The translations under genes were made by a program, and so were the position numbers. From Zopfochytrium polystomum (lineage: Eukaryota; Chytridiomycota; Chytridiomycetes; Chytridiales; Chytridiaceae): a DNA stretch of 64,000 bases. The notes beneath the pieces were generated by a model that saw only the letters and a list, made by a program, of their open reading frames with translations, ran no database searches and was not told the origin of the DNA. Positions within the stretch are counted from its first letter, which is position 1. The number at the start of each line of letters is the position of its first letter. The DNA lies in NCBI GenBank assembly GCA_025765615.1, contig JAIVFJ010000050.1, positions 62,001 through 126,000 of the forward strand. Direction: 5' to 3'. This document shows positions 1 through 64,000 of the stretch, piece after piece.

Positions 1-179
1 TCGAGCAGGTCGACGTCGCCACGCGCACTGGCCTCTTTGAATGGCTCGCGGAAGAGCGTAAAATAGGATCGCAGTTGAATCTGGCGCAGTTGAAACAGGG
101 TTGATAGGCGCATCGCGTCCTTCGCGGGCAGATGGCGGCAGACGATCTCGACGGCGTGGGCTGGGAGGCTGTGCTGCAT
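1..179 (-). CDS. QWW-repeat protein, N-terminal fragment (runs off left edge)
   Basis: The minus strand reads from an ATG at 179 to the window edge without a stop and begins MQHSLPAHAVEIVCRHLP. It matches the N-termini of the intact family members at 24.5 and 46.5 kb (SLPAHAVQIVCRYLPAKEAI; TLPDHAVEIICHHLDPMDAI). The first about 45 residues look like an F-box helix bundle (LPxHAVxIVCxxLPxxDAxxLSTLFxLR), followed by the start of an ankyrin-like repeat (EASARGDVDLL). Function is unknown. F-box plus repeats would suggest an SCF substrate adaptor, but that is inference. The body of the gene lies outside the window, so intactness cannot be judged. Confidence 0.75.
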   Translation of the reverse strand, partial: MQHSLPAHAVEIVCRHLPAKDAMRLSTLFQLRQIQLRSYFTLFREPFKEASARGDVDLL

Positions 180-1401
180 TTTGGGGGAGATCAACGCGTT
201 GTTTTTTTTTGACATGTCCGCGCACGGCTTGTTCGTTCCCACACTTTCCGTTTAGGACGTTGGGCAAGGAATTTGGCTTTTGCACTCGATTGAGGCAAGG
301 CTACCTCGAGATGATAATGTCCTCGGCGGGGGGCGGGAGGGACAAGCTCAACAAAATTACCGATGGGGATCACTCACTGCCACATACATCGTAATCAGTA
401 GGCGTTGTCGGAGTCGATTGCGACGGCCCAGTGCAGCCATGCCATGTATAATGTCTCATCGTGGGAACAGTCATGTGTTGGTGGCTCCCTCGCCTGTCAA
501 AATCCCAGAAGGCAAACGCTGCAGGCGAAAGCTTGCGCTTAATCGGCTGCCGCAACGGCCGACGCTGGACAACAGCAGGGAAATGGTACAGCACGGCGGT
601 TAGGTTTCCAAATTGCCTCACATGATGTCCTCCACCCAGGAAATGGGATTGCCTTTGAACCTCCGCAGTCTACCAAGTGCGGTGCCAATTGCAGCAAATC
701 CCCCCTGGACAGAATGTTCTACTGATAGCGTAACTTGAAACGCCAGAACAGAGATATAGTACAATGTGGCCGAAGCGACGGGATCCAGCGAGTTCCAGAG
801 CCAACTAATGGCTTCCAACTTTGCGCGTCCTTCTTTCTTTCAACCGCGGCACGTGGTGTTAAGGGTCGGTTTCTTTCATGAGCTGAGCATGGAAAAGAGT
901 GATCGTTCCCACCTCCATGAGCTGTGGCTTAAACCAGTTCCAGCTTAGACGACTTATGCGCAAGAGATCGTCGTAGAAGCTTGAACATGGGCTTTGACAA
1001 ACTGTCCCCCTGGCCTATCCAGGCCAAGGCCGCGTTAAAGGCACTTTCGACGAAGAAACTTCGTCACCAGGTCGGCAGGAACACGGCTCTGAAAAAGAAG
1101 TCAGAAAGTGATTTCACGCCACGGCAAGAAGAGTAACGTGCTATTGCACAAGATTGCGTTCACAGCATGGAGCTGTTGGCAGAGGCACTGAGCACAGCTT
1201 AATCAGCGAGTGCGGATACAGTTGTCGCCACTATGACGTATCTGCGCTAGTAAATCGCGGAAAGTGGGAAAATAGCAACGTCCAGTGAAAAGATGGCTCG
1301 CTTTAAACACTCAGGTACCATCAAACCTTCAGCTCAAGTCATAATTTGTTTATTTAGCAACAAAAAAATGAACCAGAGACAGTTGAAAACAACAGTGCAG
1401 A
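180..1401. other. Intergenic, nothing assignable
   Basis: Several short open frames occur on both strands. One is a 66-codon minus-strand frame at 618-818 with a hydrophobic stretch. None has a recognisable motif, a convincing splice context or similarity to other parts of the window. The left end holds the 5' flank of the partial QWW gene, and the right end is the 3' flank of the QWW pseudogene. Confidence 0.4.
207..219 (-). promoter_or_regulatory. Conserved upstream box GGACATGTCAAAA of QWW gene
   Basis: The minus strand reads GGACATGTCAAAA about 28-40 bp upstream of the ATG. The near-identical GGACGTGTCAAAA lies upstream of the QWW gene at 46.55 kb and of the QWW pseudogene at 50.8 kb. 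Further out, a second shared patch (GTAATCAGTAGGCG here, GTAGTCAGCAGGCG at 46.6 kb) also aligns. It may be a promoter or 5' UTR element, or simply residual homology from recent duplication. Confidence 0.35.
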
Positions 1402-3051
1402 CTAAAAGAGTTCCGAGATCCAATCCTCCAGAAATTTCCGTTGATCATTCAGCTGAGGTTCATTGTAAAAACTCGCAGGAATCTGGAAGGTGCTCATTGG
1501 TTGCAAAAAAAGCTGCAGCACTTCTAGGTCCGAGTTCGTAAATGCGTCTTGAGAGTACTTCAGCTCCAGTCCGCTTTTTTTCCAACAGGAGAGATTGAAA
1601 AATAGTTCGCGATTGGCAAGCCTTATCCAATGCTCTGGCTGCATATTTTAGCGTCAGACCGCTATCCTTCCACCATTGCAGAACATCAATGTGGCCTCCA
1701 ATCGAAGCATGGTCCACCGCTGCAGAGCTGTACCAATAGCCTAAACCACTGCTGGCCCACCACTGGAGGATTGTTGGTAGATTCAATGCTTTGCTTGCCA
1801 AATCCAAAGCTGCCTTTGAGAATCGCAGCTACAGACCACTTGCTCTCCACCACTCCAGAACAGCCAATTCACCTCGCAAATTTGCGCTATCAAGTCCGTT
1901 GTGACTGTACAGAAGTGTCAATCCACTATTTTCCACCAATCCAATACATCAATATGTTCAAATTCGCTTGCATCGTCCATCGCTCTAGCCCCGTATTTTA
2001 ATGCAAGGGAACTCGTATGCCACCACTGTAGCACTGAAACATGTCCAGATGAACTCGCCAAATTCATTGCCCAAACGTGGTACCCAGGAGCCAAACGGTT
2101 CTCCAACCACCACTCCAGGACTGACATGACCGTTCCTGCTTGCCATGTCCAACGGAGAAGAGTATTTCAACTTCAGTCCACTGCTTTTCCACCAACTCAA
2201 AACGTTCAAATAACCTGCTCCTGCTGCACTGTCGATCGCTGCGCTGGAGTATTTCAGCTCCAAGCCACTGCCTTTCCACCAATCCAGAACTGCAGTTTGG
2301 CCACATTTGCTGGCGTGATCGATTGCCATCATTGTGAATTTCAATTCGTATCCGCTCTGTTTCCAAAATTCCAACACTGCGACATGGCCATTGGCACTGG
2401 CGACATCCATGGCTGTGTTTGTGTACTGCGGAACCAATCCACTCTCTTTCCACCATTGAAGAACAAGAGCCTGGCCAGTTCGAGACGCTTCGTTGAGGGG
2501 AGGAGTAATTCCTCTTCAGCGTTGCGTACAGGAATCGCCAAGTCCAGTCCACCCTCCACCACTGCAGAACGTCAACATGCCCTGCATCACAAGCCGACAC
2601 TAGTGCCAGAAGTGAGTAGACTCCATCAAGCACGATTCCGCTGTCCTTCCACCACTGTAGCACGTGAACATGTCCGTTCTCGCTGGCGACGTCCATGGGA
2701 AGAGCGCAGGGATACTCTCCATCATCGTCGTCGTCATCGAAAAAGCGTGGGAACGACATGTCGACACCGCTTTCCTTCCACCACTGGAGAACCCGCACTT
2801 CTCCGACTTTGCTCGCAGCGGAGAGCGCCTGCAGGACGTCCATGACGGGCAACGGCGCGCAGATGTGCTGCAGCAACAGATAGAGCAGGTCGACGTGGCC
2901 ACCTTCGCTGGCCTCGGCGAGTGGCTGAGCGTGGAGCATATCGCGCTTGAATCTGGTGCAGCCGGAACAGCGCCGATAGGCGGATTGCATCCTCCGCGGT
3001 TAGATGGCGGCAGACGATCGCCACGGCGTGGCCTGGGAGGCTGGGTCGCGT
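1402..3051 (-). pseudogene. QWW-repeat protein pseudogene, full length, multiple frameshifts
   Basis: The whole architecture of an intact QWW gene can be followed on the minus strand, but in at least five alternating frames. The order is: F-box-like N-terminus (SLPGHAVAIVCRHLTAEDAI), first repeats (VLQWWKESGVDMS and VLQWWKDSGIVLDG), mid repeats around 1.9-2.4 kb (VLDWWKGSGLELKYSS), last repeats (HIDVLQWWKDSGLTLKY) and the family C-terminus ending RKFLEDWISELF with a stop at 1402. The expected start codon is ACG at 3051-3049 where relatives have ATG. No GT-AG introns reconcile the breaks, and intact relatives of the repeat body have none. The 5' end lies only 76 bp from the divergent TIR-NLR gene. 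Confidence 0.85.
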
Positions 3052-3127
3052 CGTGGATCTTGACGACGGCCGCTGTGAGACACGGTTTTTTGTTGCCCCG
3101 CATTTGGCTGCACCGCCACCGCAGAGC

Positions 3128-6100
3128 ATGCCAACGGAGCCGGCGCCGCTGACGCCATCCTCTTACGACGTAAGCGACGAAGCGTTTTGATCCCCTGCTA
3201 ACAGTCTCCCGCCCCCTTCCCCTCCCCCTCCCCTCTCCGACTTGATCGACTCTGCGTAGGTGATGATCAGCTACTGCTGGCAGGACAGCGCCATCGCGAG
3301 GGAGGTCGCGGACGAGCTCGACGCCCGCGGCTTCAGCATCTGGATCGACATCCAAAAGATGCACGGCGACATCAACGCGTCCATGATCGACGCCATCCTC
3401 AGCTCCAAAGTCGTTATAGCTTTCATTTCGGACGGGTACTGCAAGTCGGCAAACTGCTTGAAAGAGATTGAGTTTGCGAACGAGAAGAAGAAGACGATCG
3501 TTCCTGTCCGTCTGTCGCACTCGAAAGAAGTGACTTCGAGCATACCTGCTTTCATTACCACCGGCAAGCTGTGTGAGTATTCGTTTTCTTGAATAGTGGA
3601 CTTTGGGAATCTAATGCCATCATCGCCCCTAGACTTCGATCTAAGCCCGCCAATTTGGGCAGACCCCCAGCAACGACGTTCGACCGCAGAAAACCTGATT
3701 ACGCACCTGACGCAGTTCACCGGAAAAGCTCCTACGCTTGTGACTCCCGAGCCAGTCAAATCCGGGAAATGCTTCCCACCGATCCCGATACGAAAGGATC
3801 CCGAAAACTTTATCGACCGATCCGACTTGTGGGAGACGCTGGATGCTCGTTTCTCATCCGAGCGCCTCTGCATCCTCCGGGGCGTCGGCGGCTCTGGCAA
3901 GACGTACGCCGCAATCAAGTACGCGCACCAAAAGCTCCGCGAAGGCCACCACGTCAGCTGGTTCCGCGCCGACAGCCCGGACAACCTGCGCGCCGACGCG
4001 GTGCAGTACGCCGTCTTCGCGGGCCTCCCAGATCCCGAGAAGCTGTCCCCGGCAAACCTCTTTGCCCAAATCGCGTCCCTCCACGCGGCGGACGGGGCGC
4101 AACCGCGGCTGATCGTGCTCGACAACGTCGAGCGCTACGCAGACGTCGAAGACGTCATTGCCAGCCACGCCGAAAGCGGCGTCACCGCGGTCCGCTTCCT
4201 GGCGACGACGCGGCGGGCGCTACGGGAAGGCGGCGCAGTCGCCCCACTCCCGGCCGTCTCCGTGGACTTCCCCGACGACGAAAAGTGCGCTGCGTACCTG
4301 CGCCGCCTTCCCGGCCGGACCGTCCTCCCCGAAGACGCGGTGCGGATCGTCCGGCAGTGCGGGAACCTGCCTCTGCGGGTATCAGTCGCAGCGCGGTACC
4401 TCGTCAAGCGGCCGGACGTGACGGTCGACGCGTACCTTTCGCGGGTGGAGGGCGCCAAGCTGCGCAGGGCAGACGGCGGCGGGGATGCCGCAGACGAGAT
4501 CTACCCGGAGATCAGCCTGTCGATCGACACGCTCTCGAAAGAGTCGTCGCCGGGCCACGTGCTGCTGATGCTGATGGCGCTGCTGCATCCGGACAACATC
4601 ATCCTCAGCATCGTGGCGGAGTGGTGCGATTCGTTTTCCCTGACGGGCTTGTTTTTTTCGAGGCCAAAGACAAAGGACGGGAGCTTTGCGCGAGCCGTTG
4701 ATGCGCTGCTGGATCTGAACTTGATTTCGTCCGGGTACGAAGGGAAGACGGCGTCGATTCATCGGTGCATACAGGCGGACGTGCGGGAGCGGGTGCAGGT
4801 GGGCAGTGTGAAGAGTCAAAGTCGAGGCTTGGCGGACTTTTATTTGGCGGCGCTAAAGCAGAAGGATCGGCTGCTCGATGCGATCAAGAAAGGGAACGCC
4901 GGCGAGATAGACGTCTTTATCAGGGACAAACCTGTGCTTGATCTCTCTCGTGAGTTTGCTTTCCTTTATTAAGATACGAGGATCTGAAACGCTCGAAAAG
5001 ATTTGCACCTTGGCGATAAGGCCGTTGTCATGCTCGTACCTTCCCTTTCGGCTAGCTTGACCTTGCACACTTTGGACCTTACCGGTACCCATTTGAATTC
5101 TTAACATGTTTAACAACTCTCCGCTCCAATTAGGCAACGACCTGAGCCACGTTTCGATTGTTTCTCTCGCAGAGAGCGTTCGAAAGATGCCCCTCCTTCA
5201 CACTCTGATTTTGAGGAGTGCGCGGAACTTCTTTCTACTTTTCTCTCATCTCACCAAATGAACCACAAATTTTTCATCCAGTGAACAGAATCGGTCCAGT
5301 GGGATCCGCTGCACTAGCGTCGTGCCTTGGAACTCAATCGACGCTGCGGAAGCTGAATATCAGACGTAAGCGATTGAATATCACCCAAATCTCCTCGAGG
5401 ACCTGCTAAAAAATACCATCTCGCACCCACTGAAGAAAACGAGCTTCAAAGCGACGGTGCGACTGCGCTTGCCACCGCCTTGTTAAGCAACACTTCGCTC
5501 GAGGTGCTCGACATCAGCAGTGAGGATTGTTCTTCTTCGCAGTCATGTTTGACTTCGCAGCCATTTTTGATTGGCTGGTTCTCCCTTTGGAGGCCAGTGG
5601 GTGACGCTTTTTTTTCCCAACAGTGAACGGAATCACATCCGACGGCGCGCAAGCCATTTGGGAAGCCCTCGCGTCCAACACGACGTTGAAAAAGCTTCGT
5701 ACCGAAGGTGAGTTACGCACAGCTTTTCCGAGCTTGCCAGCAATGTGCGGAAACCGAGCGCCTCCCCCTACACCAGGCAACGAGCTTGCCGAACAAGCTC
5801 TTTCGAAACTTATCACGTCGGAGAAACTCAGCCTGGAGGAAGTTTCCCACTCAAGTAAAATTGGGCCTTCGTACTTTCCTAATCGAAAAAAGCTTTCTTT
5901 ATTTTAATGAGTGTCCATGTCTGCCACACTTGAAAAACACAAAAACAGGCCCCACCCTCGACTCCAAGATTTTACACGCGAGAATGTCCGTCACATGCAC
6001 GACAAGATTCATCAGTTGAGTTTTTTTTTTTGTTTTTTTATTTTTTTCTTCGGTGTGTCAACTCAATTAACCACAATTACCAGACGCCGACGCGATCACC

Positions 6101-6166
6101 AGTAGGTTTGTGTCGAAGATCAGCAGCGTCACTCCGTCAGCCTCTTCGTCCGGTTGGGACGACTAG
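3128..6166 (+). CDS. TIR / NB-ARC / LRR NLR immune-receptor-like protein (TNL)
   Basis: Ten exons, joined 3128-3169, 3260-3572, 3633-4949, 5001-5084, 5134-5217, 5282-5365, 5436-5519, 5624-5707, 5777-5854, 5949-6014 and 6084-6166, give an uninterrupted frame of 772 residues. All introns are GT-AG and 49-105 bp. Residues 13-140 are a TIR domain (YDVMISYCWQD; catalytic-type Glu83 in SANCLKEIEFA, matching the SxxCxxE motif of TIR NADases). Residues about 200-490 are NB-ARC: P-loop GVGGSGKT at about 202-209, Walker B LIVLDNVE at about 278-285, RFLATTRR sensor, GLPL-like GNLPLRV, and an MHD-position IHRC. Five to six ribonuclease-inhibitor-type LRRs follow (TLHTLDLTGNDLSHVSIVSL). Five LRR exons are exactly 84 nt (28 residues), all with phase-1 introns. 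Plant TNLs sense effectors and cleave NAD+; that role here is inference. Fungal NLRs normally carry NACHT/NB-ARC with ANK, TPR or WD40 repeats, so this layout is exceptional. Confidence 0.87.
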
Positions 6167-7008
6167 AGATGCGTCCACTTTTTTGGATAACCAGTCGCAT
6201 GTGGTTGAAATGTGCTGATGGGGCTGGCACAGAGTGGTTGAGACCTTTTCTCTATCTTGGGGTTACCTTCGTGGGGATCATCAATCTTGACATTATTAGA
6301 TTTTAAATCTTTTGTGACCCCGCTTTCCGCAATGACGGACCCAGCGCCAACGGGGGCAGCCGAAGTACTACGGCTCGGGACGAGAATGACTGCGTCCGCA
6401 GAAGGATAATCTGCTCACCCACTAATCAACCGTCAGAGCGCATTTCGGCCCTCTGTATATTGTCGTTCGCTTGCAAAGGGATTTCCTCCTTGCGTTGGTA
6501 CCGTCCCCAACCCTCGCGCGTTCTCCGTAGCAACCCCTCGTGCAAAGTCGGCCCCGAACCATCAGTGGACCCATCGGTCTTCGGGTACAAAAAGAAAAGA
6601 AAATACCAAAAAGAAAACAAGTGTACAAAAAAGTGAAACGCCAAGTCTCAACTGGCTTAGACGGAGAGGAAAAGAGAAAATGGGAAGATGGAAAGAAAGT
6701 TGAAGGAAATAGAGAGAGCGGGAAGCGTTAAACGGAGGAGAGATTGAAGACGGCGCAAACAACGCGCAGCTTTCCCTTCGAGGAGTGACGGAGAGGAGGC
6801 GACTTTTTTTTTTTTTTTTGGACACTGTCGGCTTAAAAGAAAGACAGTAGTCACATGAGGACTAGGGTCCGGCTGTGCTGCAATGGGACCAAAAAAAAAA
6901 GCATGATGCTCGATTTGATGGCTCGTCGACGTTGATTTCTAACTCCGCGGGTTCGCTGAGTTCATAAACAAAAAGATTTAACACCCTAAAAAGAGAGCAG
7001 CATCAGTC
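6167..7008. other. Intergenic between TIR-NLR and SH3 gene
   Basis: These are the convergent 3' ends of the TIR-NLR gene (plus) and the SH3 gene (minus). The stretch is A/G-rich with homopolymers (for example a T17 run near 6803). Open frames here are short and low-complexity. No gene, RNA or repeat can be supported. Confidence 0.4.
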
Positions 7009-8845
7009 CTACTCACGGATCCAACCGGGCACGTGCTTCAGCTCAAGCTCCACGGTGATGCCCTGCGGGTAATCGGGCGTCATCGGAAAGTGCGCGTGGG
7101 TGAGCGGGAAGAGGCCGCTCGTTTTCGACACGAGGTTCACGCCGAATCCAAAGCCGTCGGCGTACGCCTGAGAATTTTCAAAAAAAACAAAGAAAAAGAA
7201 AAAGGGCATATACACGGTCAGGAATGTGAAAAAACGAAAAACCGGGGGGATGTCGCGAAAGTGGTGGGGTGGGTAGGTTGTCGTCTCTTACCTCGAGCGC
7301 CACAATCCCGTCCTCCACCGTCAAGTCCATGCACCCCGCGACGACCGAATCCCTCGCCACATATGGCCTTATCACCTTCCCAAACAGGCCCCTCACGATC
7401 CCCGCGTCGTCCCCCGCGGCCCGCGCATCGGACGACTCCCCCTGTTCCCCGACCACCTCCTCCTCCCCGAAACCCCCCTCCTTCCCCTCGCCGCCCGTCC
7501 CACCCGGCGGCACCGCGCGCCTAGGCGGCGGCCGTCCTTTCTCCTTTGTCCCGCGCACGACCGGCCGCCTCTCGATCGGCACGCCGTCGGGGCCGACGAG
7601 GACGACCTCGGAGGGGACGAAGGACCAGTTTGCGCTGGAGGAGGTCGGGGAGGCGAGGACGGAGGAGAGCGGCGAGGAGATGGAGGAGTAAGTGTAAGCG
7701 GACGAGGAAGACGAGGAGTACGAGCTGGAGAGGATCGGGGCGCGAGTGGCGGTGCGTGGCGGGGGGATCGGGGCGGAGAGGAAGGCTGGGGCGGGTGCGG
7801 GCGGCGCGGTGAGCGGGGTGGCGATGGGGTCGGCGGTGGGGATCACGTCGGGTGCGCCTGCTGCGCGGGAGGGGAGGTAGTGAGTGCTGTGGACGCGGTC
7901 GAGGGAGTCGATTCGAGGCGGTGGGCTGCGAGGGGAGGATTCTGCTAAGATATGAGTTTCGGTTTTGGACGGAAAGCAACAGGTATAAGTGCACCCGCAC
8001 GAACCGGTTGAGGGCTGCTCTGAATCCATCCGCAGGAGCTGCCGCCTCGACAGGGATCCAAGATCGCCTCCATTATCGGTGGTCGGCGCGCTGTCTATTC
8101 GCGGCGACTCAACGAGGCCAGCTGGGAACTGTGCGATATGGATCTGTCTGGGCGGAGCGCTCAAGGCCGCGTACGGCAACGGCACCTGCATGGGCGGAGT
8201 GTGCTTGGTCTTTCGCCGCTCCGCAGTAGAGCGCGATCGCTCGTTGGACGACCGACCCCTGCTGTCGCCGACGCTGTCAGTGCTTCCACTACCGCCGGCC
8301 GTCACGCCGCCGGCACCTGCCGCGGCAGGCCCCACCGGCCTGTAAAACTGCTTCTTTGTCATCGCGCGCCGCTCCTTGCTCGACAGCTTCCCCGCACCCT
8401 CGTTCGCGACAGCGACGTTGCTGGATCCGTTGCTCTCCTGGCTCTCGAACGCGCCGGTCCCGTTGTTGCTTTGATGCGTGCGGGGGCGGCGTCCGCCCAT
8501 TTCAATGTCCCCAACGGCACCAGCAACCTCCGCACCGCCCGTCGCCAGTGCATCACTCGATCGCGCCCTGCGGTGGCTCTTTGGCGGTGACGTTGGCGGG
8601 GCGTCAGCGGGCAGCGCGGGTCCGGATCCCGATGCGGAGCCGGAGGAGAGATGGGAGAGGCGCTGGGAGTCGGCGTGGTTCTTTGAGGACGGAGCGGATC
8701 GGGCTGCCGATTTGCGCTTCGCGGATGTTGGCCATCGCCCGCATGTGGTGAGCAACCACCACGCGATGAAGCCGATGATGGAGAGGCCAAAGACGCCGCC
8801 GATCGTGCCGATGACGAGGATGGCGGTGATGGACAGCTCCACCAT
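7009..8845 (-). CDS. Single-pass membrane protein with C-terminal SH3 domain
   Basis: Exon 1 runs from the ATG at 8845 to 7292; a GT-AG intron (7291-7168) joins it to a second exon ending at 7009, in phase 0. Residues 5-32 form a transmembrane helix (ITAILVIGTIGGVFGLSIIG). They are followed by a basic cluster and a roughly 400-residue low-complexity Ser/Pro/Gly-rich linker, predicted cytosolic. The C-terminus is an SH3 fold split by the intron: RPYVARDSVVAGCMDLTVEDG before it, then AYADGFGFGVNLVSKTSGLF after it, with ALYDY-like, acidic and Gly-Leu-Phe-Pro positions recognisable. This layout fits a fungal plasma-membrane or cell-wall signalling scaffold; partners are unknown. The predicted stop sits inside a perfect donor (GTGAGT at about 7014), so a further 3' exon is possible. 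Confidence 0.7.
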
Positions 8846-9159
8846 TTGATAGCTGCTGATTGCGTGCTTGCTTGCCTTGCTTGCTTGAGTGTTTGCCCTG
8901 ACTTGATACGCCCTTTGCGACGGCAGGTTGGCTAGGCGGCTTGCTCCCCCCGATCGGAGACGGATTGGGTTTGCAGGAAGCTCGACGCAAGGTCAAGAAG
9001 GGTCAAGAAGGAGGGAGGGAAGGTGGTTGTTGGTGTTGTTGGGTGGGGCTGCAGTTAACTTTGTAGATGACAGGTCGATGTGCGAGCGCAGCCGAAACAA
9101 ACAACGAAAGAAGCAGTCCACCACTCATTGTGCATCTCTCTTTGCGCACCGGCTTGTCC

Positions 9160-9238
9160 ATCTGTCTGTCTGCCTGTCTGCCTGTCTGCCCGTTTGTCTG
9201 TCTGTCTGTATGTTTGTCTCTCTGTCTGTCTGTCTGTG
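9160..9238. repeat. CTGT/TGCC tetranucleotide microsatellite
   Basis: A run of about 19 imperfect CTGT units with TGCC and TGTT variants (CTGTCTGTCTGCCTGTCTG). It lies between the divergent SH3 gene and the unknown gene downstream. Open frames through it on both strands are pure repeat translation. Confidence 0.9.
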
Positions 9239-9393
9239 GATGAGCCAGTAGGCCAGTCTGTCTCCCTCTCTGTCGCACAACCTCTATCCCCCCCCCCCGC
9301 CCACATTTCTTTTGGTGCTTCATCCCGCTTGTCTTTCTTGGTGGCTGAAATCTTGTCTTCGCAGAATGATCTGTCTGTCTCTCTCTCTGACGT

Positions 9394-11098
9394 TTGGTTG
9401 CTTCAATCCATCGATCGCTATTTTCAAAGTTCCGAGGGCTTTCGGAGTTTGAATCGATATGGACTCGCCAGGTTGGTACCCTCGCCAACTCCTTCCGCAG
9501 TCCACGACCCCAACCACCACCACCACCACCAGCCACCGACCCCGACCTCCACCTCGCCATCGCCCTCGACGCCGCGCTCGACGCCATCGCCCATCGATCG
9601 CCGCCGCCCACTTTCGCAGACCTCGCGGCCCTCGTCGAGGTCGCTTGGCGCGACACGCACCGCCCTCACGCCACCTCCGCTTGCAACAGCGCCGTGGAAG
9701 CCGCCACTGCGGTGCCGCTGCTCGGACAGCAGACCCCACGGGCGGCGCCGCACTTGTCGCCGCTGCCGGAGGCGCGGGACGCGGTTCGCAAGGCTGGGGC
9801 GGCGATGGCGGTGTTGAGCGAGTTGACGGGGCGGCTGAGCGTGACAGATACAAGCATGATGGGCGGCACCACCGCAAAGCAAGCAGATAAAGAGGTCGGC
9901 GGCGTCTTTTGGGCGGTGGCCGTGAGGGTCGTGTTCTTGGCTCGGATCGCTTCGTCGTGCCTTGTCGAAGCTGCCGAAGCGGCAGACCTGTTGGAGGAAA
10001 TCGTGCAGCAGGTTCTGCACGTGGAGGCGCTCACTGCGATATGCTCGCTGGACGGCTTGGGCACGAAGGGACCAACGGGATCACGCGAAGCGGAAGACAC
10101 TTGTCACGCGTAAGGATGTCTGCTTTGACAAAAGAATTTCAGATCTTACTCCCAAGTCTTAATATTCGTGTAGAAGCTTCACGTGCCGGCTTCTCTGCCT
10201 CGCAGCGCTCTCCAGCATTTCGCACGCCTCCGCTGGAATTGCAACCTTGGAAACATTTTCGTGCGGCACGCAGTACGAAACGTTGCGGCTCGCGCTGGTA
10301 CTCGTTTCTGAATCGCTGCTTCTCCGTCCATCCCCTTCACGCGAGTTCTCGATCCTGTTCTCCCTGACACCTCTTTCGAGGATCCTCATCAGAGCAGAAA
10401 ATGCGTCGGCTGTCTTGAGTTTATTGTCTGAGAAGGATCAATTGGCTCTGGCCGAGAGGCTTATTGACGTTTACGAGGACTGCGCCGACGATCCCGACCA
10501 TCAACACTGCGCTTGCCACCTTGCTCTAAAAAGGAATGCCATTTCGATCCTGTCGTTGCCAGCCGTTATCAGTCCAGTCCTCCAAATGGTCGCCTGCCCT
10601 AACCACCACCAGACAGATCTGCGCCGAAAAGCAGAATACGTCTCCGAGCGCGTGGCCACCATGATCGCGGCAGCATTTGCAATCCCAAACACCCCTCCCG
10701 AGCTCGATTCGGCGCTGTTTCTCTCCCGAGTTCCGTCGCTGGAAGGGCTGCTCTCCCTAATATCCGTGGCAGCGACATTTTGGCTGAGCGACAACTGTAG
10801 TCTGCATGAGCTGTTTGCTCTCCGACAGGCTCTCATTCGCCAGCTGCTTTTCGAGGAAGAAGAAGGGGCGCAGGCCCAATGTTGTGGCAGATTGCCCATG
10901 GTCGCTGCTGCATTTGACCAACCTAGTTCTTCCCCAATCCCGGAAGGCATCCTCCTCCGAGCCCGGCTGCTCGGCGAGGTTGTTTGGAGGTTCCACACGC
11001 ACGAGTGCGGTGCAGGTTTGTCCCGCTGGGTTTCGACATTGCGGCGCTCAGCCTGGGTTCTCTTTTCGAACGGGGAAACTTTGAAGAGACAAAAGTAA
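9394..11098 (+). CDS. Unrecognised mostly helical protein (two visible exons, 5' end unresolved)
   Basis: Two long compatible frames are joined by a GT-AG intron (10110-10173): the first reads through AADLLEEIVQQVLHVEALT and ends at CHA, and the second starts SFTCRLLCLAALSSIS and ends ETLKRQK at 11098. The join is phase 2, giving roughly 540 residues. Composition is rich in Ala/Leu helices, reminiscent of ARM/HEAT-type proteins, but no family motif is visible. No ATG opens the first frame: it begins inside a region following a TTG at 9394, so an upstream exon is missing, or the true start is within a small exon such as the ATG at 9461. A decayed copy of the last about 140 codons and the 3' flank lies at 14.7-15.2 kb, just upstream of the pectinase cluster. 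Confidence 0.5.
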
Positions 11099-11538
11099 AG
11101 GTTAAATGTGAGACTTAACAGTTTTTTCGCTGGCCACCGAGAGCTTTCCACAGCCAGATTCTGCGCATTATTCCTTTTTGTTTAGCAGGAAGCGAGGACG
11201 GAAATGAAATTTTGCGGGCTCCCAAGGAGGAAATCTGCAAATGTCATTTCACATGGCCCAACAAGCACTACCTCCACTTCCAGGATTTGTGGCAGATAGT
11301 TAACCCATCGACCATTACAGTTCCTCCATCACACCAGCGGCTCAGACGACCGGTAGTCCGAGCCCTCATCCATCTACACAGGGGCGACTACTCTGGGAGG
11401 ACGACGCGCTATTGGCAGGTGAAAGATATGCACAGAAGTACGCAAAAAGAATCAAACAATCCCATCCAAGCCACAGATTGAAGCACGTTGCAACCCGCTC
11501 CCAAACCCACTACCAAGGAATACGTACCACTTCCCATC
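11099..11538. other. Intergenic, nothing assignable
   Basis: These are the convergent 3' flanks. The first about 90 bp (including GAGCTTTCC and GCGCATTATTCC) recur at 15.12-15.17 kb as part of the duplicated 3' end of the upstream gene. No other feature was seen. Confidence 0.4.
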
Positions 11539-12440
11539 CTACTCCTCACTTCTTGTCGCCTCCTCTTCCTTGCCCGGCAGTACCGTTCTTGCCACCACAA
11601 GTTTTTGTTGTCCTTGTTTTTCACGGAAGTATTCGCGGATCGCGTGCGTGCCGACGGGCTTTTGTACCATCACCTCGTTGTCTTTGCTGACACCTCGAAG
11701 CTCGCCGGTTGATGGAAAGAAAGGGCTTTAAGTGTGTGTGTGTGTGTGTCAAGTGTGCGGGGCGTTCGTTCGTTCAAGGCTATTCCAACCGTCCACACCC
11801 ATCACACCTTAGTGGCATCCAACTCGTTTGCAGTGAACGGGACGCGTTTCTGCTCCTTGATATCCGATTGCTCTCCAAGGAGTCCGGTGATTGTGGTGAA
11901 GGTCCTCCCGTTCTTGCCCACGCCCAGTTCCGACTTGACCTGTATTGGTGTGGACAATTAGGCAGGCTCGGCGAAGCGACAAGGAGGAGGGCGGCAGCCA
12001 GCAGGACGACGACGACGACTGCGGCGAGCGGCATCATCGCGCCCGTCAGCGGCCTCAACACGCCTGTCAGCGGCCTCAACACTGGCGACAAGGTCACAAT
12101 CGAGGGAACCAAATACAAGGCAGGTGAAGAAATTTTTCTCCCCCTGTTGCGGGGCAACGCCGCGTTCTCGTTGTCGTCCCCGCCCCACGCCCGCGCGCAC
12201 AAACTGATGTGGGTGTGTTTGTGCTCTCGGGCGGGGGAAGGGTTGTTAGAAACGAGACCGCGGTGTTGCCCCGGAACGGGTGGTGGAGGTTTTCTTCGCG
12301 TGCCTTGTATTTGGTTCCCTCGATTGTGACCTTGTCGCCAGTGTTGAGGTCGCTGAAGGGCATGATGATGCGGCTCGGCGAAGCGACAAGTGGGAGGGCG
12401 GCAGCCAGCAGGACGACGACGACGACTGCGACGAGCGGGT
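11539..12440 (-). CDS. Putative secreted protein of unknown function, rearranged 5' part
   Basis: Two minus-strand exons splice cleanly in phase 0. The first, 11939-11808, is 44 codons (VKSELGVGKNGRTFTTITGL...ANELDATK). The second, 11700-11539, is 54 codons including the stop (LRGVSKDNEVMVQKPVGTHA...), after an intron with a (TG)n run. Upstream lie two copies of a signal-peptide-like stretch (AAVVVVVLLAAALLLVA at about 12045-11965; VAVVVVVLLAAALPLVA at about 12440-12376). The second is followed by DLNTGDKVTIEGTKYKA. That last segment is also present inverted on the plus strand at 12074-12122, where it retains a donor (CAG|GTGAAG) that the minus-strand copy has lost. The start region has thus been duplicated and inverted, and a functional start is doubtful. 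No family was recognised. Confidence 0.4.
12074..12349. repeat. Small inverted duplication (48-bp arms) inside secreted-protein locus
   Basis: A 48-bp coding segment (beginning CAACACTGGCGACAAGGTC, ending AAATACAAGGCA) is on the plus strand at 12074-12122 and in reverse complement at 12301-12349. The outer flanks 11966-12031 and 12371-12438 are instead direct copies of each other (GGCTCGGCGAAGCGACAAG... through a GAC triplet run). The pattern indicates duplication plus a local inversion. Confidence 0.8.
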
Positions 12441-12539
12441 GGTGAGAGCAAAAAGAGTGAAGAGTCCGCAGGGAGGGAGGGATCACGCTCTAATAATAAA
12501 TAGTCGACTGAATCGCTCAGCCAGCCCCGCAGCGAGCGC

Positions 12540-13700
12540 TGGGTTATGGCAGGGGGGAGGGGAAAACTTGCCAAGGATACTCACGCTCCTTGTTGACTCG
12601 AGTTGGAAGAAGGAAAAGATCGTCCGTGCGTTGCATTAACCAATAATTTGGCTCACAGGGTGCGGTGAGGTGGGGAGCTGGGGAGGGTGGGGGGTGGGAG
12701 AGGGGTCGAAAAACAGTCGGATATTCTTACGTAGATTCGCAAAGTTGCTTGAGCCGCTCCGTTTGACTTGTGTGGGTGCAGAAGTTGGATAAGACGCGAA
12801 AGTGGATGGACGTGGGGGAGAAACTTGGAAAGGTGGGAGTTGTCACGTACAGCTGGGCAGGCCATTCAAGTTCTTGAGAGCGGCGGGGACGCTGTAGCCC
12901 GCGGTGGCGATGACGAGATGAATGACTGCGAAGAGAGCCAGGAGCGACGACGGGAGGCCGGGCATTATTTTCTGCGTTATACTGTATCTATTACAAACGA
13001 CCCTGGGATGACTGGCGGCATTTTTTTTTTATAGCGAACAGGTTGGGCTGAGCCGAGGGGCGTGGACCCAGCCCACGCTGGTACTATCTTTTGTCGTTCG
13101 GTGTTATGTGTTGTGTCTGTTCGTGCCGCTGCGCGTTACTTCGCCCTGCCGTGTCCCCTCGGGCTTGGTGAGCTCCGATGCAGAGGCTTGCTTGCCTTTT
13201 TGGGCAGCGTTGACATTCTGGCTTCCGCGAGCTGGGCGCGGGTGAACAAGCGTTCAAAAAACAATCAAACAACCAAACAATCAAACCCGCGACCGGCCGA
13301 CAAGGTCCGAATACCATGCACACACATTTTATGATCTACATGACCGGGGTACCTTGTCCTTGTGGGTTGGCACGGGGATACCTTCTCAGCATGAACTGCA
13401 AAAAAAAGGGAAAAGCTTCTGCAGTACGCCGTGGAACGACGGAGTATTTTCTGCGCTACCTTTCGTCGTTGCACTTTTGCACAGCGAAATGCAGCAAGGA
13501 TGACACTGTTAGGATGAACACGGGTTCCGTTGTTGGAAGATTCACCGCTAATTCTCCGTCGAACAGCAGCGTCTGCTGCACGACCTTAAACCGCCCCTCC
13601 CCCCCAAGGGCGCCTTCCTTGTACACCGTGACGACAGCATCCTCCATTTGCCGACGTCTCCTTAGGGTTAGGAGGTCAGGAAGGAGTCCCTGATCGAACA
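12540..13700. repeat. Segmental duplication copy 1 (partner at 47.2-48.4 kb)
   Basis: About 1.15 kb that aligns, in the same orientation, with 47240-48400. Shared landmarks in order: GGGTTATGGCAG; ACTCACGCTCCTTGTTGACTC; the signal-peptide exon; CTATCTTTTGTCGTTCGGTGTT; ACCATGCACACACATTTTATG; and the last exon of the small gene ending at 13456. Identity looks high with scattered indels. It carries the 5' half of one gene and the 3' end of its upstream neighbour. Confidence 0.85.
12585..12965 (-). CDS. 5' exons of a small secreted protein
   Basis: The ATG at 12965 opens a signal peptide (MPGLPSSLLALFAVIHLVIA) and continues TAGYSVPAALKNLNGLPS to a donor at 12850 (exon of 115 nt, phase 1). Possible further exons follow at about 12765-12725 (reading KRSGSSNFANL) and about 12640-12585 (reading RTIFSFFQLESTRS, ending in a GTGAGT donor). 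These could lead into the downstream exons ending at 11539, making one gene, but the junction is rearranged. The 115-nt first exon is preserved in the duplicate at 47657-47543 (MPGFPSSLLALFAVILLVIA), which supports it as a real exon. Function unknown. Confidence 0.45.
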
Positions 13701-13812
13701 GACCTGATCGCTTTCACCAGGTGAGGATTGTGCGGCTGCTCGAGCGGTTGAGGGTTTCGTAGACGACGTCCGCCACCTCGACCACAAAAACAGCCGCCCC
13801 ATCCATTTGCAT
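13456..13812 (-). CDS. Small unknown protein, 99 aa, two exons
   Basis: Exon 1 13812-13718 and exon 2 13660-13456 join through a 57-bp GT-AG intron in phase 2, giving exactly 100 codons: MQMDGAAVFVVEVADVVYET, then ending VSSLLHFAVQKCNDER. There is no signal peptide, and the middle is beta-strand-like (FVVEVADVVYE; FKVVQQTLLFDGELAVNL). Exon 2 is duplicated at 48.13-48.33 kb with the same ending (VIDER) but frame damage. No family recognised. The clean codon count and conserved duplicate are the only support. Confidence 0.45.
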
Positions 13813-14057
13813 CGCCCCTAATCCTAAGGTTGACGTCGCGTCCAAAGAAAATCCAAAGACATGCGCTGCGGCCGCGGGTGGACCCTCTTTCTCAAGATGG
13901 TCTCAATTGTACAGATCGGACGGAGAACGGAGTGTTTGTTCCGCGCTTCAGTAGCGCTGGCGTGCGCACGATGCGATCGATTGTAATACGGGAGGAGGGT
14001 GTTATCCGGTCTTTTGTATGATACTGCAATTGCCCCTCGGCCAACTCCCTCATCCAG

Positions 14058-14541
14058 TCGACAACTACAAGTACCAAGATAAGCTCATCTCCAAGACCGT
14101 AGAACGTGCTGTAGCGGTAAGAAAGATCTTACCATGAATATCGAGACAGCTCTCTTGGTTTACATCGATAATGACCGTCCGGGAGAACGGAGTCAAAAAC
14201 GGTCGAAACGAACCTGCAGAACTTTCAAGGTCCTGGACACCACGACCCGCTTCGTAGCAATTATTCTCAACGTCCTCATCGAGTTCGACACGGCGCCCGA
14301 CGTGGTAGTCGACGGCTACAGCGCGTTGAGGGAGGTGTACGCCTTCGGCGTGTCGGTCGAGCCCTTGGAGCTGAATGCGAACAAGACGGGCATTGACGTC
14401 ACCCTGGACTCCATTTTTCACGGCGGCGGCGTGGATGGACAATCAGTATGGCGAACTGCCGGGGTCCGAGCACCCAAAACTTCCGGCCGCGGCAAACGGG
14501 TGATTTTTTTTTTTTTTGTGATGTTCAGGGAGCGGGACTGA
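14058..14541 (+). CDS. Possible unknown protein fragment, two exons
   Basis: A 59-nt stretch (DNYKYQDKLISKTVERAVA) bounded by CAG| and |GTAAGA joins in phase 0, across a 113-bp intron, to a longer frame from 14230 (VLDTTTRFVAIILNVLIEFD...NANKTGIDVTLDSIFHGGG). The second exon has globular, strand-rich composition, and the splice signals are good. No start codon could be fixed upstream and the 3' end runs into a T-rich tract. No homology recognised; it may be a remnant. Confidence 0.3.
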
Positions 14542-14689
14542 CGGGATTTCCCCTCATCGTGTAACCGCAGTTTTCTGGGCTCCTCGCGCTTGCGCACTTT
14601 GTCATCGCAATAAGCACGAAAATGGGCGCAATGGTCGGCCTGGATGCTGGATAAGTTTATCACCTTGAAAGAACTATTCGTCGCAGTTT

Positions 14690-15170
14690 CATTTGGAGTC
14701 CATGAAAGTTGACAGGGTTCCTGCTGAAGGAGCTGAGACGTCTCCCACAGCACTCGTTCGTCCTCGATTCGGCGCGGGTCCTCTCCCAAGTTCCGGCGCT
14801 GGAAAGATTGCTCCCGCTGCTATCCGTGGCGGCGACGTACGTTTTGGCTACTCCGACAGGCTCTGACTCACCAGCTGCTGTTTGAGGAAGAAGAATGGGC
14901 GCAGGCCCAAAAATGTTGTGGCAGATTGCTGCTGCATTTGACCAATCCAGCAATTCCTCCTCAATCCCGGAAATCATCCTCCTTGGTTGCTTGGAGGTTC
15001 CACACGCAGGTTTGGCCCGCTGGAGCTCGGCATTGCAGCGCTCAGCCTGGGTTCTCTTTCTTCGAAGGGGGAAGAGAAACTTTGAAGTGACACAAACAGT
15101 CCAATAGAAACAACAAAGAGAGCTTTCCGCAGCGGGGGTGTTTGCGCATTATATACATTATTCCTTTTTT
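14690..15170 (+). pseudogene. Truncated duplicate of the 3' end of the 9.4-11.1 kb gene
   Basis: The stretch aligns with the last about 140 codons of the unknown gene ending at 11098. Shared DNA includes GATTCGGC, TCCGTGGC(A/G)GCGAC, the GAGGAAGAAGAA tract, GGGCGCAGGCCCAA, ATTCCT...CCGGAA and GCGCTCAGCCTGGGTTCTCTT, and then the 3' flank. Several indels break the frame and part of the middle is missing. It now abuts the promoter region of the first pectinase gene. Confidence 0.8.
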
Positions 15171-15303
15171 GCACACGGAAAAAAGAAAGGCAGGGCTGAG
15201 CACACGCACACACAGAAAAAGTTTTCATATAAAGACATCGAACGCCAAGCATAAGGGGAAAAAAAAAAAAAAAAAAGTTGCAGAAACAAAAAATTTACTA
15301 AGC

Positions 15304-16553
15304 ATGCGCAACCTACTGCCCCTCCTCCTCGCCATCCTCACCTCCCTCCTCGCCGGCCTAACCGCCGTCGCCGCCGCCCCCATGGCGACCCCCATCACCC
15401 CCTGCGTCGTCAGCAGCTACGACGGCCTCAAAGCCTGCCTGACCTCGACCAACATCGTCCTTCAAGGTCCCTTCATCGTTCCCGCCAACAAAAAGATCGA
15501 CATGTCCAAGCTCAAGAAGGGTACCAACGTGACCGTCAAGGGGCTCATCAAGTTTGCGCACTCGACCAAGCTGACAAAGTCGGACTTTCTGTTTACGCTG
15601 GGCGGCGAGAAGGTGACGCTGGACGGGACGAAGGGGACGTTGCACGGGAGCGGGAGCAAGTATTGGGATACGAAGGGGACGACGGGGGTAAACAATAGTA
15701 AGTTGTAAACGGAGCCTGCTTTCCTCGCCCGTCGTTCCGTCTCATCATTCGCCAACCAAAAACAGAGCCCATGTTCGTCAAAGTCATCACGACGGGCCAC
15801 TCGCTCATCAAAGGCCTCACGGTCAAGAACCCGCCGGCCAACACGTTCAAGGTGGCCGGGTCCGACACGATCCTGAACGGCATCCACATTGACAGCAGCG
15901 ACGGCGACAAGAAGAAGAACGGCAAGACACTGGGCAGCGACACAAACGGTTTCGGTGAGTCGCGCCCTCTTCCAGATTTGCCTCTTTCTTCACACTCTAA
16001 CTATACCCCCCGAACAGACGTCACCGGCCACCGGATCACAATCCTCAGCAGCATCATCAAAAACCAAGCCGACTGCCTCACAATCCCCTCCGGCACGCAA
16101 ATCAACTTCCTCAACAACACCTGCAGCGGCGGCACCGGGATCTCCGTCGGCGCGGTCGCCTCCAACAAAGCCGTCACCCACGTCCGCGTGGAAAACTGCA
16201 CGGTCGCCAACTCGGACATTGGCATCCGGATTAAAACGCTAGCCGAAGCCGAGGACGGCAAAGTCTCCGACGTCTTGTTCCGCGACATCAAGCTGAAGGA
16301 CATTCGGAAGCGCGGGGTGGTGATCCGGCAGGACTTTTTGAAGGGCGCATCGACGGGGTCGCCGACGGACGGGGTGCCGATCACGAACGTGAGGTTGACG
16401 AACGTGCAGGGGAATATGGCGAAGGGGGCGACGCATAGCACGTTGGTGATGTGCGCGGCGTGCGAGGAGTTCAAGTTTACGAAAGTGAGGGTGACGGGGG
16501 CGAAGCCGAGTTGTATTGGGGTGAAGAAGTCGCTGGAGGGTTGCCATTCTTGA
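15304..16553 (+). CDS. GH28 polygalacturonase paralogue 1, active-site residues lost
   Basis: Exons 15304-15697, 15766-15954 and 16018-16553 give 372 residues with a signal peptide (MRNLLPLLLAILTSLLAGLT). The rest fits the right-handed beta-helix of GH28: WDTKG motif, turn repeats, and the C-terminal RIK (GIRIKT). Three of the residues that act in GH28 endopolygalacturonases are replaced: the NTD motif reads DTN (Asp to Asn192), the QDD motif reads QAD (first Asp to Ala212), and GHG reads GTG (His to Thr234). Only the second Asp (213) and RIK remain. This is therefore probably a catalytically dead secreted paralogue, perhaps a pectin-binding or decoy protein (inference). It is the first of three tandem copies with introns at the same positions. 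Confidence 0.88.
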
Positions 16554-16559
16554 GGCGTG

Positions 16560-17580
16560 CTTCGTGAATTTTCGTCGATCGCAATGTGAGGTTGTTGGTT
16601 GGTTTTTGCGTTGTGATTGCTTTCCTCTATTTTCGGTTCTCGTTTTGTTTAGTCTTCCCTTCTCGTTTTCTTTCTCAGTCAATATAGTTCAATCCGTTTT
16701 AAACGAAAGCTCTCTCATTATTTGGGGTTTCGATGGAGAAGTGGCTTGTCGACAGAGGCCTAACGGGGAAAAGCGTCCGCCGCAACGTGCTCCGGTTCAA
16801 GAAGTCTCCACTTCCGCCTTTTTGGGGGGCAGTTGCTAAAACGGTTGTCCTCCAAACTAGTCCACTCCCAGCGGCAGCAACGTTTCCGCCCGGCTTATTC
16901 GGGATGACCCGGGGGCGGACGGTATTTAAAGTTCCTAGCCAGCTAGCTCGAAATAGAAAGCACTCAAAACATACGAACGCTAAGACCAAAGATAAATATC
17001 ACTGCTACCATGTGGAGCGGCGCAGCTGATGGTCTAGAGCCGAGTTTGCTAGCAATAATCACTATAGTGAATTCCGACCGAGTTGTTACGGCCTGCCTTC
17101 TTTCGGACGACGATTCGCTAGTCAAGAATCCAATTTCGGAACAGACGTGCGCATGAGGATTGGCGCGGCTGGGACTGTTAGCCAAACGTTCAGTTGACAG
17201 ACCGTCGCTGGGTTCTGTCGCTGAACGAGAATTCAACCGCTGGAGGGCGCCTTTTTTCATTCTCACGGGCGGCGCAGCCGTGCCTTTGCGGAATTCAACG
17301 ATCTAGCATCCACAATGAACTATCCAAAAAGGGAAAAAAACAAAGATGACGAGGGGAGCATCGTCCGGCTGGCCCTTCCAGGCAGTTTCCAGAACCGGAC
17401 GGTAAAAAAATGTCCCTTTTATGGTATTGAACGAAGAGATGTTCGGCTGAGCACACGAAACGGAAAAAAAAAAATTGTAGACACGAAAAAGGAGACAAGG
17501 CATTTTCTCCTCCACTTGTATTGTTGTTGGAGGATTTCGCTCGACGAAGGGAAACAGAAAAACTTACTCCGCCAACGCAA
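16560..17580. other. Intergenic between pectinase paralogues 1 and 2
   Basis: No gene supported. Contains the 3' flank of paralogue 1 and the presumed promoter of paralogue 2. Short open frames are unconvincing. Confidence 0.5.
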
Positions 17581-18858
17581 ATGCACGTCCTGCCCGTCCT
17601 CGCCGCCGTCCTCGTGTCCACCTTGCTCGCCAGCCTCTCCCCCGCCGCCGTCGCCGCCGCGCCCTGCGTCGTCACCAGCTTCCACGCCCTCAAGAAATGC
17701 CTCACCTCGACCAACATTGTCCTGCAAGGCCCCTTCATCGTCCCCTCCAACCACAAGATCGACATGTCCAGCCTGAAGAAGGGCACGCACGTCACGGTCA
17801 AGGGGCTCATTAAGTTTGCGCACTCGACCAAGCTCACAAAGTCGGACTACCTGTTCACTCTGGGGGGCGAGTCGATCATCTTTGACGGGAAGGAGGGGAC
17901 GTTTCACGGCAACGGGCAGCAGTACTGGGATACGAAAGGAACGAACGGGGGAAACAAGAGTGAGTTGCGCTTCCTGGCTTGACTCCTTATCGGGGTGTTC
18001 CCACCTCTGACATCTCGTGGGGGGGACACGCAAATCTCTCTTGCGATGAACAGAACCAAAGTTCATCAAAGTCCGCACCACGGGCCAGTCTGTCATCAAG
18101 GGTCTCACCATCAAAAACTCGCCGGCCCACACTTTTAGCATCACGGGCTCTGACACCACCCTGAAGCGCATCACCATCGACAACAGCGACGGCGACAAGC
18201 AGAAGGGCGGCAAGGCGGTTGGCCACAACACGGACGGTTTCGGTGAGTTCGTCGTTCCTTTTGGGTCGATTACGCCCATCCTCCAAATTACTCATCACCC
18301 CTCGTCCCCACTCTCACCGCTGCAGACGTCAGCGGCAAGCACATCACCATCAAAGACAGCACCATCAAAAACCAAGACGACTGCCTATCCGTCGCCAGCG
18401 GGCACCACATCTACTTCCTCAACAACACCTGCACGGGCGGCAACGGGATCTCGGTCGGCTCGATCGCCTCGCACAAGTCCGTCTCGCACATCCGCGTCGA
18501 AAACTGCACGGTCGCCGATTCCGACATCGGCATCCGCATCAAAACCATCGCGGAAGCCGAGGACGGGAAAGTCGAGGACGTGCATTTCAAGGACATTGTG
18601 CTGAAGGACATTCGGAAGCGCGGGGTGTCGATCCGGCAGGACTATTTGAACGCAGGGCCGACGATGACGCCGACGGACGGGATCCCGATCTCGAATGTGA
18701 GGCTGACGAACGTGCAGGGGACGATGGCGAAGGGCGCGAAGCACAGCACGTTTGTGTTGTGCGCTGCTTGCGATGGGTTCAAGTTTACAAACGTGAAGAT
18801 TACGGGGGCGACGCCGAGCTGCACAGGCGTGGAAAAGACGTTGGTGGGTTGTACGTAA
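17581..18858 (+). CDS. GH28 polygalacturonase paralogue 2, GHG to GNG
   Basis: Exons 17581-17959, 18054-18242 and 18326-18858 give 366 residues. The signal peptide MHVLPVLAAVLVSTLLASLS precedes the GH28 beta-helix. NTDGFD, NQDDC and GIRIKT are all present, so the catalytic acids and substrate-binding Arg/Lys are intact, but the conserved GHG histidine is Asn (TGGNGIS). Pectin backbone hydrolysis may be reduced or altered. Intron positions and phases match those of its neighbours (both phase 1). Tandem plus-strand copies with separate upstream regions suggest each has its own promoter. Confidence 0.9.
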
Positions 18859-19605
18859 ATCTTTTTTTTTTTTTTGAGGAAAATGATGTGAGGTTGTAGC
18901 ATCGTCGCTGGTTTCTGTCTTTTTCCTGGTGTGAAAGGCATTGTTGGAGTTTCGTTCTCTTTTTTCATGATTGCAACCAATACAGTATGTACCAGCTTTT
19001 ATCTGCAAGTGCATTCCAGTCGCAGCTTGTTGCGAGCGCATCTGTGAGCCCCTGTGGAGATTTTTGCGGGTAAAGAAGTTTGACCAATCTCTCGCTATTT
19101 TTCACAACATGAGACGCCTCCGCATACACTGACCAGACAGAAACAGAGATGCTTTGGTGAGGCGGCTCAAGCCCTATTGAAACGCTTCCCCATGTACTAT
19201 GAGTTGTGATAGTAAATGCCCTCGTGCCGAAGTCTCCGATCGCGTACCACGAAAAGGACGGAATTCTCTCCCTTTTTCCGTTCCATGCGCAGCGGGAAGG
19301 GCCAGCAGATTTAGCCATAAATGAATGCAACCAGATCCAAACAACAGCCTGTTCCCGTTGCGGACGGCCGGAAGCGTTCCTGGCGACACCATTGGCAACC
19401 TCACTACTTTTCCCTGTTTGCGGCCTTAAGGCGGTGCCAAGAAGTCTGCCATATCGGGAACCGACGGAAAAAGAACCATTAACGGGCTGAGCAGACGCTT
19501 CTTCTCTCGCTTGAGAGTTTGCATAACGTGCATAACAGTGTAAAAACGATAAAGGGGCAAAAAAGGGAGAGAGTCCTGCGCCCAATTTTTTCACACAAAC
19601 AAACA
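18859..19605. other. Intergenic between pectinase paralogues 2 and 3
   Basis: No gene supported. The last about 30 bp before the start (TTTTTTCACACAAACAAACA) is a pyrimidine/adenine-rich leader. Confidence 0.5.
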
Positions 19606-20867
19606 ATGCACCCATCCCTCGCGCTCGCGCCACTCCTGCTTACCCTCCTCGTCTCGGCCGGACTCTCGGCAGCCGCGCCCGCGCCCGCCGCCGCCGGCGC
19701 CAAAGACCACTGCGTCGTCACGAGCTACGACGGCCTCAGCGCCTGCCTGTCCTCCACCGACATAGTCCTTCAAGGCCCCTTTATCGTCCCTGCCAACAAA
19801 AAGCTCGACATGTCCAAACTCAAAAAGGGCACGCACGTCGCGGTCAACGGGCTGATCAAGTGGGCGCACTCGGACAAACTGAAGAAGACGGACTTTCTGT
19901 TCACGCTGGGCGGCGAGGGGATTACGTTTGACGGGTCGAACGGAACGTTTCACGGGAATGGGCATCAGTATTGGGACACCAAGGGAACGAACGGCGTTAA
20001 CGATAGTTGAGTTGTCCAGATGAATAGTTGCTGCACGGAGTACTGAGCTGAACCTCCATCGCGCAGAGCCCAAATTCTTCAAGGTTCTTACGACGGCCCA
20101 CTCGATTATCAAGGGCATCACCAATTTCAGCATCACCGGCTCGCACACCACTCTGAGGCGCATCACCATCGACAGCAGCGCGGGTGACAAAAAGAAAGAC
20201 GGCAAGGCGGTTGGCCACAACACTGACGGCTTCGTGTAAGTCCCTCTTGCTCTCTTTCCCGCCTCTTCGCCTGCCTCATCCGCTCATTCACTTCCACCCC
20301 TCCAACCCCCCCGTAGAGTTGAGCGGCAGCCACATCACCATCCGCGACAGCACGGTCAAGAACCAAGACGACTGTCTGGCAATCAACTCCGGCAGCCACA
20401 TCGCCTTCCTGAACAACACCTGCCTCGGCGGTCACGGCATCTCCCTCGGTTCCGTGGCCTCCCACAAAACCGTCTCCCACGTCCGGGTCGAAAACTGCAC
20501 GGTCGCCGACTCTGAAAACGGGATCCGGATCAAAACAATCTCCGGCGCCAAGGACGGCAAGGTTCTTGACGTGCTCTTCAAGGACGTGACGTTAAGGCGG
20601 ATCGGGCGGCACGGGATTGTGATCCGGCAGGATTACTTGAACGGCGGGCCGACGGGGACGCCGACGGAGGGGATTCCGATCTCGGATGTGAGGGTGGTGA
20701 ATGTGCATGGGACGATGGCGAAGGGGGCGAAGCATAGCACGTTTGTGCTGTGCGCGGCGTGCGAGGGGTTCAAGTTTTCAAAGATTAAGGTCACAGGAGC
20801 GAAGCCGAGCTGCACGGGGGTTAAGAAGGACTTGGAGGGGTGTGTGGAGGCAGCCGCTGCGGCTTGA
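19606..20867 (+). CDS. GH28 polygalacturonase paralogue 3, canonical active site
   Basis: Exons 19606-20005, 20067-20233 and 20319-20867 give 371 residues. The signal peptide is MHPSLALAPLLLTLLVSAGL. NTDGF, NQDDC, GGHGIS and GIRIKT are all present, so this is the one copy with a full GH28 catalytic set, expected to hydrolyse polygalacturonan outside the cell. Compared with its neighbours it lacks seven residues in exon 2 (GITNFSITG against a longer loop). Its second intron has shifted: the ancestral phase-1 donor is gone, and the best splice (TTC|GTGTAAG to GTAGAG|TTG, phase 0) drops the Asp after NTDGF. The first intron uses a GTTGAG donor. The C-terminus ends in a poly-Ala tail. Confidence 0.87.
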
Positions 20868-21047
20868 GGATTCCGCTGATATAGTCGTCATCCTCGGAGG
20901 ATACGTGAGTGAGGCTGATGGGAAGTCCGCGATGGTAAAATGCATTGACGGCTGTTTCAAATACAGTGGTTGTGATTTGTTTGAAAGATTATTAGCAAAT
21001 TCAGCAAGCCCTCAGCATGGCCCATTTCTCTTTAAACAAGTGCCTTC

Positions 21048-21636
21048 TCATCCAGGAAGTATCGTTGTTGAAGGCGAAAACGCGGTGCTGCTCTCTGGAT
21101 CGTAGTGCTGAACGGGCGGGCCGATGACGTGGTGCAAGTGCTCCGCAAACATCACGTCCCGCAGCAACTCGAACCACTCGCCGCTCGCTCAAGCACTCCT
21201 CGATCCCGGTGGCTCTACTCCGCCTCGCTCACCTTGCCGCACTGCCAGAGCCAGCGCGGCCCGGCAACCAAAAACAAGCCAATCGCACCCACAAATTCCG
21301 TGACAGCCTCGTCGCGACAGAAGCTGTCCTGGCCGGATCGCCGGCAGTAACCGTTTTCGGCGCCGAGTTCCGTGTTCCTCTCTTCGTCGCGGACCCCAAC
21401 AAGCGCTTGCAGAGCCAATCGGACTCGAGGACTCTACTCCATAGGAGACAGACGGCGCGGAGACGGAGCAGCTGCGGGGATCGCGGCGGCGTCAGCAGCT
21501 CGAAGATGCAGACGTCCGCGGGGAGCGAGCGGCGGGCAGTCCTGCGATCGGCGTCGCGGCGTCTCTGCTCGTCATTATTTGTGGCGCAGCACGCGAAAGC
21601 GTTTCTACGAAATTTGAAGATCGAAATGTCGAGCAA
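21048..21636 (-). pseudogene. F-box protein gene with one apparent frameshift
   Basis: The minus-strand frame contains a clear F-box: SLPADVCIFELL followed by LLRLRAVCLLWSRVLESDWL. Downstream, the sensible frame (VRDEERNTELGAENGYCRRS...GAIGLFLVAGPRWLWQCGK) is offset by one base at a GGGG run near 21403. It then splices (donor GTGAGC, acceptor GGCGAG, phase 0) to WFELLRDVMFAEHLHHVIGP and stops at 21048. A single extra G would restore one continuous frame, so this is either a genuine recent frameshift or a homopolymer error in the assembly. F-box proteins recruit substrates to SCF ubiquitin ligases; the C-terminal domain is unrecognised. The only in-frame ATG (about 21636) overlaps the divergent QWW gene start, so the true start is uncertain. 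Confidence 0.55.
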
Positions 21637-22644
21637 CCAACAAGCATCGGTGATCGCGCCGTTAGCTCGGAGATCGACCCAGCCGCCCCTTCCGCTTCAC
21701 GTGGTCGAGACGATCTGCAGCTACGTCAGACGGTCTTTGTGGGGCAGACGTACGATCTACCGGCTGGCGACGCTATTTCGGCATGGAGCGATCGCCGCGG
21801 AAGTGCTCGTTCCAGTTGACCCACACAATACACGACACATCCTTAAACAGTTGAGACCGGGATGCCGTTTTCGATGCCTTCCGTTTACAGAATATTTCTA
21901 ATTGCCAGCTCTTTTTTCGAACAAAAATATATCAAAAATAGCTTGGACTGCTTCCCCTTTCTCCACCGTTACAACGCCGTCCCTGCGCAGTTCAGAAGTA
22001 GCTTCATTTCCGAGGCCTGCAGGTTAGGCGACGTCGATTCCCTTCGCTGGGCATTAGATTCAGGTTTGGCGTTGGGGGTGCACGTTCCAAATGCAATGGA
22101 CATTGCTTCGCTCCACGGTCATGTGCCAGTTCTGGAATGGTGGCTGCACAGCGGTCTTGACATCAGGTATTCTCTTACGATGGACCTTGCGAGCTCGAAA
22201 GGGCACTGTGACGTGCTTCAATGGTGGAAGGACAGCGGGCTGGAAATCTCGTACACGAAAAATACGATGGACAAAACGAGTGAACTTGGGCACATCGCTG
22301 TTCTCCAGTGGTGGAAGGACAGCGGTCTACCTCTGAAATACACAGCAGACGCAATGGATTGGGCGAGCTACAGACAACGGTTCGATGTTCTTCAGTGGTG
22401 GCTGGACAGTGGACTGCGACTGGAGTTTACGCTGCGTTCAGTTCTCTTCGCCAGGAACAATCAGCACAGTGAGGTGCTTCAGTGGTGGAAAGAGAGCGAC
22501 CTGCTCCGTTCTGCCGCAGTGAGAGAGGGACTGCGATCAAGGGCGTACTTGCAATCGTGGAATATCTCTGAGATTGATGAAAAGTGGATTCGTCAGTTCA
22601 GTTCTCTAAAATCTCATAATTCGTCTTCATGTGTTCTTTGTTGA
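21626..22644 (+). CDS. QWW-repeat protein, short form (319 aa)
   Basis: Exon 1 (21626-21849) and exon 2 (21909-22644) join through a 59-bp intron in phase 2, giving exactly 320 codons. The N-terminus (PLPLHVVETICSYVRRSLWG...RLATLF) is a diverged form of the family F-box-like helix bundle. About six ankyrin-like repeats of 27-28 residues follow, for example AMDIASLHGHVPVLEWWLHS and TMDKTSELGHIAVLQWWKDS. The consensus is AMDxASxxGHxxVLQWWKDSGLxLKYT. The C-terminus lacks the RKFLEDWIxEIF tail of the long members and ends with a unique SEIDEKWIRQFSS stretch. Function unknown; repeat scaffold plus possible F-box suggests protein-protein recognition. It is the most divergent intact member here. Confidence 0.8.
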
Positions 22645-22727
22645 CCTCGAAAAAAAAGAAAGAAAAAAAAATACACGCTCTGGTTGCCGCTCACATAAAG
22701 TGGCGAGCCCAAACTTCCTTCCCGACC

Positions 22728-23206
22728 TCAAAACCTCTCAGCAAACGGTCGCAAGTCCATCTCTTGGGTCTATTGAAAACACACATGAGCTTGCTGTCCA
22801 CACAAACAAAACAGGACAGGAAGAGCAAAACGGGACTAATCCAACTCACCCACGCCGACCTATCCTGCTCCGCCGCATACACATACGCGCGCGCGACGGA
22901 CTCTGGTTCGATCCGCGAGTGCTCGACCGTCGCAGGCCCGAGAACCCTGTCAACTTTCTCGCCGGCAACGAGCCCCTCCATAACGGCGTGCACGACGTGG
23001 ACGCCGCGCGGGCCAAACTCGCGGGCGAGGGACTGGGAGAGTGCGCGGATCGCAAACTTTTGGGCGGCGAAGGTGGAGAACTCGCGGGCCAGGAGGGCGA
23101 CGGCGTGGCCACGGGCGGCGAACGCGCGGGCAACGGCGGCGCCGATGCCGGGGCCGACGCCGGCGACGACGGCGAGGGTTTGCTGGGTGGCGGAGGCGGT
23201 GGTCAT
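22728..23206 (-). CDS. Short-chain dehydrogenase/reductase, internally deleted
   Basis: Exon 1 (23206-22850) and exon 2 (22760-22728) splice at GTGAGT/AAGAG in phase 0 to give 129 residues. It starts MTTASATQQTLAVVAGVGPG with the Rossmann glycine motif GVGPGIG, then jumps straight from ALLAR to EFSTFAAQKFAIRALSQSLA, the helix that carries the SDR active-site Lys (the Tyr position is not Tyr). Normal members are about 240 residues, so roughly 110 residues (strands beta2 to beta5, NAG motif, catalytic Ser) are missing with the frame intact. The C-terminus ends MDLRPFAERF, as in full-length relatives. The enzyme is probably inactive; an in-frame deletion that preserves splicing and both ends is odd. 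Confidence 0.75.
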
Positions 23207-23334
23207 TCGTGTCACGAGCGCAGCAAACAACAATATAACATTTGGTGGATTGCGGACCCTTCCTCGTCAACCGTCTGACAAATCCACTTTGACGCGCTAA
23301 CGAAAGTCGCCGTCCGGCGCGCCGAGCTGCGGAG

Positions 23335-23571
23335 ATGTCCCCCTCCAGCAAAACCAAGTCCCCACGTCCCTCGGCCGCCGTGATTGCCACCGCTACGGGA
23401 ACTGTGCACGCTCCGACTCGCACGCTTCGACTACTTCCACTGTCACTGCAAGTCGCAGCCGGCCCGAGCAAGTCCACTGCTATCGCATCCTTCCACAGGA
23501 ACAATGGATCCTCCAGCTGCGAGTCTGTTAACTCTTTTCTTATGTGCGTACGGAATGGGGACTCGGAGTAG
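23335..23571 (+). other. Open frame of unknown status between SDR and QWW pseudogene
   Basis: A 78-codon ATG frame (MSPSSKTKSPRPSAAVIATA...) starts 129 bp from the divergent SDR start. Ser/Thr/Ala-rich with no motif. It may be the first exon of a lost gene or chance. Confidence 0.2.
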
Positions 23572-23596
23572 TTTCTGTTACTTGTATGGCCAATTC

Positions 23597-24279
23597 TCAT
23601 GGGCGAAGCCAGCAACAATGGACACATTGACGTGCTGCAGTGGTGGGAGGACACCGAAATCGTCCTTGACAGAGTCTACTCACGAATGGCAGTGACGGAT
23701 GCTTCTGAAAATGGGCATCTTGACGTTCTTCAGTGGTGGAGGGACAGTGGACTGACCTTGCATTCAGTGAATTTGGCGATGAAGACGATTCCGTCCCTAT
23801 CAATGCAGCGTCTCGAGCTGGGCAGGTTAATGTCCTTGAGTGGTGGAAAGAGAGTGCTTCGGCCCCTGAGTTCACGGACCAAGCTGTGGATGAATTTTGG
23901 ACGAATTTGACGTTCACAGAGCGGCCGATCGACGTAGCCAGCAGAAATTGCCACATTGCAGCTCTCAAATGTGGAAATACAGTGGCTTGGAGCTGTAATA
24001 CTCCAGCGATGCGATGGATATTGCCGATGAAACTTGGTTGGATGAAGCTTGCCAATTGCTAACAATTTTTGGCTGCCTCCCTTGGTGGAAAGCAAGTGGA
24101 CTCGAGCTGAAATCCTCTGAAGACGCTTTTACGAGCTCGGACCTGGAAGTTTTGCAGTTTTGAAAGCAAATGATCTGCGTCCAAAGACTGCCTTTCAGAT
24201 CCCTGCAAGGTTCTACAATGATCTTCAGCTGCATGATCGTCGGAAGTTACTGGAGGATTGGATTTCGGAGATATTCTAG
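23597..24279 (+). pseudogene. QWW-repeat pseudogene, 5'-truncated
   Basis: The plus strand carries repeats in shifting frames: NNGHIDVLQWWEDTEIVLD, ENGHLDVLQWWRDSGLTL, then (frame change) AGQVNVLEWWKESASAPEFT and ERPIDVASRNCHIAAL. The C-terminal block LPWWKASGLELKSS / AFTSSDLEVLQF is broken by a TGA, and the family tail EDWISEIF ends at 24279. The F-box-like N-terminus and several central repeats are missing. It lies head-to-tail immediately upstream of the intact QWW gene at 24.5 kb, so it is likely the remnant of a tandem duplicate. Confidence 0.85.
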
Positions 24280-24508
24280 TGTTCACGTGTGTCAACAGTC
24301 GCTGGTCAATATTTAGCCACTTAATAAACAATTTTGCCAGAGAAACTGAGTTTATTTGGCTTTGGGGGGGAAGGGACTTCGCAAAAATAGGCGAAGGGAC
24401 TGTTGCGCCTTGTCACAAACATCGTATTTGGTCTGCCTGGACGGCGCAGTCATAGTTGGAGGGACAGATTTTGTGTCTCCTCCACCACGTTTGATCGATC
24501 TCCCAACC

Positions 24509-26188
24509 ATGCAAGCCAGCCTCCCAGCCCACGCCGTCCAGATCGTCTGCCGCTATCTGCCCGCCAAGGAAGCGATCCACCTTTCGACACTGTTTCGACT
24601 ACGCCAGGTGCAAGCCCGTTCCTATCTCAAGCTCTTTCCACGTCCATTCGCAGAGGCCAGCGAACGTGGGCCCGTCGATCTGCTGGACTTGTTGCTGCAG
24701 CACCACTGCGCGCCAATTTCGGACGTATGGGAGGCGCTATCCCGTGCGAGCGGTCGTGGACACGTTACAGTCCTCCAGTGGTGGAAGGAAAGCGGCGTAG
24801 ACCTGTCGATCGTGACGTTTGACGACGAGAATGGGGAGAACTGCAATCTTCCCATGGACGCAGCCAGCGAAAACGGACACGTTCAAGTGCTGCAGTGGTG
24901 GAAGGACAGTGGAATCGAGCTCGACAGGTTCTACTCCGGCCTGGCATTGGAGCTGGCTTCCGCAGAAGGACATATTTGCGTTCTGCACTGGTGGAGAGAC
25001 AGCGGGCTCGACTTGTTAAAGCCTGTTCCTGTTGACGCGTTCGACATCGACGAAGAGGAGTTGCTTCCCCTCGACAGCGCGTCCCGCGGGGGTTATGTGC
25101 CCGTCCTTCAGTGGTGGAAGGAGAGTGGTCTGGTTCCAGAGTATACGGACAAAGCCATGGACGGCGCGAGTATGAATGGCCATGTTGCAGTGTTGCAATG
25201 GTGGAAGGAGAGCAGATACCAACTGAAATTCACGAAGAGGGCAATTAATCAAGCCAGCAAAAAGGGCCATGCTGCAGTTTTGGAATGGTGGAAAGCCAGC
25301 AGCCTGGAGCTCAAATACTCCAACAATGCTATTGACGGTGCAGCTGCAGCTGGCTTTTTGGAAGTCTTGAGTTGGTGGAAAAACAGTGGACTCGAGTTGA
25401 AGTATTGCGATGCGATGGACCTTGCAAGTGAGAATGGACATGTCAAAGTCCTGGAGTGGTGGTTGCTGAATGGTTTGAAGCCCATATACAGCGCAGACGC
25501 AGTGGATGGCGCAAGCGCAGAAGGTCATGTTTCAGTCCTCCAATGGTGGGATGCAAGCCCCTTTGAGTTGAAATACTCTGCCGTAGCAATGGACTCCGCA
25601 AGCTTCTTCTGTCGCTTGCAAGTTTTGGACTGGTGGAAAAATAGCAGACACAGTCTCCGGTACACCAACCGTGCCCTTGATGGCGCATACATGGAATGCC
25701 ATGTACCTGTCCTGGCGTGGTGGCGAGCAAGTGGCCTGAAGCTGGAGTTCACAAAAAACGCTGTTGATTCTGCAAGCAAAACAGGCAACTTAGCGATTCT
25801 TCGGTGGTGGGGCAAGAGCAGACTGGCACTGAAGTATACATCTGCGGCAATGGATGGTGCTTCAGTTGCAGGCTACACTGATGTACTGCAATGGTGGAAG
25901 GATAGCGGCTTCCCGCTGGAATATTCTGCCAGAGCATTGGATGACGCTTGCAAGCCTAGCAATTTGCAAACCGTCTTCAAAACTCTTCTGTGGTGGAAAG
26001 CAAGTGGACTCGAGCTTAAATATTCTCAAAATGCGTTTACAAACGCGAACCTGGAGGTTTTGCAGTTTATGAAAGCAAATGGTCTGAATCCAAAGACTGC
26101 CTTTCGGCTTCCCGCAAAGTTCTACAATCAGCCTGAGTTGCATGATCAACGGAAGTTTCTGGAGGATTGGATCGCGGAAATATTCTAA
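24509..26188 (+). CDS. QWW-repeat protein, long form (559 aa), intronless
   Basis: One uninterrupted frame starts at the ATG at 24509 (MQASLPAHAVQIVCRYLPAK), chosen because all relatives begin at this point. Residues 1-45 form an F-box-like helix pair ending STLFRLRQVQARS. About 15 tandem repeats of mostly 28-29 residues follow. The consensus is AMDxASxxGHVxVLQWWKxSGLELKYSxx, spaced like ankyrin repeats (the Asp-x-Ala-Ser and GH positions match ankyrin TPLHxAA and GH) but with a conserved Trp-Trp pair. Two repeats carry acidic insertions (FDDENGEN; DIDEEE). The conserved tail is NQPELHDQRKFLEDWIAEIF. Family function unknown. No signal peptide or TM; probably intracellular. Confidence 0.88.
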   Translation: MQASLPAHAVQIVCRYLPAKEAIHLSTLFRLRQVQARSYLKLFPRPFAEASERGPVDLLDLLLQHHCAPISDVWEALSRASGRGHVTVLQWWKESGVDLSIVTFDDENGENCNLPMDAASENGHVQVLQWWKDSGIELDRFYSGLALELASAEGHICVLHWWRDSGLDLLKPVPVDAFDIDEEELLPLDSASRGGYVPVLQWWKESGLVPEYTDKAMDGASMNGHVAVLQWWKESRYQLKFTKRAINQASKKGHAAVLEWWKASSLELKYSNNAIDGAAAAGFLEVLSWWKNSGLELKYCDAMDLASENGHVKVLEWWLLNGLKPIYSADAVDGASAEGHVSVLQWWDASPFELKYSAVAMDSASFFCRLQVLDWWKNSRHSLRYTNRALDGAYMECHVPVLAWWRASGLKLEFTKNAVDSASKTGNLAILRWWGKSRLALKYTSAAMDGASVAGYTDVLQWWKDSGFPLEYSARALDDACKPSNLQTVFKTLLWWKASGLELKYSQNAFTNANLEVLQFMKANGLNPKTAFRLPAKFYNQPELHDQRKFLEDWIAEIF

Positions 26189-26379
26189 CCTTGGCGTGTT
26201 TTCAACGGTTGCTGTCCCCAATTTCGCTTTTACAATAAAGAATCAGTGGTAGGGGCCGGCCCACCATTAGCGGTAGCATCACGAGCGCACAAGCGCAACA
26301 CCGCCAGCCAACGAAAGAAACCGGAGGATCGATCGAAAAGAGAAGGCAGTTTCAAAGATGTCCCACCGAAGCCTCTTTA

Positions 26380-26894
26380 CTAAAAGAGTGTTCCAAACGT
26401 CCCGAGGAAGGGAAATTGCGGAAGAAAGGACTCTTGCCAGCAACATGGTGCCGATGCAGGATCGTCTCCGCTTCTAGAGCCAACGTCCTTGGTCACATCT
26501 TCGAGCTGTTGTCGGCGCTGCTCGTACTCCGTCCGCCCCTCAAGGAAGACTGGCTCTGCAAGCCGTAGCTGCATTGGTGGCGAAGAGTGTGAATTGAACT
26601 GAAAGGCCGTGGGGATGTCAACTGCTGGGGATCCGGCCATGAGAGCTGCGCTCGCGACAAAGTCATTACGTAGTCAAGCCGCGATGTTTGGATTGTGGAC
26701 AATTTGTGAAGGCGACGGAATGGTTGGAGACCCGCGCTGGTTGCGTTGCGGCAAAATACCTTTGCAGACAGCGGCTGTTGCGGCATGACGGACGCGAGCG
26801 GCGACAAGATGATGAGGAACCATACTTTAATGGCCACAAACCCGGGGAGACGTTTAATATCTTTGCCGCGTGCCTGCCGCTTGAAAAGAGACAT
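26380..26894 (-). CDS. Possible small secreted protein, two exons
   Basis: The minus-strand frame from 26894 (MSLFKRQARGKDIKRLPGFV, then the hydrophobic stretch KVWFLIILSPLASV) ends at a donor GTATTT near 26756. Following an acceptor GCGCAG near 26644, a frame reads LRLAEPVFLEGRTEYEQRRQ and ends FGTLF at 26380. The phases of the two do not agree in the simplest splice. No family recognised. Weak evidence. Confidence 0.2.
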
Positions 26895-27189
26895 ACCATT
26901 TCAATCTCCAGGTTGCGGGCAGGTTATTGGCAGGTGGCGCGCGTCGCGGCCGACCCGCTATAGCTAGCCAAGGACATGCAAACGCGTCTTGGTATGCAGG
27001 GCTACGCCCTTTCCTTCGGTCTTGTCGCTCAGTTTTCTTCCAGTTTCGTGCGATCACTGACCTCGTTTCGATTAAGTAATCGTCAGCCAGCTCGCCGTCG
27101 GATGCTAAATACATAATTGGAGCAATGCAATTTGCCCCCTGTCGGTGGGACTGGTCAAAGATCGCAGCGAAAGGAGATCGGCACGATTC

Positions 27190-27990
27190 AACTCAACTTC
27201 CGTGGAGTGCTGAAATACCCCAGCAGTGCGATGGACAGTGTTGCTTTGGTGGAAAAGCCGTGGACTGGAGTTGAAGTTTACTCATTCCCTGGACTATGCA
27301 GGCAAGAATGGATTGGTTCTGGATGCTGAACGGTCGGGAGCCCATTTACAGTGAAAAGACAATGGATTACGCAAGCAGCCGAGGGTCATGTTTCAGTTCT
27401 CCAATGGCGGGAGGCAAGTTGCTTGGATTTGAAATATTCAGCCAGATCTTTGGATGTTGCGAGCAATTACAGTCGGACAGAAGTAGTTTTGGATTGGTGG
27501 AAAAACAGTTGGCACAGTCTCTTGCACACCAATGATACAATTGATGGCGCATCTTTGATGGGTAATATAGCCGTTCTGGAGTTGTGGCAAGCAAGTAGTT
27601 TGAAGCTGGAGTTTTCTCACGAAGCTGTCGGTTCTGCAAGCAAAGCAAGGAACTTGACGATTCTTCAGTGGTGGGGCAGAAACGGACTGAAACTAAAATA
27701 CACATCTGCAGAAATGGATGATGCTTTAGTTGCCGGCCATACAGATATACTGTGGAAGAATAGCGGCCTTGTGCTGAAATATTCCGCCCAAGCCTTGGGT
27801 TATGGCTGCGCTTTGCAAACCATCGTTTAAATCCTTCCATGGTGCAATGCAAGCAGATTCCAGCTGATATATTCTCAAAGGCGTTTACGAACGCGATTTT
27901 GAAAGCAAATGGTCTGCACTCAAAGACTGTCTTTCAGATTCCCGCAAGGCTCTACAATCAACCTCGGTTGCATGATCGACGAAAGTTTTT
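27190..27990 (+). pseudogene. QWW-repeat pseudogene fragment A
   Basis: The central and C-terminal part of a long-form QWW gene appears in several frames: AEGHVSVLQWREASCLDLKY, VVLDWWKNSWHSLLHTNDTI, NLTILQWWGRNGLKLKYTSA and the tail LYNQPRLHDRRKFLEDRE. A stop at 27830, frame changes and missing bases inside repeats (for example HTDILWKNSG, one Trp and Gln lost) show decay. The 5' half is absent. Confidence 0.85.
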
Positions 27991-28109
27991 GGAGGATCGC
28001 GAAGATAGTCAAGCTGTTTCACGCAGCGGACAAAGAGAAAATTTTCAGATTCACGCAAAAAGATATCAAGTCTTCAGATTTCACCCACGTCGCCGCCAAC
28101 TTGGACGGC

Positions 28110-28539
28110 AAAAGATGTTGCGAGCGCCAACGGTCATGTTTCAGTTCTCCAATGGCGGGACGCAAGTACCCGCAATTCTACAGTGGTGGGGCAGGTGCAG
28201 ACTGGAACTGAAATACGTCTGCAGCAATGGACGATGCTTCAGCTGCAGGCCATACTTATGCACTGCAATGGTGGAAGGCCTTGTGCTGCAGTATTGGATG
28301 ACACCTCCCAATTCCAAACTGTCTACAAGACTTCCGTGGTGGAAAGCAAGTGGTCCAGAGCTCAAATATTCTCAAAGTGCGTTCACAAATTCGAACCTGG
28401 AAGTTTTGCGGGTTTTGAAAGCAAACGGTTTTGCACCGAAAGACTGCCTTTCAGATTCCCGCAAAGTTTTACAATCAACCCAAGTTGTTCGTTTGTCGCA
28501 GGTGTCTGGAAGGATTGGATCACGGAAATGTTCTAATCT
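28110..28539 (+). pseudogene. QWW-repeat pseudogene fragment B
   Basis: A second C-terminal fragment lies directly downstream of fragment A and is related to it. It has the block GCGAGCGCCAACGGTCATG (ASANGH), scrambled repeats, then frames corresponding to AFTNSNLEVL and KANG, and a tail ending KDWITEMF at about 28536. Frame shifts are frequent. It is a tandem partial duplicate. Confidence 0.8.
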
Positions 28540-28756
28540 TTACGTGTTTCCAACATTCGCTGTTCCCTTTCGGCCTGGGATATGACGGAATGAATCTTTC
28601 GGTCATAATGAAGGAAGGTATGAAGACGAAGCTGTGGACAACGAAAAGCAGCGGGTGTGTGTATCAGGTCTGCGTAGTCTGCTGAATGTTCCGGCAAGCC
28701 CGTTGGTGCGAGGTGGAACAAAAATTTTCACCCTTTTTTCCGATCAAAACCAAGAA

Positions 28757-30529
28757 ATGTCTTTGCCGCCGACCCAGCAGACCTCAACAGCAACCCCACG
28801 AGCTGCCGCCGGCACCACTGCCGCCGCCGCCAGCTTGGACGTCGGGGGCGGCGATGGCCGCCGCGGCAGCGAGCCGCCGTACTCGAAGCGGGTGCTGATT
28901 TCTTTCGGCGCATCGCTGCTCTGCATGGTAGAGGGTGCCTCATCCTGCCGCCAATACCGCCCTTCGCCCTAACCACGCCCCCCGATCGCCGCAAACGCAG
29001 CTGTCCGCCGGGACGATCTACCTCTTCTCCGCCTACGCCCCCGATCTCGCCCGGCACCTCAGCCTGACGCAGACCGAAGTCAACATCGTGGCCTCCGTCG
29101 GCGGGTACGGGATGTACCTCGCTGGGCCCGTCACGGGCTACATCGCCGACAACACGGCGATCCGGCCGCTGGTGCTGGTGTCGGCGGTGTTTCTCGCCAC
29201 GGGGTACTTTGGCATGGCGTGGACGTACTCGGGGTTCTTCCCCTGGGCCGCCGTGTTGTCGCTGAGCGTCTTTTACGGCTTTGTCGGGCTCGGATCGTCG
29301 GGCGTTTGTAACGCTGTGAGTTTTGTGTGTGGTTTCTTGTCTTATCGACAAAACTGCGACGAAGCCTCTAACCTCGTTTTTGCGAGCAGACCCTTTCGGC
29401 GATCGTCCGCAACTTTCGCGCCAAAGACCGCGGCATGTCCGTCGGCCTCTCGCTCGCGTTCTTTGGCCTCTCTGCTTTCTTCTTTTCGCAAATCAGCTCG
29501 CTCTTCATGTCCAAGGGGGACCCGCCGATGCTCGACACGTACAGCTACCTCGAAGTCGTCGGGCTGATCGTCGGCGGACTGCCGCTGCTGTGTTCGCTCG
29601 TCCTGGTCGACAACAAGACCGCCGAGCGGCCCGCAGCGGCCGCGATCCGCCGAACGACGACGGCGCCGGCGTCCGAGACGGACTCTCTGCTTCCAACGAC
29701 TTCCCCGTCTTCCTCACACACCGCGCAGCCAGCACCCTCCGCCGCCGCCTCGCGTAGCACCTTCAGCCCCCCCTTCGTCCGCTCCCTCGACGGTCTCCTC
29801 CTCCTCCTCACCTTCCTCCTCGCCGCTGGCCCCGGGCTCATGTACATCAACAACATTGGCACCGTGGTCGACACCCTCACCCCCCCCAGCACCGACTCCA
29901 CCCCCGCTCGCCGCCTCCAAGTCAGCCTGATCTCGATCTTCAACTGCCTGGGCCGGATCCTGATGGGCGTCCTCTCGGACGTGCTTTCTTCGCGGTTCGG
30001 TGTCCCGCGGATGTACGGCCTCGCCGTCGGCGTGGGGTTGATTGGCGTCGCGCACGCCGGGGTGGCCGGGTTTGCGACGGATTTGGCCGGGGTTACGGTG
30101 TGCACGGTGGTGATGGGGCTCGGGTACGGGTCGATGTTTGCGGCGTTTCCGGCGATTGTGAGCTTGCTGTTTGGCGCGAGCGGTTTCGGGTCGAATTGGG
30201 GGTAATGGTGCTACTTTCTTTTTTTATTTTTATTTTTATTTTTTTTTGTTGTTTCGATCTTTGGAGCTAAAACCGCCCCTCTCCTTTCTCTCTTGCATGC
30301 CCGAATCTGCTCACTCAGATGGTTCCAGCTTGCGCCCGCGCTGGGCGGGCAGCTGTGCAACATCCTTTTCGGAGCCATCGTCGACCGCGCCCGGTCCGAC
30401 GGGTGCAGCGGTCCCGCGTGCTACAGCAAAGCGTTCTACATCACGGCCGGCGCAGCGTTGGGCAGCTCGCTCCTCATGCTGATCGTGGAGCGTTTGCGGC
30501 GGCGCCGGTTGAGTCGGGCAAGAGAATAA
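28757..30529 (+). CDS. MFS transporter, Mch1-like (monocarboxylate-permease-like)
   Basis: Exons 28757-28927, 29001-29315, 29390-30201 and 30319-30529 splice cleanly to 502 residues. After a low-complexity N-terminus comes TM1 with LSAGTIYLFSAYAPDLARHL and LTQTEVNIVASVGGYGMYLA, the signature segment of fungal Mch1-type MFS proteins. Further helices follow, with a long cytosolic loop around residues 275-315 (Ser/Thr-rich) between the two six-helix halves. TM7 is DGLLLLLTFLLAAGPGLMYI, and the DRxGR-like loop reads FNCLGRILMGVLSDVL. A short basic tail ends the protein. Mch1 of yeast is a vacuolar membrane protein without a proven substrate, and the substrate here is unknown. Introns are phase 0, 0 and 2. 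Confidence 0.85.
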
Positions 30530-31024
30530 TGGGTGTGTTCCAGGTTTTTTAAATATTTTTTTCAATCTCGTTGTGCCGGGATGCTTTGTGTGCAACGAGT
30601 GGTTGGATGAGGAGGGCATGTGCTGTCGCAGATTAAACAATGATATTGAAACGGGCCCTGCATTTATTTGATGTGCGCTATTGTGACCGCGGGCTTACGC
30701 GGAGGACTCCGATACTGCTAAGTGTAGTGGACGCCCTCTCCTTATCGGGGTAAGGACTTGCTTGAGAGGAAGCGGGATGGAGAGGCGGGTTGTCGCGAAA
30801 GTAGGCGCAGTCGTGTTTTGGAGCGAGTGCGGCTTGTGAGGTCTTGGCGCCGGGAATTGAAGGCGCTGCAATTGACGGACTCGGTTCTAAAAGTAGAAGT
30901 GTTGCTCGGTTGGCGGCGTTGTTGTGGGGCGAAAGCAGGAAAAATTTTCCTCCTTTTGCAGCGGCATTGGGAGGGAGACAGACTCCGAGACCTCGAGAAA
31001 GAAAAAAAAAGGAAAGAGAGAGAG
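30530..31024. other. Intergenic MFS / glycoprotein
   Basis: No gene seen. It holds the MFS 3' flank and the glycoprotein promoter; the last about 20 bp before the start are GA-rich (GAAAGAGAGAGAG). Confidence 0.5.
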
Positions 31025-32431
31025 ATGCCTTCCCACCGACTCCTCTGTCTCACCGGCGCCGCCGCCGTCTCCGTCCTCCTTGTCGCCTCGGCCGGCTCCG
31101 CCGATGCCCAAGCCTGCGACGCCAACCAGCTTGCCGCCTGGGGCAACGCCGCCTCGGCCAACCCGGCCTGCGCAAACAACGACCAGTGCATCTGCGACCC
31201 GCGCGTCGGCACCAACTCGCCCTTCACAGAGGACCTGCTGCCCGCAGGCTGCGTCTCGTCCTGTGAGGACGGAGAGGGGGATTCTGGATGAACCTTTGCG
31301 TCGCTGATCCATCCTGCATTTTACCGACAACAGACCCGGACCCGCGTATCTGCCAGGGCTCCTTCCACAACGGCGGCTCCGATCCATGCAAGCCCCCCGA
31401 TTCGTCCCTGAGCAACGGGATCCTGCTGAACCAGATGGTCTACATCAAGGACCCCACGGTAAGACAGCGCCCCAATTTCTTCATTCCTTGCGATCCCAGC
31501 ACCTCGTTTTCCGACTGACCCCCCACCCCACCAGAACTTCTGCCTTCTGCTTCCGAACGACCAATCCAAGTACCTCAAGAACTGGTACTACGGCGGCAAC
31601 GGCAACCCCAAGCCGCCCAGCATCGTGCAGGCCGAAGGGTTTGTGCAGTCGTTCTGCGCCGGCTCGTACAAGCCAGACAAGTCCCGCACCCTGCCCGTCG
31701 GCGGCATCCGGTCCGCGCACGTCGTCGTCAACTTTACGACGTCCGGTGCGCGGTTCATCCAGATCTCTGGAACGATGGACTGCGGGGTTTTGAACATCAA
31801 CTGCCAGCAATCGTCGCCGGGCGCTTTTGACGACGGCGGTCAATGTGAGGCTAGACTCTTCATGGTGATTCGACAAAGTGGCTGACTCTTGAACCCCCCA
31901 GACGACACCTCGACCTTTGCGCAATGCGGCAAAGAGCCCTACTCCGGCGTCGACCCGTCTTCTCCCAACCCAAACACGCCCTTCTCGACCTTCAACCAGT
32001 ACGTCGAAAAAGCCGGCGACGGCATCTACTGCATGCGGATCTGCGAGGGCCCGGACTCCTCCTACGGCCTCGGCGACCCTCTCGGCCCCAACGCGCGCAC
32101 CCATGCCCCCTGCGACTCTTCCCAAGACACAAAGGGCTGCGAGTTCTGGAACGCAAACACGGGCGACGGGTTCGACATGATCGACGTCGTGACGGGGCAG
32201 AGCCAGACGTTCTCGGTGTCGCTGCCGCCGATCACCACGTCGACGACCAGCACCTCCAGCGCGGCAAAGACTTCAGCGACGGTGACCACGGGGTCCGGCG
32301 CGGCGGCGAGCCCGTCCGCGTCGACGTCGTCAAAGTCCGGGGCGGAGATGAGGGCGGTGGTGGCGGGCGTTGAGATGCTGGCGGGGGCCGCGGTCGCGGC
32401 GGTGGCGGGCGCTGCTCTGCTTGCGCTTTGA
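31025..32431 (+). CDS. Secreted GPI-anchored glycoprotein (fungal MAG-like)
   Basis: Exons 31025-31262, 31334-31458, 31535-31844 and 31902-32431 give 400 residues. The signal peptide MPSHRLLCLTGAAAVSVLLV is followed by a Cys-rich N-terminal domain (CDANQLAAWGNAASANPACA). The core resembles fungal macrophage-activating-glycoprotein-like proteins (VQSFCAGSY; ARFIQISGTMDCGVLNINC; GDGIYCMRICEGPD). A Ser/Thr-rich stalk ends in a hydrophobic tail typical of a GPI signal (AGAAVAAVAGAALLAL). Expected at the cell wall or surface; biochemical role unknown. A paralogue with identical exon lengths for exons 2 and 3 (125 and 310 nt) lies on the minus strand at 50.9-52.3 kb. Confidence 0.82.
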
Positions 32432-33210
32432 GGGAGGAGGAGTGACTAGTGACAGTGTGGTGTAGAGACTTTTTGTCGTTCTGGTTGATGTGCCTGTATT
32501 CTGCTCGTTTCTTATCTGGAACTATCTCTTGTCTCGTCCGTATCATGAATATAGAGCGCGTGGGGGCGCGAATGATGAGACTCTCGCACACTGGTTTTCT
32601 GCTCACTCAAATCGGCACTGACCCGAACCTTGACCCGTGAATTTGACGCAGGAATCGACACTCAAATGCTGGCTTTGTCAATTACGAAGATTCCATCCGC
32701 CACGGCGCTGTTCGTGTGTAGGCGTCCAGACAGAAAAAGGAAACTTTATAAATGAGCTCGCTCTGAATCCCACCCCACCGACAGAAAGGGGCAACGTCTC
32801 TCTGCACTGTTCGCTCTGCGGCTCATGCCTTACGCCAGCCATGGACTGCGCATGCCTCCCTCTCGAAAAGCACACAGGATCAAAAAGCGAAGGTTACATC
32901 GGGCGTATCAGGGACTATACTGACGGACATCTGTAATGCCGTAAGGTCGTATACTCGGTGCTGTCCAAGATCGCGCCAACCATACCCAACACTTTTAGCT
33001 CGTCTTCGTTGAACTCACGTTTGTGCGCCTCGCTGGATTTGAATCCGTCAGCTTGAGTAATAAAAAAGACCGCGCCTTTGGTTCACGAGCGGAGACAAAT
33101 CCCTCAGAAAAACGGCCGCCCTCTGATCCATTCCCGAACTGACGATCGAACGGCGATGGTGAGTTCTTGTTACCTTCTCATCCGCCGAGCACACCCGCGA
33201 AACTTAACAG
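32432..33210. other. Intergenic; 5' end of LRR receptor not resolved
   Basis: No convincing signal-peptide exon for the downstream LRR gene can be placed. An ATG directly followed by a donor (ATG|GTGAGT near 33156) could be a tiny first exon. Otherwise nothing assignable. Confidence 0.3.
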
Positions 33211-35814
33211 AGCCCTGACCCAGGCCAGCTCGGATTGCGGCATCCTCGCCACCGCGCTCCCCTCGATCGTCAACGCGAGTGTGTCGTGCTGCCTCGTGGC
33301 GGGCGTCGAGTGCAGCGGCACCACGGTGACGGCTGTGTAAGCGCGAGCTGCGGCCGATGCTCCTTTGTGACCACTGGCGCCCTCAATCCGACCTTTTTTA
33401 AACGAAAATGCACCCAGCAACTTTTCGAATCGGTCGCTGAGCGGGAGCGTCCCCCCGGTCCTCGGCAGCCTCGGTAGCCTGGTTGGCCTGTACGGAGTTT
33501 TCTGCCTACCCCCGTGAACTGGCGAAATCCGACTCCCGCTGACGACCCTCCCCCCTTTTCGATGATTCGCATGAAACCTATCCAACAACTCTCTCTCGGG
33601 CTCCATCCCCGCCGCGCTTTCGCAGCTCGGATCTCTCTACGTCTTGTGCGTCGTCACTTTGACTAGCACGCAAAGCCCAGCTAACCGCCCGCCGGTCCTT
33701 TCTTTCTCGGGGCCTTCTCCAGGGATTTGTCGCAGAACCGGCTGTCTGGATCGGTCCCCGCCGAGCTGGCCAACCTCCCTCTTCTCGAAATCCTGTGAGT
33801 CAATCCGGTGGACAAACTTCACCGCACATTGTCGAGCAGGGATTGTCAGGTCTGACGAAAACGCCCCCTGCCGCTGATCCTCCTCCTCACCCGCGCCCGT
33901 CACAGCGGTCTGGAAAGCAACGCGCTGAGCGGCGCTATACCGCCCGAGCTCGGGCGGACAAGCAGTCTCAAGTACCTGTAAGTTTGTGGATGCTTTTTCA
34001 ATCCGCGGGAGAGGAGATATTCTGAACACAAAAGCCCCCTCCCTCCCTCCCTCCAGCCGGCTTCACGACAATGCGCTCACGTCGCGGATTCCCGACACGT
34101 TTGGGAATCTGTCAAAGCTCGTGACTCTGTATGTTGGGGGGTTCTCAGTGGTTTCCTTTTCACCGTTTCGATTTGACCGCCACTAATTCCGGGTTTCGCC
34201 GCCGTCGCTTTGCGTTCGGCCTTCCCACAGTTCTTTGTACAATAACCAGCTGTACGGCGATGTCCCAAAGGTTCTCGCCAACTTGCCGGCACTTCAGTTC
34301 GTGTGAGTCCCGTTTTTCTCTTTCAAAGCCCGAGGAAACGACCGCTTTGGGCCGGTGATTCGCCAGCTAAACTCGGTTCTTCAAGTCAGCTGAGCAACAA
34401 CTACTTCAGCGGGTCCGTTCCGAATATTACGTCTGCGACGGGAGAGTGAGTCGCGAAAGTGGGCACACTACTTCAATTCAACTATTCGCATCTCCAGATA
34501 CACTTACGATAAAAGACTGTCTCGCTGGAGTTGTGAACCAGCGAAGCCCAACCGAATGCGGTAAGATTGCTGCTCGGTCAAAATTTTTGGTGTCGGGGAC
34601 CAACCTCGATGATCGTTCGGATCAGCCTCGTTCAGTCAAACAGGCAACCGCTTCAAGTCCGACATCAACCGTCGACCGGATCGCCAGGCCCGACTCCGAC
34701 GACATCAAACACGACAGCTGGTAAAGACCGGGTGTTTCCCCAGTCATTCTGGCCCGCTGACCGATCGGCTTCCGCTTCTCCATGCCCCTTTTGCGAACCG
34801 GGCCAGTTGTCGCTGGCGCAGTGGCAGGCGTCGTTGCAGTTATAGCTGCTACCGTAGGCATTGTCGTGTTTTCCTTCCGAAGACGGGCGATGCGGCACAA
34901 ATCGGGTGCGGTGCCGTTCAAAACTCAGGATTCGGTGTGTTGTCGAGTCCGGATCACCCGGCTACAGATCCATCGAATGAACAAACTGCTACCGCAGTGA
35001 TTGCAGTAGCTCCTGGATCTTCATCTGGTCCTTCCAACGCTTTGGATTTAGCTGCATCGGCGATGTTTGGTGTGTTTGTTTGACCGCCACTGATCACGCA
35101 AACCTGACGTTCCGCAAAATTTTCACGAAAAATAGACGCTGCGGTAGCGGTGTCCTTCCAAACCGACAAGCTGAGCTCGGCGGCATTCTCTGGAACTCCG
35201 AAGAAACTGGCGGATCCGTTATCAGGTGAGCAGCGACAAATAATTGGAAACGCGGTAACACCAAGACCCTGCGCGCTCGTGTTTACGTGACGGTAGGTGA
35301 CTTTACGAACGGAGGTGCCGTCCTCAAGCTCGTCCAGTCCCGGGGACGCCCAGCGACTCTCCGACCAGACCTTCATCCAAGAGTTTGGACCCGTCAGCAG
35401 GTGGACGCACGCGAACGCCATGGACTGGGCGCGCTCTCGAGGGCTGTCTGCGTCCGCCCTGACAGTTTTCTCAGGTACTCTTTCTTGTTTCGCTTCGCTT
35501 CTCCTTCTCATCGTCCGTTCCCAAAATTTCTCGCCAAAAAAAAAAAAAAAAAAAAGCCAACAATGTAGACGGCCCCGCGCTGGTCGCCCTGCACCTGGAC
35601 CTCTCGGACCCAAGTTTCTCCGCGTCGGCGGGAGACTACGCTGCGCGGCGAGTGGGGGGTCGCGGACTTTGGCACGCGGCGCGAGCTGGTGGCGGCCGTG
35701 GTGGGGCTGCGGGCGGCGGCGGAGGAGGAGGGCTTGCGGGCGTCGTCGGCGCTTGTTGGGAGCGGGGCCTCGCCGCTGCCGCCGGCGCCGCCGGTGTACA
35801 GGGAGAGTGCGTAG
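33211..35814 (+). pseudogene. LRR / TM / SAM receptor-like gene, one LRR per 72-nt exon, apparently decaying
   Basis: Exon 33211-33336 encodes the Cys-capped N-terminal domain (DCGILATALPSIVNASVSCC). Six consecutive LRR exons of exactly 72 nt (24 residues, phase-2 introns) follow: 33418-33489, 33574-33645, 33723-33794, 33906-33977, 34057-34128 and 34231-34302, then 34386-34445. Examples are DLSQNRLSGSVPAELANL and GLESNALSGAIPPELGRT, plant-type LRRs. A Ser/Thr/Pro stalk, a TM helix (VVAGAVAGVVAVIAATVGIV), a c. 100-residue cytosolic linker and a C-terminal SAM-like domain (FIQEFGPVSRWTHANAMDWA...WGVADFGTRRELVAAVVGLR) complete it, ending at 35814. Lesions: the LRR2 exon lacks its AG acceptor (CATG), one extra A shifts the frame near 34515, and frame offsets follow the TM and lie inside the SAM domain. 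Recent pseudogene or assembly indels. Confidence 0.65.
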
Positions 35815-35994
35815 TAGTGTTTCTGTTGTCTCGGTATTCATAATAAACCCTTACGCAAAGCGGGGGAGGGGCGGGTGATTTCGCGGATGATTAGTTGTTA
35901 GTGATTAACAGGGTTATCGGATGTGTCTGTGATCCGTCGTTCTTGTCTTGGCGGAGGCACCCCCTTTTTGCGTTCTGCTCGAGCCGCTTGCTTG

Positions 35995-36724
35995 ATGGCC
36001 TCAACCTCATCGTCGTCGTCGTCGTCGGCGTCGTCGTCGTCGTCGTTGCAGACGCAGCCACAGTCCGATCCCGCCCAGGACGCCGCTGGACTTCCACCGT
36101 TACTACCGGCGTCCGCAGACCGAGGCACGTTCACCATCTTCCGCAGGAGCGATGCGGTGCCGCCACCTGCAAACGACAACGCACGAGACATCCACCACCA
36201 CGAAGCGGCTGAGCCCCTCCCACCAGCAGCAGCAGCGGACGTCGATCCACCCGCGCAACCGCCGCCCCCGCACCCCGATCCTCCGGGGCAAGCGCCAGCG
36301 CGACCCGCAAACGAAGCCGCCGCCGCAGCCGCCGCCCGTCTCCGCGCGTTCAAGCTCGTTTACTTCATCGGCACCGGGTACTCTTCTTTTGTTTCCAGTT
36401 CATCCTTGCCCTCGCTCACACTCGACGTCTTCCCGCCAACCCACAGCATCCCCCACACCCTCTTCCTCATATTCGGTTTTATCCTCCTCGCGACTCAGAA
36501 ACCCGCGGTTCCCTCGGACCAGTGCGAGCCGTCGATCCGCATCAACTTGATCATCGACATGGGCATCTCGTTGCTGCTCGCACTCTCGACCTTTTACGTT
36601 TACTCTTTCCGACGACAGCGGCGACGGAAGCTCCGCATGGCCATCCTCTTTGCGTGGATTTCGAAAATGTGAAGGATCGCTTTTTTGTTACCCTTCTTTT
36701 TTTCCTGACGTTTGCGCGGGACGC

Positions 36725-36757
<33 letters not shown>

Positions 36758-38544
36758 TCCATCAACTTTATGCAGATCAGCGACGTGTTCGGTGCGGACA
36801 GCAAGTGCAAGCCCGGAGACAAGGTTTTCTGGACCGCCCTCGCGTTTCGCATATGTGAGTTGCCAACAAAAAAGGGGGGGTCGGTAGCCCTCCGTTCTGA
36901 CTACTCGACTTTGCTGCGCAACCCAATTAGGCCTTTTTTTTGGAGTCATTGCCGGGTACGCCAACGCGCGGATCGGCGAGATCAGCAGGCCACGTTCGTA
37001 TCGCGCGCGCGATTCGGTTTTCTTGGAACTCTGGGGGTACGCATTCTGTGAAATCGGGTTCTTTGCGTTGTGCCGCAAATTTCAATGCATTGACTTCCCG
37101 AACATGACCCAGCGTTTTCAACCTCGTCCTCATCGGTGTCATTGCAGCAGTCCTCCTCTTGTATGACGCGCCCGCCCTCCCCGACCCCACTGATAGCGGC
37201 AGCGCGCCCAACAACACCGTCAGCAACACCCTCTTCTCCACCGCAGCCGACGCAAACCCCACCCCGTCGCCCCTCTACTGCGAGCAGAGCGTCCCGGCGT
37301 ACCTCTACTTTGAAACGATCGCCTCGATCGCGGTCCTCGTGCCGTTCTTTTTGAACGCGTGGGTGCGGTTTGTGAAGCGGCTGGACGCGTGGGAGTTTCG
37401 GACGAAGCGGTTCGCGAGCTTGGAGCTGCGCACCGGGTTTTTGGTCTCGATGGGGCTGAAAGTGTGAGTTTTTGAAAGAAAAAGTGGTTTGATCTCTCGA
37501 TGACTGCTCTGACTTTCATTATTTCAGGGCCACGCTCGTTGTTGGAGCGCGGGCCGTCATTCCATCGAGGCCCGTATGCGCGGAGTACGACCCGCAGCTA
37601 CTCCTCTTTGCACGAATCATTGTCGGTAAGCATGACGCTCGATTGTTTGCCAGCCCCCGCGCCCACTAAATTTAACTTTCCAGGCATCCGCGCAGGCGCA
37701 TTCATCCCCTTCGTCATTTGCTACTACTTCTTCAAAGGCGCCGTCGTCGAGCACCCCCTCAACGTAGAATCCAACGCCGCCGAAGAACGAAAACGCGCCG
37801 CGATTGAGCGCTGCACGACCAAATTCACCTACACCCCGGAAGCCGTCGCCCAAACCCTACAAATGGCCGTAGCAGCAAGACGAGCCGACGTCACGGTCGT
37901 CACAACCCCGGACCCCGTCGCTCCTCCTCCGGTGGGCCACGAGGACGCAATCCCCATGACGGTCGTCTCCATGTCGCGCACAACCAGCTCCACACCCGTC
38001 GACCGCGGGACACCGACCCCGCGCGGTCACAGCCCGCTGTTCCTCCCGAGCCCGCTGCACGAGCAGCATTACCGCGCCGGCACCCCGTCGTCAGCCGTGA
38101 CTCAGCCGTCAAAATCCCCTCGACGTCCTCGACCGGCTCGGGATCCCCTCTTCCTCCTACTCCTCGCACACCTCCCTCGACCTCACACCCCCGCGCGGCT
38201 CCCGCACCCCGTCACACCGCTCCCTCGCCGCGCGCTCCCGCGCCTCCTCGTTCCCGCGCCGGCCGCCCTCCGCCCACTCCGCCCCGTCCGCGCACGCCCC
38301 CAACGAAAACGGAAACGACGCCGACGAAGAAGAAGAAGACTGCCCGATCTGCTATTTGCCGTACGAACCGTCCACCGCGATGCTGGCGATGGTGCGGTGC
38401 GGGCACGCGTTCCACCACGACTGCTTGCACGCGTGGTTGATGCGGTCGGAGGAGAGGGAGATGCGGTGTCCGCTGTGTCGGACGAGGGCGTTTGAGGAGG
38501 ACGAGGGTGGCGGGCAGGGTGGGGAGAATAGGGTGGAGGCTTGA
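35995..38544 (+). CDS. Multi-pass membrane RING-H2 E3 ubiquitin ligase, copy 1
   Basis: Seven exons (35995-36377, 36447-36668, 36757-36854, 36931-37036, 37113-37463, 37528-37625, 37684-38544) follow the copy at 39.1 kb exon by exon. After a Pro/Ala-rich cytosolic N-terminus come about eight TM helices (HTLFLIFGFILLATQ; INLIIDMGISLLLALSTFYV; FNLVLIGVIAAVLLLYDAPA; YLYFETIASIAVLVPFFLNA; GAFIPFVICYYFFKGAVVEH). The last exon ends in RING-H2 (CPICYLPYEPSTAMLAMVRC, GHAFHHDCLHAWL, CPLC). The last exon needs a one-base frame change near 38095-38120 between the linker and the LDVLDRLGIP segment. The paralogue needs one at a different place, hinting at sequence error. Intron 2 ends in a 30-A tract abutting the AG. 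Likely ER or vacuolar E3; substrates unknown. Confidence 0.75.
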
Positions 38545-39119
38545 TAGGGGGGGGGAGAGAGAGTCGGCAGCATATACTACCCCAACTGCGCCGGCCGGGG
38601 GTGAGTTCTTTCCAGAAATTTCACGACTTCTCAAATTTACCAACATCAGTTCTATAATTGAGCCACCTGCCAACCATCGTTATTTTTCAGCAATGGCATT
38701 TTTCTTTGTTTTTGTTTTTTTTCTCTTTTTTTTTCTTTTTTTTTCCCCCCTCTTTCTTTTGACTCTTCGCGATTGATTTGTGGCGCTCGTCGAACAATGG
38801 TGGCAGGACCAAACCTTGGCGAGGAGGAACGATTGATGTGGGGAATACTGAGACGAGCGGGGCCCTTATGCATGCATATGCAGCACATACAAGAAACAAT
38901 GGACTTGCGCTGTTTCTTGCTTGGGACAACGGCGCACGCGAAAGGGGCTACGGAACCGCCGCGTGTGCACGGCTGAATTTGTCAGTCACAGTTAAGCGAG
39001 CCGGACGGCGGCGGAAGCTCGACAACAGGGGCCGCCGACATGCACGGTATTTACACATCCTTGTCCTGGTTCCGCCACTCGCAAGCCTCTGACTTTCTGA
39101 CGTTTCAAACACCCCCGCT
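38545..39119. other. Intergenic between RING copies
   Basis: No gene seen. T-rich tract at 38697-38760 and a purine/pyrimidine-mixed promoter region for copy 2. Confidence 0.5.
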
Positions 39120-41651
39120 ATGGCCTCTTCCTCCTCCTCTTTGTCGTTGCAGGCGCAGTCTGACCCCTCCGCCGTCGACTTCCGCGCCGCCGCCCCCACC
39201 GCCCCCGTCCCAGACCATCCATGCGTACAAAGCAGCTTCTTCGAGTCTCCTCGATACCCACCCGCCGGCGCAGCGACCGCTGCAGGTGCGACGCCGCCGC
39301 CGCCGCCGCCGGCAACTCACGGAGGGCAGAGTCTCCACGCTCTCGCTGAGCGCCACCATGCAGAAGTTGACTCACGGCCTCCCGATCCGCTTCCTCCTCC
39401 TCTGCGCGAGGCGCAAGCGCAACCTCCGAACGACGCCGAGGCCGCCGCCACCGCCGCCGCCGCTCGTGCTCGCGCATTCAAGCTGGTTTACGCCGTCGGC
39501 ACCGGGTACTGCTTCCTGCATACACTTACGCGCAATATATCCAAAGCTTACCCCTCACTGAAACACCACCTCTCCGTCCACCCTACAAATCACCAAGAAT
39601 CCCCCACACCCTCTTCCTCATCGTCGGCCTCGTCCTCTTGACGACCCAGGGCCTCTCCGTTCCCGAGGACCAGTGCGAGCCGTCGATCCGCATCAACTTG
39701 ATGGTCGACATGGGCATCTCGTTTCTTCTTGCGCTATCGACGTTTTACGTGTGCTCGGTCCGACGGGTGGAGCGACGGAGTCTCCGCATTGGCGTACTCT
39801 TGGCGTGGAATTCGAAAATGTATAGTATTTCCTCCGCGCATCTGGGGGCTGCGGTTGTTTCTTTGCCCCCCTGACGTTGTTGCCGGGTCGCCAGCTTCTT
39901 CAACTTTCTCCAGGTGAGCGCCGTTTTCGATCCGGACAACAAGTGCAAGCTTGGGGACAGAGTCGTTTGGACGGCCGTTACGTTTCGCTTGTGTGAGTTT
40001 CAAAAATTGCCGTTGCCCGTCATCCCTCCATGACGAATCGGCCTCGCGCAAATGAAAAAAAAAATCAGGCTTGTTCTTTGGAACAATCGCTGGCTGCGCC
40101 AACTCGCGGCTAGGCGAGTTAATCAAGCCGCGGGCGTATCGGGCGCGGGATTCGGTGTTTTTGGAACTGTGGGGGTATGTTGGGAATCGGGTTCCTTTTT
40201 GCTCGAGTCCTCAGACTTTCGACGAAACGACTTGCAAACCCCCCAACCCCACACATCCAGCGTTTTCAACCTCGTCCTCGCCATCGTCGTAACAGCATCT
40301 CTCCTCCTGTACGACGCACCAACCATCCCAAGCACCACCAGCACCACCAGCAGCGGCACCGCGTCCAACACCACCATCAGCGCCGCCACGTTCTCCTCCG
40401 CGGCCTCCACAACCCCCGCCCCGCACCGCTACTGCGAGCAGAGCGTCCCCTCGTACCTATACTTTGAGCTCATCGCCTCGGTTACGGTCCTCGTCTCCTT
40501 CATTTTCAACGGGTGGGTGCGGTTCGTGAAGCGGCTGGACGCGTGGGAGTTTCGGACGAAGCGTTTCGCGAGCTTGGAGCTGCGCACCGGGTTTTTGATC
40601 TCGATGGGGCTGAAAATGTGAGTGATTTGGGGGTCGCGTTTTCGCTTCCTTCTTTCTGGGCTCTGACTGTGATCGGTTTGTTAGGGCCGCGCTCGTAGTT
40701 GGAGCCCGGGCAGTCATACCGCCGCGGACCGTCTGCGCAGAGTACGACCCGCAACTATTTCTCTTTGCAAGAGTAGTCGTTGGTAGGGCTATTTTCCTCA
40801 CTGTTGAAGCCCGTTCCTCTTTCCGCACCCCCTCTCACCCTTCCCTCCTTTTCAGGCACCCGCGCAGTCGCCCTCATCTCCTTCATTATCGGCTACAGCC
40901 TCTTCAAAGGCGCCGTCGTCGAGCACCCGCTGACCGTCGAAGCGAACGCGGCCGACGCCAGAAAGCGAGCCGCGATCGACCGGTGCACGGTCCAATTCGA
41001 CTACTCCCCGGAGGCCGTCGCGGAGAGGCTGCGATCGGCCGTATCCGCAGCGGCGGCGGCAAGGAGGGCGGGCCGGGCGTCAACGGGGCAGGATTCTGTC
41101 GCCGCTGGCACTGGCGAGGAGCCAGCCGCGCCGACGCTGTTTGTCACGACCTCCGCACCGGTGGACCGCCGCGCGCGCAGACTCCGAGAGGAGAGAGTCC
41201 GATCGCCCCACCGTCGCTTGCAGAGCACACGGCCGACAGCCTGCCGAAACACCTCGACGTCCTCGACGCGCTCGGCATCCCTTCGACCTCCTCCTCCTCC
41301 TCCTCCACCATCTCGCCATTACACCCAGCATCGTCCCACCTTCTCGACATCCTCGACCTCACCCTCCCGCGCGCGCCTTCGCACCGCTCCCTATCCCGCT
41401 CGCGCCACTCCTCTTCCACTTCGCGCCAACACAACACCGACAAGGGCGAAGCCGACGCCTGCCCCGTCTGCTGCGAGCCGTACGAAGCCTGTGCGCCGAT
41501 GCTGGCGATGGTGCGGTGCGGGCACGCTTTCCATCGCGACTGTCTGCACGCGTGGTTGATGCGGGCTGAGACGGAGGGCGAGATGAGGTGCCCGTTGTGC
41601 CGGACGGGGGCGTTTGACGAGGACGATGGGTTCGGCGGGGTGGAGGCTTGA
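39120..41651 (+). CDS. Multi-pass membrane RING-H2 E3 ubiquitin ligase, copy 2
   Basis: Exons 39120-39505, 39598-39819, 39895-39992, 40069-40174, 40261-40617, 40685-40782 and 40856-41651 repeat the structure and phases of copy 1. The TM region is nearly collinear (HTLFLIVGLVLLTTQ; INLMVDMGISFLLALSTFYV; YLYFELIASVTVLVSFIFNG). The C-terminal RING-H2 is CPVCCEPYEACAPMLAMVRC, then GHAFHRDCLHAWL and CPLC. A one-base frame offset lies in a CGCGCGCG run at about 41170 (APVDRR to TPRGESP), so one base must be wrong or the RING is lost. The linker before the RING is Ser-rich (LDVLDALGIPSTSSSSSSTI). It is a tandem duplicate in head-to-tail order with copy 1; the copies diverge mainly at the N-terminus and linker. 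Confidence 0.75.
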
Positions 41652-42092
41652 TCATCAAGGGTGGTGGTGGGAGAAGGGGGGGGAGAAGGGGGGAAAGAGG
41701 TTGCACAGCATATGCACATGTCCAGGTTACCGCCCAGTCTGAATGAATGTGCGCCCCCCGCACGTCGGGCGTCGCGTTTTTCCGCGGCGTTTGCGCCTCA
41801 TCCCGTGGCCCCCTGGCTTCAGGTATGAACCGTCCGAACGCGTGGATGTTACAGTTTGGTGGGCCCGGAACTTGGCAAAAAAAGGATATACTGCAAGGAC
41901 CGCGAAAGAAGAGTAGTAAAGTAGCACCGTGGAATTGAGGGGGAGCCCTTTGGGCGTGTTGCTTCCCTCAACATCCTTGTTCTGCGGGCATGCCGCAACG
42001 GGTGAGCAGACGCCCATTGAATCGTTGGGGTTTTTAATAATTCGTGGAAAGAGTGGTCGTTCTTGCGAAAGGGCGGCTCGCAATAAATAACA

Positions 42093-42481
42093 ATGGCATC
42101 GCCGTCGGCTTGCCCCGCTGATCATCCAGACGGCGACGAAGCAGGGGCAGCGGCACACGGCGACGGTCATCTTTCTGCACGGCCTCGGCGACTCGGGCGC
42201 CGGATGGTGAGCGCGCGCGCGCGCGTGCGTGGAACTCCGATTGTGCCAGAATTCACATCGACGGCTGACGCGCACCGACCCCACCCAACCGCTCTACAAT
42301 TTCCTCTACCATGGCCCCCTTCGCCGCCGCCATTGCCCCCGCCCTCCCCCACGTACGCTTCGTCCTTCCGACCGCGCCAGCCATCCCCGTCGGCATCAAC
42401 GAGGGCGCCGTCATGCCCGCTTGGTCGGTATGATTCTTTCCTCGTCGTGATTGCTGCAAACTAAAACTTGATGCACGGACG

Positions 42482-42515
<34 letters not shown>

Positions 42516-43281
42516 TTCGACATCCACGCCTTCGGTAAGTACGACGAGCAGGGCGTCCTGGACTCGGTTGACTACGGTGCGTTGCGTGTGTTTTTTATAT
42601 ATATATACATGTCGCCCGGGCGGAGTTGGACCGGCCAAGAAGGAAACCTCTTAACCGAGCACGACACCCCTCAGTAAAATCCCTGATCGCGTCCGAGCAG
42701 GCCACCGCCGGCATCCGCCCCGACCGCATCGTCCTCGGCGGGTTCTCGCAGGGCTGCGTCGTCGCTCTGACCGCCAGCATGCGCCTGGAATCCAAGCTGG
42801 CCGGATTCATCGGCCTCAGCGGGTTTATGCTGCCAAAAGCGGCTGACGAAGGCGAGGTAAGAGCGAAGAACGAAAGGTGATGGGTACAGGGGAGATACGA
42901 GCCCCCGCCTTCTCTCAGACGCAAACTCTCTGCCCACGTTTCTCACCACACTTCCATGTTCAGACCCTCCTGACGTCCACAGCCAACGCATCCACACCCT
43001 TTTTGGTCGGCCACGGCGACGTGGACCCCATGGTCAAGCTCTCCCGCGCCGAGTCCGCCGTCGCCCGCCTCCGCGCGCTCGGCCGCAACGTCGAATTCAA
43101 GACGTATCACGGCTTGGGCCACTCGTCGTGCGACCAGGAGGCTCTGGACGTTGCGCGGTTCTTGATGAAAGGTTTGGATGGAGAGGGTGCGCGGTGTGTG
43201 TCTGGATTAGATAAACTGACGACAAGCCCCATATTCCAACTTTCTACAGTCATCCCGGGGGACATTCCTGCAGCGCTGTGA
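42093..43281 (+). CDS. APT1: Acyl-protein thioesterase (alpha/beta hydrolase)
   Basis: The plus strand encodes a fungal APT1-type depalmitoylase. Motifs in order: TATVIFLHGLGDSGAGW (oxyanion-hole HG), LPHVRFVLPTAPAIPVG, MPAW|FDIHAFGKYDEQG, the nucleophile GGFSQGC, GHGDVDPMV (Asp) and HGLGHSS (His). It ends VIPGDIPAAL. Exons are about 42093-42206, 42314-42423, 42515-42576, 42675-42856, 42964-43171 and 43250-43281. Two oddities: the ATG MASPSACP is one base out of frame with LIIQTATKQGQ, and exon 2 lacks a normal AG acceptor (ACCAT|G). Intron 2 ends in a 32-A run touching the AG. The catalytic triad is complete, so the gene is probably functional with local sequence error. It removes palmitate from membrane-attached proteins in the cytosol. 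Confidence 0.8.
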
Positions 43282-43317
43282 GCAGCGGAGGTCGGGGTTC
43301 GAAACTCTTGCAAGAAT

Positions 43318-43880
43318 CCGAAGAGCAGTCTTTGGATTCAGATCATTTGCTTTAAAAACTGCAAAACGTCCAGGTCCGAGTTTGTAAATGAATTTTGAGA
43401 ATACTAGAGCTCAAGACCGCTTGCTTTCCACCACTGAAGGCTTGAAAGATAGTTCGCAATTGGCAAGCGTCATCCAATGCTGTGGCAGTATATATGAGCT
43501 TGGGCCAGTTCTTTCCACCATTGAAGAGCATAAGTGTAGCCTCTTACAGAAGCGAAATCCACTGCTGCAGAAGTAGTTCAGTTTCAGTCCACTCTTACTC
43601 CACCATCGAAGAATAGCTATATTCCCAGCTTTGCTTGCAGAGTCTAACGCGTCATAGGAGAACTGTAGCTCCAGGCCACCTGCTCGCCACCACTCCAGCA
43701 CAGCGGCGCCATCAATTGCATGATGGGTGTTCTGGAGTCTGTCCACTTTTCCTCCACCAGTCCAACGCATCCACATTACCGCCTTTGCTTGCTTCATTCA
43801 TAGCAGCAGCCGAGCATTCCGACTGAAAGGACTCTTTCGCCACCAATGCAGCACTGAAACATGACCAGACGCACTTGTCA
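43318..43880 (-). pseudogene. QWW-repeat pseudogene, C-terminal fragment
   Basis: The minus strand carries AAVLEWWRAGGLELQFSYDA, LDSASKAGNIAILRWWSKSG and then, out of frame, ILPQHWMTLANCELSF and the AFTNSDLDVLQF / KANDLNPKT block. The normal tail is missing at the end near 43318. Frame changes and a lost 5' part mark it as a remnant. It sits between the thioesterase gene and its decayed copy. Confidence 0.8.
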
Positions 43881-44029
43881 CACTCATGCCTTCTTAGGAG
43901 CTAAGAAGCAGCAAGCCCTTTTCCAACCAGAAATCAAAAACTTTTACGTGTCTCGCATCGTGCGAGCCGATCTCAACTTGCTGCGATCTTTGACAAAGGC
44001 AAATTTCCTCGGCCTGTGTGATCGGTGAT

Positions 44030-44155
44030 TGGCACCCGGAACGCGAGGTTGATGCGGTCGGCGGAGGGGCTATGCGGTATCCGCTGTGCGCCTGAACGTG
44101 GTCGTTTGAAGAAGCCGGGCGGCGCTGCGGGCAGGACAGGGTGGCGGCTTCACTC
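44030..44155 (+). pseudogene. Fragment of RING gene 3' end
   Basis: This stretch aligns base by base with the end of RING copy 1 (GTTGATGCGGTCGG, GGTATCCGCTGTG, CGTTTGAAGAAG, GGGCAGGACAGGGTGGCGGCTT) but has lost the zinc ligands and the frame. It is directly followed by the thioesterase remnant, reproducing the gene order RING then APT1 with the intergenic part and first APT1 exons deleted. Confidence 0.75.
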
Positions 44156-44157
44156 GA

Positions 44158-44835
44158 AAAAAAAAGGTTCGACATTTTTCCCGCGCGAAACAACTACGAC
44201 GAGGAAGGCGTCCGTGACTCGGCCCGGGTTGACTACGGTGCGTTGCTGTGTATGCAAAAACAGTTCGCGGACCGCGCCCGATCACGCCAGCTTCCGCATC
44301 CGCCCCGACGCATCGTCCTAGCGCGGTTCTCGCAGGGCTGCGTCGTCGCTCTGACCGCCAGCACGCGCCTAGGATCTAAGCTGGCCGGCTTCATCGAGCT
44401 CAGCGGGTTTAGGATGCCAAGGGCGACTGACGAAGGCGGAGTTATAGCAGGGAAAAATGGTGACGGGTACGGGAGAGATTTCTCTCTCTCTGAATTTCCC
44501 GCCGCTCACCGCTCACACCTTCCCGTTCACAGACGCACCTTACTTCCACTGCCAACCAGTCCGCGCCCTTTTTCGTCGGCCACGGCGACATGGACGACAT
44601 GGTCAAGCTCTCCCGTGCCGATCCGTGGTCGCCCGCCTACGCGCTCGGCCGCAACTTCGAATTCAACCACGTATCACGGCTTGGGCCACCCGACGTGCTA
44701 CCGGGAGTGGACGTTTCGCGTGATGAAACGTTTGGATAGAAGAGAGTGTACCATGTGTATGAGTGGATAAGATAAGCTGACGACAAACCCCAAATCCCAA
44801 CTTTCTACAGTCATCCCAGGGGATATCTGGTTTGA
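44158..44835 (+). pseudogene. Acyl-protein thioesterase pseudogene
   Basis: It begins at an AAAAAAAGGTTCGACAT block equal to the poly-A/exon 3 junction of the intact gene. Degraded motifs follow: RFDIFPARNNYDEEGVRDSA, IVLARFSQGCVVALTASTRL (nucleophile kept; GGF changed to ARF), GHGDMDDMV in another frame, YHGLGHPTCYRE, and the last exon GTCATCCCAGGGGATAT. Splice sites are lost and the frame shifts several times. Confidence 0.85.
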
Positions 44836-44890
44836 GCCACTTCAAGTAAAAGCAACTTGGAGCAGCGAAACGTTCAATAACACGTAAAAG

Positions 44891-46555
44891 CTAGAATATT
44901 TCCGCAATCCAATCCTCGAGAAACTTCCGTCGCTCTTGCAACTCAGGGCGATTGTAAAACCTTGGAGGAATCTGAAAGGCAGTCTTTGGATGAAGACCAT
45001 TTGCTTTCATAAACTGCAAAACCTCCATGTCCGAGTTCGTAAATGCATTTTGGGAATATTCAATCATGAGTCCGCTTGCTTTCCACCACGGAAGGATTTT
45101 AAAGATAGTTCGCAAGCGGCAAGCGTCGTCCAATCCTCTGGCCGAGTATTTCAGCGTGAGGCCGTTATCCTTCCACCATTGCAGAGTATCAGCGTTGCCT
45201 GCAATTGTAGGTTCATCCATTACTGCAGATGTATACTTCAGTTTCAGTCCGCTCTGGCTCCACCACTGAAGGATCACTAATGTCCCTTCTTTGCTTGCAG
45301 TATCCATTGCTTCGTGCGAGTACTGCAAATCCAAGTCACTTGCTTGCCACCACTCCAGAACGGCTAATTCACGTGCCCCATCAATGGCCCAATTGCTGTA
45401 CCGGAGACTGTGCCCACTATTATTCCACCAGTCCAAAACGTCTAAGTGACTGTAAACGCTCGCTTCGTCCATAGCCCTCTCTGAATATTTCAACTCCAAG
45501 GAACTTGCCTCCCACCATTGAAGAACTGAGATATGACCGTGAGCACTCGCATCATCCATTGCCTCTGCACAGTAAATAGGCTCCAAACCGTTCAGCAACC
45601 ACCATTCCAAGACTTTGACGTGTCCATTCCCGCTTGCAAGATCCATTGCATGAGTGTACTTCAACTCCAGTCCACTGCTTTTCCACCATCTCAACACGTC
45701 CAAAGAGCCAGCTCCAGCTGCATCGTCCATAGCCTTGTGGGAGTATTTCAGCTCCAGACCGCTGTCTTTCCACCACTCCAGAACTGCAATGTGGCCCTTT
45801 TTGCTGGCTTGATCAATCGCTCTGTTTGAGAATTTCGGTTCGTATTTGCACTCCCTCCACCAGTCCAACACTGCGACATGGCCCTTCTTGCTTGCGTCAT
45901 CCATAGCCTTGTCCGTATACTCCAGAGCCAGACCACTCTCTTTCCACCACTGAAGAACATGAACGTGCCCCCTTCCAGAAGCCCCATCAAGGGGAAGCAA
46001 CTCCTCCTCTTCGCTGCCGAATGCGCCGAAAGGAACAGGCTTTGACAAATCGAGCCCGCTGTCCCTCCACCACTGCAGAACGTCAACACGCCCTTTTTCA
46101 GAAGCCAACTCTAACGCCAAGCGTGAGTAGAATCCGTCAAGCTCGATTCCGCTGTCCTTCCACCACTGAAGCACGTGAACGTGTCCGTTCGCGCTGGCGT
46201 CGTCCATGGGAAGAGGATAGTAGTACCCATCCTCAAAGTCTGGGATCGACAAGTCGACCCCGCTTTCCTTCCACCACTGGAGGGCTGCGACGTGTCCGCA
46301 ATCGCTCGCGGAGGAAAGCGCCTGAAAGACGTCTGTGATCGGCGCTCCGGATGCGCGGGTGTGCTGCAGCAATAGATCGAGCAGATCGACGTGCCCACGC
46401 TCGCTGGCCTCGGCAAACGGTCTAGAGAATAGAGCGCAGTAGGACTGAGCTTGGATCGGGCGTAGTCGAATCAGCGTCGATAGGCGGATCGCGTCCATCG
46501 GGTCCAGATGGTGGCAGATGATCTCGACGGCGTGATCGGGGAGTGTGCGTCGCAT
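44891..46555 (-). CDS. QWW-repeat protein, long form (554 aa), intronless
   Basis: One open frame runs from the ATG at 46555 (MRRTLPDHAVEIICHHLDPM) to 44891. It is collinear with the 24.5 kb gene over its whole length: F-box-like N-terminus, LLDLLLQH first repeat, about 15 repeats (for example AMDDASKKGHVAVLDWWREC; AIDQASKKGHIAVLEWWKDS) and the tail RPELQERRKFLEDWIAEIF. Acidic insertions occur at the same two places (FEDGYYY; GSEEEE). The shared upstream box GGACGTGTCAAAA begins 22 bp above the ATG. Since the body has survived as an uninterrupted frame among many dead copies, it is probably under selection. Confidence 0.88.
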   Translation of the reverse strand: MRRTLPDHAVEIICHHLDPMDAIRLSTLIRLRPIQAQSYCALFSRPFAEASERGHVDLLDLLLQHTRASGAPITDVFQALSSASDCGHVAALQWWKESGVDLSIPDFEDGYYYPLPMDDASANGHVHVLQWWKDSGIELDGFYSRLALELASEKGRVDVLQWWRDSGLDLSKPVPFGAFGSEEEELLPLDGASGRGHVHVLQWWKESGLALEYTDKAMDDASKKGHVAVLDWWRECKYEPKFSNRAIDQASKKGHIAVLEWWKDSGLELKYSHKAMDDAAGAGSLDVLRWWKSSGLELKYTHAMDLASGNGHVKVLEWWLLNGLEPIYCAEAMDDASAHGHISVLQWWEASSLELKYSERAMDEASVYSHLDVLDWWNNSGHSLRYSNWAIDGARELAVLEWWQASDLDLQYSHEAMDTASKEGTLVILQWWSQSGLKLKYTSAVMDEPTIAGNADTLQWWKDNGLTLKYSARGLDDACRLRTIFKILPWWKASGLMIEYSQNAFTNSDMEVLQFMKANGLHPKTAFQIPPRFYNRPELQERRKFLEDWIAEIF

Positions 46556-46576
46556 GGTGCCGATCTTTGCGGCGCG

Positions 46577-46589
46577 TTTTGACACGTCC
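46577..46589 (-). promoter_or_regulatory. Conserved upstream box GGACGTGTCAAAA
   Basis: Located 22-34 bp upstream of the QWW gene start on the minus strand, matching boxes at 207-219 and 50776-50788. Function inferred only from conservation among three family members. Confidence 0.35.
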
Positions 46590-46768
46590 CACCGGCAAGC
46601 AATGATATATTCGTAGTCAGCAGGCGACGACGACCCCGCCGGTCCTAAGTTCTTGTGACGCCAGTATTTGCTTTTCCAGTAATTGCTTTTTCGTGAAAAG
46701 TCAGACGTACGGCTATATTTGTGCCCAGTCGGGGGAGGCGAAGTTGAACAAAAAAAAAACACACACAC

Positions 46769-47239
46769 AAAATGTACAGCATCCGCACACGCGCGGCATC
46801 ATAGGGGGCTGCGGCAGCCTCGGGGAGAACAACGCTCAAAAAAAAGACGAAGAAACCAAACAGCGTTTCGTAAGGGCTAGCCCCACCCCCCTTGCCTTTC
46901 CGTCGGAGTTATCAACGTCGTTTCTTTTTTTAATTTAGTTGCCACAAGGGTTGGGGGGGAGCAGGAGGAAAATAAGAAGTAAGCCGTCAGCTTTTTGGCG
47001 CTCTCCTCATGAAACAAAGCCGCAAGTTCGAGTGTTCTTACCCTGAGAACCTTCGACCGAACTATAATGGTGGAATTTTGGCCAATTGCAAAAACGGAAA
47101 GGCAAGTGGTGTCAGATATTTTCTTGCGGATAAAGGAATATGGGGAGATGGGGGGTCCTAGCGATGTTCAACTTACTTGGAAGAGCTGCCGTTACTCGCA
47201 CGGCTACGCCGTAGAATGAAATAGCAAGTGGGGGTCAAG
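46769..47239. other. Intergenic, nothing assignable
   Basis: No gene or repeat was recognised. A and G homopolymers are frequent. Confidence 0.4.
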
Positions 47240-48400
47240 CACTGGGTTATGGCAGCGGGGGAAGGGGGGGAAGGGAGGGAACTTGCCAAAGATACTCACG
47301 CTCCTTGTTGACTCGAGCTGGAAGAAGGAAAAGATCGTTCGTGCGTTGCATTAACCAATTGGTGGGGAGCTGGGGATGGTGGGGGGCCGGAGGGAGGTAG
47401 AAAAACAGTCGGATGTTCTTACGTAGATTCGCAAAGATGCTTGAGCCGCTCCGTTTGACTTGTTTGGGTGCAGAAGTTGGATAAGACGCAAAAGTGGATG
47501 GACGTGGGGGAGAAACTTCGTAAGGTGGGAGTTGTCACGTACAGCTGGGCAGGCCATTCAAGTTCTTGGGAGCGGCGCGTACGCTGTAGCCCGCGGTGGC
47601 GATGACGAGAAGAATGACTGCGAAGAGAGCCAGGAGCGACGACGGGAAGCCGGGCATTTGATGGATTGGTATCTATTACAAACGAGCTGGGATGACCGGC
47701 GTTTTTTTTCTTTCATACCGAACAGGTCTGGGCTGAGCCGAGGGGCGTTGGCTCAGCCCACGCCGGTACTATCTTTTGTCGTTCGGTGTTGTGTGTTGTG
47801 TCTGTTCGTGCCGCTGCGCCCCGCCCTGCCGTGTCCTCTCGGACGGGCTTGGTGAGCTCCGTTACTTGCCTTTTTGGGCAGCGTTGACATTCTGGCTTGC
47901 GGCGCGGCGAGAAAAGCGTTCAAAAAAAATCAATCAGCCAAACAATCAAACCTGTGACCGGCCGACAAGGTCCGAATACCATGCACACACATTTTATGAT
48001 CTACATGACCGGGGGTACCTTGTCCTTGTGGGTTGGCACGGGGACCTTCTCAGCATGAACAGCGTCTGAAAAAAAAAGGGAAAAGCTTCTGCAGCACGCC
48101 GTGGAACGACGGAGTATTAACCGCGCTACCTTTCGTCGATGACCTTTTTGCACAGCGAAGGCAGCAAGGATGACACTGCTAGGATGAACACAGGTTCCGT
48201 TGTTGGAAGACTCACCGCCAATTCTCCGTCGATCAGCAGTCTCCACTGCATGACCTTAAACCGCCCCCCCAAGGGCGCCTTCCTTGTACGCTGTGACGAC
48301 AGCATCCTCCATTTGCCGCTTGCCAGTGTGAGGATTTTCAAAGACTCAGTGATACAGCCCACGGAGAATGAAGGAAACATCTGTCGGTCTTGAGGAGATT
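47240..48400. repeat. Segmental duplication copy 2 (partner at 12.5-13.7 kb)
   Basis: Same orientation and order as 12540-13700 with indels. It includes the signal-peptide exon 47657-47543 on the minus strand (MPGFPSSLLALFAVILLVIA, 115 nt like its partner) and a damaged copy of the 3' exon of the small 99-aa gene (about 48126-48330, minus, LPTTEPVFILAVSSLL). Neither gene is complete here, so coding capacity is doubtful. Confidence 0.85.
47543..47657 (-). pseudogene. Duplicated first exon of small secreted protein
   Basis: A signal peptide with an intact ATG and donor (GCT|GTACGTG). The following two short exons are recognisable at about 47455-47420 and 47340-47300, but the rest of the gene is absent, so it is a truncated copy. 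Confidence 0.6.
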
Positions 48401-49399
48401 GCACGTGGTACAGATGGCACTCACGCCGAGTAGGTGCGCAGCAGGTGCGAGACGGAAGTCTGCGATTGATGAAGGTCAGGGAGAATTCGGCGCAGGGGGG
48501 AGGGTAGTTGAAACTGACTGACGGGCTAAAAGAGGCTCGCCTTCATCAAACGACCACTATATCCGACTACTGCCTTCGCCATGGGGCGCTCATTGAGAGA
48601 CCTCATCAAAACCTAGTGATCCCTCGCCACTTTGCTTTATCGACAAGCGCAGCCGTTATCTTGTCGCCATCGCCGCGTCGCTCCTGCTTTATTTGCCTTT
48701 TGCAAATAGATTGTATTCGACGAAATAAAGTGCAAACGGTTTATTTAGAACGGTTGAAACGCATAATATTAGAATATTCCCTAGATCCAATCCTCCAGAA
48801 ACTTGCGTTGATCAAGCAGCTCTGGACAATCGTAAAACCTTACAGGGATCTGAAAGGCAACCTTTGCACACAGATCAAAAACTGCAAAACAGGTCGGATT
48901 TCGTATATGCGTACTTAGAGTATTTCATCTCTTGTCCACTTTTTTCTACCAAGGGTGGGAGCGAAAAATAGTTCGCAATCACCAAGCTTCATCCAACGCT
49001 CTGTTTGTGTATTTGAGAGTCAGACTGCTGTTCTTCCACCATTGCAGAGCCTCAGTGTGGCCCACAGCAGAAGCGTCGTCAATTCCTGTAGTGGTGTAGC
49101 TCAAGTTCAGCCCACTGTTGCCCCACCACTGAAGGATTCCCTGACTTACTAGCGGAGTCCACAGCATCATAGGAAAATTGTGGCTCCAGACCACTGCCTT
49201 TCCACCACTCCAGAACAGCTAAATGGCCTTGTAAACATGCACTGTCAACTACCAAATGAGTGTACTGCAGCGTGATTCCACTGTTCTTCGACCAGTCCAA
49301 CAGATCAGTATGTTCACGTTCGCTGGCTTTGTCGACAGCAACACTTGAATATTTTAGTCCAAAGCGACTAGCTAACACCACCACTGTAGCGTAGAAACA

Positions 49400-49800
49400 T
49401 GTTGAGGTTACTGTAATGACCGAAGGTTGAGGTTGGAGCCGTTAAAGCAACAAGATGTTGACAGGTAACCGAGTTTCTTAATTAGAAGAAAAACTTCTTG
49501 ATTCTTATATTATTGATGTCCCTATTTGTTCATGTTGGCCTGACGTGTCCTTCAGTCCAGAACGAGAATCGAAGCATATCTCATCTCTTATGTTCTAAGC
49601 CATGAATGCTGGAATTGCTCTTAAAACACGGAGCAGTGCTTAGCAACTCTTAATTTCCCCATAACCGCATCTGCCCGCGTGGGACTGGCTTACGCCTGAT
49701 GCGGGGAGCGGACGGCGTAGCTGTCGCTTTCTCCTGAAGAACCTTGGTGTCCTGGAGTTCCAAGTGAAGCACTAAGCACGCCGTAGAGGGTTTATCAACA
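49400..49800 (+). mobile_element. Solo LTR (401 bp) inserted in QWW pseudogene
   Basis: The insert starts TGTTGAGGTTAC and ends TTTATCAACA: TG...CA ends with a 6-bp inverted repeat TGTTGA/TCAACA. It is flanked by a 5-bp direct repeat AAACA (49395-49399 and 49801-49805). Removing the insert and one repeat joins GAGTTCGGGCATG to TTTCTACGCTACAGTGG and restores EFGHVSTLQWW, exactly the repeat consensus, which proves the borders. Size, ends and 5-bp duplication are those of Ty3/gypsy- or Ty1/copia-type LTRs. No internal retrotransposon genes are present, so it is a solo LTR. The strand is arbitrary. A partial second copy lies at 55.69 kb. Confidence 0.85.
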
Positions 49801-50775
49801 AAACATGCCCGAACTCGCTCGCGGCATCCAGTGCCGTTTGAGTATAAAAAGGGTTCAAACGGTTCCGAGTCCACCACTCCGCCCCAGGACCTGCACATGT
49901 CCATACCTGCTTGCATTGTTCAGCGCATGAGGAAACTTTAACTGCAGTCAACTCCTCTCCCACCAACTCAGAATTCCAAATCACCAGAACCTGCTGCATT
50001 GTCCATCGCATAGCTGGAGTATTTCAGCTCCAAGCGGCTGTCTTTCCACCAGTCCAGAACTGCAATGTGGCAATTCAAGCTGGCTGCAACGATTGCCCAC
50101 TCCGTGAACTTCAAATCATATCCACTCTCCTTCCACCACTGCAACACTGCGACACGGCCATTCTCACTTGCACTAGCCATTGCTTGTGAACTCAGGGACA
50201 AATCCACTCTCTTTCCACCACTGAAGGATATCAACGTGCCCAGCTCCAGACGCCGCATTGAGAGGGAAGAAGTCCTCGTCAGCATCAATATTGCGCATTG
50301 CAAACTCCAGTCCACTGTCCCACCACCACTGCAGAACACTAAGATGCCCCTTAGTACAAGCAAGCGTAAATGACGTTCTTGAGTAGACTCCGTCAAGCCC
50401 AATTCCGCTGTCCATCCACCATTGCAGCAACCTGGGAAGATCACAAAGACACTCGGCATCATCGTCAGAATCACCATCGTCGTCAGCCGCCAGGAAAGAC
50501 AAGTTGACGCCGCTTCCTTCCACCACGTAGGACTGGAACGTGTCCATGGCTGCTTGCAGCGGAGAGCGCCTGCATGACGTCCGTCATCGGCGTCTGGGAC
50601 GCGAGGTCTGCTGTAGCAACAGATCCAGAAGGTGGACGTTGCCACGCGCGCTGGTCTTTGCAAATGGCTGAGGGCAGGGCACACGATAGGATCGGAGTTG
50701 GATCTGGTGCAGTTGAAACAGCGTCGACAAGCGGATCGGCGTCCAGAAGAACTCGACGGCGTGACCGCGATCAAG

Positions 50776-50788
50776 TTTTGACACGTCC
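50776..50788 (-). promoter_or_regulatory. Conserved upstream box GGACGTGTCAAAA of a QWW pseudogene
   Basis: Identical to the box before the intact gene at 46.55 kb, retained in front of the decayed N-terminus. Confidence 0.3.
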
Positions 50789-50875
50789 TTCACAGGACTC
50801 TGCGTACGGCTGTTGTTGCTTATTGTCTTCAACAGACCTTGGCCAGTCTAATTTATCAGAAACCACACGAATCCT

Positions 50876-52340
50876 CTAGATTGCAAGCAAAACCGTCCCG
50901 ACGGCCATTGCAACGACCCACACGGCCGCCCCATCAACGCCAGCTCCCCAAAGCCTCCCCCCACCCGCCCCAGACTTTGTCGACGACGCCGTCGCGCCGG
51001 CCGACGCGGTCCCCGCCGCCGAGGTCACCGTTGCACTCGCACCCGTTGCCGACGCAGCCTTTGACGTCGTCGACGTAACCGGCGGCAGCGACACCGAATA
51101 CGTAGTCGTCGTCCCAGCGACAACGTCCACCAAATCAAACCCGTCGCCCGTATTCGCGTTCCAAAACTCGCACCCTTGCGTATCCTGCGACGAATCGCAG
51201 GGCGCGAGGGTGCGCGCATGTCCGCCGAGCGGGTCGCCGAGGTCGTAGGAGGAGTCCGGGCCCTCGCAGACGCGCATGCAGTAGATGCCGTCGCCGGCTT
51301 TTTCGACCTATTGGTTGAAGGTGGAGAAGGGCGTGTTTGGGTTGGGCGAGGACGGGTCCGGGCCGGAGTATGGCTCTTTGCCGCATTGGGCGTAGGTGGA
51401 GGTGTCATCTGGGGCGCATGGTTGAGAGACGACGGGGGGCAGGTGGGGGGAAGGTTGGTGGGCGGGGTGGGTTAGGTCCGGGGCGGATCGGAAGCATGAT
51501 CCAAGAAAAAATTGATACTTACATTGGCCGCCGTCGTCGTACGCCCCAGGCGACGACTGCTGGCAGTTGATGTTCAACACCCCGCAATCCATCGTCCCCG
51601 AAATCTGGATGAACCTCGCGCCGGTGGTCGTAAAGTTGACAACAACGTGGGCGGACCGTACACCGCCTGATGGCATCGCGCGGGATTTCGACGGCATGTA
51701 CGATCCCGCGCAAAATGACTGGACAAAGCCTTCGGCCTGGACGATGGACGGCGGGTTCGAGTTGCCGTTGCCGCCGTAGTACCAGTGGGTCAGGTACTTG
51801 GACTGGTCGTTGGGCAGCAGGATGCAAAAGTTCTAATGATGTTTGGTGAGCGCCTTGATGTGACTGCAATGAAGACAGCTGTGGTCGTTACCTCTGGGTC
51901 TTTGATGTAGACCATCTGGTTCAGCAGGATTCCGCTGCTGAGCGACGAGTCGGGCGGCTTGCACGGATCCGAGCCGCTGTTGTGGAAGGTACCCTGGCAT
52001 ATACGAGGATCGGGGTCTGTCCTCGGAATCATGGAATCAGCCCACCATCAACGTAAATAAGGCACGAGAAAAGGGGACCGAACTCACAGGAAGAAACGCA
52101 GCCGGACGGAAGGAGGTCCTCGGTGTACGACGAGAGGTTTCCGACGCGAGGATCGCAGTCGCAGGCCGAGTTGTTTGCGCAAGCGGAATTGACCGAGGCG
52201 GCGTTGCCCCAGGCGGCGAGCTGGGTGGCATCGCAAGCCTGTCCTTGAACGAGCCCCGCGAGGACGAGGAGAGCGGCGACGGTAGAGGCAGCTGCAATGC
52301 TGACGGAAACCTCCAACCGGTGGGCTTGAGGACGACCCAT
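50876..52340 (-). pseudogene. Secreted GPI-type glycoprotein paralogue with a nonsense codon
   Basis: Exons 52340-52088, 52016-51892, 51832-51523 and 51408-50876 reproduce the four-exon structure of the 31 kb gene, with identical lengths for exons 2 and 3 (125 and 310 nt). The start is MGRPQAHRLEVSVSIAAAST with a signal peptide; later come ARFIQISGTMDCGVLNINC and GDGIYCMRVCEGPDSSYDLG, and a GPI-like tail. At 51310-51308, after NTPFSTFNQ, the codon is TAG where the paralogue has TAC (Tyr). This truncates the protein before the third Cys-rich block and the GPI signal. Everything else is intact (406 residues without the stop), so the nonsense change looks recent, or is a sequence error. Confidence 0.8.
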
Positions 52341-54780
52341 CTCCTGGTGAATATTTAACTTGATAATACTACACCCCCAACCCAAGCAAAGATTGGAGGA
52401 GGATTTGGTGTGCGGGCTGGTTCTGACAATGTTCGGAAAAAGATTCCTCAAATGCTCAGTCCTTGCAGGCTGTGCGCAATCCCGTCCCGCACGGTTCCAT
52501 AGGCTTTGCAACTAGAGGATGGTGGGAGCATTGTTCATTTCCTTTTCCTATCCTGGTGAATCCTCCGCATTCGCCCACTGTCAGTCACAGGCACGCCCAG
52601 ACACACACGCACGCACCACGCGCGCACCGTACCCACGCAATGACACACAACACACACACACACACTCTCTCTCTCTCTCTCCCTCTCCAACTTTCTCTCT
52701 TTCGAAGATTCGACCTCCAGGTGCCCCTCCGGCGCTGCGCCTCCGCCCCCACCAAACAGACGGGCCACATGTGATCGGAGTGCTGCTCACACCGTGGACA
52801 CCGACGATACAATGCAGTGCTAGTGAGGGGTCGCTGGCAGCGAGAAGGGCGCCATGCCCACAGTTTGCAGTCGCCAGCAGCCCTGCGCGAGCGCTTCCTT
52901 TGCTGCTCTGGCGTCCACTGCCTCGGGACGCTCGGTCTCCCCACCACCAATCCACTCAACCCCTCTGAGTTGCCTTGGCCTTCCTCGAGGGTATGAACCC
53001 TTTCGTGCTGGACCCTGTTCTGGCTCAATTGATCCAATGACCTTGGTCATGTGCTGGAGGCCTTGGCTGGAGACAACGAGAAAGAGAGAGCGAGAGAGAG
53101 AGAGACCAAGACACAGGCAGAGGTTGAGAAGTACTTTAAAAGCGGCTTGAGTGGATGCTCTTCTTGGTCCGCCTCCCCCAACCTCCAATCTTGACCAACG
53201 CAGATGCCGATTCTGGAGAGAACTTGACCGCTTTTCGTCGTGATGCATCCACCACCTTGAGTTTCGCTTACCAATAAGCCCAATGCGCGCTGAGCTTGCG
53301 CCCAAACCTCCCCCCAGAAGAACGGTCTCCTGAGCGAGCCTTATAGAGAAATACCATGAACGCCGCTGGTGGGTCAACGAGCAGCTGTGTCGCTAATCAC
53401 TCGGCACCCTCATCTTACCTTTCCAATTCAACATCCAGGCTGCAAACACGCTCCAGACATCAGACGCACATCCACTGGTCTTCATGACTGTGGCCGCTTT
53501 CAGTTCTCCGTCCATGCCATACTCTTTGTGACCACACCGTCGTCGACAACCACAAACGATTTGGGATGGTGTAATGCTCGCTGAACTTCCTCTGAAGGGT
53601 AATTCGTCGACCCTTCTCCCCTGTACCATTTACAACAAGTCTAACTGCTGACTCGCTCTGCGCCGCTGTCCCAGTGACACCCTCGCTGATTCTTTCATTT
53701 CTCTGAAGGACTGACACCTTTCCCCCTCCCTGAAAGCATTCAAATCACTAACGGCCTGCCCCCTCGGCATTCTTTTCACTATTAAACCAGCGCAATCTCC
53801 AAGCGGAGGCAGAGGCGGATTTCTCCCATGGGCTTTCATGTCGTACATGCGGACAACTCCTGTGGCTGAAGTACTTTTCCGAGAACGTCGTCGCGATTAG
53901 GTTTCGGGGTGGGTGATGGAGACGGTGGAGAAGAAGGAGACACGTCTCGGCAATAGTAATAGCGAGGGCGGGGTGCAGTTACCATCCTGGGGCAGTGAGG
54001 AGGTCTGTGGCGAGGGAAGCGGCAGCGAGCAGTCAAAGTCGCTGGCATTCAATAAACGTTCCAATCTAAGTAATGCTGCCTACCTTCGTTGAATGTTCTG
54101 AGAGTGGTGTTGCTGTCGTTTGGAAAAGGGCGCAACAATTTTGGATCTAATCCAACCATGAGGTTCCTCCCAGTATCGGACCACCTGTGTACGAAGATTG
54201 CCCCATCATTTTGGCTGATTGGGGGCATCCTTTTTCGCATGATTGGCAGTGGGTGACGATTTCTAACTTCCTGGTATCACCCGACAAAGTTGGGGCCACC
54301 GACAAAATCAACCTTGTTTTTCGAAGATTGCTGCAATCTTCCACTGGGTTGGGGGTGTATTCTTATTTTTTTCCTTTTTTTTTTCTTCAGTTTTCCAACT
54401 TTTCTTTGTTTGCTGCCAAGACGCCAAGCGCCAAGACTTATCTTCTTCCTGTCACCATACGACACAACCTGCAACATCGATCTGTAGTCTGTGCCAGCGC
54501 CTTGACAAAAGGGCGAAGGAATTGATCGCGGTGGGGTTGATTTCCGGTTAATGCTGAAAGATCCAAGGCTTCTTTCGATCACGAAGCGATATTCAATGAC
54601 ATCGATCTTCGGAGAAAGATGGGTAGAGATCGCTTCGACCATCGCATTTCTGACACAAGACCAATATCGCATCCCGGCACCTGGTCAATAACACCACCTT
54701 CCATTTTACGACGAAACTCAGCCATTGCCATCTTGCGTAGAAAATTCTGATTCTTTTGCGTCTGATGCCACCTTTCAAAT
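52341..54780. other. Gene-poor stretch
   Basis: No gene could be supported over about 2.4 kb. It contains microsatellites (52.65 kb; a GA-rich run near 53.09 kb) and a T-rich tract (54.37 kb). One minus-strand frame at 54240-54110 (FVHRWSDTGRNLMVGLDPKL, ending before a GTAGGC donor) has protein-like composition and may be a lone exon or relic, but was not recognised. Confidence 0.4.
52650..52695. repeat. (CA)n-(CT)n compound microsatellite
   Basis: ACACAACACACACACACAC followed by a CTCTCTCTCTCTCTCTC run. Open frames in the surrounding 300 bp are repeat translations. Confidence 0.9.
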
Positions 54781-54786
54781 CTCAAA

Positions 54787-54870
54787 CATCAACAACACTT
54801 CCAAAAAGTCCACCACTCCACTCCAGGACCTGCACATGTCCATAGCTGCTTGCATTGTTGAGGATGCTGG
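54787..54870 (-). pseudogene. QWW-repeat fragment, about one repeat
   Basis: The minus strand reads LNNASSYGHVQVLEWSGGL. At DNA level it matches 49.86-49.92 kb (CCACTCC, CAGGACCTGCACATGTCCATA, GCTTGCATTGTT). An isolated relic next to the fucosidase pseudogene. Confidence 0.7.
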
Positions 54871-54874
54871 TCGA

Positions 54875-55560
54875 GGACGAAAAGGTGTAGGACGAATTTG
54901 GAGCTACGAGGGAGATCAAGTAGAACGCAGAGTCTTTGGTGGTGAAGCGCCGGTTGCCCTCTTGCGTGATTCCCGCGAGCCAGTATAGATGGCATCGCGG
55001 TCGACCTTGAGCCAGGCGCCCATCTCGGTCAGACCGTCGCGCTGGGGCTGGGAGATGGACCCGCCCCAAAGTCGATCAGAAAGTTTCCGTTCTTCGACAC
55101 GACGTCGACGAGGGTCGGCACGAGGTCCTTTGCCTTCTTGTAGTCAGAGTCAGGGACCGCGGTGTCGAACGCATAGCTGAAGGGCGCGAAACCGAGGTTA
55201 GATTCCCAGGGATTGTGGACGATGCCCGGGTACGTCGCGTACTCGGAGGTCGAGAACCCGTTCCATAGGCACCCGCAGCGGGAGTTTGCGAGAACCTGCT
55301 GGCCGCGCGCGATCGGCGTTGTACCAGGTTGCAAAAGTTTCGCACGAGCGGGACGACCCGCCCATGTCGCACCACATGATGCTTGTGCGGTAGTCGTCGA
55401 GGAGGGTCTTCATCTGCGGGGTCTGGAGGTCGTCAATAAAGTCGGATACGTGGACCAGTCCGACGTACGGACGATCTCGTTGATGAAAGCGCTCCGGGGC
55501 GGGCCTCCGGGCCATGCGCCGAAGCCGTATGTGTGGTGGAGCGGGTTGTGCCACTCGGTT
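54875..55560 (-). pseudogene. GH29 alpha-L-fucosidase pseudogene, 5'-truncated
   Basis: In shifting minus-strand frames: EWHNPLHHTYGFGAWPGG, then FIDDLQTPQMKTLLDDYRTS and IMWCDMGG (the GH29 nucleophile region WxD), then WESNLGFAPFSYAFDTAVPD, LVDVVSKNGNFLIDFG (GH29 SxNGNxLLNxG motif), then DGLTEMGAWLKVDRDAIYTG and NRRFTTKDSAFYLISLV. This order is that of GH29 fucosidases, which release fucose from glycans or xyloglucan. At least four frame changes are present, and the first about 100 residues are missing. Upstream at about 55.56-55.65 kb is a piece also found at 59.73-59.83 kb, then the LTR fragment. Confidence 0.8.
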
Positions 55561-55689
55561 ATTTCAACCAATCAGAGGCAATCACAGAGCCCGATCGTGA
55601 CGGATGAAAGCGAGTGTGCAATAGTAGAGTGGCGCGGAGTCTGCCATGAATTCCCAACGCGCAAGCCTTTTGATAACCCATCCCGTGGC

Positions 55690-55930
55690 TGTTGAGGTTA
55701 CCGTCGTGACCGAAGGTTGAAGTTGGAGTTGCGAGGACGACAAGGTGTCGGCAGGTAACTGGGTTTCTTAATTTAGAAGAAAAACTTCTTAATTCTCGTA
55801 TCATTGATGTGCCTATTTGCTCATCGCCTGAAGTGTCCTTCAGTACAGAACAAGAATCGGAGCATATCTAAACTCTCATGTTCTAAGCCATGAACGCTGG
55901 AATTGCTCTTAATACGCAGAGACAGTAACT
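55690..55930 (+). mobile_element. LTR fragment, about 240 bp
   Basis: It begins TGTTGAGGTTACCGTCGTGACC and matches the first about 240 bp of the solo LTR at 49400 in the same orientation (GGTTTCTTAATT, AGAAGAAAAACTTCTT, TGTTCTAAGCCATGAA, GCTGGAATTGCTCTTAA). The right part is missing; similarity ends just before a 28-A tract at about 55940. No internal retroelement sequence follows. Confidence 0.8.
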
Positions 55931-56241
55931 TGAAGGGATTTGAAAAAAAAAAAAAAAAAAAAAAAAAACAAAAAAAAAAAAACCGAGTGGCTGTGGATTT
56001 GTTGGGTTGCGTTTCGAGAGGCTGTCTTTCCCCAAGGTCACGCGGTGATTTCGACACCGAGTCTCGTTCGGCAAGGGGACTGAAAACTGTCTTTCCCCCC
56101 GCTGTCAATGCGTTGTTGTTTGTGTTCCTGTTTTCTGGCACCGCCACAGTGCGCCCAGTCTTGCATACTCTGACATAAAAGAAAAGATTTTTTTTTTCTT
56201 CTTTTTTTTGTTCACAAGAAAAACCTCCACTCTCAGCTGCG

Positions 56242-57947
56242 ATGCTTGCAGCAATGCTCAGCGGCCACGATAACAAGAACGACCCCGCCGCTGCCCCTTC
56301 CGCACCGCTCAAACTCTCTGTTCCCGCAATCATCGGCAGCGCGGACTCTGCATCCGCCTCCTCCCGCGTCTTCGCCGCCCACCCGATCCTCCGCAGATCC
56401 CTCGACGCCCTCCTCGCCAACGCCGGGCCAGCAGGCTTCCCCGTGCTCCCCGTCTACCAGCAGACGCGCACCGGCGGCTTCCTCGATGACGCGAGGAACC
56501 CGCCGCTCTCCTTCCAGCGGGCCGACCGCATGATGGGCAACAACCTCGAGCTTGGACTCGTGGAACCCGACGTCAGTGTGCTCCCGCCCAAGCTCGGCCC
56601 CGACCCGTCCGGCTTCGTCGTCCGCGTCCCTGGCGACCTCGAGCTGGCCCTTCATAGGTCCGTCGAGGCCTACCACGGCCTCGCTCCGTCGCAGTCCTCA
56701 CCATTTGTCCATGGCTTCAACGGACTTCCTGGCCTCGGGCCCTGGTCCATCGCAGGGGTGCTTCGCATCACCAACAACAAAGACACGGTGCTCCAGCGGC
56801 TCAACGTCTCCTTGCAGTTTACGGCAAACATGGCGTCCAAGCAGCTGGTTGCCGACACTGGCACCGGGTTTGTCACTAAGCCTCTTAAGAGATGGCGCCT
56901 TGTTGAGGCCAAACCCCACGAGCTCCAGATCGAGAAGCTGGTGGGTTCCCCAATACATACCTTTTTTTTTTTTTTTTTGCGAGCTAAGAAAAAATCCGCA
57001 AACGCAAACAGGGGCCAAGGGAGTCGTTCTACGCCTCGTTTCGATACCAGTTCTCTCAAGTCTATCCCCCAGCTGTTGACCTCATAGCTTTAAACCTGAA
57101 CGAATCCGCAACCAACACCTATTACAAGCTGACCGTCGGCGCCGTGGTGCCAAAAAAAGGGTTTTTTTCTGACAACACGGTTGTCAACCTCTCCAGAGAC
57201 ATCCCCGTCCACCTTTATTCGAAGCCGCAAATCTCCGAGGCCCTGCAGAGCGTGACGAAAAAGCGGGTCGAAACGCTAAACGCGAGAAACCCCGAGTTCC
57301 CCTGGCGGCTGTCGCTTGCGCGCAACGACTTGGCCCCGTCCGAAACCGCCGTCCTCGACATCACAGTCGGCACGCTCGCGGGGCCGTCGACGACGCACCC
57401 CGAAATCGCCGCCGTGACGGTGGAGATCGTGGAAGTCATCGGGTACCTCCGGTTCGAGCCCAAGTTCGACAAGAGCAAGCAGGTCTTTGCGCACGCGACG
57501 CAAAAGGTCTGCGAGCGGTACAAATTTGGCGACCCGGCCTCCGGCGGCGGCGCGCTTCCGCTGTCGTGGTCCGTCGACGACGATCCGCTGCCGGACGCGG
57601 CCGCGTCTCGGACCGCCACGCTGCGCTTCGCGACCCCGCCCCTCGCGGTCACGCGCCGTGACGCGGTCCACACGCCGGTGATGGCAAAGCAGGACCCGCA
57701 GTATCCCGCGTCGTACATGAACCCCGACGGGCGGTGGCACGACTGCGTCATCACGCACGACCTGAGGGTGGTCCTGCACGTTTTGGACGAGAAGCGACGC
57801 ACCGTGGAAGTCGAGGGCGTCATGGCAGTTTCAGTGATTGGCGCGCCGAGGGAGGAGTTTCTGCGGCTCGTGGACGCGTACCCGGGGCTGCTTGACGACG
57901 CGCCGATCAGCGATGCAAAGGTGGATCTTCCAACTGTGTCGTCTTAG
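56242..57947 (+). CDS. Arrestin-fold-like protein
   Basis: Exon 1 56242-56940 and exon 2 57012-57947 join in phase 0 (intron with a T17 run) to 544 residues. The N-terminal region is partly disordered; beta-rich segments follow: WSIAGVLRITNNKDTVLQRL and NVSLQFTANMASKQL, then DIPVHLYSKPQ, LDITVGTLAGPSTTHPEIA, and near the end VITHDLRVVLHVLDEKRRTV / EVEGVMAVSVIGAPREEF. The paired N- and C-sandwich pattern with a near-C-terminal HxLxVxLxV strand resembles arrestin-related proteins, which act as adaptors in endocytosis. No PPxY motif was noticed. The family assignment is tentative, but the gene model is clean. Confidence 0.6.
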
Positions 57948-59399
57948 TTGGGAGATTGGAGTTGTGGATTCAATCCGTTAAAAATCATCAAGTTTATCTT
58001 TGCTAGAGCTTTTTGAGTCTCCTTTGATAGTTCGATATTGTGCTTTGTTCATCATTTCTCGTCCAAATTGCTGATTAAACGGTGTCAAAGCAGACTTTCC
58101 TCTGTATTTTGCGCGGGCCGCGCGTCTTTTGGGAAAAGCACGCACAACAGTTGCGCCTGCGCGGTTTTGCGCGAGACAATCTGCCGCTTACGGAGCCAAA
58201 ACATCAATTATTCAGAATGGAGCGGAGATACTTCACCTTTTTCGTTGGATGAGGTCGTTACTTTGCCACCAAGATGCTCGTACGAGCCTGACTGCACAAT
58301 GCGAAATCTTGCAAGACCGCAAAAAAACCCATGTTTCTCTGTCATTTGTGGTAAGCTAGGAATTCAAGAGGCTCACAGAAAAGAAAATCCACAAAGTGGA
58401 TTAGTACAAGAAATGTATCTGGTGTGCACCAAAAACAGTCGCACCACGATGTAAGTATTAAAAACAGGAATGTGCTTCTACCTTTCACGGTCTACAAACA
58501 CTGGCACGTTGTATCCAATCGGCGACGCTTTTTTCACCCTTATCCCCGCGGAAAATAAACCGACGAGCACCAAAACGACGCAACCCCTTTTATCTCGCAT
58601 TCATAAGGTCACATCATTTCGGGTTTGGCAAGCAAGCAAGAGGATCAGTGATATTCAGATACCCCTAAGCCGACGAATTTCCTCCAGTAAATCAGTTTGC
58701 ACACTAGACGGAACCCTCGCCCACCGACGACGGATCCTTCAACGAGAAGCCTTATCTGTCCACGACCCGCCGGCGACTCGCTCTTCTCCTCGCGCTTCTG
58801 TACGTTTCGAGGCGTCTTCGATCGAGTCTGAGTGTCTGGAAAGTTTTTGTTTCCAAGTTTGAAAAAAATACTGCACACGTGACTCATCAAACACACCAAA
58901 TCGAACCAACAGAACCTCGGCTCCACGGAGCAGTCGACGAACAGCTTGCCGCAGGGACAGGGGCCACGCACTACTTAAAGCGATTAGCGTCGTCCCTTCA
59001 TTCGTTGCCCAAGTGGGGTAGGGGGGGTGGGGGTTGGTAAGGGCGGATAGTTAGTGTTTTCGAAATGAAAGCGCAAGGTGAGACATTTACCCTTCGACCT
59101 TTTTCCCGCATTACATACAAATCATTAATGAAAAAATGGGTCATAGGGAAAGGATCATTCAAAATGCGAGACGGGGGACTTAAACAAGACTCGCCACCGT
59201 CTGTTGTGCAGAGAGGGGGAGGAAGTATGAAGGTTAGAGGAGTATCGCAGTTTTGCCATGTATCAGAGTTGAAACTTGCCTGTTTTCGACGCGATCCTCA
59301 CTTCTGGGATTGTTTTTTTTTCCCGGGTTAGTTGATGAGCCGGGCATCTCTTCGCAATCAAAAGTTGAGCGAAAAAGTCTAAGGTCTGGTGTGGGGCCA
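57948..59399. other. Intergenic, nothing assignable
   Basis: Several short frames (for example 58038-58454, plus) have no motif. A minus-strand frame near 58971 (MRGPCPCGKLFVDCSVEPRF) is Cys-rich but isolated. No gene supported. Confidence 0.4.
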
Positions 59400-59990
59400 A
59401 AAACCTGAATGCGCTTCTTCGTTTCACGGTCGACGTGCTCTGAACGAGCATCTTTTCACGAATCGGCAACGCATTCTTCTCCCGCTTCTTGAAGTTGTGC
59501 CTGTGCACCACCGGGAGAGCCGGCAAAGCGACGACAATTACGGCAGCAACCACTATCTGAGGTAATCGCGCCCACCGAAAGCGTGGAGCTCGACCCCGCG
59601 CTCGCCGCTCGGACAATCGCTCTCACATTTCAGATCAAAGGAACGGCTTTCGGGGAATTTGAACTTCCGCCACTCGAGGTTGCATCGGCCGTACTTGTCC
59701 AAGTGGTCTGCAGTCGGTATAGTCTTTAACCAGTCAAAGGCAATCACAAGAGGAGATCGTGAGGGCTGAGGGACAACTATGGAGTGGCGTTGAGTCTGCC
59801 ATGAATTCGCAACTAACAAGCGTTTGGCACCCATCGCGTCGCGTCGGCCGAGCGTTTGCGACGTTTTCTGGTGCGCAACCATTCTTTTCGACGGCAGGTC
59901 GCCGGGTCGTCGCTGGTTGTGTTTGCTGTGACGACCGAGAGCAGCGCGAGCTCGACGAGGTGGACATTGTGATTCGAGGCTGAGTAGTGG
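59400..59990 (-). pseudogene. Membrane glycoprotein pseudogene (copy B)
   Basis: A decayed relative of the intact gene at 60.4-61.5 kb. In different frames it carries SVVTANTTSDDPATC and NGCAPENVANA, then ADATRWVPNAC, CNLEWRKFKFPESRSF, and finally a reduced TM/tail (VVAAVIVVALPALPVVHRHN, KKREKNALP, REKMLVQS). The large middle domain is deleted and the frame shifts repeatedly. Confidence 0.8.
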
Positions 59991-60395
59991 CTTCCTCTGT
60001 CTTTCCTTCTCCTATTATGGGGCTTTGAACACAATGGCTCGGGAGACTGCGTTTCCCCTTTCACTCCCCTGCTCCAATGGCTTGGCTCCGAACGAATTTC
60101 TGCTTGTGAGAGAATCCGCCGTCGGATCGTTTGATTCAGAGCTTTCACCTTCGTCATCAAATGAAGGCGAAAGAGCGGCCGAAGCTGCGAAACCCGTCAA
60201 CACGAGCAAAGCAATCTGTCTTTGGAGCAAAAATCAAGAGGCTCAAAGCTAAACAGGAAAGAAAACCGGCATTGAGGAAAAATCTTGAAGGTCTGGCTGG
60301 GACGGAAACAGTTGAATCAGGCTCTCTTAAGGGCACATAGCATCGAAGGAGCGAAGCGCAATGGAGGTGAAGGATGTGTTTCTTCGTTTCACGGT

Positions 60396-61498
60396 CTACG
60401 AGCTCTGGACGAGCACCTTATCCCCAATCGGCAACGCATTCGTCTCGCGCTTCTTCACGTTGTGCCTGCGTACCAGCAAGAGCGCCGATAAAGCGACAGC
60501 GACGACGCCAGCAAGCACGATTCCGACAATCGCACCCACCGAAAGCGTAGAAGCGGACGCCGCACCGCTGTTCTCCGCGCCATTTCCGTTGGGGACGTAC
60601 TCGACGGCGTTGATAAGTACTTCAAAGACGTCCATCTGGCAGAGGTAGGGTGGCCCGTCGCCTTGCGGAATCAAGCTCCACAGAATGCGGAGCTCTTTGA
60701 CGCCGTCGGCGGAAACGTTTGCTTGAACTACGTACGAGCTGGAGATTTCCAAAATGTCGAGGCGGTCGTTGATTTGGTATTGGTGGTTTATGCGGGACGT
60801 GACTGTCGTGGTGACGGACGGCATTGAGAGCCTTTTGAGTGGCCCTCCGGCAGCGTCGGCAACGAAGAGGTCAGGCCAGAAGTTAAGCGTCCCTGCGATA
60901 GGCCCAGGCTTAACAAAAGAGATTTGTGAAACTTCGTAAGGTTTACCTTCGAATTTCCACGACAGAAAGCCGTAGTCGATGGATATCTGCGATGGGAAAC
61001 GATTAAGTTCTTTGAATGTCGGGGATTGAAGTTAGAATCCAATAAACCCACTCACGTTTTTCAGGACAAAGTTGCGGTTCTCAGGAAATTTGAATTGCAG
61101 CCACTCGGAGTTGCATTCTTCGTACGTGTCGAAGTAGTCTGCAGCAGATGTCAATTCAAACTGATCAAATGCAATCAAGGAAAGATTGGGTGAAGGAGCG
61201 GAAGGGGAAGGGAATGGGGGGCACCGGCGATCTGGTGAGGCTTAAGACGAGGATGCGACTGTGGAGAGGAGAGACGTTTGTCATGAAACCACTACTCACA
61301 GGCCTTGGATACCCATCGTGTGGCATCGGCGTCCAGGAAACCTGTCGCATTCTGAGCGTTTGCGACGTTCTCTGGTGCGCAGCCGTTCTTTCCGACGGCG
61401 CAGGTCGCAGGGTCGTCGCTGGTTGTGTTTGCGGTCACGACCGAGAGCGGCGCGAGCGAGACGTCGCGAGGAGACGACAACGAGGACGAGGAGGACAT
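60396..61498 (-). CDS. Unknown single-pass membrane glycoprotein (copy A, intact)
   Basis: Exons 61498-61300, 61138-61056 and 60986-60396 give exactly 291 codons (phases 1 and 0). The N-terminal part (LAPLSVVTANTTSDDPATCA, NGCAPENVANAQNATGFLDA) has Cys and N-glycosylation sites. Then comes a beta-rich domain (WLQFKFPENRNF; ISIDYGFLSWKFEGKPYEVS; TLNFWPDLFVADAAGGPLKR; YVVQANVSADGVKELRILWS). The C-terminus is a TM helix (VGAIVGIVLAGVVAVALSAL) and a basic tail (RRHNVKKRETNALP). The domain layout suggests a type I surface protein with a jelly-roll or carbohydrate-binding-like ectodomain, but no family was recognised. It is flanked by two decayed copies. Confidence 0.72.
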
Positions 61499-61710
61499 CG
61501 TTGGTCGAGTTGTGCTGTGTGCGGGGGCTTGTTTTAAGAGGCGGGTGGCTGCAGCCCCTGTCTTTCCGGTTGGGGATGACCTCTGATGACGGGCAACCCT
61601 CTACCTGCCTGTCTTTCCACTATTATCAGCAGTCTGTCTTTCACCTTTGCATTGGGCAGTGCTTGATTTGGAAGAGAAACCCACCAGGTTTCACGGCTCG
61701 GCGCACGCAA

Positions 61711-61718
61711 CCCGCACA

Positions 61719-61763
<45 letters not shown>
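61711..61763. repeat. (CA)n microsatellite, about 25 units
   Basis: An almost pure CA run that interrupts the second exon of copy C immediately after the FKFPDRPKEYA segment. Confidence 0.95.
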
Positions 61764-61765
<2 letters not shown>

Positions 61766-62100
61766 CATATTCTTTTGGGCGGTCCGGAAACTTAAAATGC
61801 AGCCACTGTTCGGAGCAGTCTAGGCGCCAAGTCACTGTTCAGTATGGGGGGGGCACGTGCACATAGGGGTCGCTGCCCACCTGGCTTCGACATCCACCGC
61901 GCGGCGTCGTAATCGAGGAACCCAGTGTCGTTCTGCGCGCTCGCGACATTCTGTGGGGCGCATTCACCGGCGGCGGTCGGGCAGGCAACGGGATCGTCGT
62001 TGGTGGTGCTCGCGGTGATGGTGGAGATGGGAGCGAGGGAGACGATGCGCTTGACGGCGGCGGCGGAGGGCGACGGAGAGGACGGCGGCGACGACGACAT
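61764..62100 (-). pseudogene. Membrane glycoprotein fragment (copy C)
   Basis: The ATG at 62100 opens an exon collinear with exon 1 of copy A (VSLAPISTITASTTNDDPVA; NVASAQNDTGFLDYDAARWM), ending at an AAGCCAG|GTGGGC donor. Exon 2 (CSEQWLHFKFPDRPKEYA) follows but breaks off in the CA microsatellite. No ectodomain, TM or tail follows, so it is a truncated duplicate. Confidence 0.75.
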
Positions 62101-62485
62101 TGACTGCTTCTGAAATGGGGAAGATCGGCGGTTTGTTGTTGTTGCTCTTCGCCGCACGCGCGCGCGCCAAACGGCAAACTGAAAGCGGAAAGTCAGGTGA
62201 TTGCTTATTTGGAAATGAAGTGAGGGGGAAGTGTCTTGCCTGCGGCCAGGCAATCAACTGCAAAGATGCAATCCTTATGGCGTGCTGCGTTTTGTATTCA
62301 GTTCGCGATGTAAAAGGGCCGTCAAACAACATACTTGGGAGCGACTGTCAAAACCGCATACTTGGTAAGAGGAGAACTTTCATTAGGTTGCAGCCTGTCG
62401 ACTGATGGACTTGTGAGGAATTAGGAGGGATACAAAACAAAATATTTCAAGCACAATGAACCAAGAGTGACGTAAACGTGTACAC
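62101..62485. other. Intergenic, nothing assignable
   Basis: Divergent/convergent flanks only; no motif or repeat recognised. Confidence 0.4.
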
Positions 62486-64000
62486 TCAAATCAACCAACC
62501 CGCCAACACCACCACCACCACCACCACAGCCCCACCCGCCGCCCACGTCCCCGCCCACACTCCCGCCAGTCCACCCCTCGAACCCGACGCCCTCGCAATC
62601 GTCGTCGCCGTCGTCCCACCACCTCCTCCCGTCCCAGTTGGCACATACGTCGCCCTCATTCCAATCAAGTACCGCAGCGCCTCCTGCGCCGCGGCCGGCT
62701 GGTTGTCGGGGACCTTGTGGCCGGTCTTTGCGACGCGGATGTACGCGAAGCGGTCGCCGGCCGTGTGGAGGGAGCCCGCGGGGGTCGCGAAGGAGGGCGG
62801 CCAGGTGAGGGTTGCGGCGGAGAGTGGCGGGGTTAAGGTGAGCGGGGATGACCAACTGCGGGAAGGGTGCGGAAGAAAAAGGAGAAACCCCGAGTGAGAA
62901 ATACATTCATAAGGGGAAAGAGACCACATACGTCATATTGCCGATCGCCCTCTCCGCGCCGACGTAATGGAACACAAAGTCGCGGTCGCCGTCCAGCAGC
63001 AGCACCGGCACCCCCGCGTCGACAAGCTTCGGGATGATCGTCCTCGCCTCCGGGGTCGGGTCGTTCCGTAGCGCGCTCAGCCCGCCCCCACAGCCGGTCC
63101 ACGACGACCCCGATGCGACGTGTATTGCGGATTGCGTGGATTTTTTCTTTTTGGATGTTTGTTTGACCCCCGGGGGATTAGACAAAGCGTGCGGAAAAAT
63201 CAACCACGGCAACGGGGGGCTTCTTTACGTTGAGAAAGGTCGCCCTCGCCTTGGCGGCGCCGGCCAAGTAGTTGCACGGTTGGTCGATCTCGTAGACGCA
63301 CTTGTCCACGTTGTTGGCGGCCTCCCAGCGCTGGACGTACGCCGTCATGTCGCATCTTTTCTCGAAGTTAGTATCAGGCAGTGGGAAATCAATTTTTTAT
63401 ATTTTTTTTGACTAGCTTACTGGTATGAGATACCCGATACGTTCTGCTGCGTAGCGTACAGGCACTTTTGCGCCATTGCGCCGGCCTTCGCGAGCGCGGC
63501 GGTGTCGGCGCCGAAAAAGTTTGAGTCGCGGAGATAGTCGACGTCGTTGATCGTGCCTGAAAGCAGGGTTCAAGGGATAGCGAGGAGGTGGTCAAACAAC
63601 CGGAAACGGAGAACCCAAATTTCGTACTCTGAAAGCTCTTCTGATTCGCCGTATCGTACAAGCCGTTGGACACGGAGATGCCTTTGAGCTTGACGAGGGA
63701 GCCGTCCGACAGCTGCGGGTTCTTGACGAGGCCGTACGCAATGTTGGGGATGAAAAAGCCAGCAAAGGACTCGCCGGTGATGTACAGGTTGTACGATTTC
63801 AGCGCTGGAAAGACCTTGTAAAAGTTGTCGAGGAACGACAGGAACGTTGCGACAACCTTTTTTGCACGGGGACAAGATCGTTCGTGAGATTGGAGCACAA
63901 GAAATCCGTCCAAGGACAGCGCCCTTTTCAACACATCACACACACCTCATCCGCTGTCGACGGCACCGTATCCCCCGTCGAGAACCCCGCACCAACCGGC
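62486..64000 (-). CDS. Serine carboxypeptidase (S10), membrane-anchored, 5' end beyond window
   Basis: Six exons are visible (64000-63946, 63856-63628, 63556-63421, 63355-63229, 63146-62932, 62855-62486), all GT-AG with compatible phases. Motifs: PVGAGFSTGD, the nucleophile elbow LYITGESFAGFFIPNIA (Ser), the segment DFVFHYVGAERAI preceded by LLLDGD (Asp), and TGHKVPDNQP (His), so the catalytic triad is complete. After the His region, a Gly/Thr-rich stretch and a hydrophobic end (AAGGAVVVVVVVLAGWLI) form a probable GPI signal or TM anchor. Expected to trim C-terminal residues of peptides at the cell surface or in the secretory/vacuolar system. The signal peptide lies beyond 64000. Confidence 0.87.

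Follow-up and report, generated by a model that had tools for sequence, protein, structure and literature searches.

The question raised by this locus is whether a fungus can carry an intact gene for a TIR-NB-LRR protein. The window, which is the whole stretch of 64,000 nucleotides analyzed, comprises bases 62001–126000 of contig C50 (346,908 bases) in the genome of Zopfochytrium polystomum (Chytridiomycota, Chytridiales; 80.16 Mb, 761 contigs). According to the accessible parts of published surveys, fungal NLRs have WD40, ANK or TPR repeats, and no fungal example of the NB-LRR build known from plants and animals was found (PMC2939053, PMC4986451, PMC12881547). In the sections available, the 2010 survey lists no fungal protein with NB-ARC plus LRR and none with the TIR model PF01582 (PMC2939053), LRR was not found in fungal NLRs in 2014 (PMC4986451), and a 2025 review repeats this absence (PMC12881547). 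From excerpts of two further sources, TIR in chytrid NLRs was mentioned in 2022 (PMC9815663), and a count of repeats over 122 proteomes, including ten from chytrids, took in LRRs (PMC12258605). No report of a fungal TIR-NB-LRR was found in the literature searched, part of it accessible as excerpts; an unremarked case may stand in table S9 of PMC12258605. The earlier note on this DNA had placed the gene at odds with the published picture of fungal NLRs, in agreement with what these surveys report in their accessible parts. We conclude that the chytrid TIR-NB-LRR is real and represents an NLR with a build not found in fungi by the published surveys.

Gene model

Splicing of positions 3128–6166 joined 11 exons into a single open frame of 772 amino acids with zero internal stops. 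The start ATG lies at 3128 and the stop codon ends at 6166, so the span is exact. All ten introns (49–104 nt) are of the GT..AG type. The intact TIR-NB-LRR gene reported in the earlier note is thus upheld, with one open frame and canonical junctions; of the two intron numbers given there, nine and ten, only ten agrees with the spliced model. Exons 4–8 follow each other with exactly 84 nt each in phase 1-1 and encode one LRR apiece. The features are as follows.

3128–6166 (+): whole gene, predicted 772-aa TIR-NB-LRR protein (splicing; aa 431–772 identical to the deposited protein P0025)
3128–3169 (+): exon 1, 42 nt, start codon, ends ..SSYD, followed by a phase-0 intron (42-nt first exon also in both C250 copies)
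3260–3572 (+): exon 2, 313 nt, bulk of the TIR domain; the TIR_2 match (aa 15–123) extends a few residues into exon 3 (splicing, Pfam; 313-nt exon in 23/23 best TIR loci)
3446–3466 (+): SxxCxxE, S77-C80-E83; Glu codon 3464–3466, predicted catalytic (C and E invariant in two alignments)
3633–4949 (+): exon 3, 1317 nt, linker, NB-ARC-class nucleotide-binding module and DUF7779/winged-helix region (splicing, Pfam, NB profile)
3881–3904 (+): P-loop GVGGSGKT (motif position)
4109–4129 (+): Walker B LIVLDNV (motif position)
4361–4378 (+): GLPL-like GNLPLR (motif position)
4532–4798 (+): DUF7779 match, aa 419–507; IHR at the MHD position, 4757–4768 coding IHRC (Pfam, motif position)
5001–5084 (+): LRR exon 1, 84 nt, phase 1-1 (LRR profile score 6.2)
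5134–5217 (+): LRR exon 2, 84 nt, phase 1-1 (splicing, LRR profile)
5282–5365 (+): LRR exon 3, 84 nt, phase 1-1 (splicing, LRR profile)
5436–5519 (+): LRR exon 4, 84 nt, phase 1-1 (splicing, LRR profile)
5624–5707 (+): LRR exon 5, 84 nt, phase 1-1 (splicing, LRR profile)
5777–5854 (+): exon 9, 78 nt, partial LRR-like unit (identical in deposited P0025)
5949–6166 (+): exons 10–11 (5949–6014, 6084–6166), C-terminal tail without recognized domain (splicing, Pfam, P0025)

With the LRR profile the five 84-nt exons scored 6.2 to 52.0; four of them had been taken into the seed of the profile, and the fifth is the one scoring 6.2. In the rest of the window, none of 184 AG-84 nt-GT candidates exceeded −3.9. 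The deposited model, P0025 (DFJ73DRAFT_834276), has 342 aa and is identical throughout to aa 431–772 of the spliced model. It lacks TIR and NB because it starts only at Met431, a methionine inside exon 3. The joined frame, the motifs and the one exon per repeat of the predicted gene can be read from the sequence itself.

Domains and predicted folds

Pfam assigned TIR_2 (75.5 bits, cut-off 28), LRR_6 (54.5 bits, cut-off 23.4) and, after the NB, DUF7779 (33.6 bits, cut-off 27) to the window protein. The earlier claim of a TIR with the SxxCxxE glutamate was confirmed, and all aligned TIRs carry this glutamate. The LRRs are of the RI type as claimed, the top PDB matches of the LRR profile including ribonuclease inhibitors and NLRPs. 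A complete NB-ARC core had also been claimed and an HMM search for TIR, NB-ARC and LRR proposed. Here P-loop, Walker B and a GLPL-like motif are present, and TIR_2 and LRR_6 exceeded their cut-offs, but Pfam NB-ARC gave no match to the window protein at E≤1. The best Pfam NB match was nSTAND_NTPase5 with 28.6 bits, below its cut-off of 34, and AAA models likewise remained below theirs. The other four of five aligned family members matched NB-ARC at E≤0.01, and the paralog P0023 passed the cut-off (25.4 bits vs. 23.5). A search of the genome with NB-ARC listed C27, C174, C550 and both C250 copies, the window gene being absent. Against solved structures, the NB profile matched bacterial AfsR (E 4.8e-7) and plant Roq1 (E 1.4e-6). 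Neither NACHT nor TPR matched the window protein in Pfam at E≤1, LRRs standing in the place of the latter.

The best matches of the predicted TIR fold include the NADases SARM1, SPARTA and AbTir. The non-enzymatic MyD88 and deoxyribosyltransferases are also near in this prediction, with just slightly lower Z, and MyD88 TIRs appear among the sequence-profile matches as well. An AF2 model of the paralog reached a pTM of 0.47 and does not fix the position of the TIR; its best Foldseek matches were the animal NLRs NOD2 and NLRP3 with high rmsd, pointing to a domain-by-domain likeness. PADLOC returned nothing beyond weak TIR-level matches, and Rfam returned none on the window at gathering thresholds.

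A probably portable TIR exon

The genome contains 85 TIR_2 matches. All of the best 23 loci have an AG one codon ahead of the M(I/V)SY methionine, followed exactly 313 nt later by a GT; since near copies are among them, these do not represent 23 independent events. By reading, the TIR exon is followed by a protein kinase at seven loci (L003, L005, L006, L009, L010, L014, L023) and by Sel1 repeats at three (L001, L021, L022). The former, with a split kinase domain, make up a family of TIR-kinase genes, and Pfam confirmed the kinase in all four loci checked (L003, L009, L014, L023); the Sel1 repeats were checked in L001 (215.9 bits). Being common to TIR-NB-LRR, TIR-kinase and TIR-Sel1 genes, the 313-nt exon looks like a shuffled module, and one exon module joined to different partners would be the simplest reading of these sequences.

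Further TIR genes were observed. In L018 (1840–3264) the exon leads into an open frame of 475 aa that has no match in Pfam, and L024 and L025 (C24:199729–200748) are tandem TIR_2 matches separated by about 390 bases, which may form one double-TIR gene. At least 16 of the 85 TIR matches have a NACHT match less than 1.5 kb downstream on their own strand (e.g., C18, C57, C67, C436), a second TIR-NLR class. The genome has at least 86 NACHT and at least 28 HET matches, the NACHT list being a lower bound.

Proposed mechanism

The predicted exons at 3128–6166 join a TIR, an NB-ARC-class switch and RI-type LRRs. We estimate a probability of about 0.6 that the product is an intracellular receptor which cleaves NAD+ when triggered. 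In the resting state, ADP would sit in the NB/winged-helix module, which the LRRs would keep shut. Binding of a ligand, a foreign or self-marker molecule, by the LRRs would lead to nucleotide exchange and oligomerization. Clustering of the TIRs in the oligomer would then allow Glu83 to drive the cleavage of NAD+ or the production of a nucleotide signal, with cell death or growth arrest as the possible outcome. We infer expression, ligand, oligomerization, NAD+ cleavage and outcome for this receptor; sequence, conservation and predicted fold are what would speak for an activity or an immune role.

The main alternative is a scaffold: the TIR would lack enzyme activity and recruit the TIR-kinase proteins encoded in this genome, and signaling would go through phosphorylation and not through loss of NAD+. 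The occurrence of the 313-nt exon in genes continuing into a kinase domain fits such a role, as does the match to MyD88 TIRs by both sequence profile and fold. The invariant SxxCxxE glutamate and the NADases among the best fold matches point the other way, although both are compatible with a scaffold. Overall, we consider this alternative rather unlikely.

Family members and selection

The NB part of the window gene gave 17 matches in its own genome, grouped by reading into 10 loci. TIR, NB and LRR exons occur together at five loci on four contigs: the window gene (C50), C550, two on C250, and C114. The other five NB loci are damaged or cut (C443, C493, C710, C50 at 34 kb, C85); four copies 94–99 % identical to the window gene are fragmentary or frameshifted.

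The paralog P0023 (DFJ73DRAFT_885788) on C550 (25,612 bases) is deposited as one full-length TIR-NB-LRR protein. Our C550 model, spliced before the comparison, has 12 exons (24, 313, 1398, 87, 87, six of 84, and 80 nt) and 830 aa, and is letter-for-letter identical to P0023. Chance joining of exons is ruled out by this independently spliced model. The two C250 copies, inverted on one contig, both begin with exons of 42, 313 and 1356 nt, followed by nine LRR exons each (one of 102, one of 81 and seven of 84 nt) and by a tail that is open; the predicted proteins have 898 and 892 aa. On C114 (211,094 bases), with the deposited member P0040 (DFJ73DRAFT_962876), the LRR exon finder with the LRR profile detected seven 84-nt LRR exons.

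In other chytrids, Nowakowskiella sp. has the full-length P0024 (793 aa; TIR_2 70.6, LRR_6 85.6, NB-ARC 22.5, just below 23.5) and the partial P0039 (709 aa). P0001 and P0002 of Physocladia obscura are partial, with TIR_2 and NB-ARC above cut-off; their C-terminal ~30 residues resemble a first LRR by eye, Pfam listing no LRR there. P0024 and P0042 (Nowakowskiella sp. JEL0407) are deposited as cytokinesis protein 3, apparently a misannotation. This name and the truncated public model of the window gene are reasons why the family could be missed. The nearest non-chytrid full-length matches are TIR-NB-ARC-TPR and NB-ARC-TPR proteins with DUF7779 (20–26 % identity).

Within the C250 pair, 11 codons of the TIR and NB exons differ, 11 of them silent and none replacing, vs. 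28 codons in the LRR exons (14 silent, 14 replacement; Fisher test p 0.003, or 0.005 when the final two exons are left out). These final two LRR exons show a dS of 0.51 vs. 0.02–0.03 in the rest, and the introns before them have diverged too (similarity 0.63 and 0.64), which together indicates exchange with a further copy. The LRRs of this pair, with dN/dS <1, gave no sign of positive selection. The sequences show purifying selection on TIR and NB of the C250 pair, whereas its LRRs change faster and have probably exchanged exons. In the lineage of the window gene, four private changes are silent and one is a replacement (P ~0.02). On these small numbers, the silent excess in both cases argues that TIR and NB are translated.

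These observations bear on a second alternative, in which the gene is decaying, the deposited 342-aa DUF7779-LRR piece is its sole expressed part, and the upstream TIR and NB exons are no longer joined. The start of the deposited model at Met431 and the damage in the four near copies would fit. However, the TIR and NB frames are open with canonical junctions throughout, the NB shares one exon with the deposited start, the private changes are mostly silent, and P0023 is deposited as a single full-length protein, which makes a relic improbable. For the receptor reading, the points against it include the public model without TIR and NB, the missing Pfam NB-ARC match, the absence of the window gene from the genome search with NB-ARC, the damaged near copies, the LRR dN/dS <1, the nearness of the TIR fold to MyD88 and deoxyribosyltransferases, and the AF2 model of the paralog with its unplaced TIR.

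Descent

The NB tree comprised 37 rows, hand-chosen from the proteins returned, among them 11 rows of the chytrid family (P0043 and ten with a named source; P0040 and P0025 left out) and four plant rows, three TNLs and one CNL. The chytrid family forms one clade (100/100), and the plant rows split off (100/97). A single group of chytrid NBs with the three plant TNLs was rejected (AU p 0.0106), which makes a recent acquisition from a plant TNL unlikely. The AU test did not reject grouping with all four plant rows (p 0.268), with Dikarya (0.132) or with the bacterial rows (0.216), several of which, like two "metazoan" rows, are metagenome proteins labeled from their domains. The TIR tree, built on 104 columns and with 8 starred branches among its 30 inner ones, is weak. 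In it, the Zopfochytrium TNL, kinase and Sel1 TIRs group with two from Physocladia (95/88), poorly resolved inside; holding all TNL TIRs together, including three plant ones, gave p 0.058.

Transfer of a plant TNL gene into the chytrid would explain the equal domain order, the NB profile match to Roq1 nearly as good as that to AfsR, and the group with all four plant rows, which was not rejected. It is nevertheless very unlikely, in view of the rejected group with the TNLs alone, the RI-type LRRs, the introns and exon plan common to the paralogs in the same genome, and DUF7779, which is not listed for the plant matches P0088, P0094 and P0138. A kinship with plant TNLs finds no support in these features, nor in the IHR at the MHD position. 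An assembly fault or contamination as origin of the joined gene is negligible: inverted copies could hide an assembly fault on C250, nothing of the kind was found for the window gene, and the exon plan is repeated at five loci on four contigs, with relatives in the separately deposited genomes of Physocladia and Nowakowskiella. Contamination is ruled out by these other chytrids and by the long contig deposited as Zopfochytrium polystomum; as the earlier note had argued, the gene is no contaminant, its build recurring at four further loci of the genome, in Nowakowskiella and partly in Physocladia.

A native origin is preferred: exon shuffling inside the chytrids probably built the family, combining the 313-nt TIR exon with an exon for NB-ARC and DUF7779 and with LRR exons of 84 nt. 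We would give even odds to the wider reading that this was a third invention of NB-LRR, in fungi and independent of plants and animals, from a TIR exon also used in kinase and Sel1 genes and interchangeable phase 1-1 exons of one repeat each. If true, the string of one-repeat exons would let the recognition surface lengthen or swap repeat by repeat.

Comparison with known systems

Plant TNLs (Roq1, RPP1, N-like) share the order of N-terminal TIR, NB-ARC-class NB and C-terminal LRRs, but differ from the chytrid gene with its RI-type LRRs, DUF7779 and IHR for MHD, and in the rejected NB grouping. Animal NLRs (NOD2, NLRP3) are similar in their RI-type LRRs and as best Foldseek matches, at high rmsd, of the paralog model; in contrast, the chytrid NB is of the NB-ARC and not the NACHT class, and a TIR stands where animals have CARD or PYD. 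NB-ARC-TPR proteins with DUF7779 (Streptomyces FxSxx-COOH, Dikarya NLRs) share NB-ARC plus DUF7779, the bacterial ones also TIR, but carry TPR where the chytrid protein has LRR. The TIR NADases SARM1, AbTir and SPARTA agree in predicted fold and glutamate, yet have other partner domains. Other fungal NLRs (HET, NACHT or NB-ARC with ANK, TPR, WD40) have the same modular effector-NB-repeat build without the LRRs, which the accessible parts of the surveys describe as absent from fungal NLRs (PMC4986451, PMC12881547). The chytrid family would change the survey view that fungi lack NB-LRR, would add a further lineage for asking why LRR receptors arise, and would offer a receptor in which each repeat is one exon.

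Neighboring genes

Just upstream of the TIR-NB-LRR gene and divergent to it, ankyrin-like repeats are encoded at 2067–2999 (−), where Ank_4 reached 22.4 bits, just below its cut-off; further ankyrin-like repeats lie at 24350–26185 (+; 85.8 bits). The window also contains at least two glycosyl hydrolase family 28 (polygalacturonase) genes, at 15702–16550 and 18247–18855 (+).
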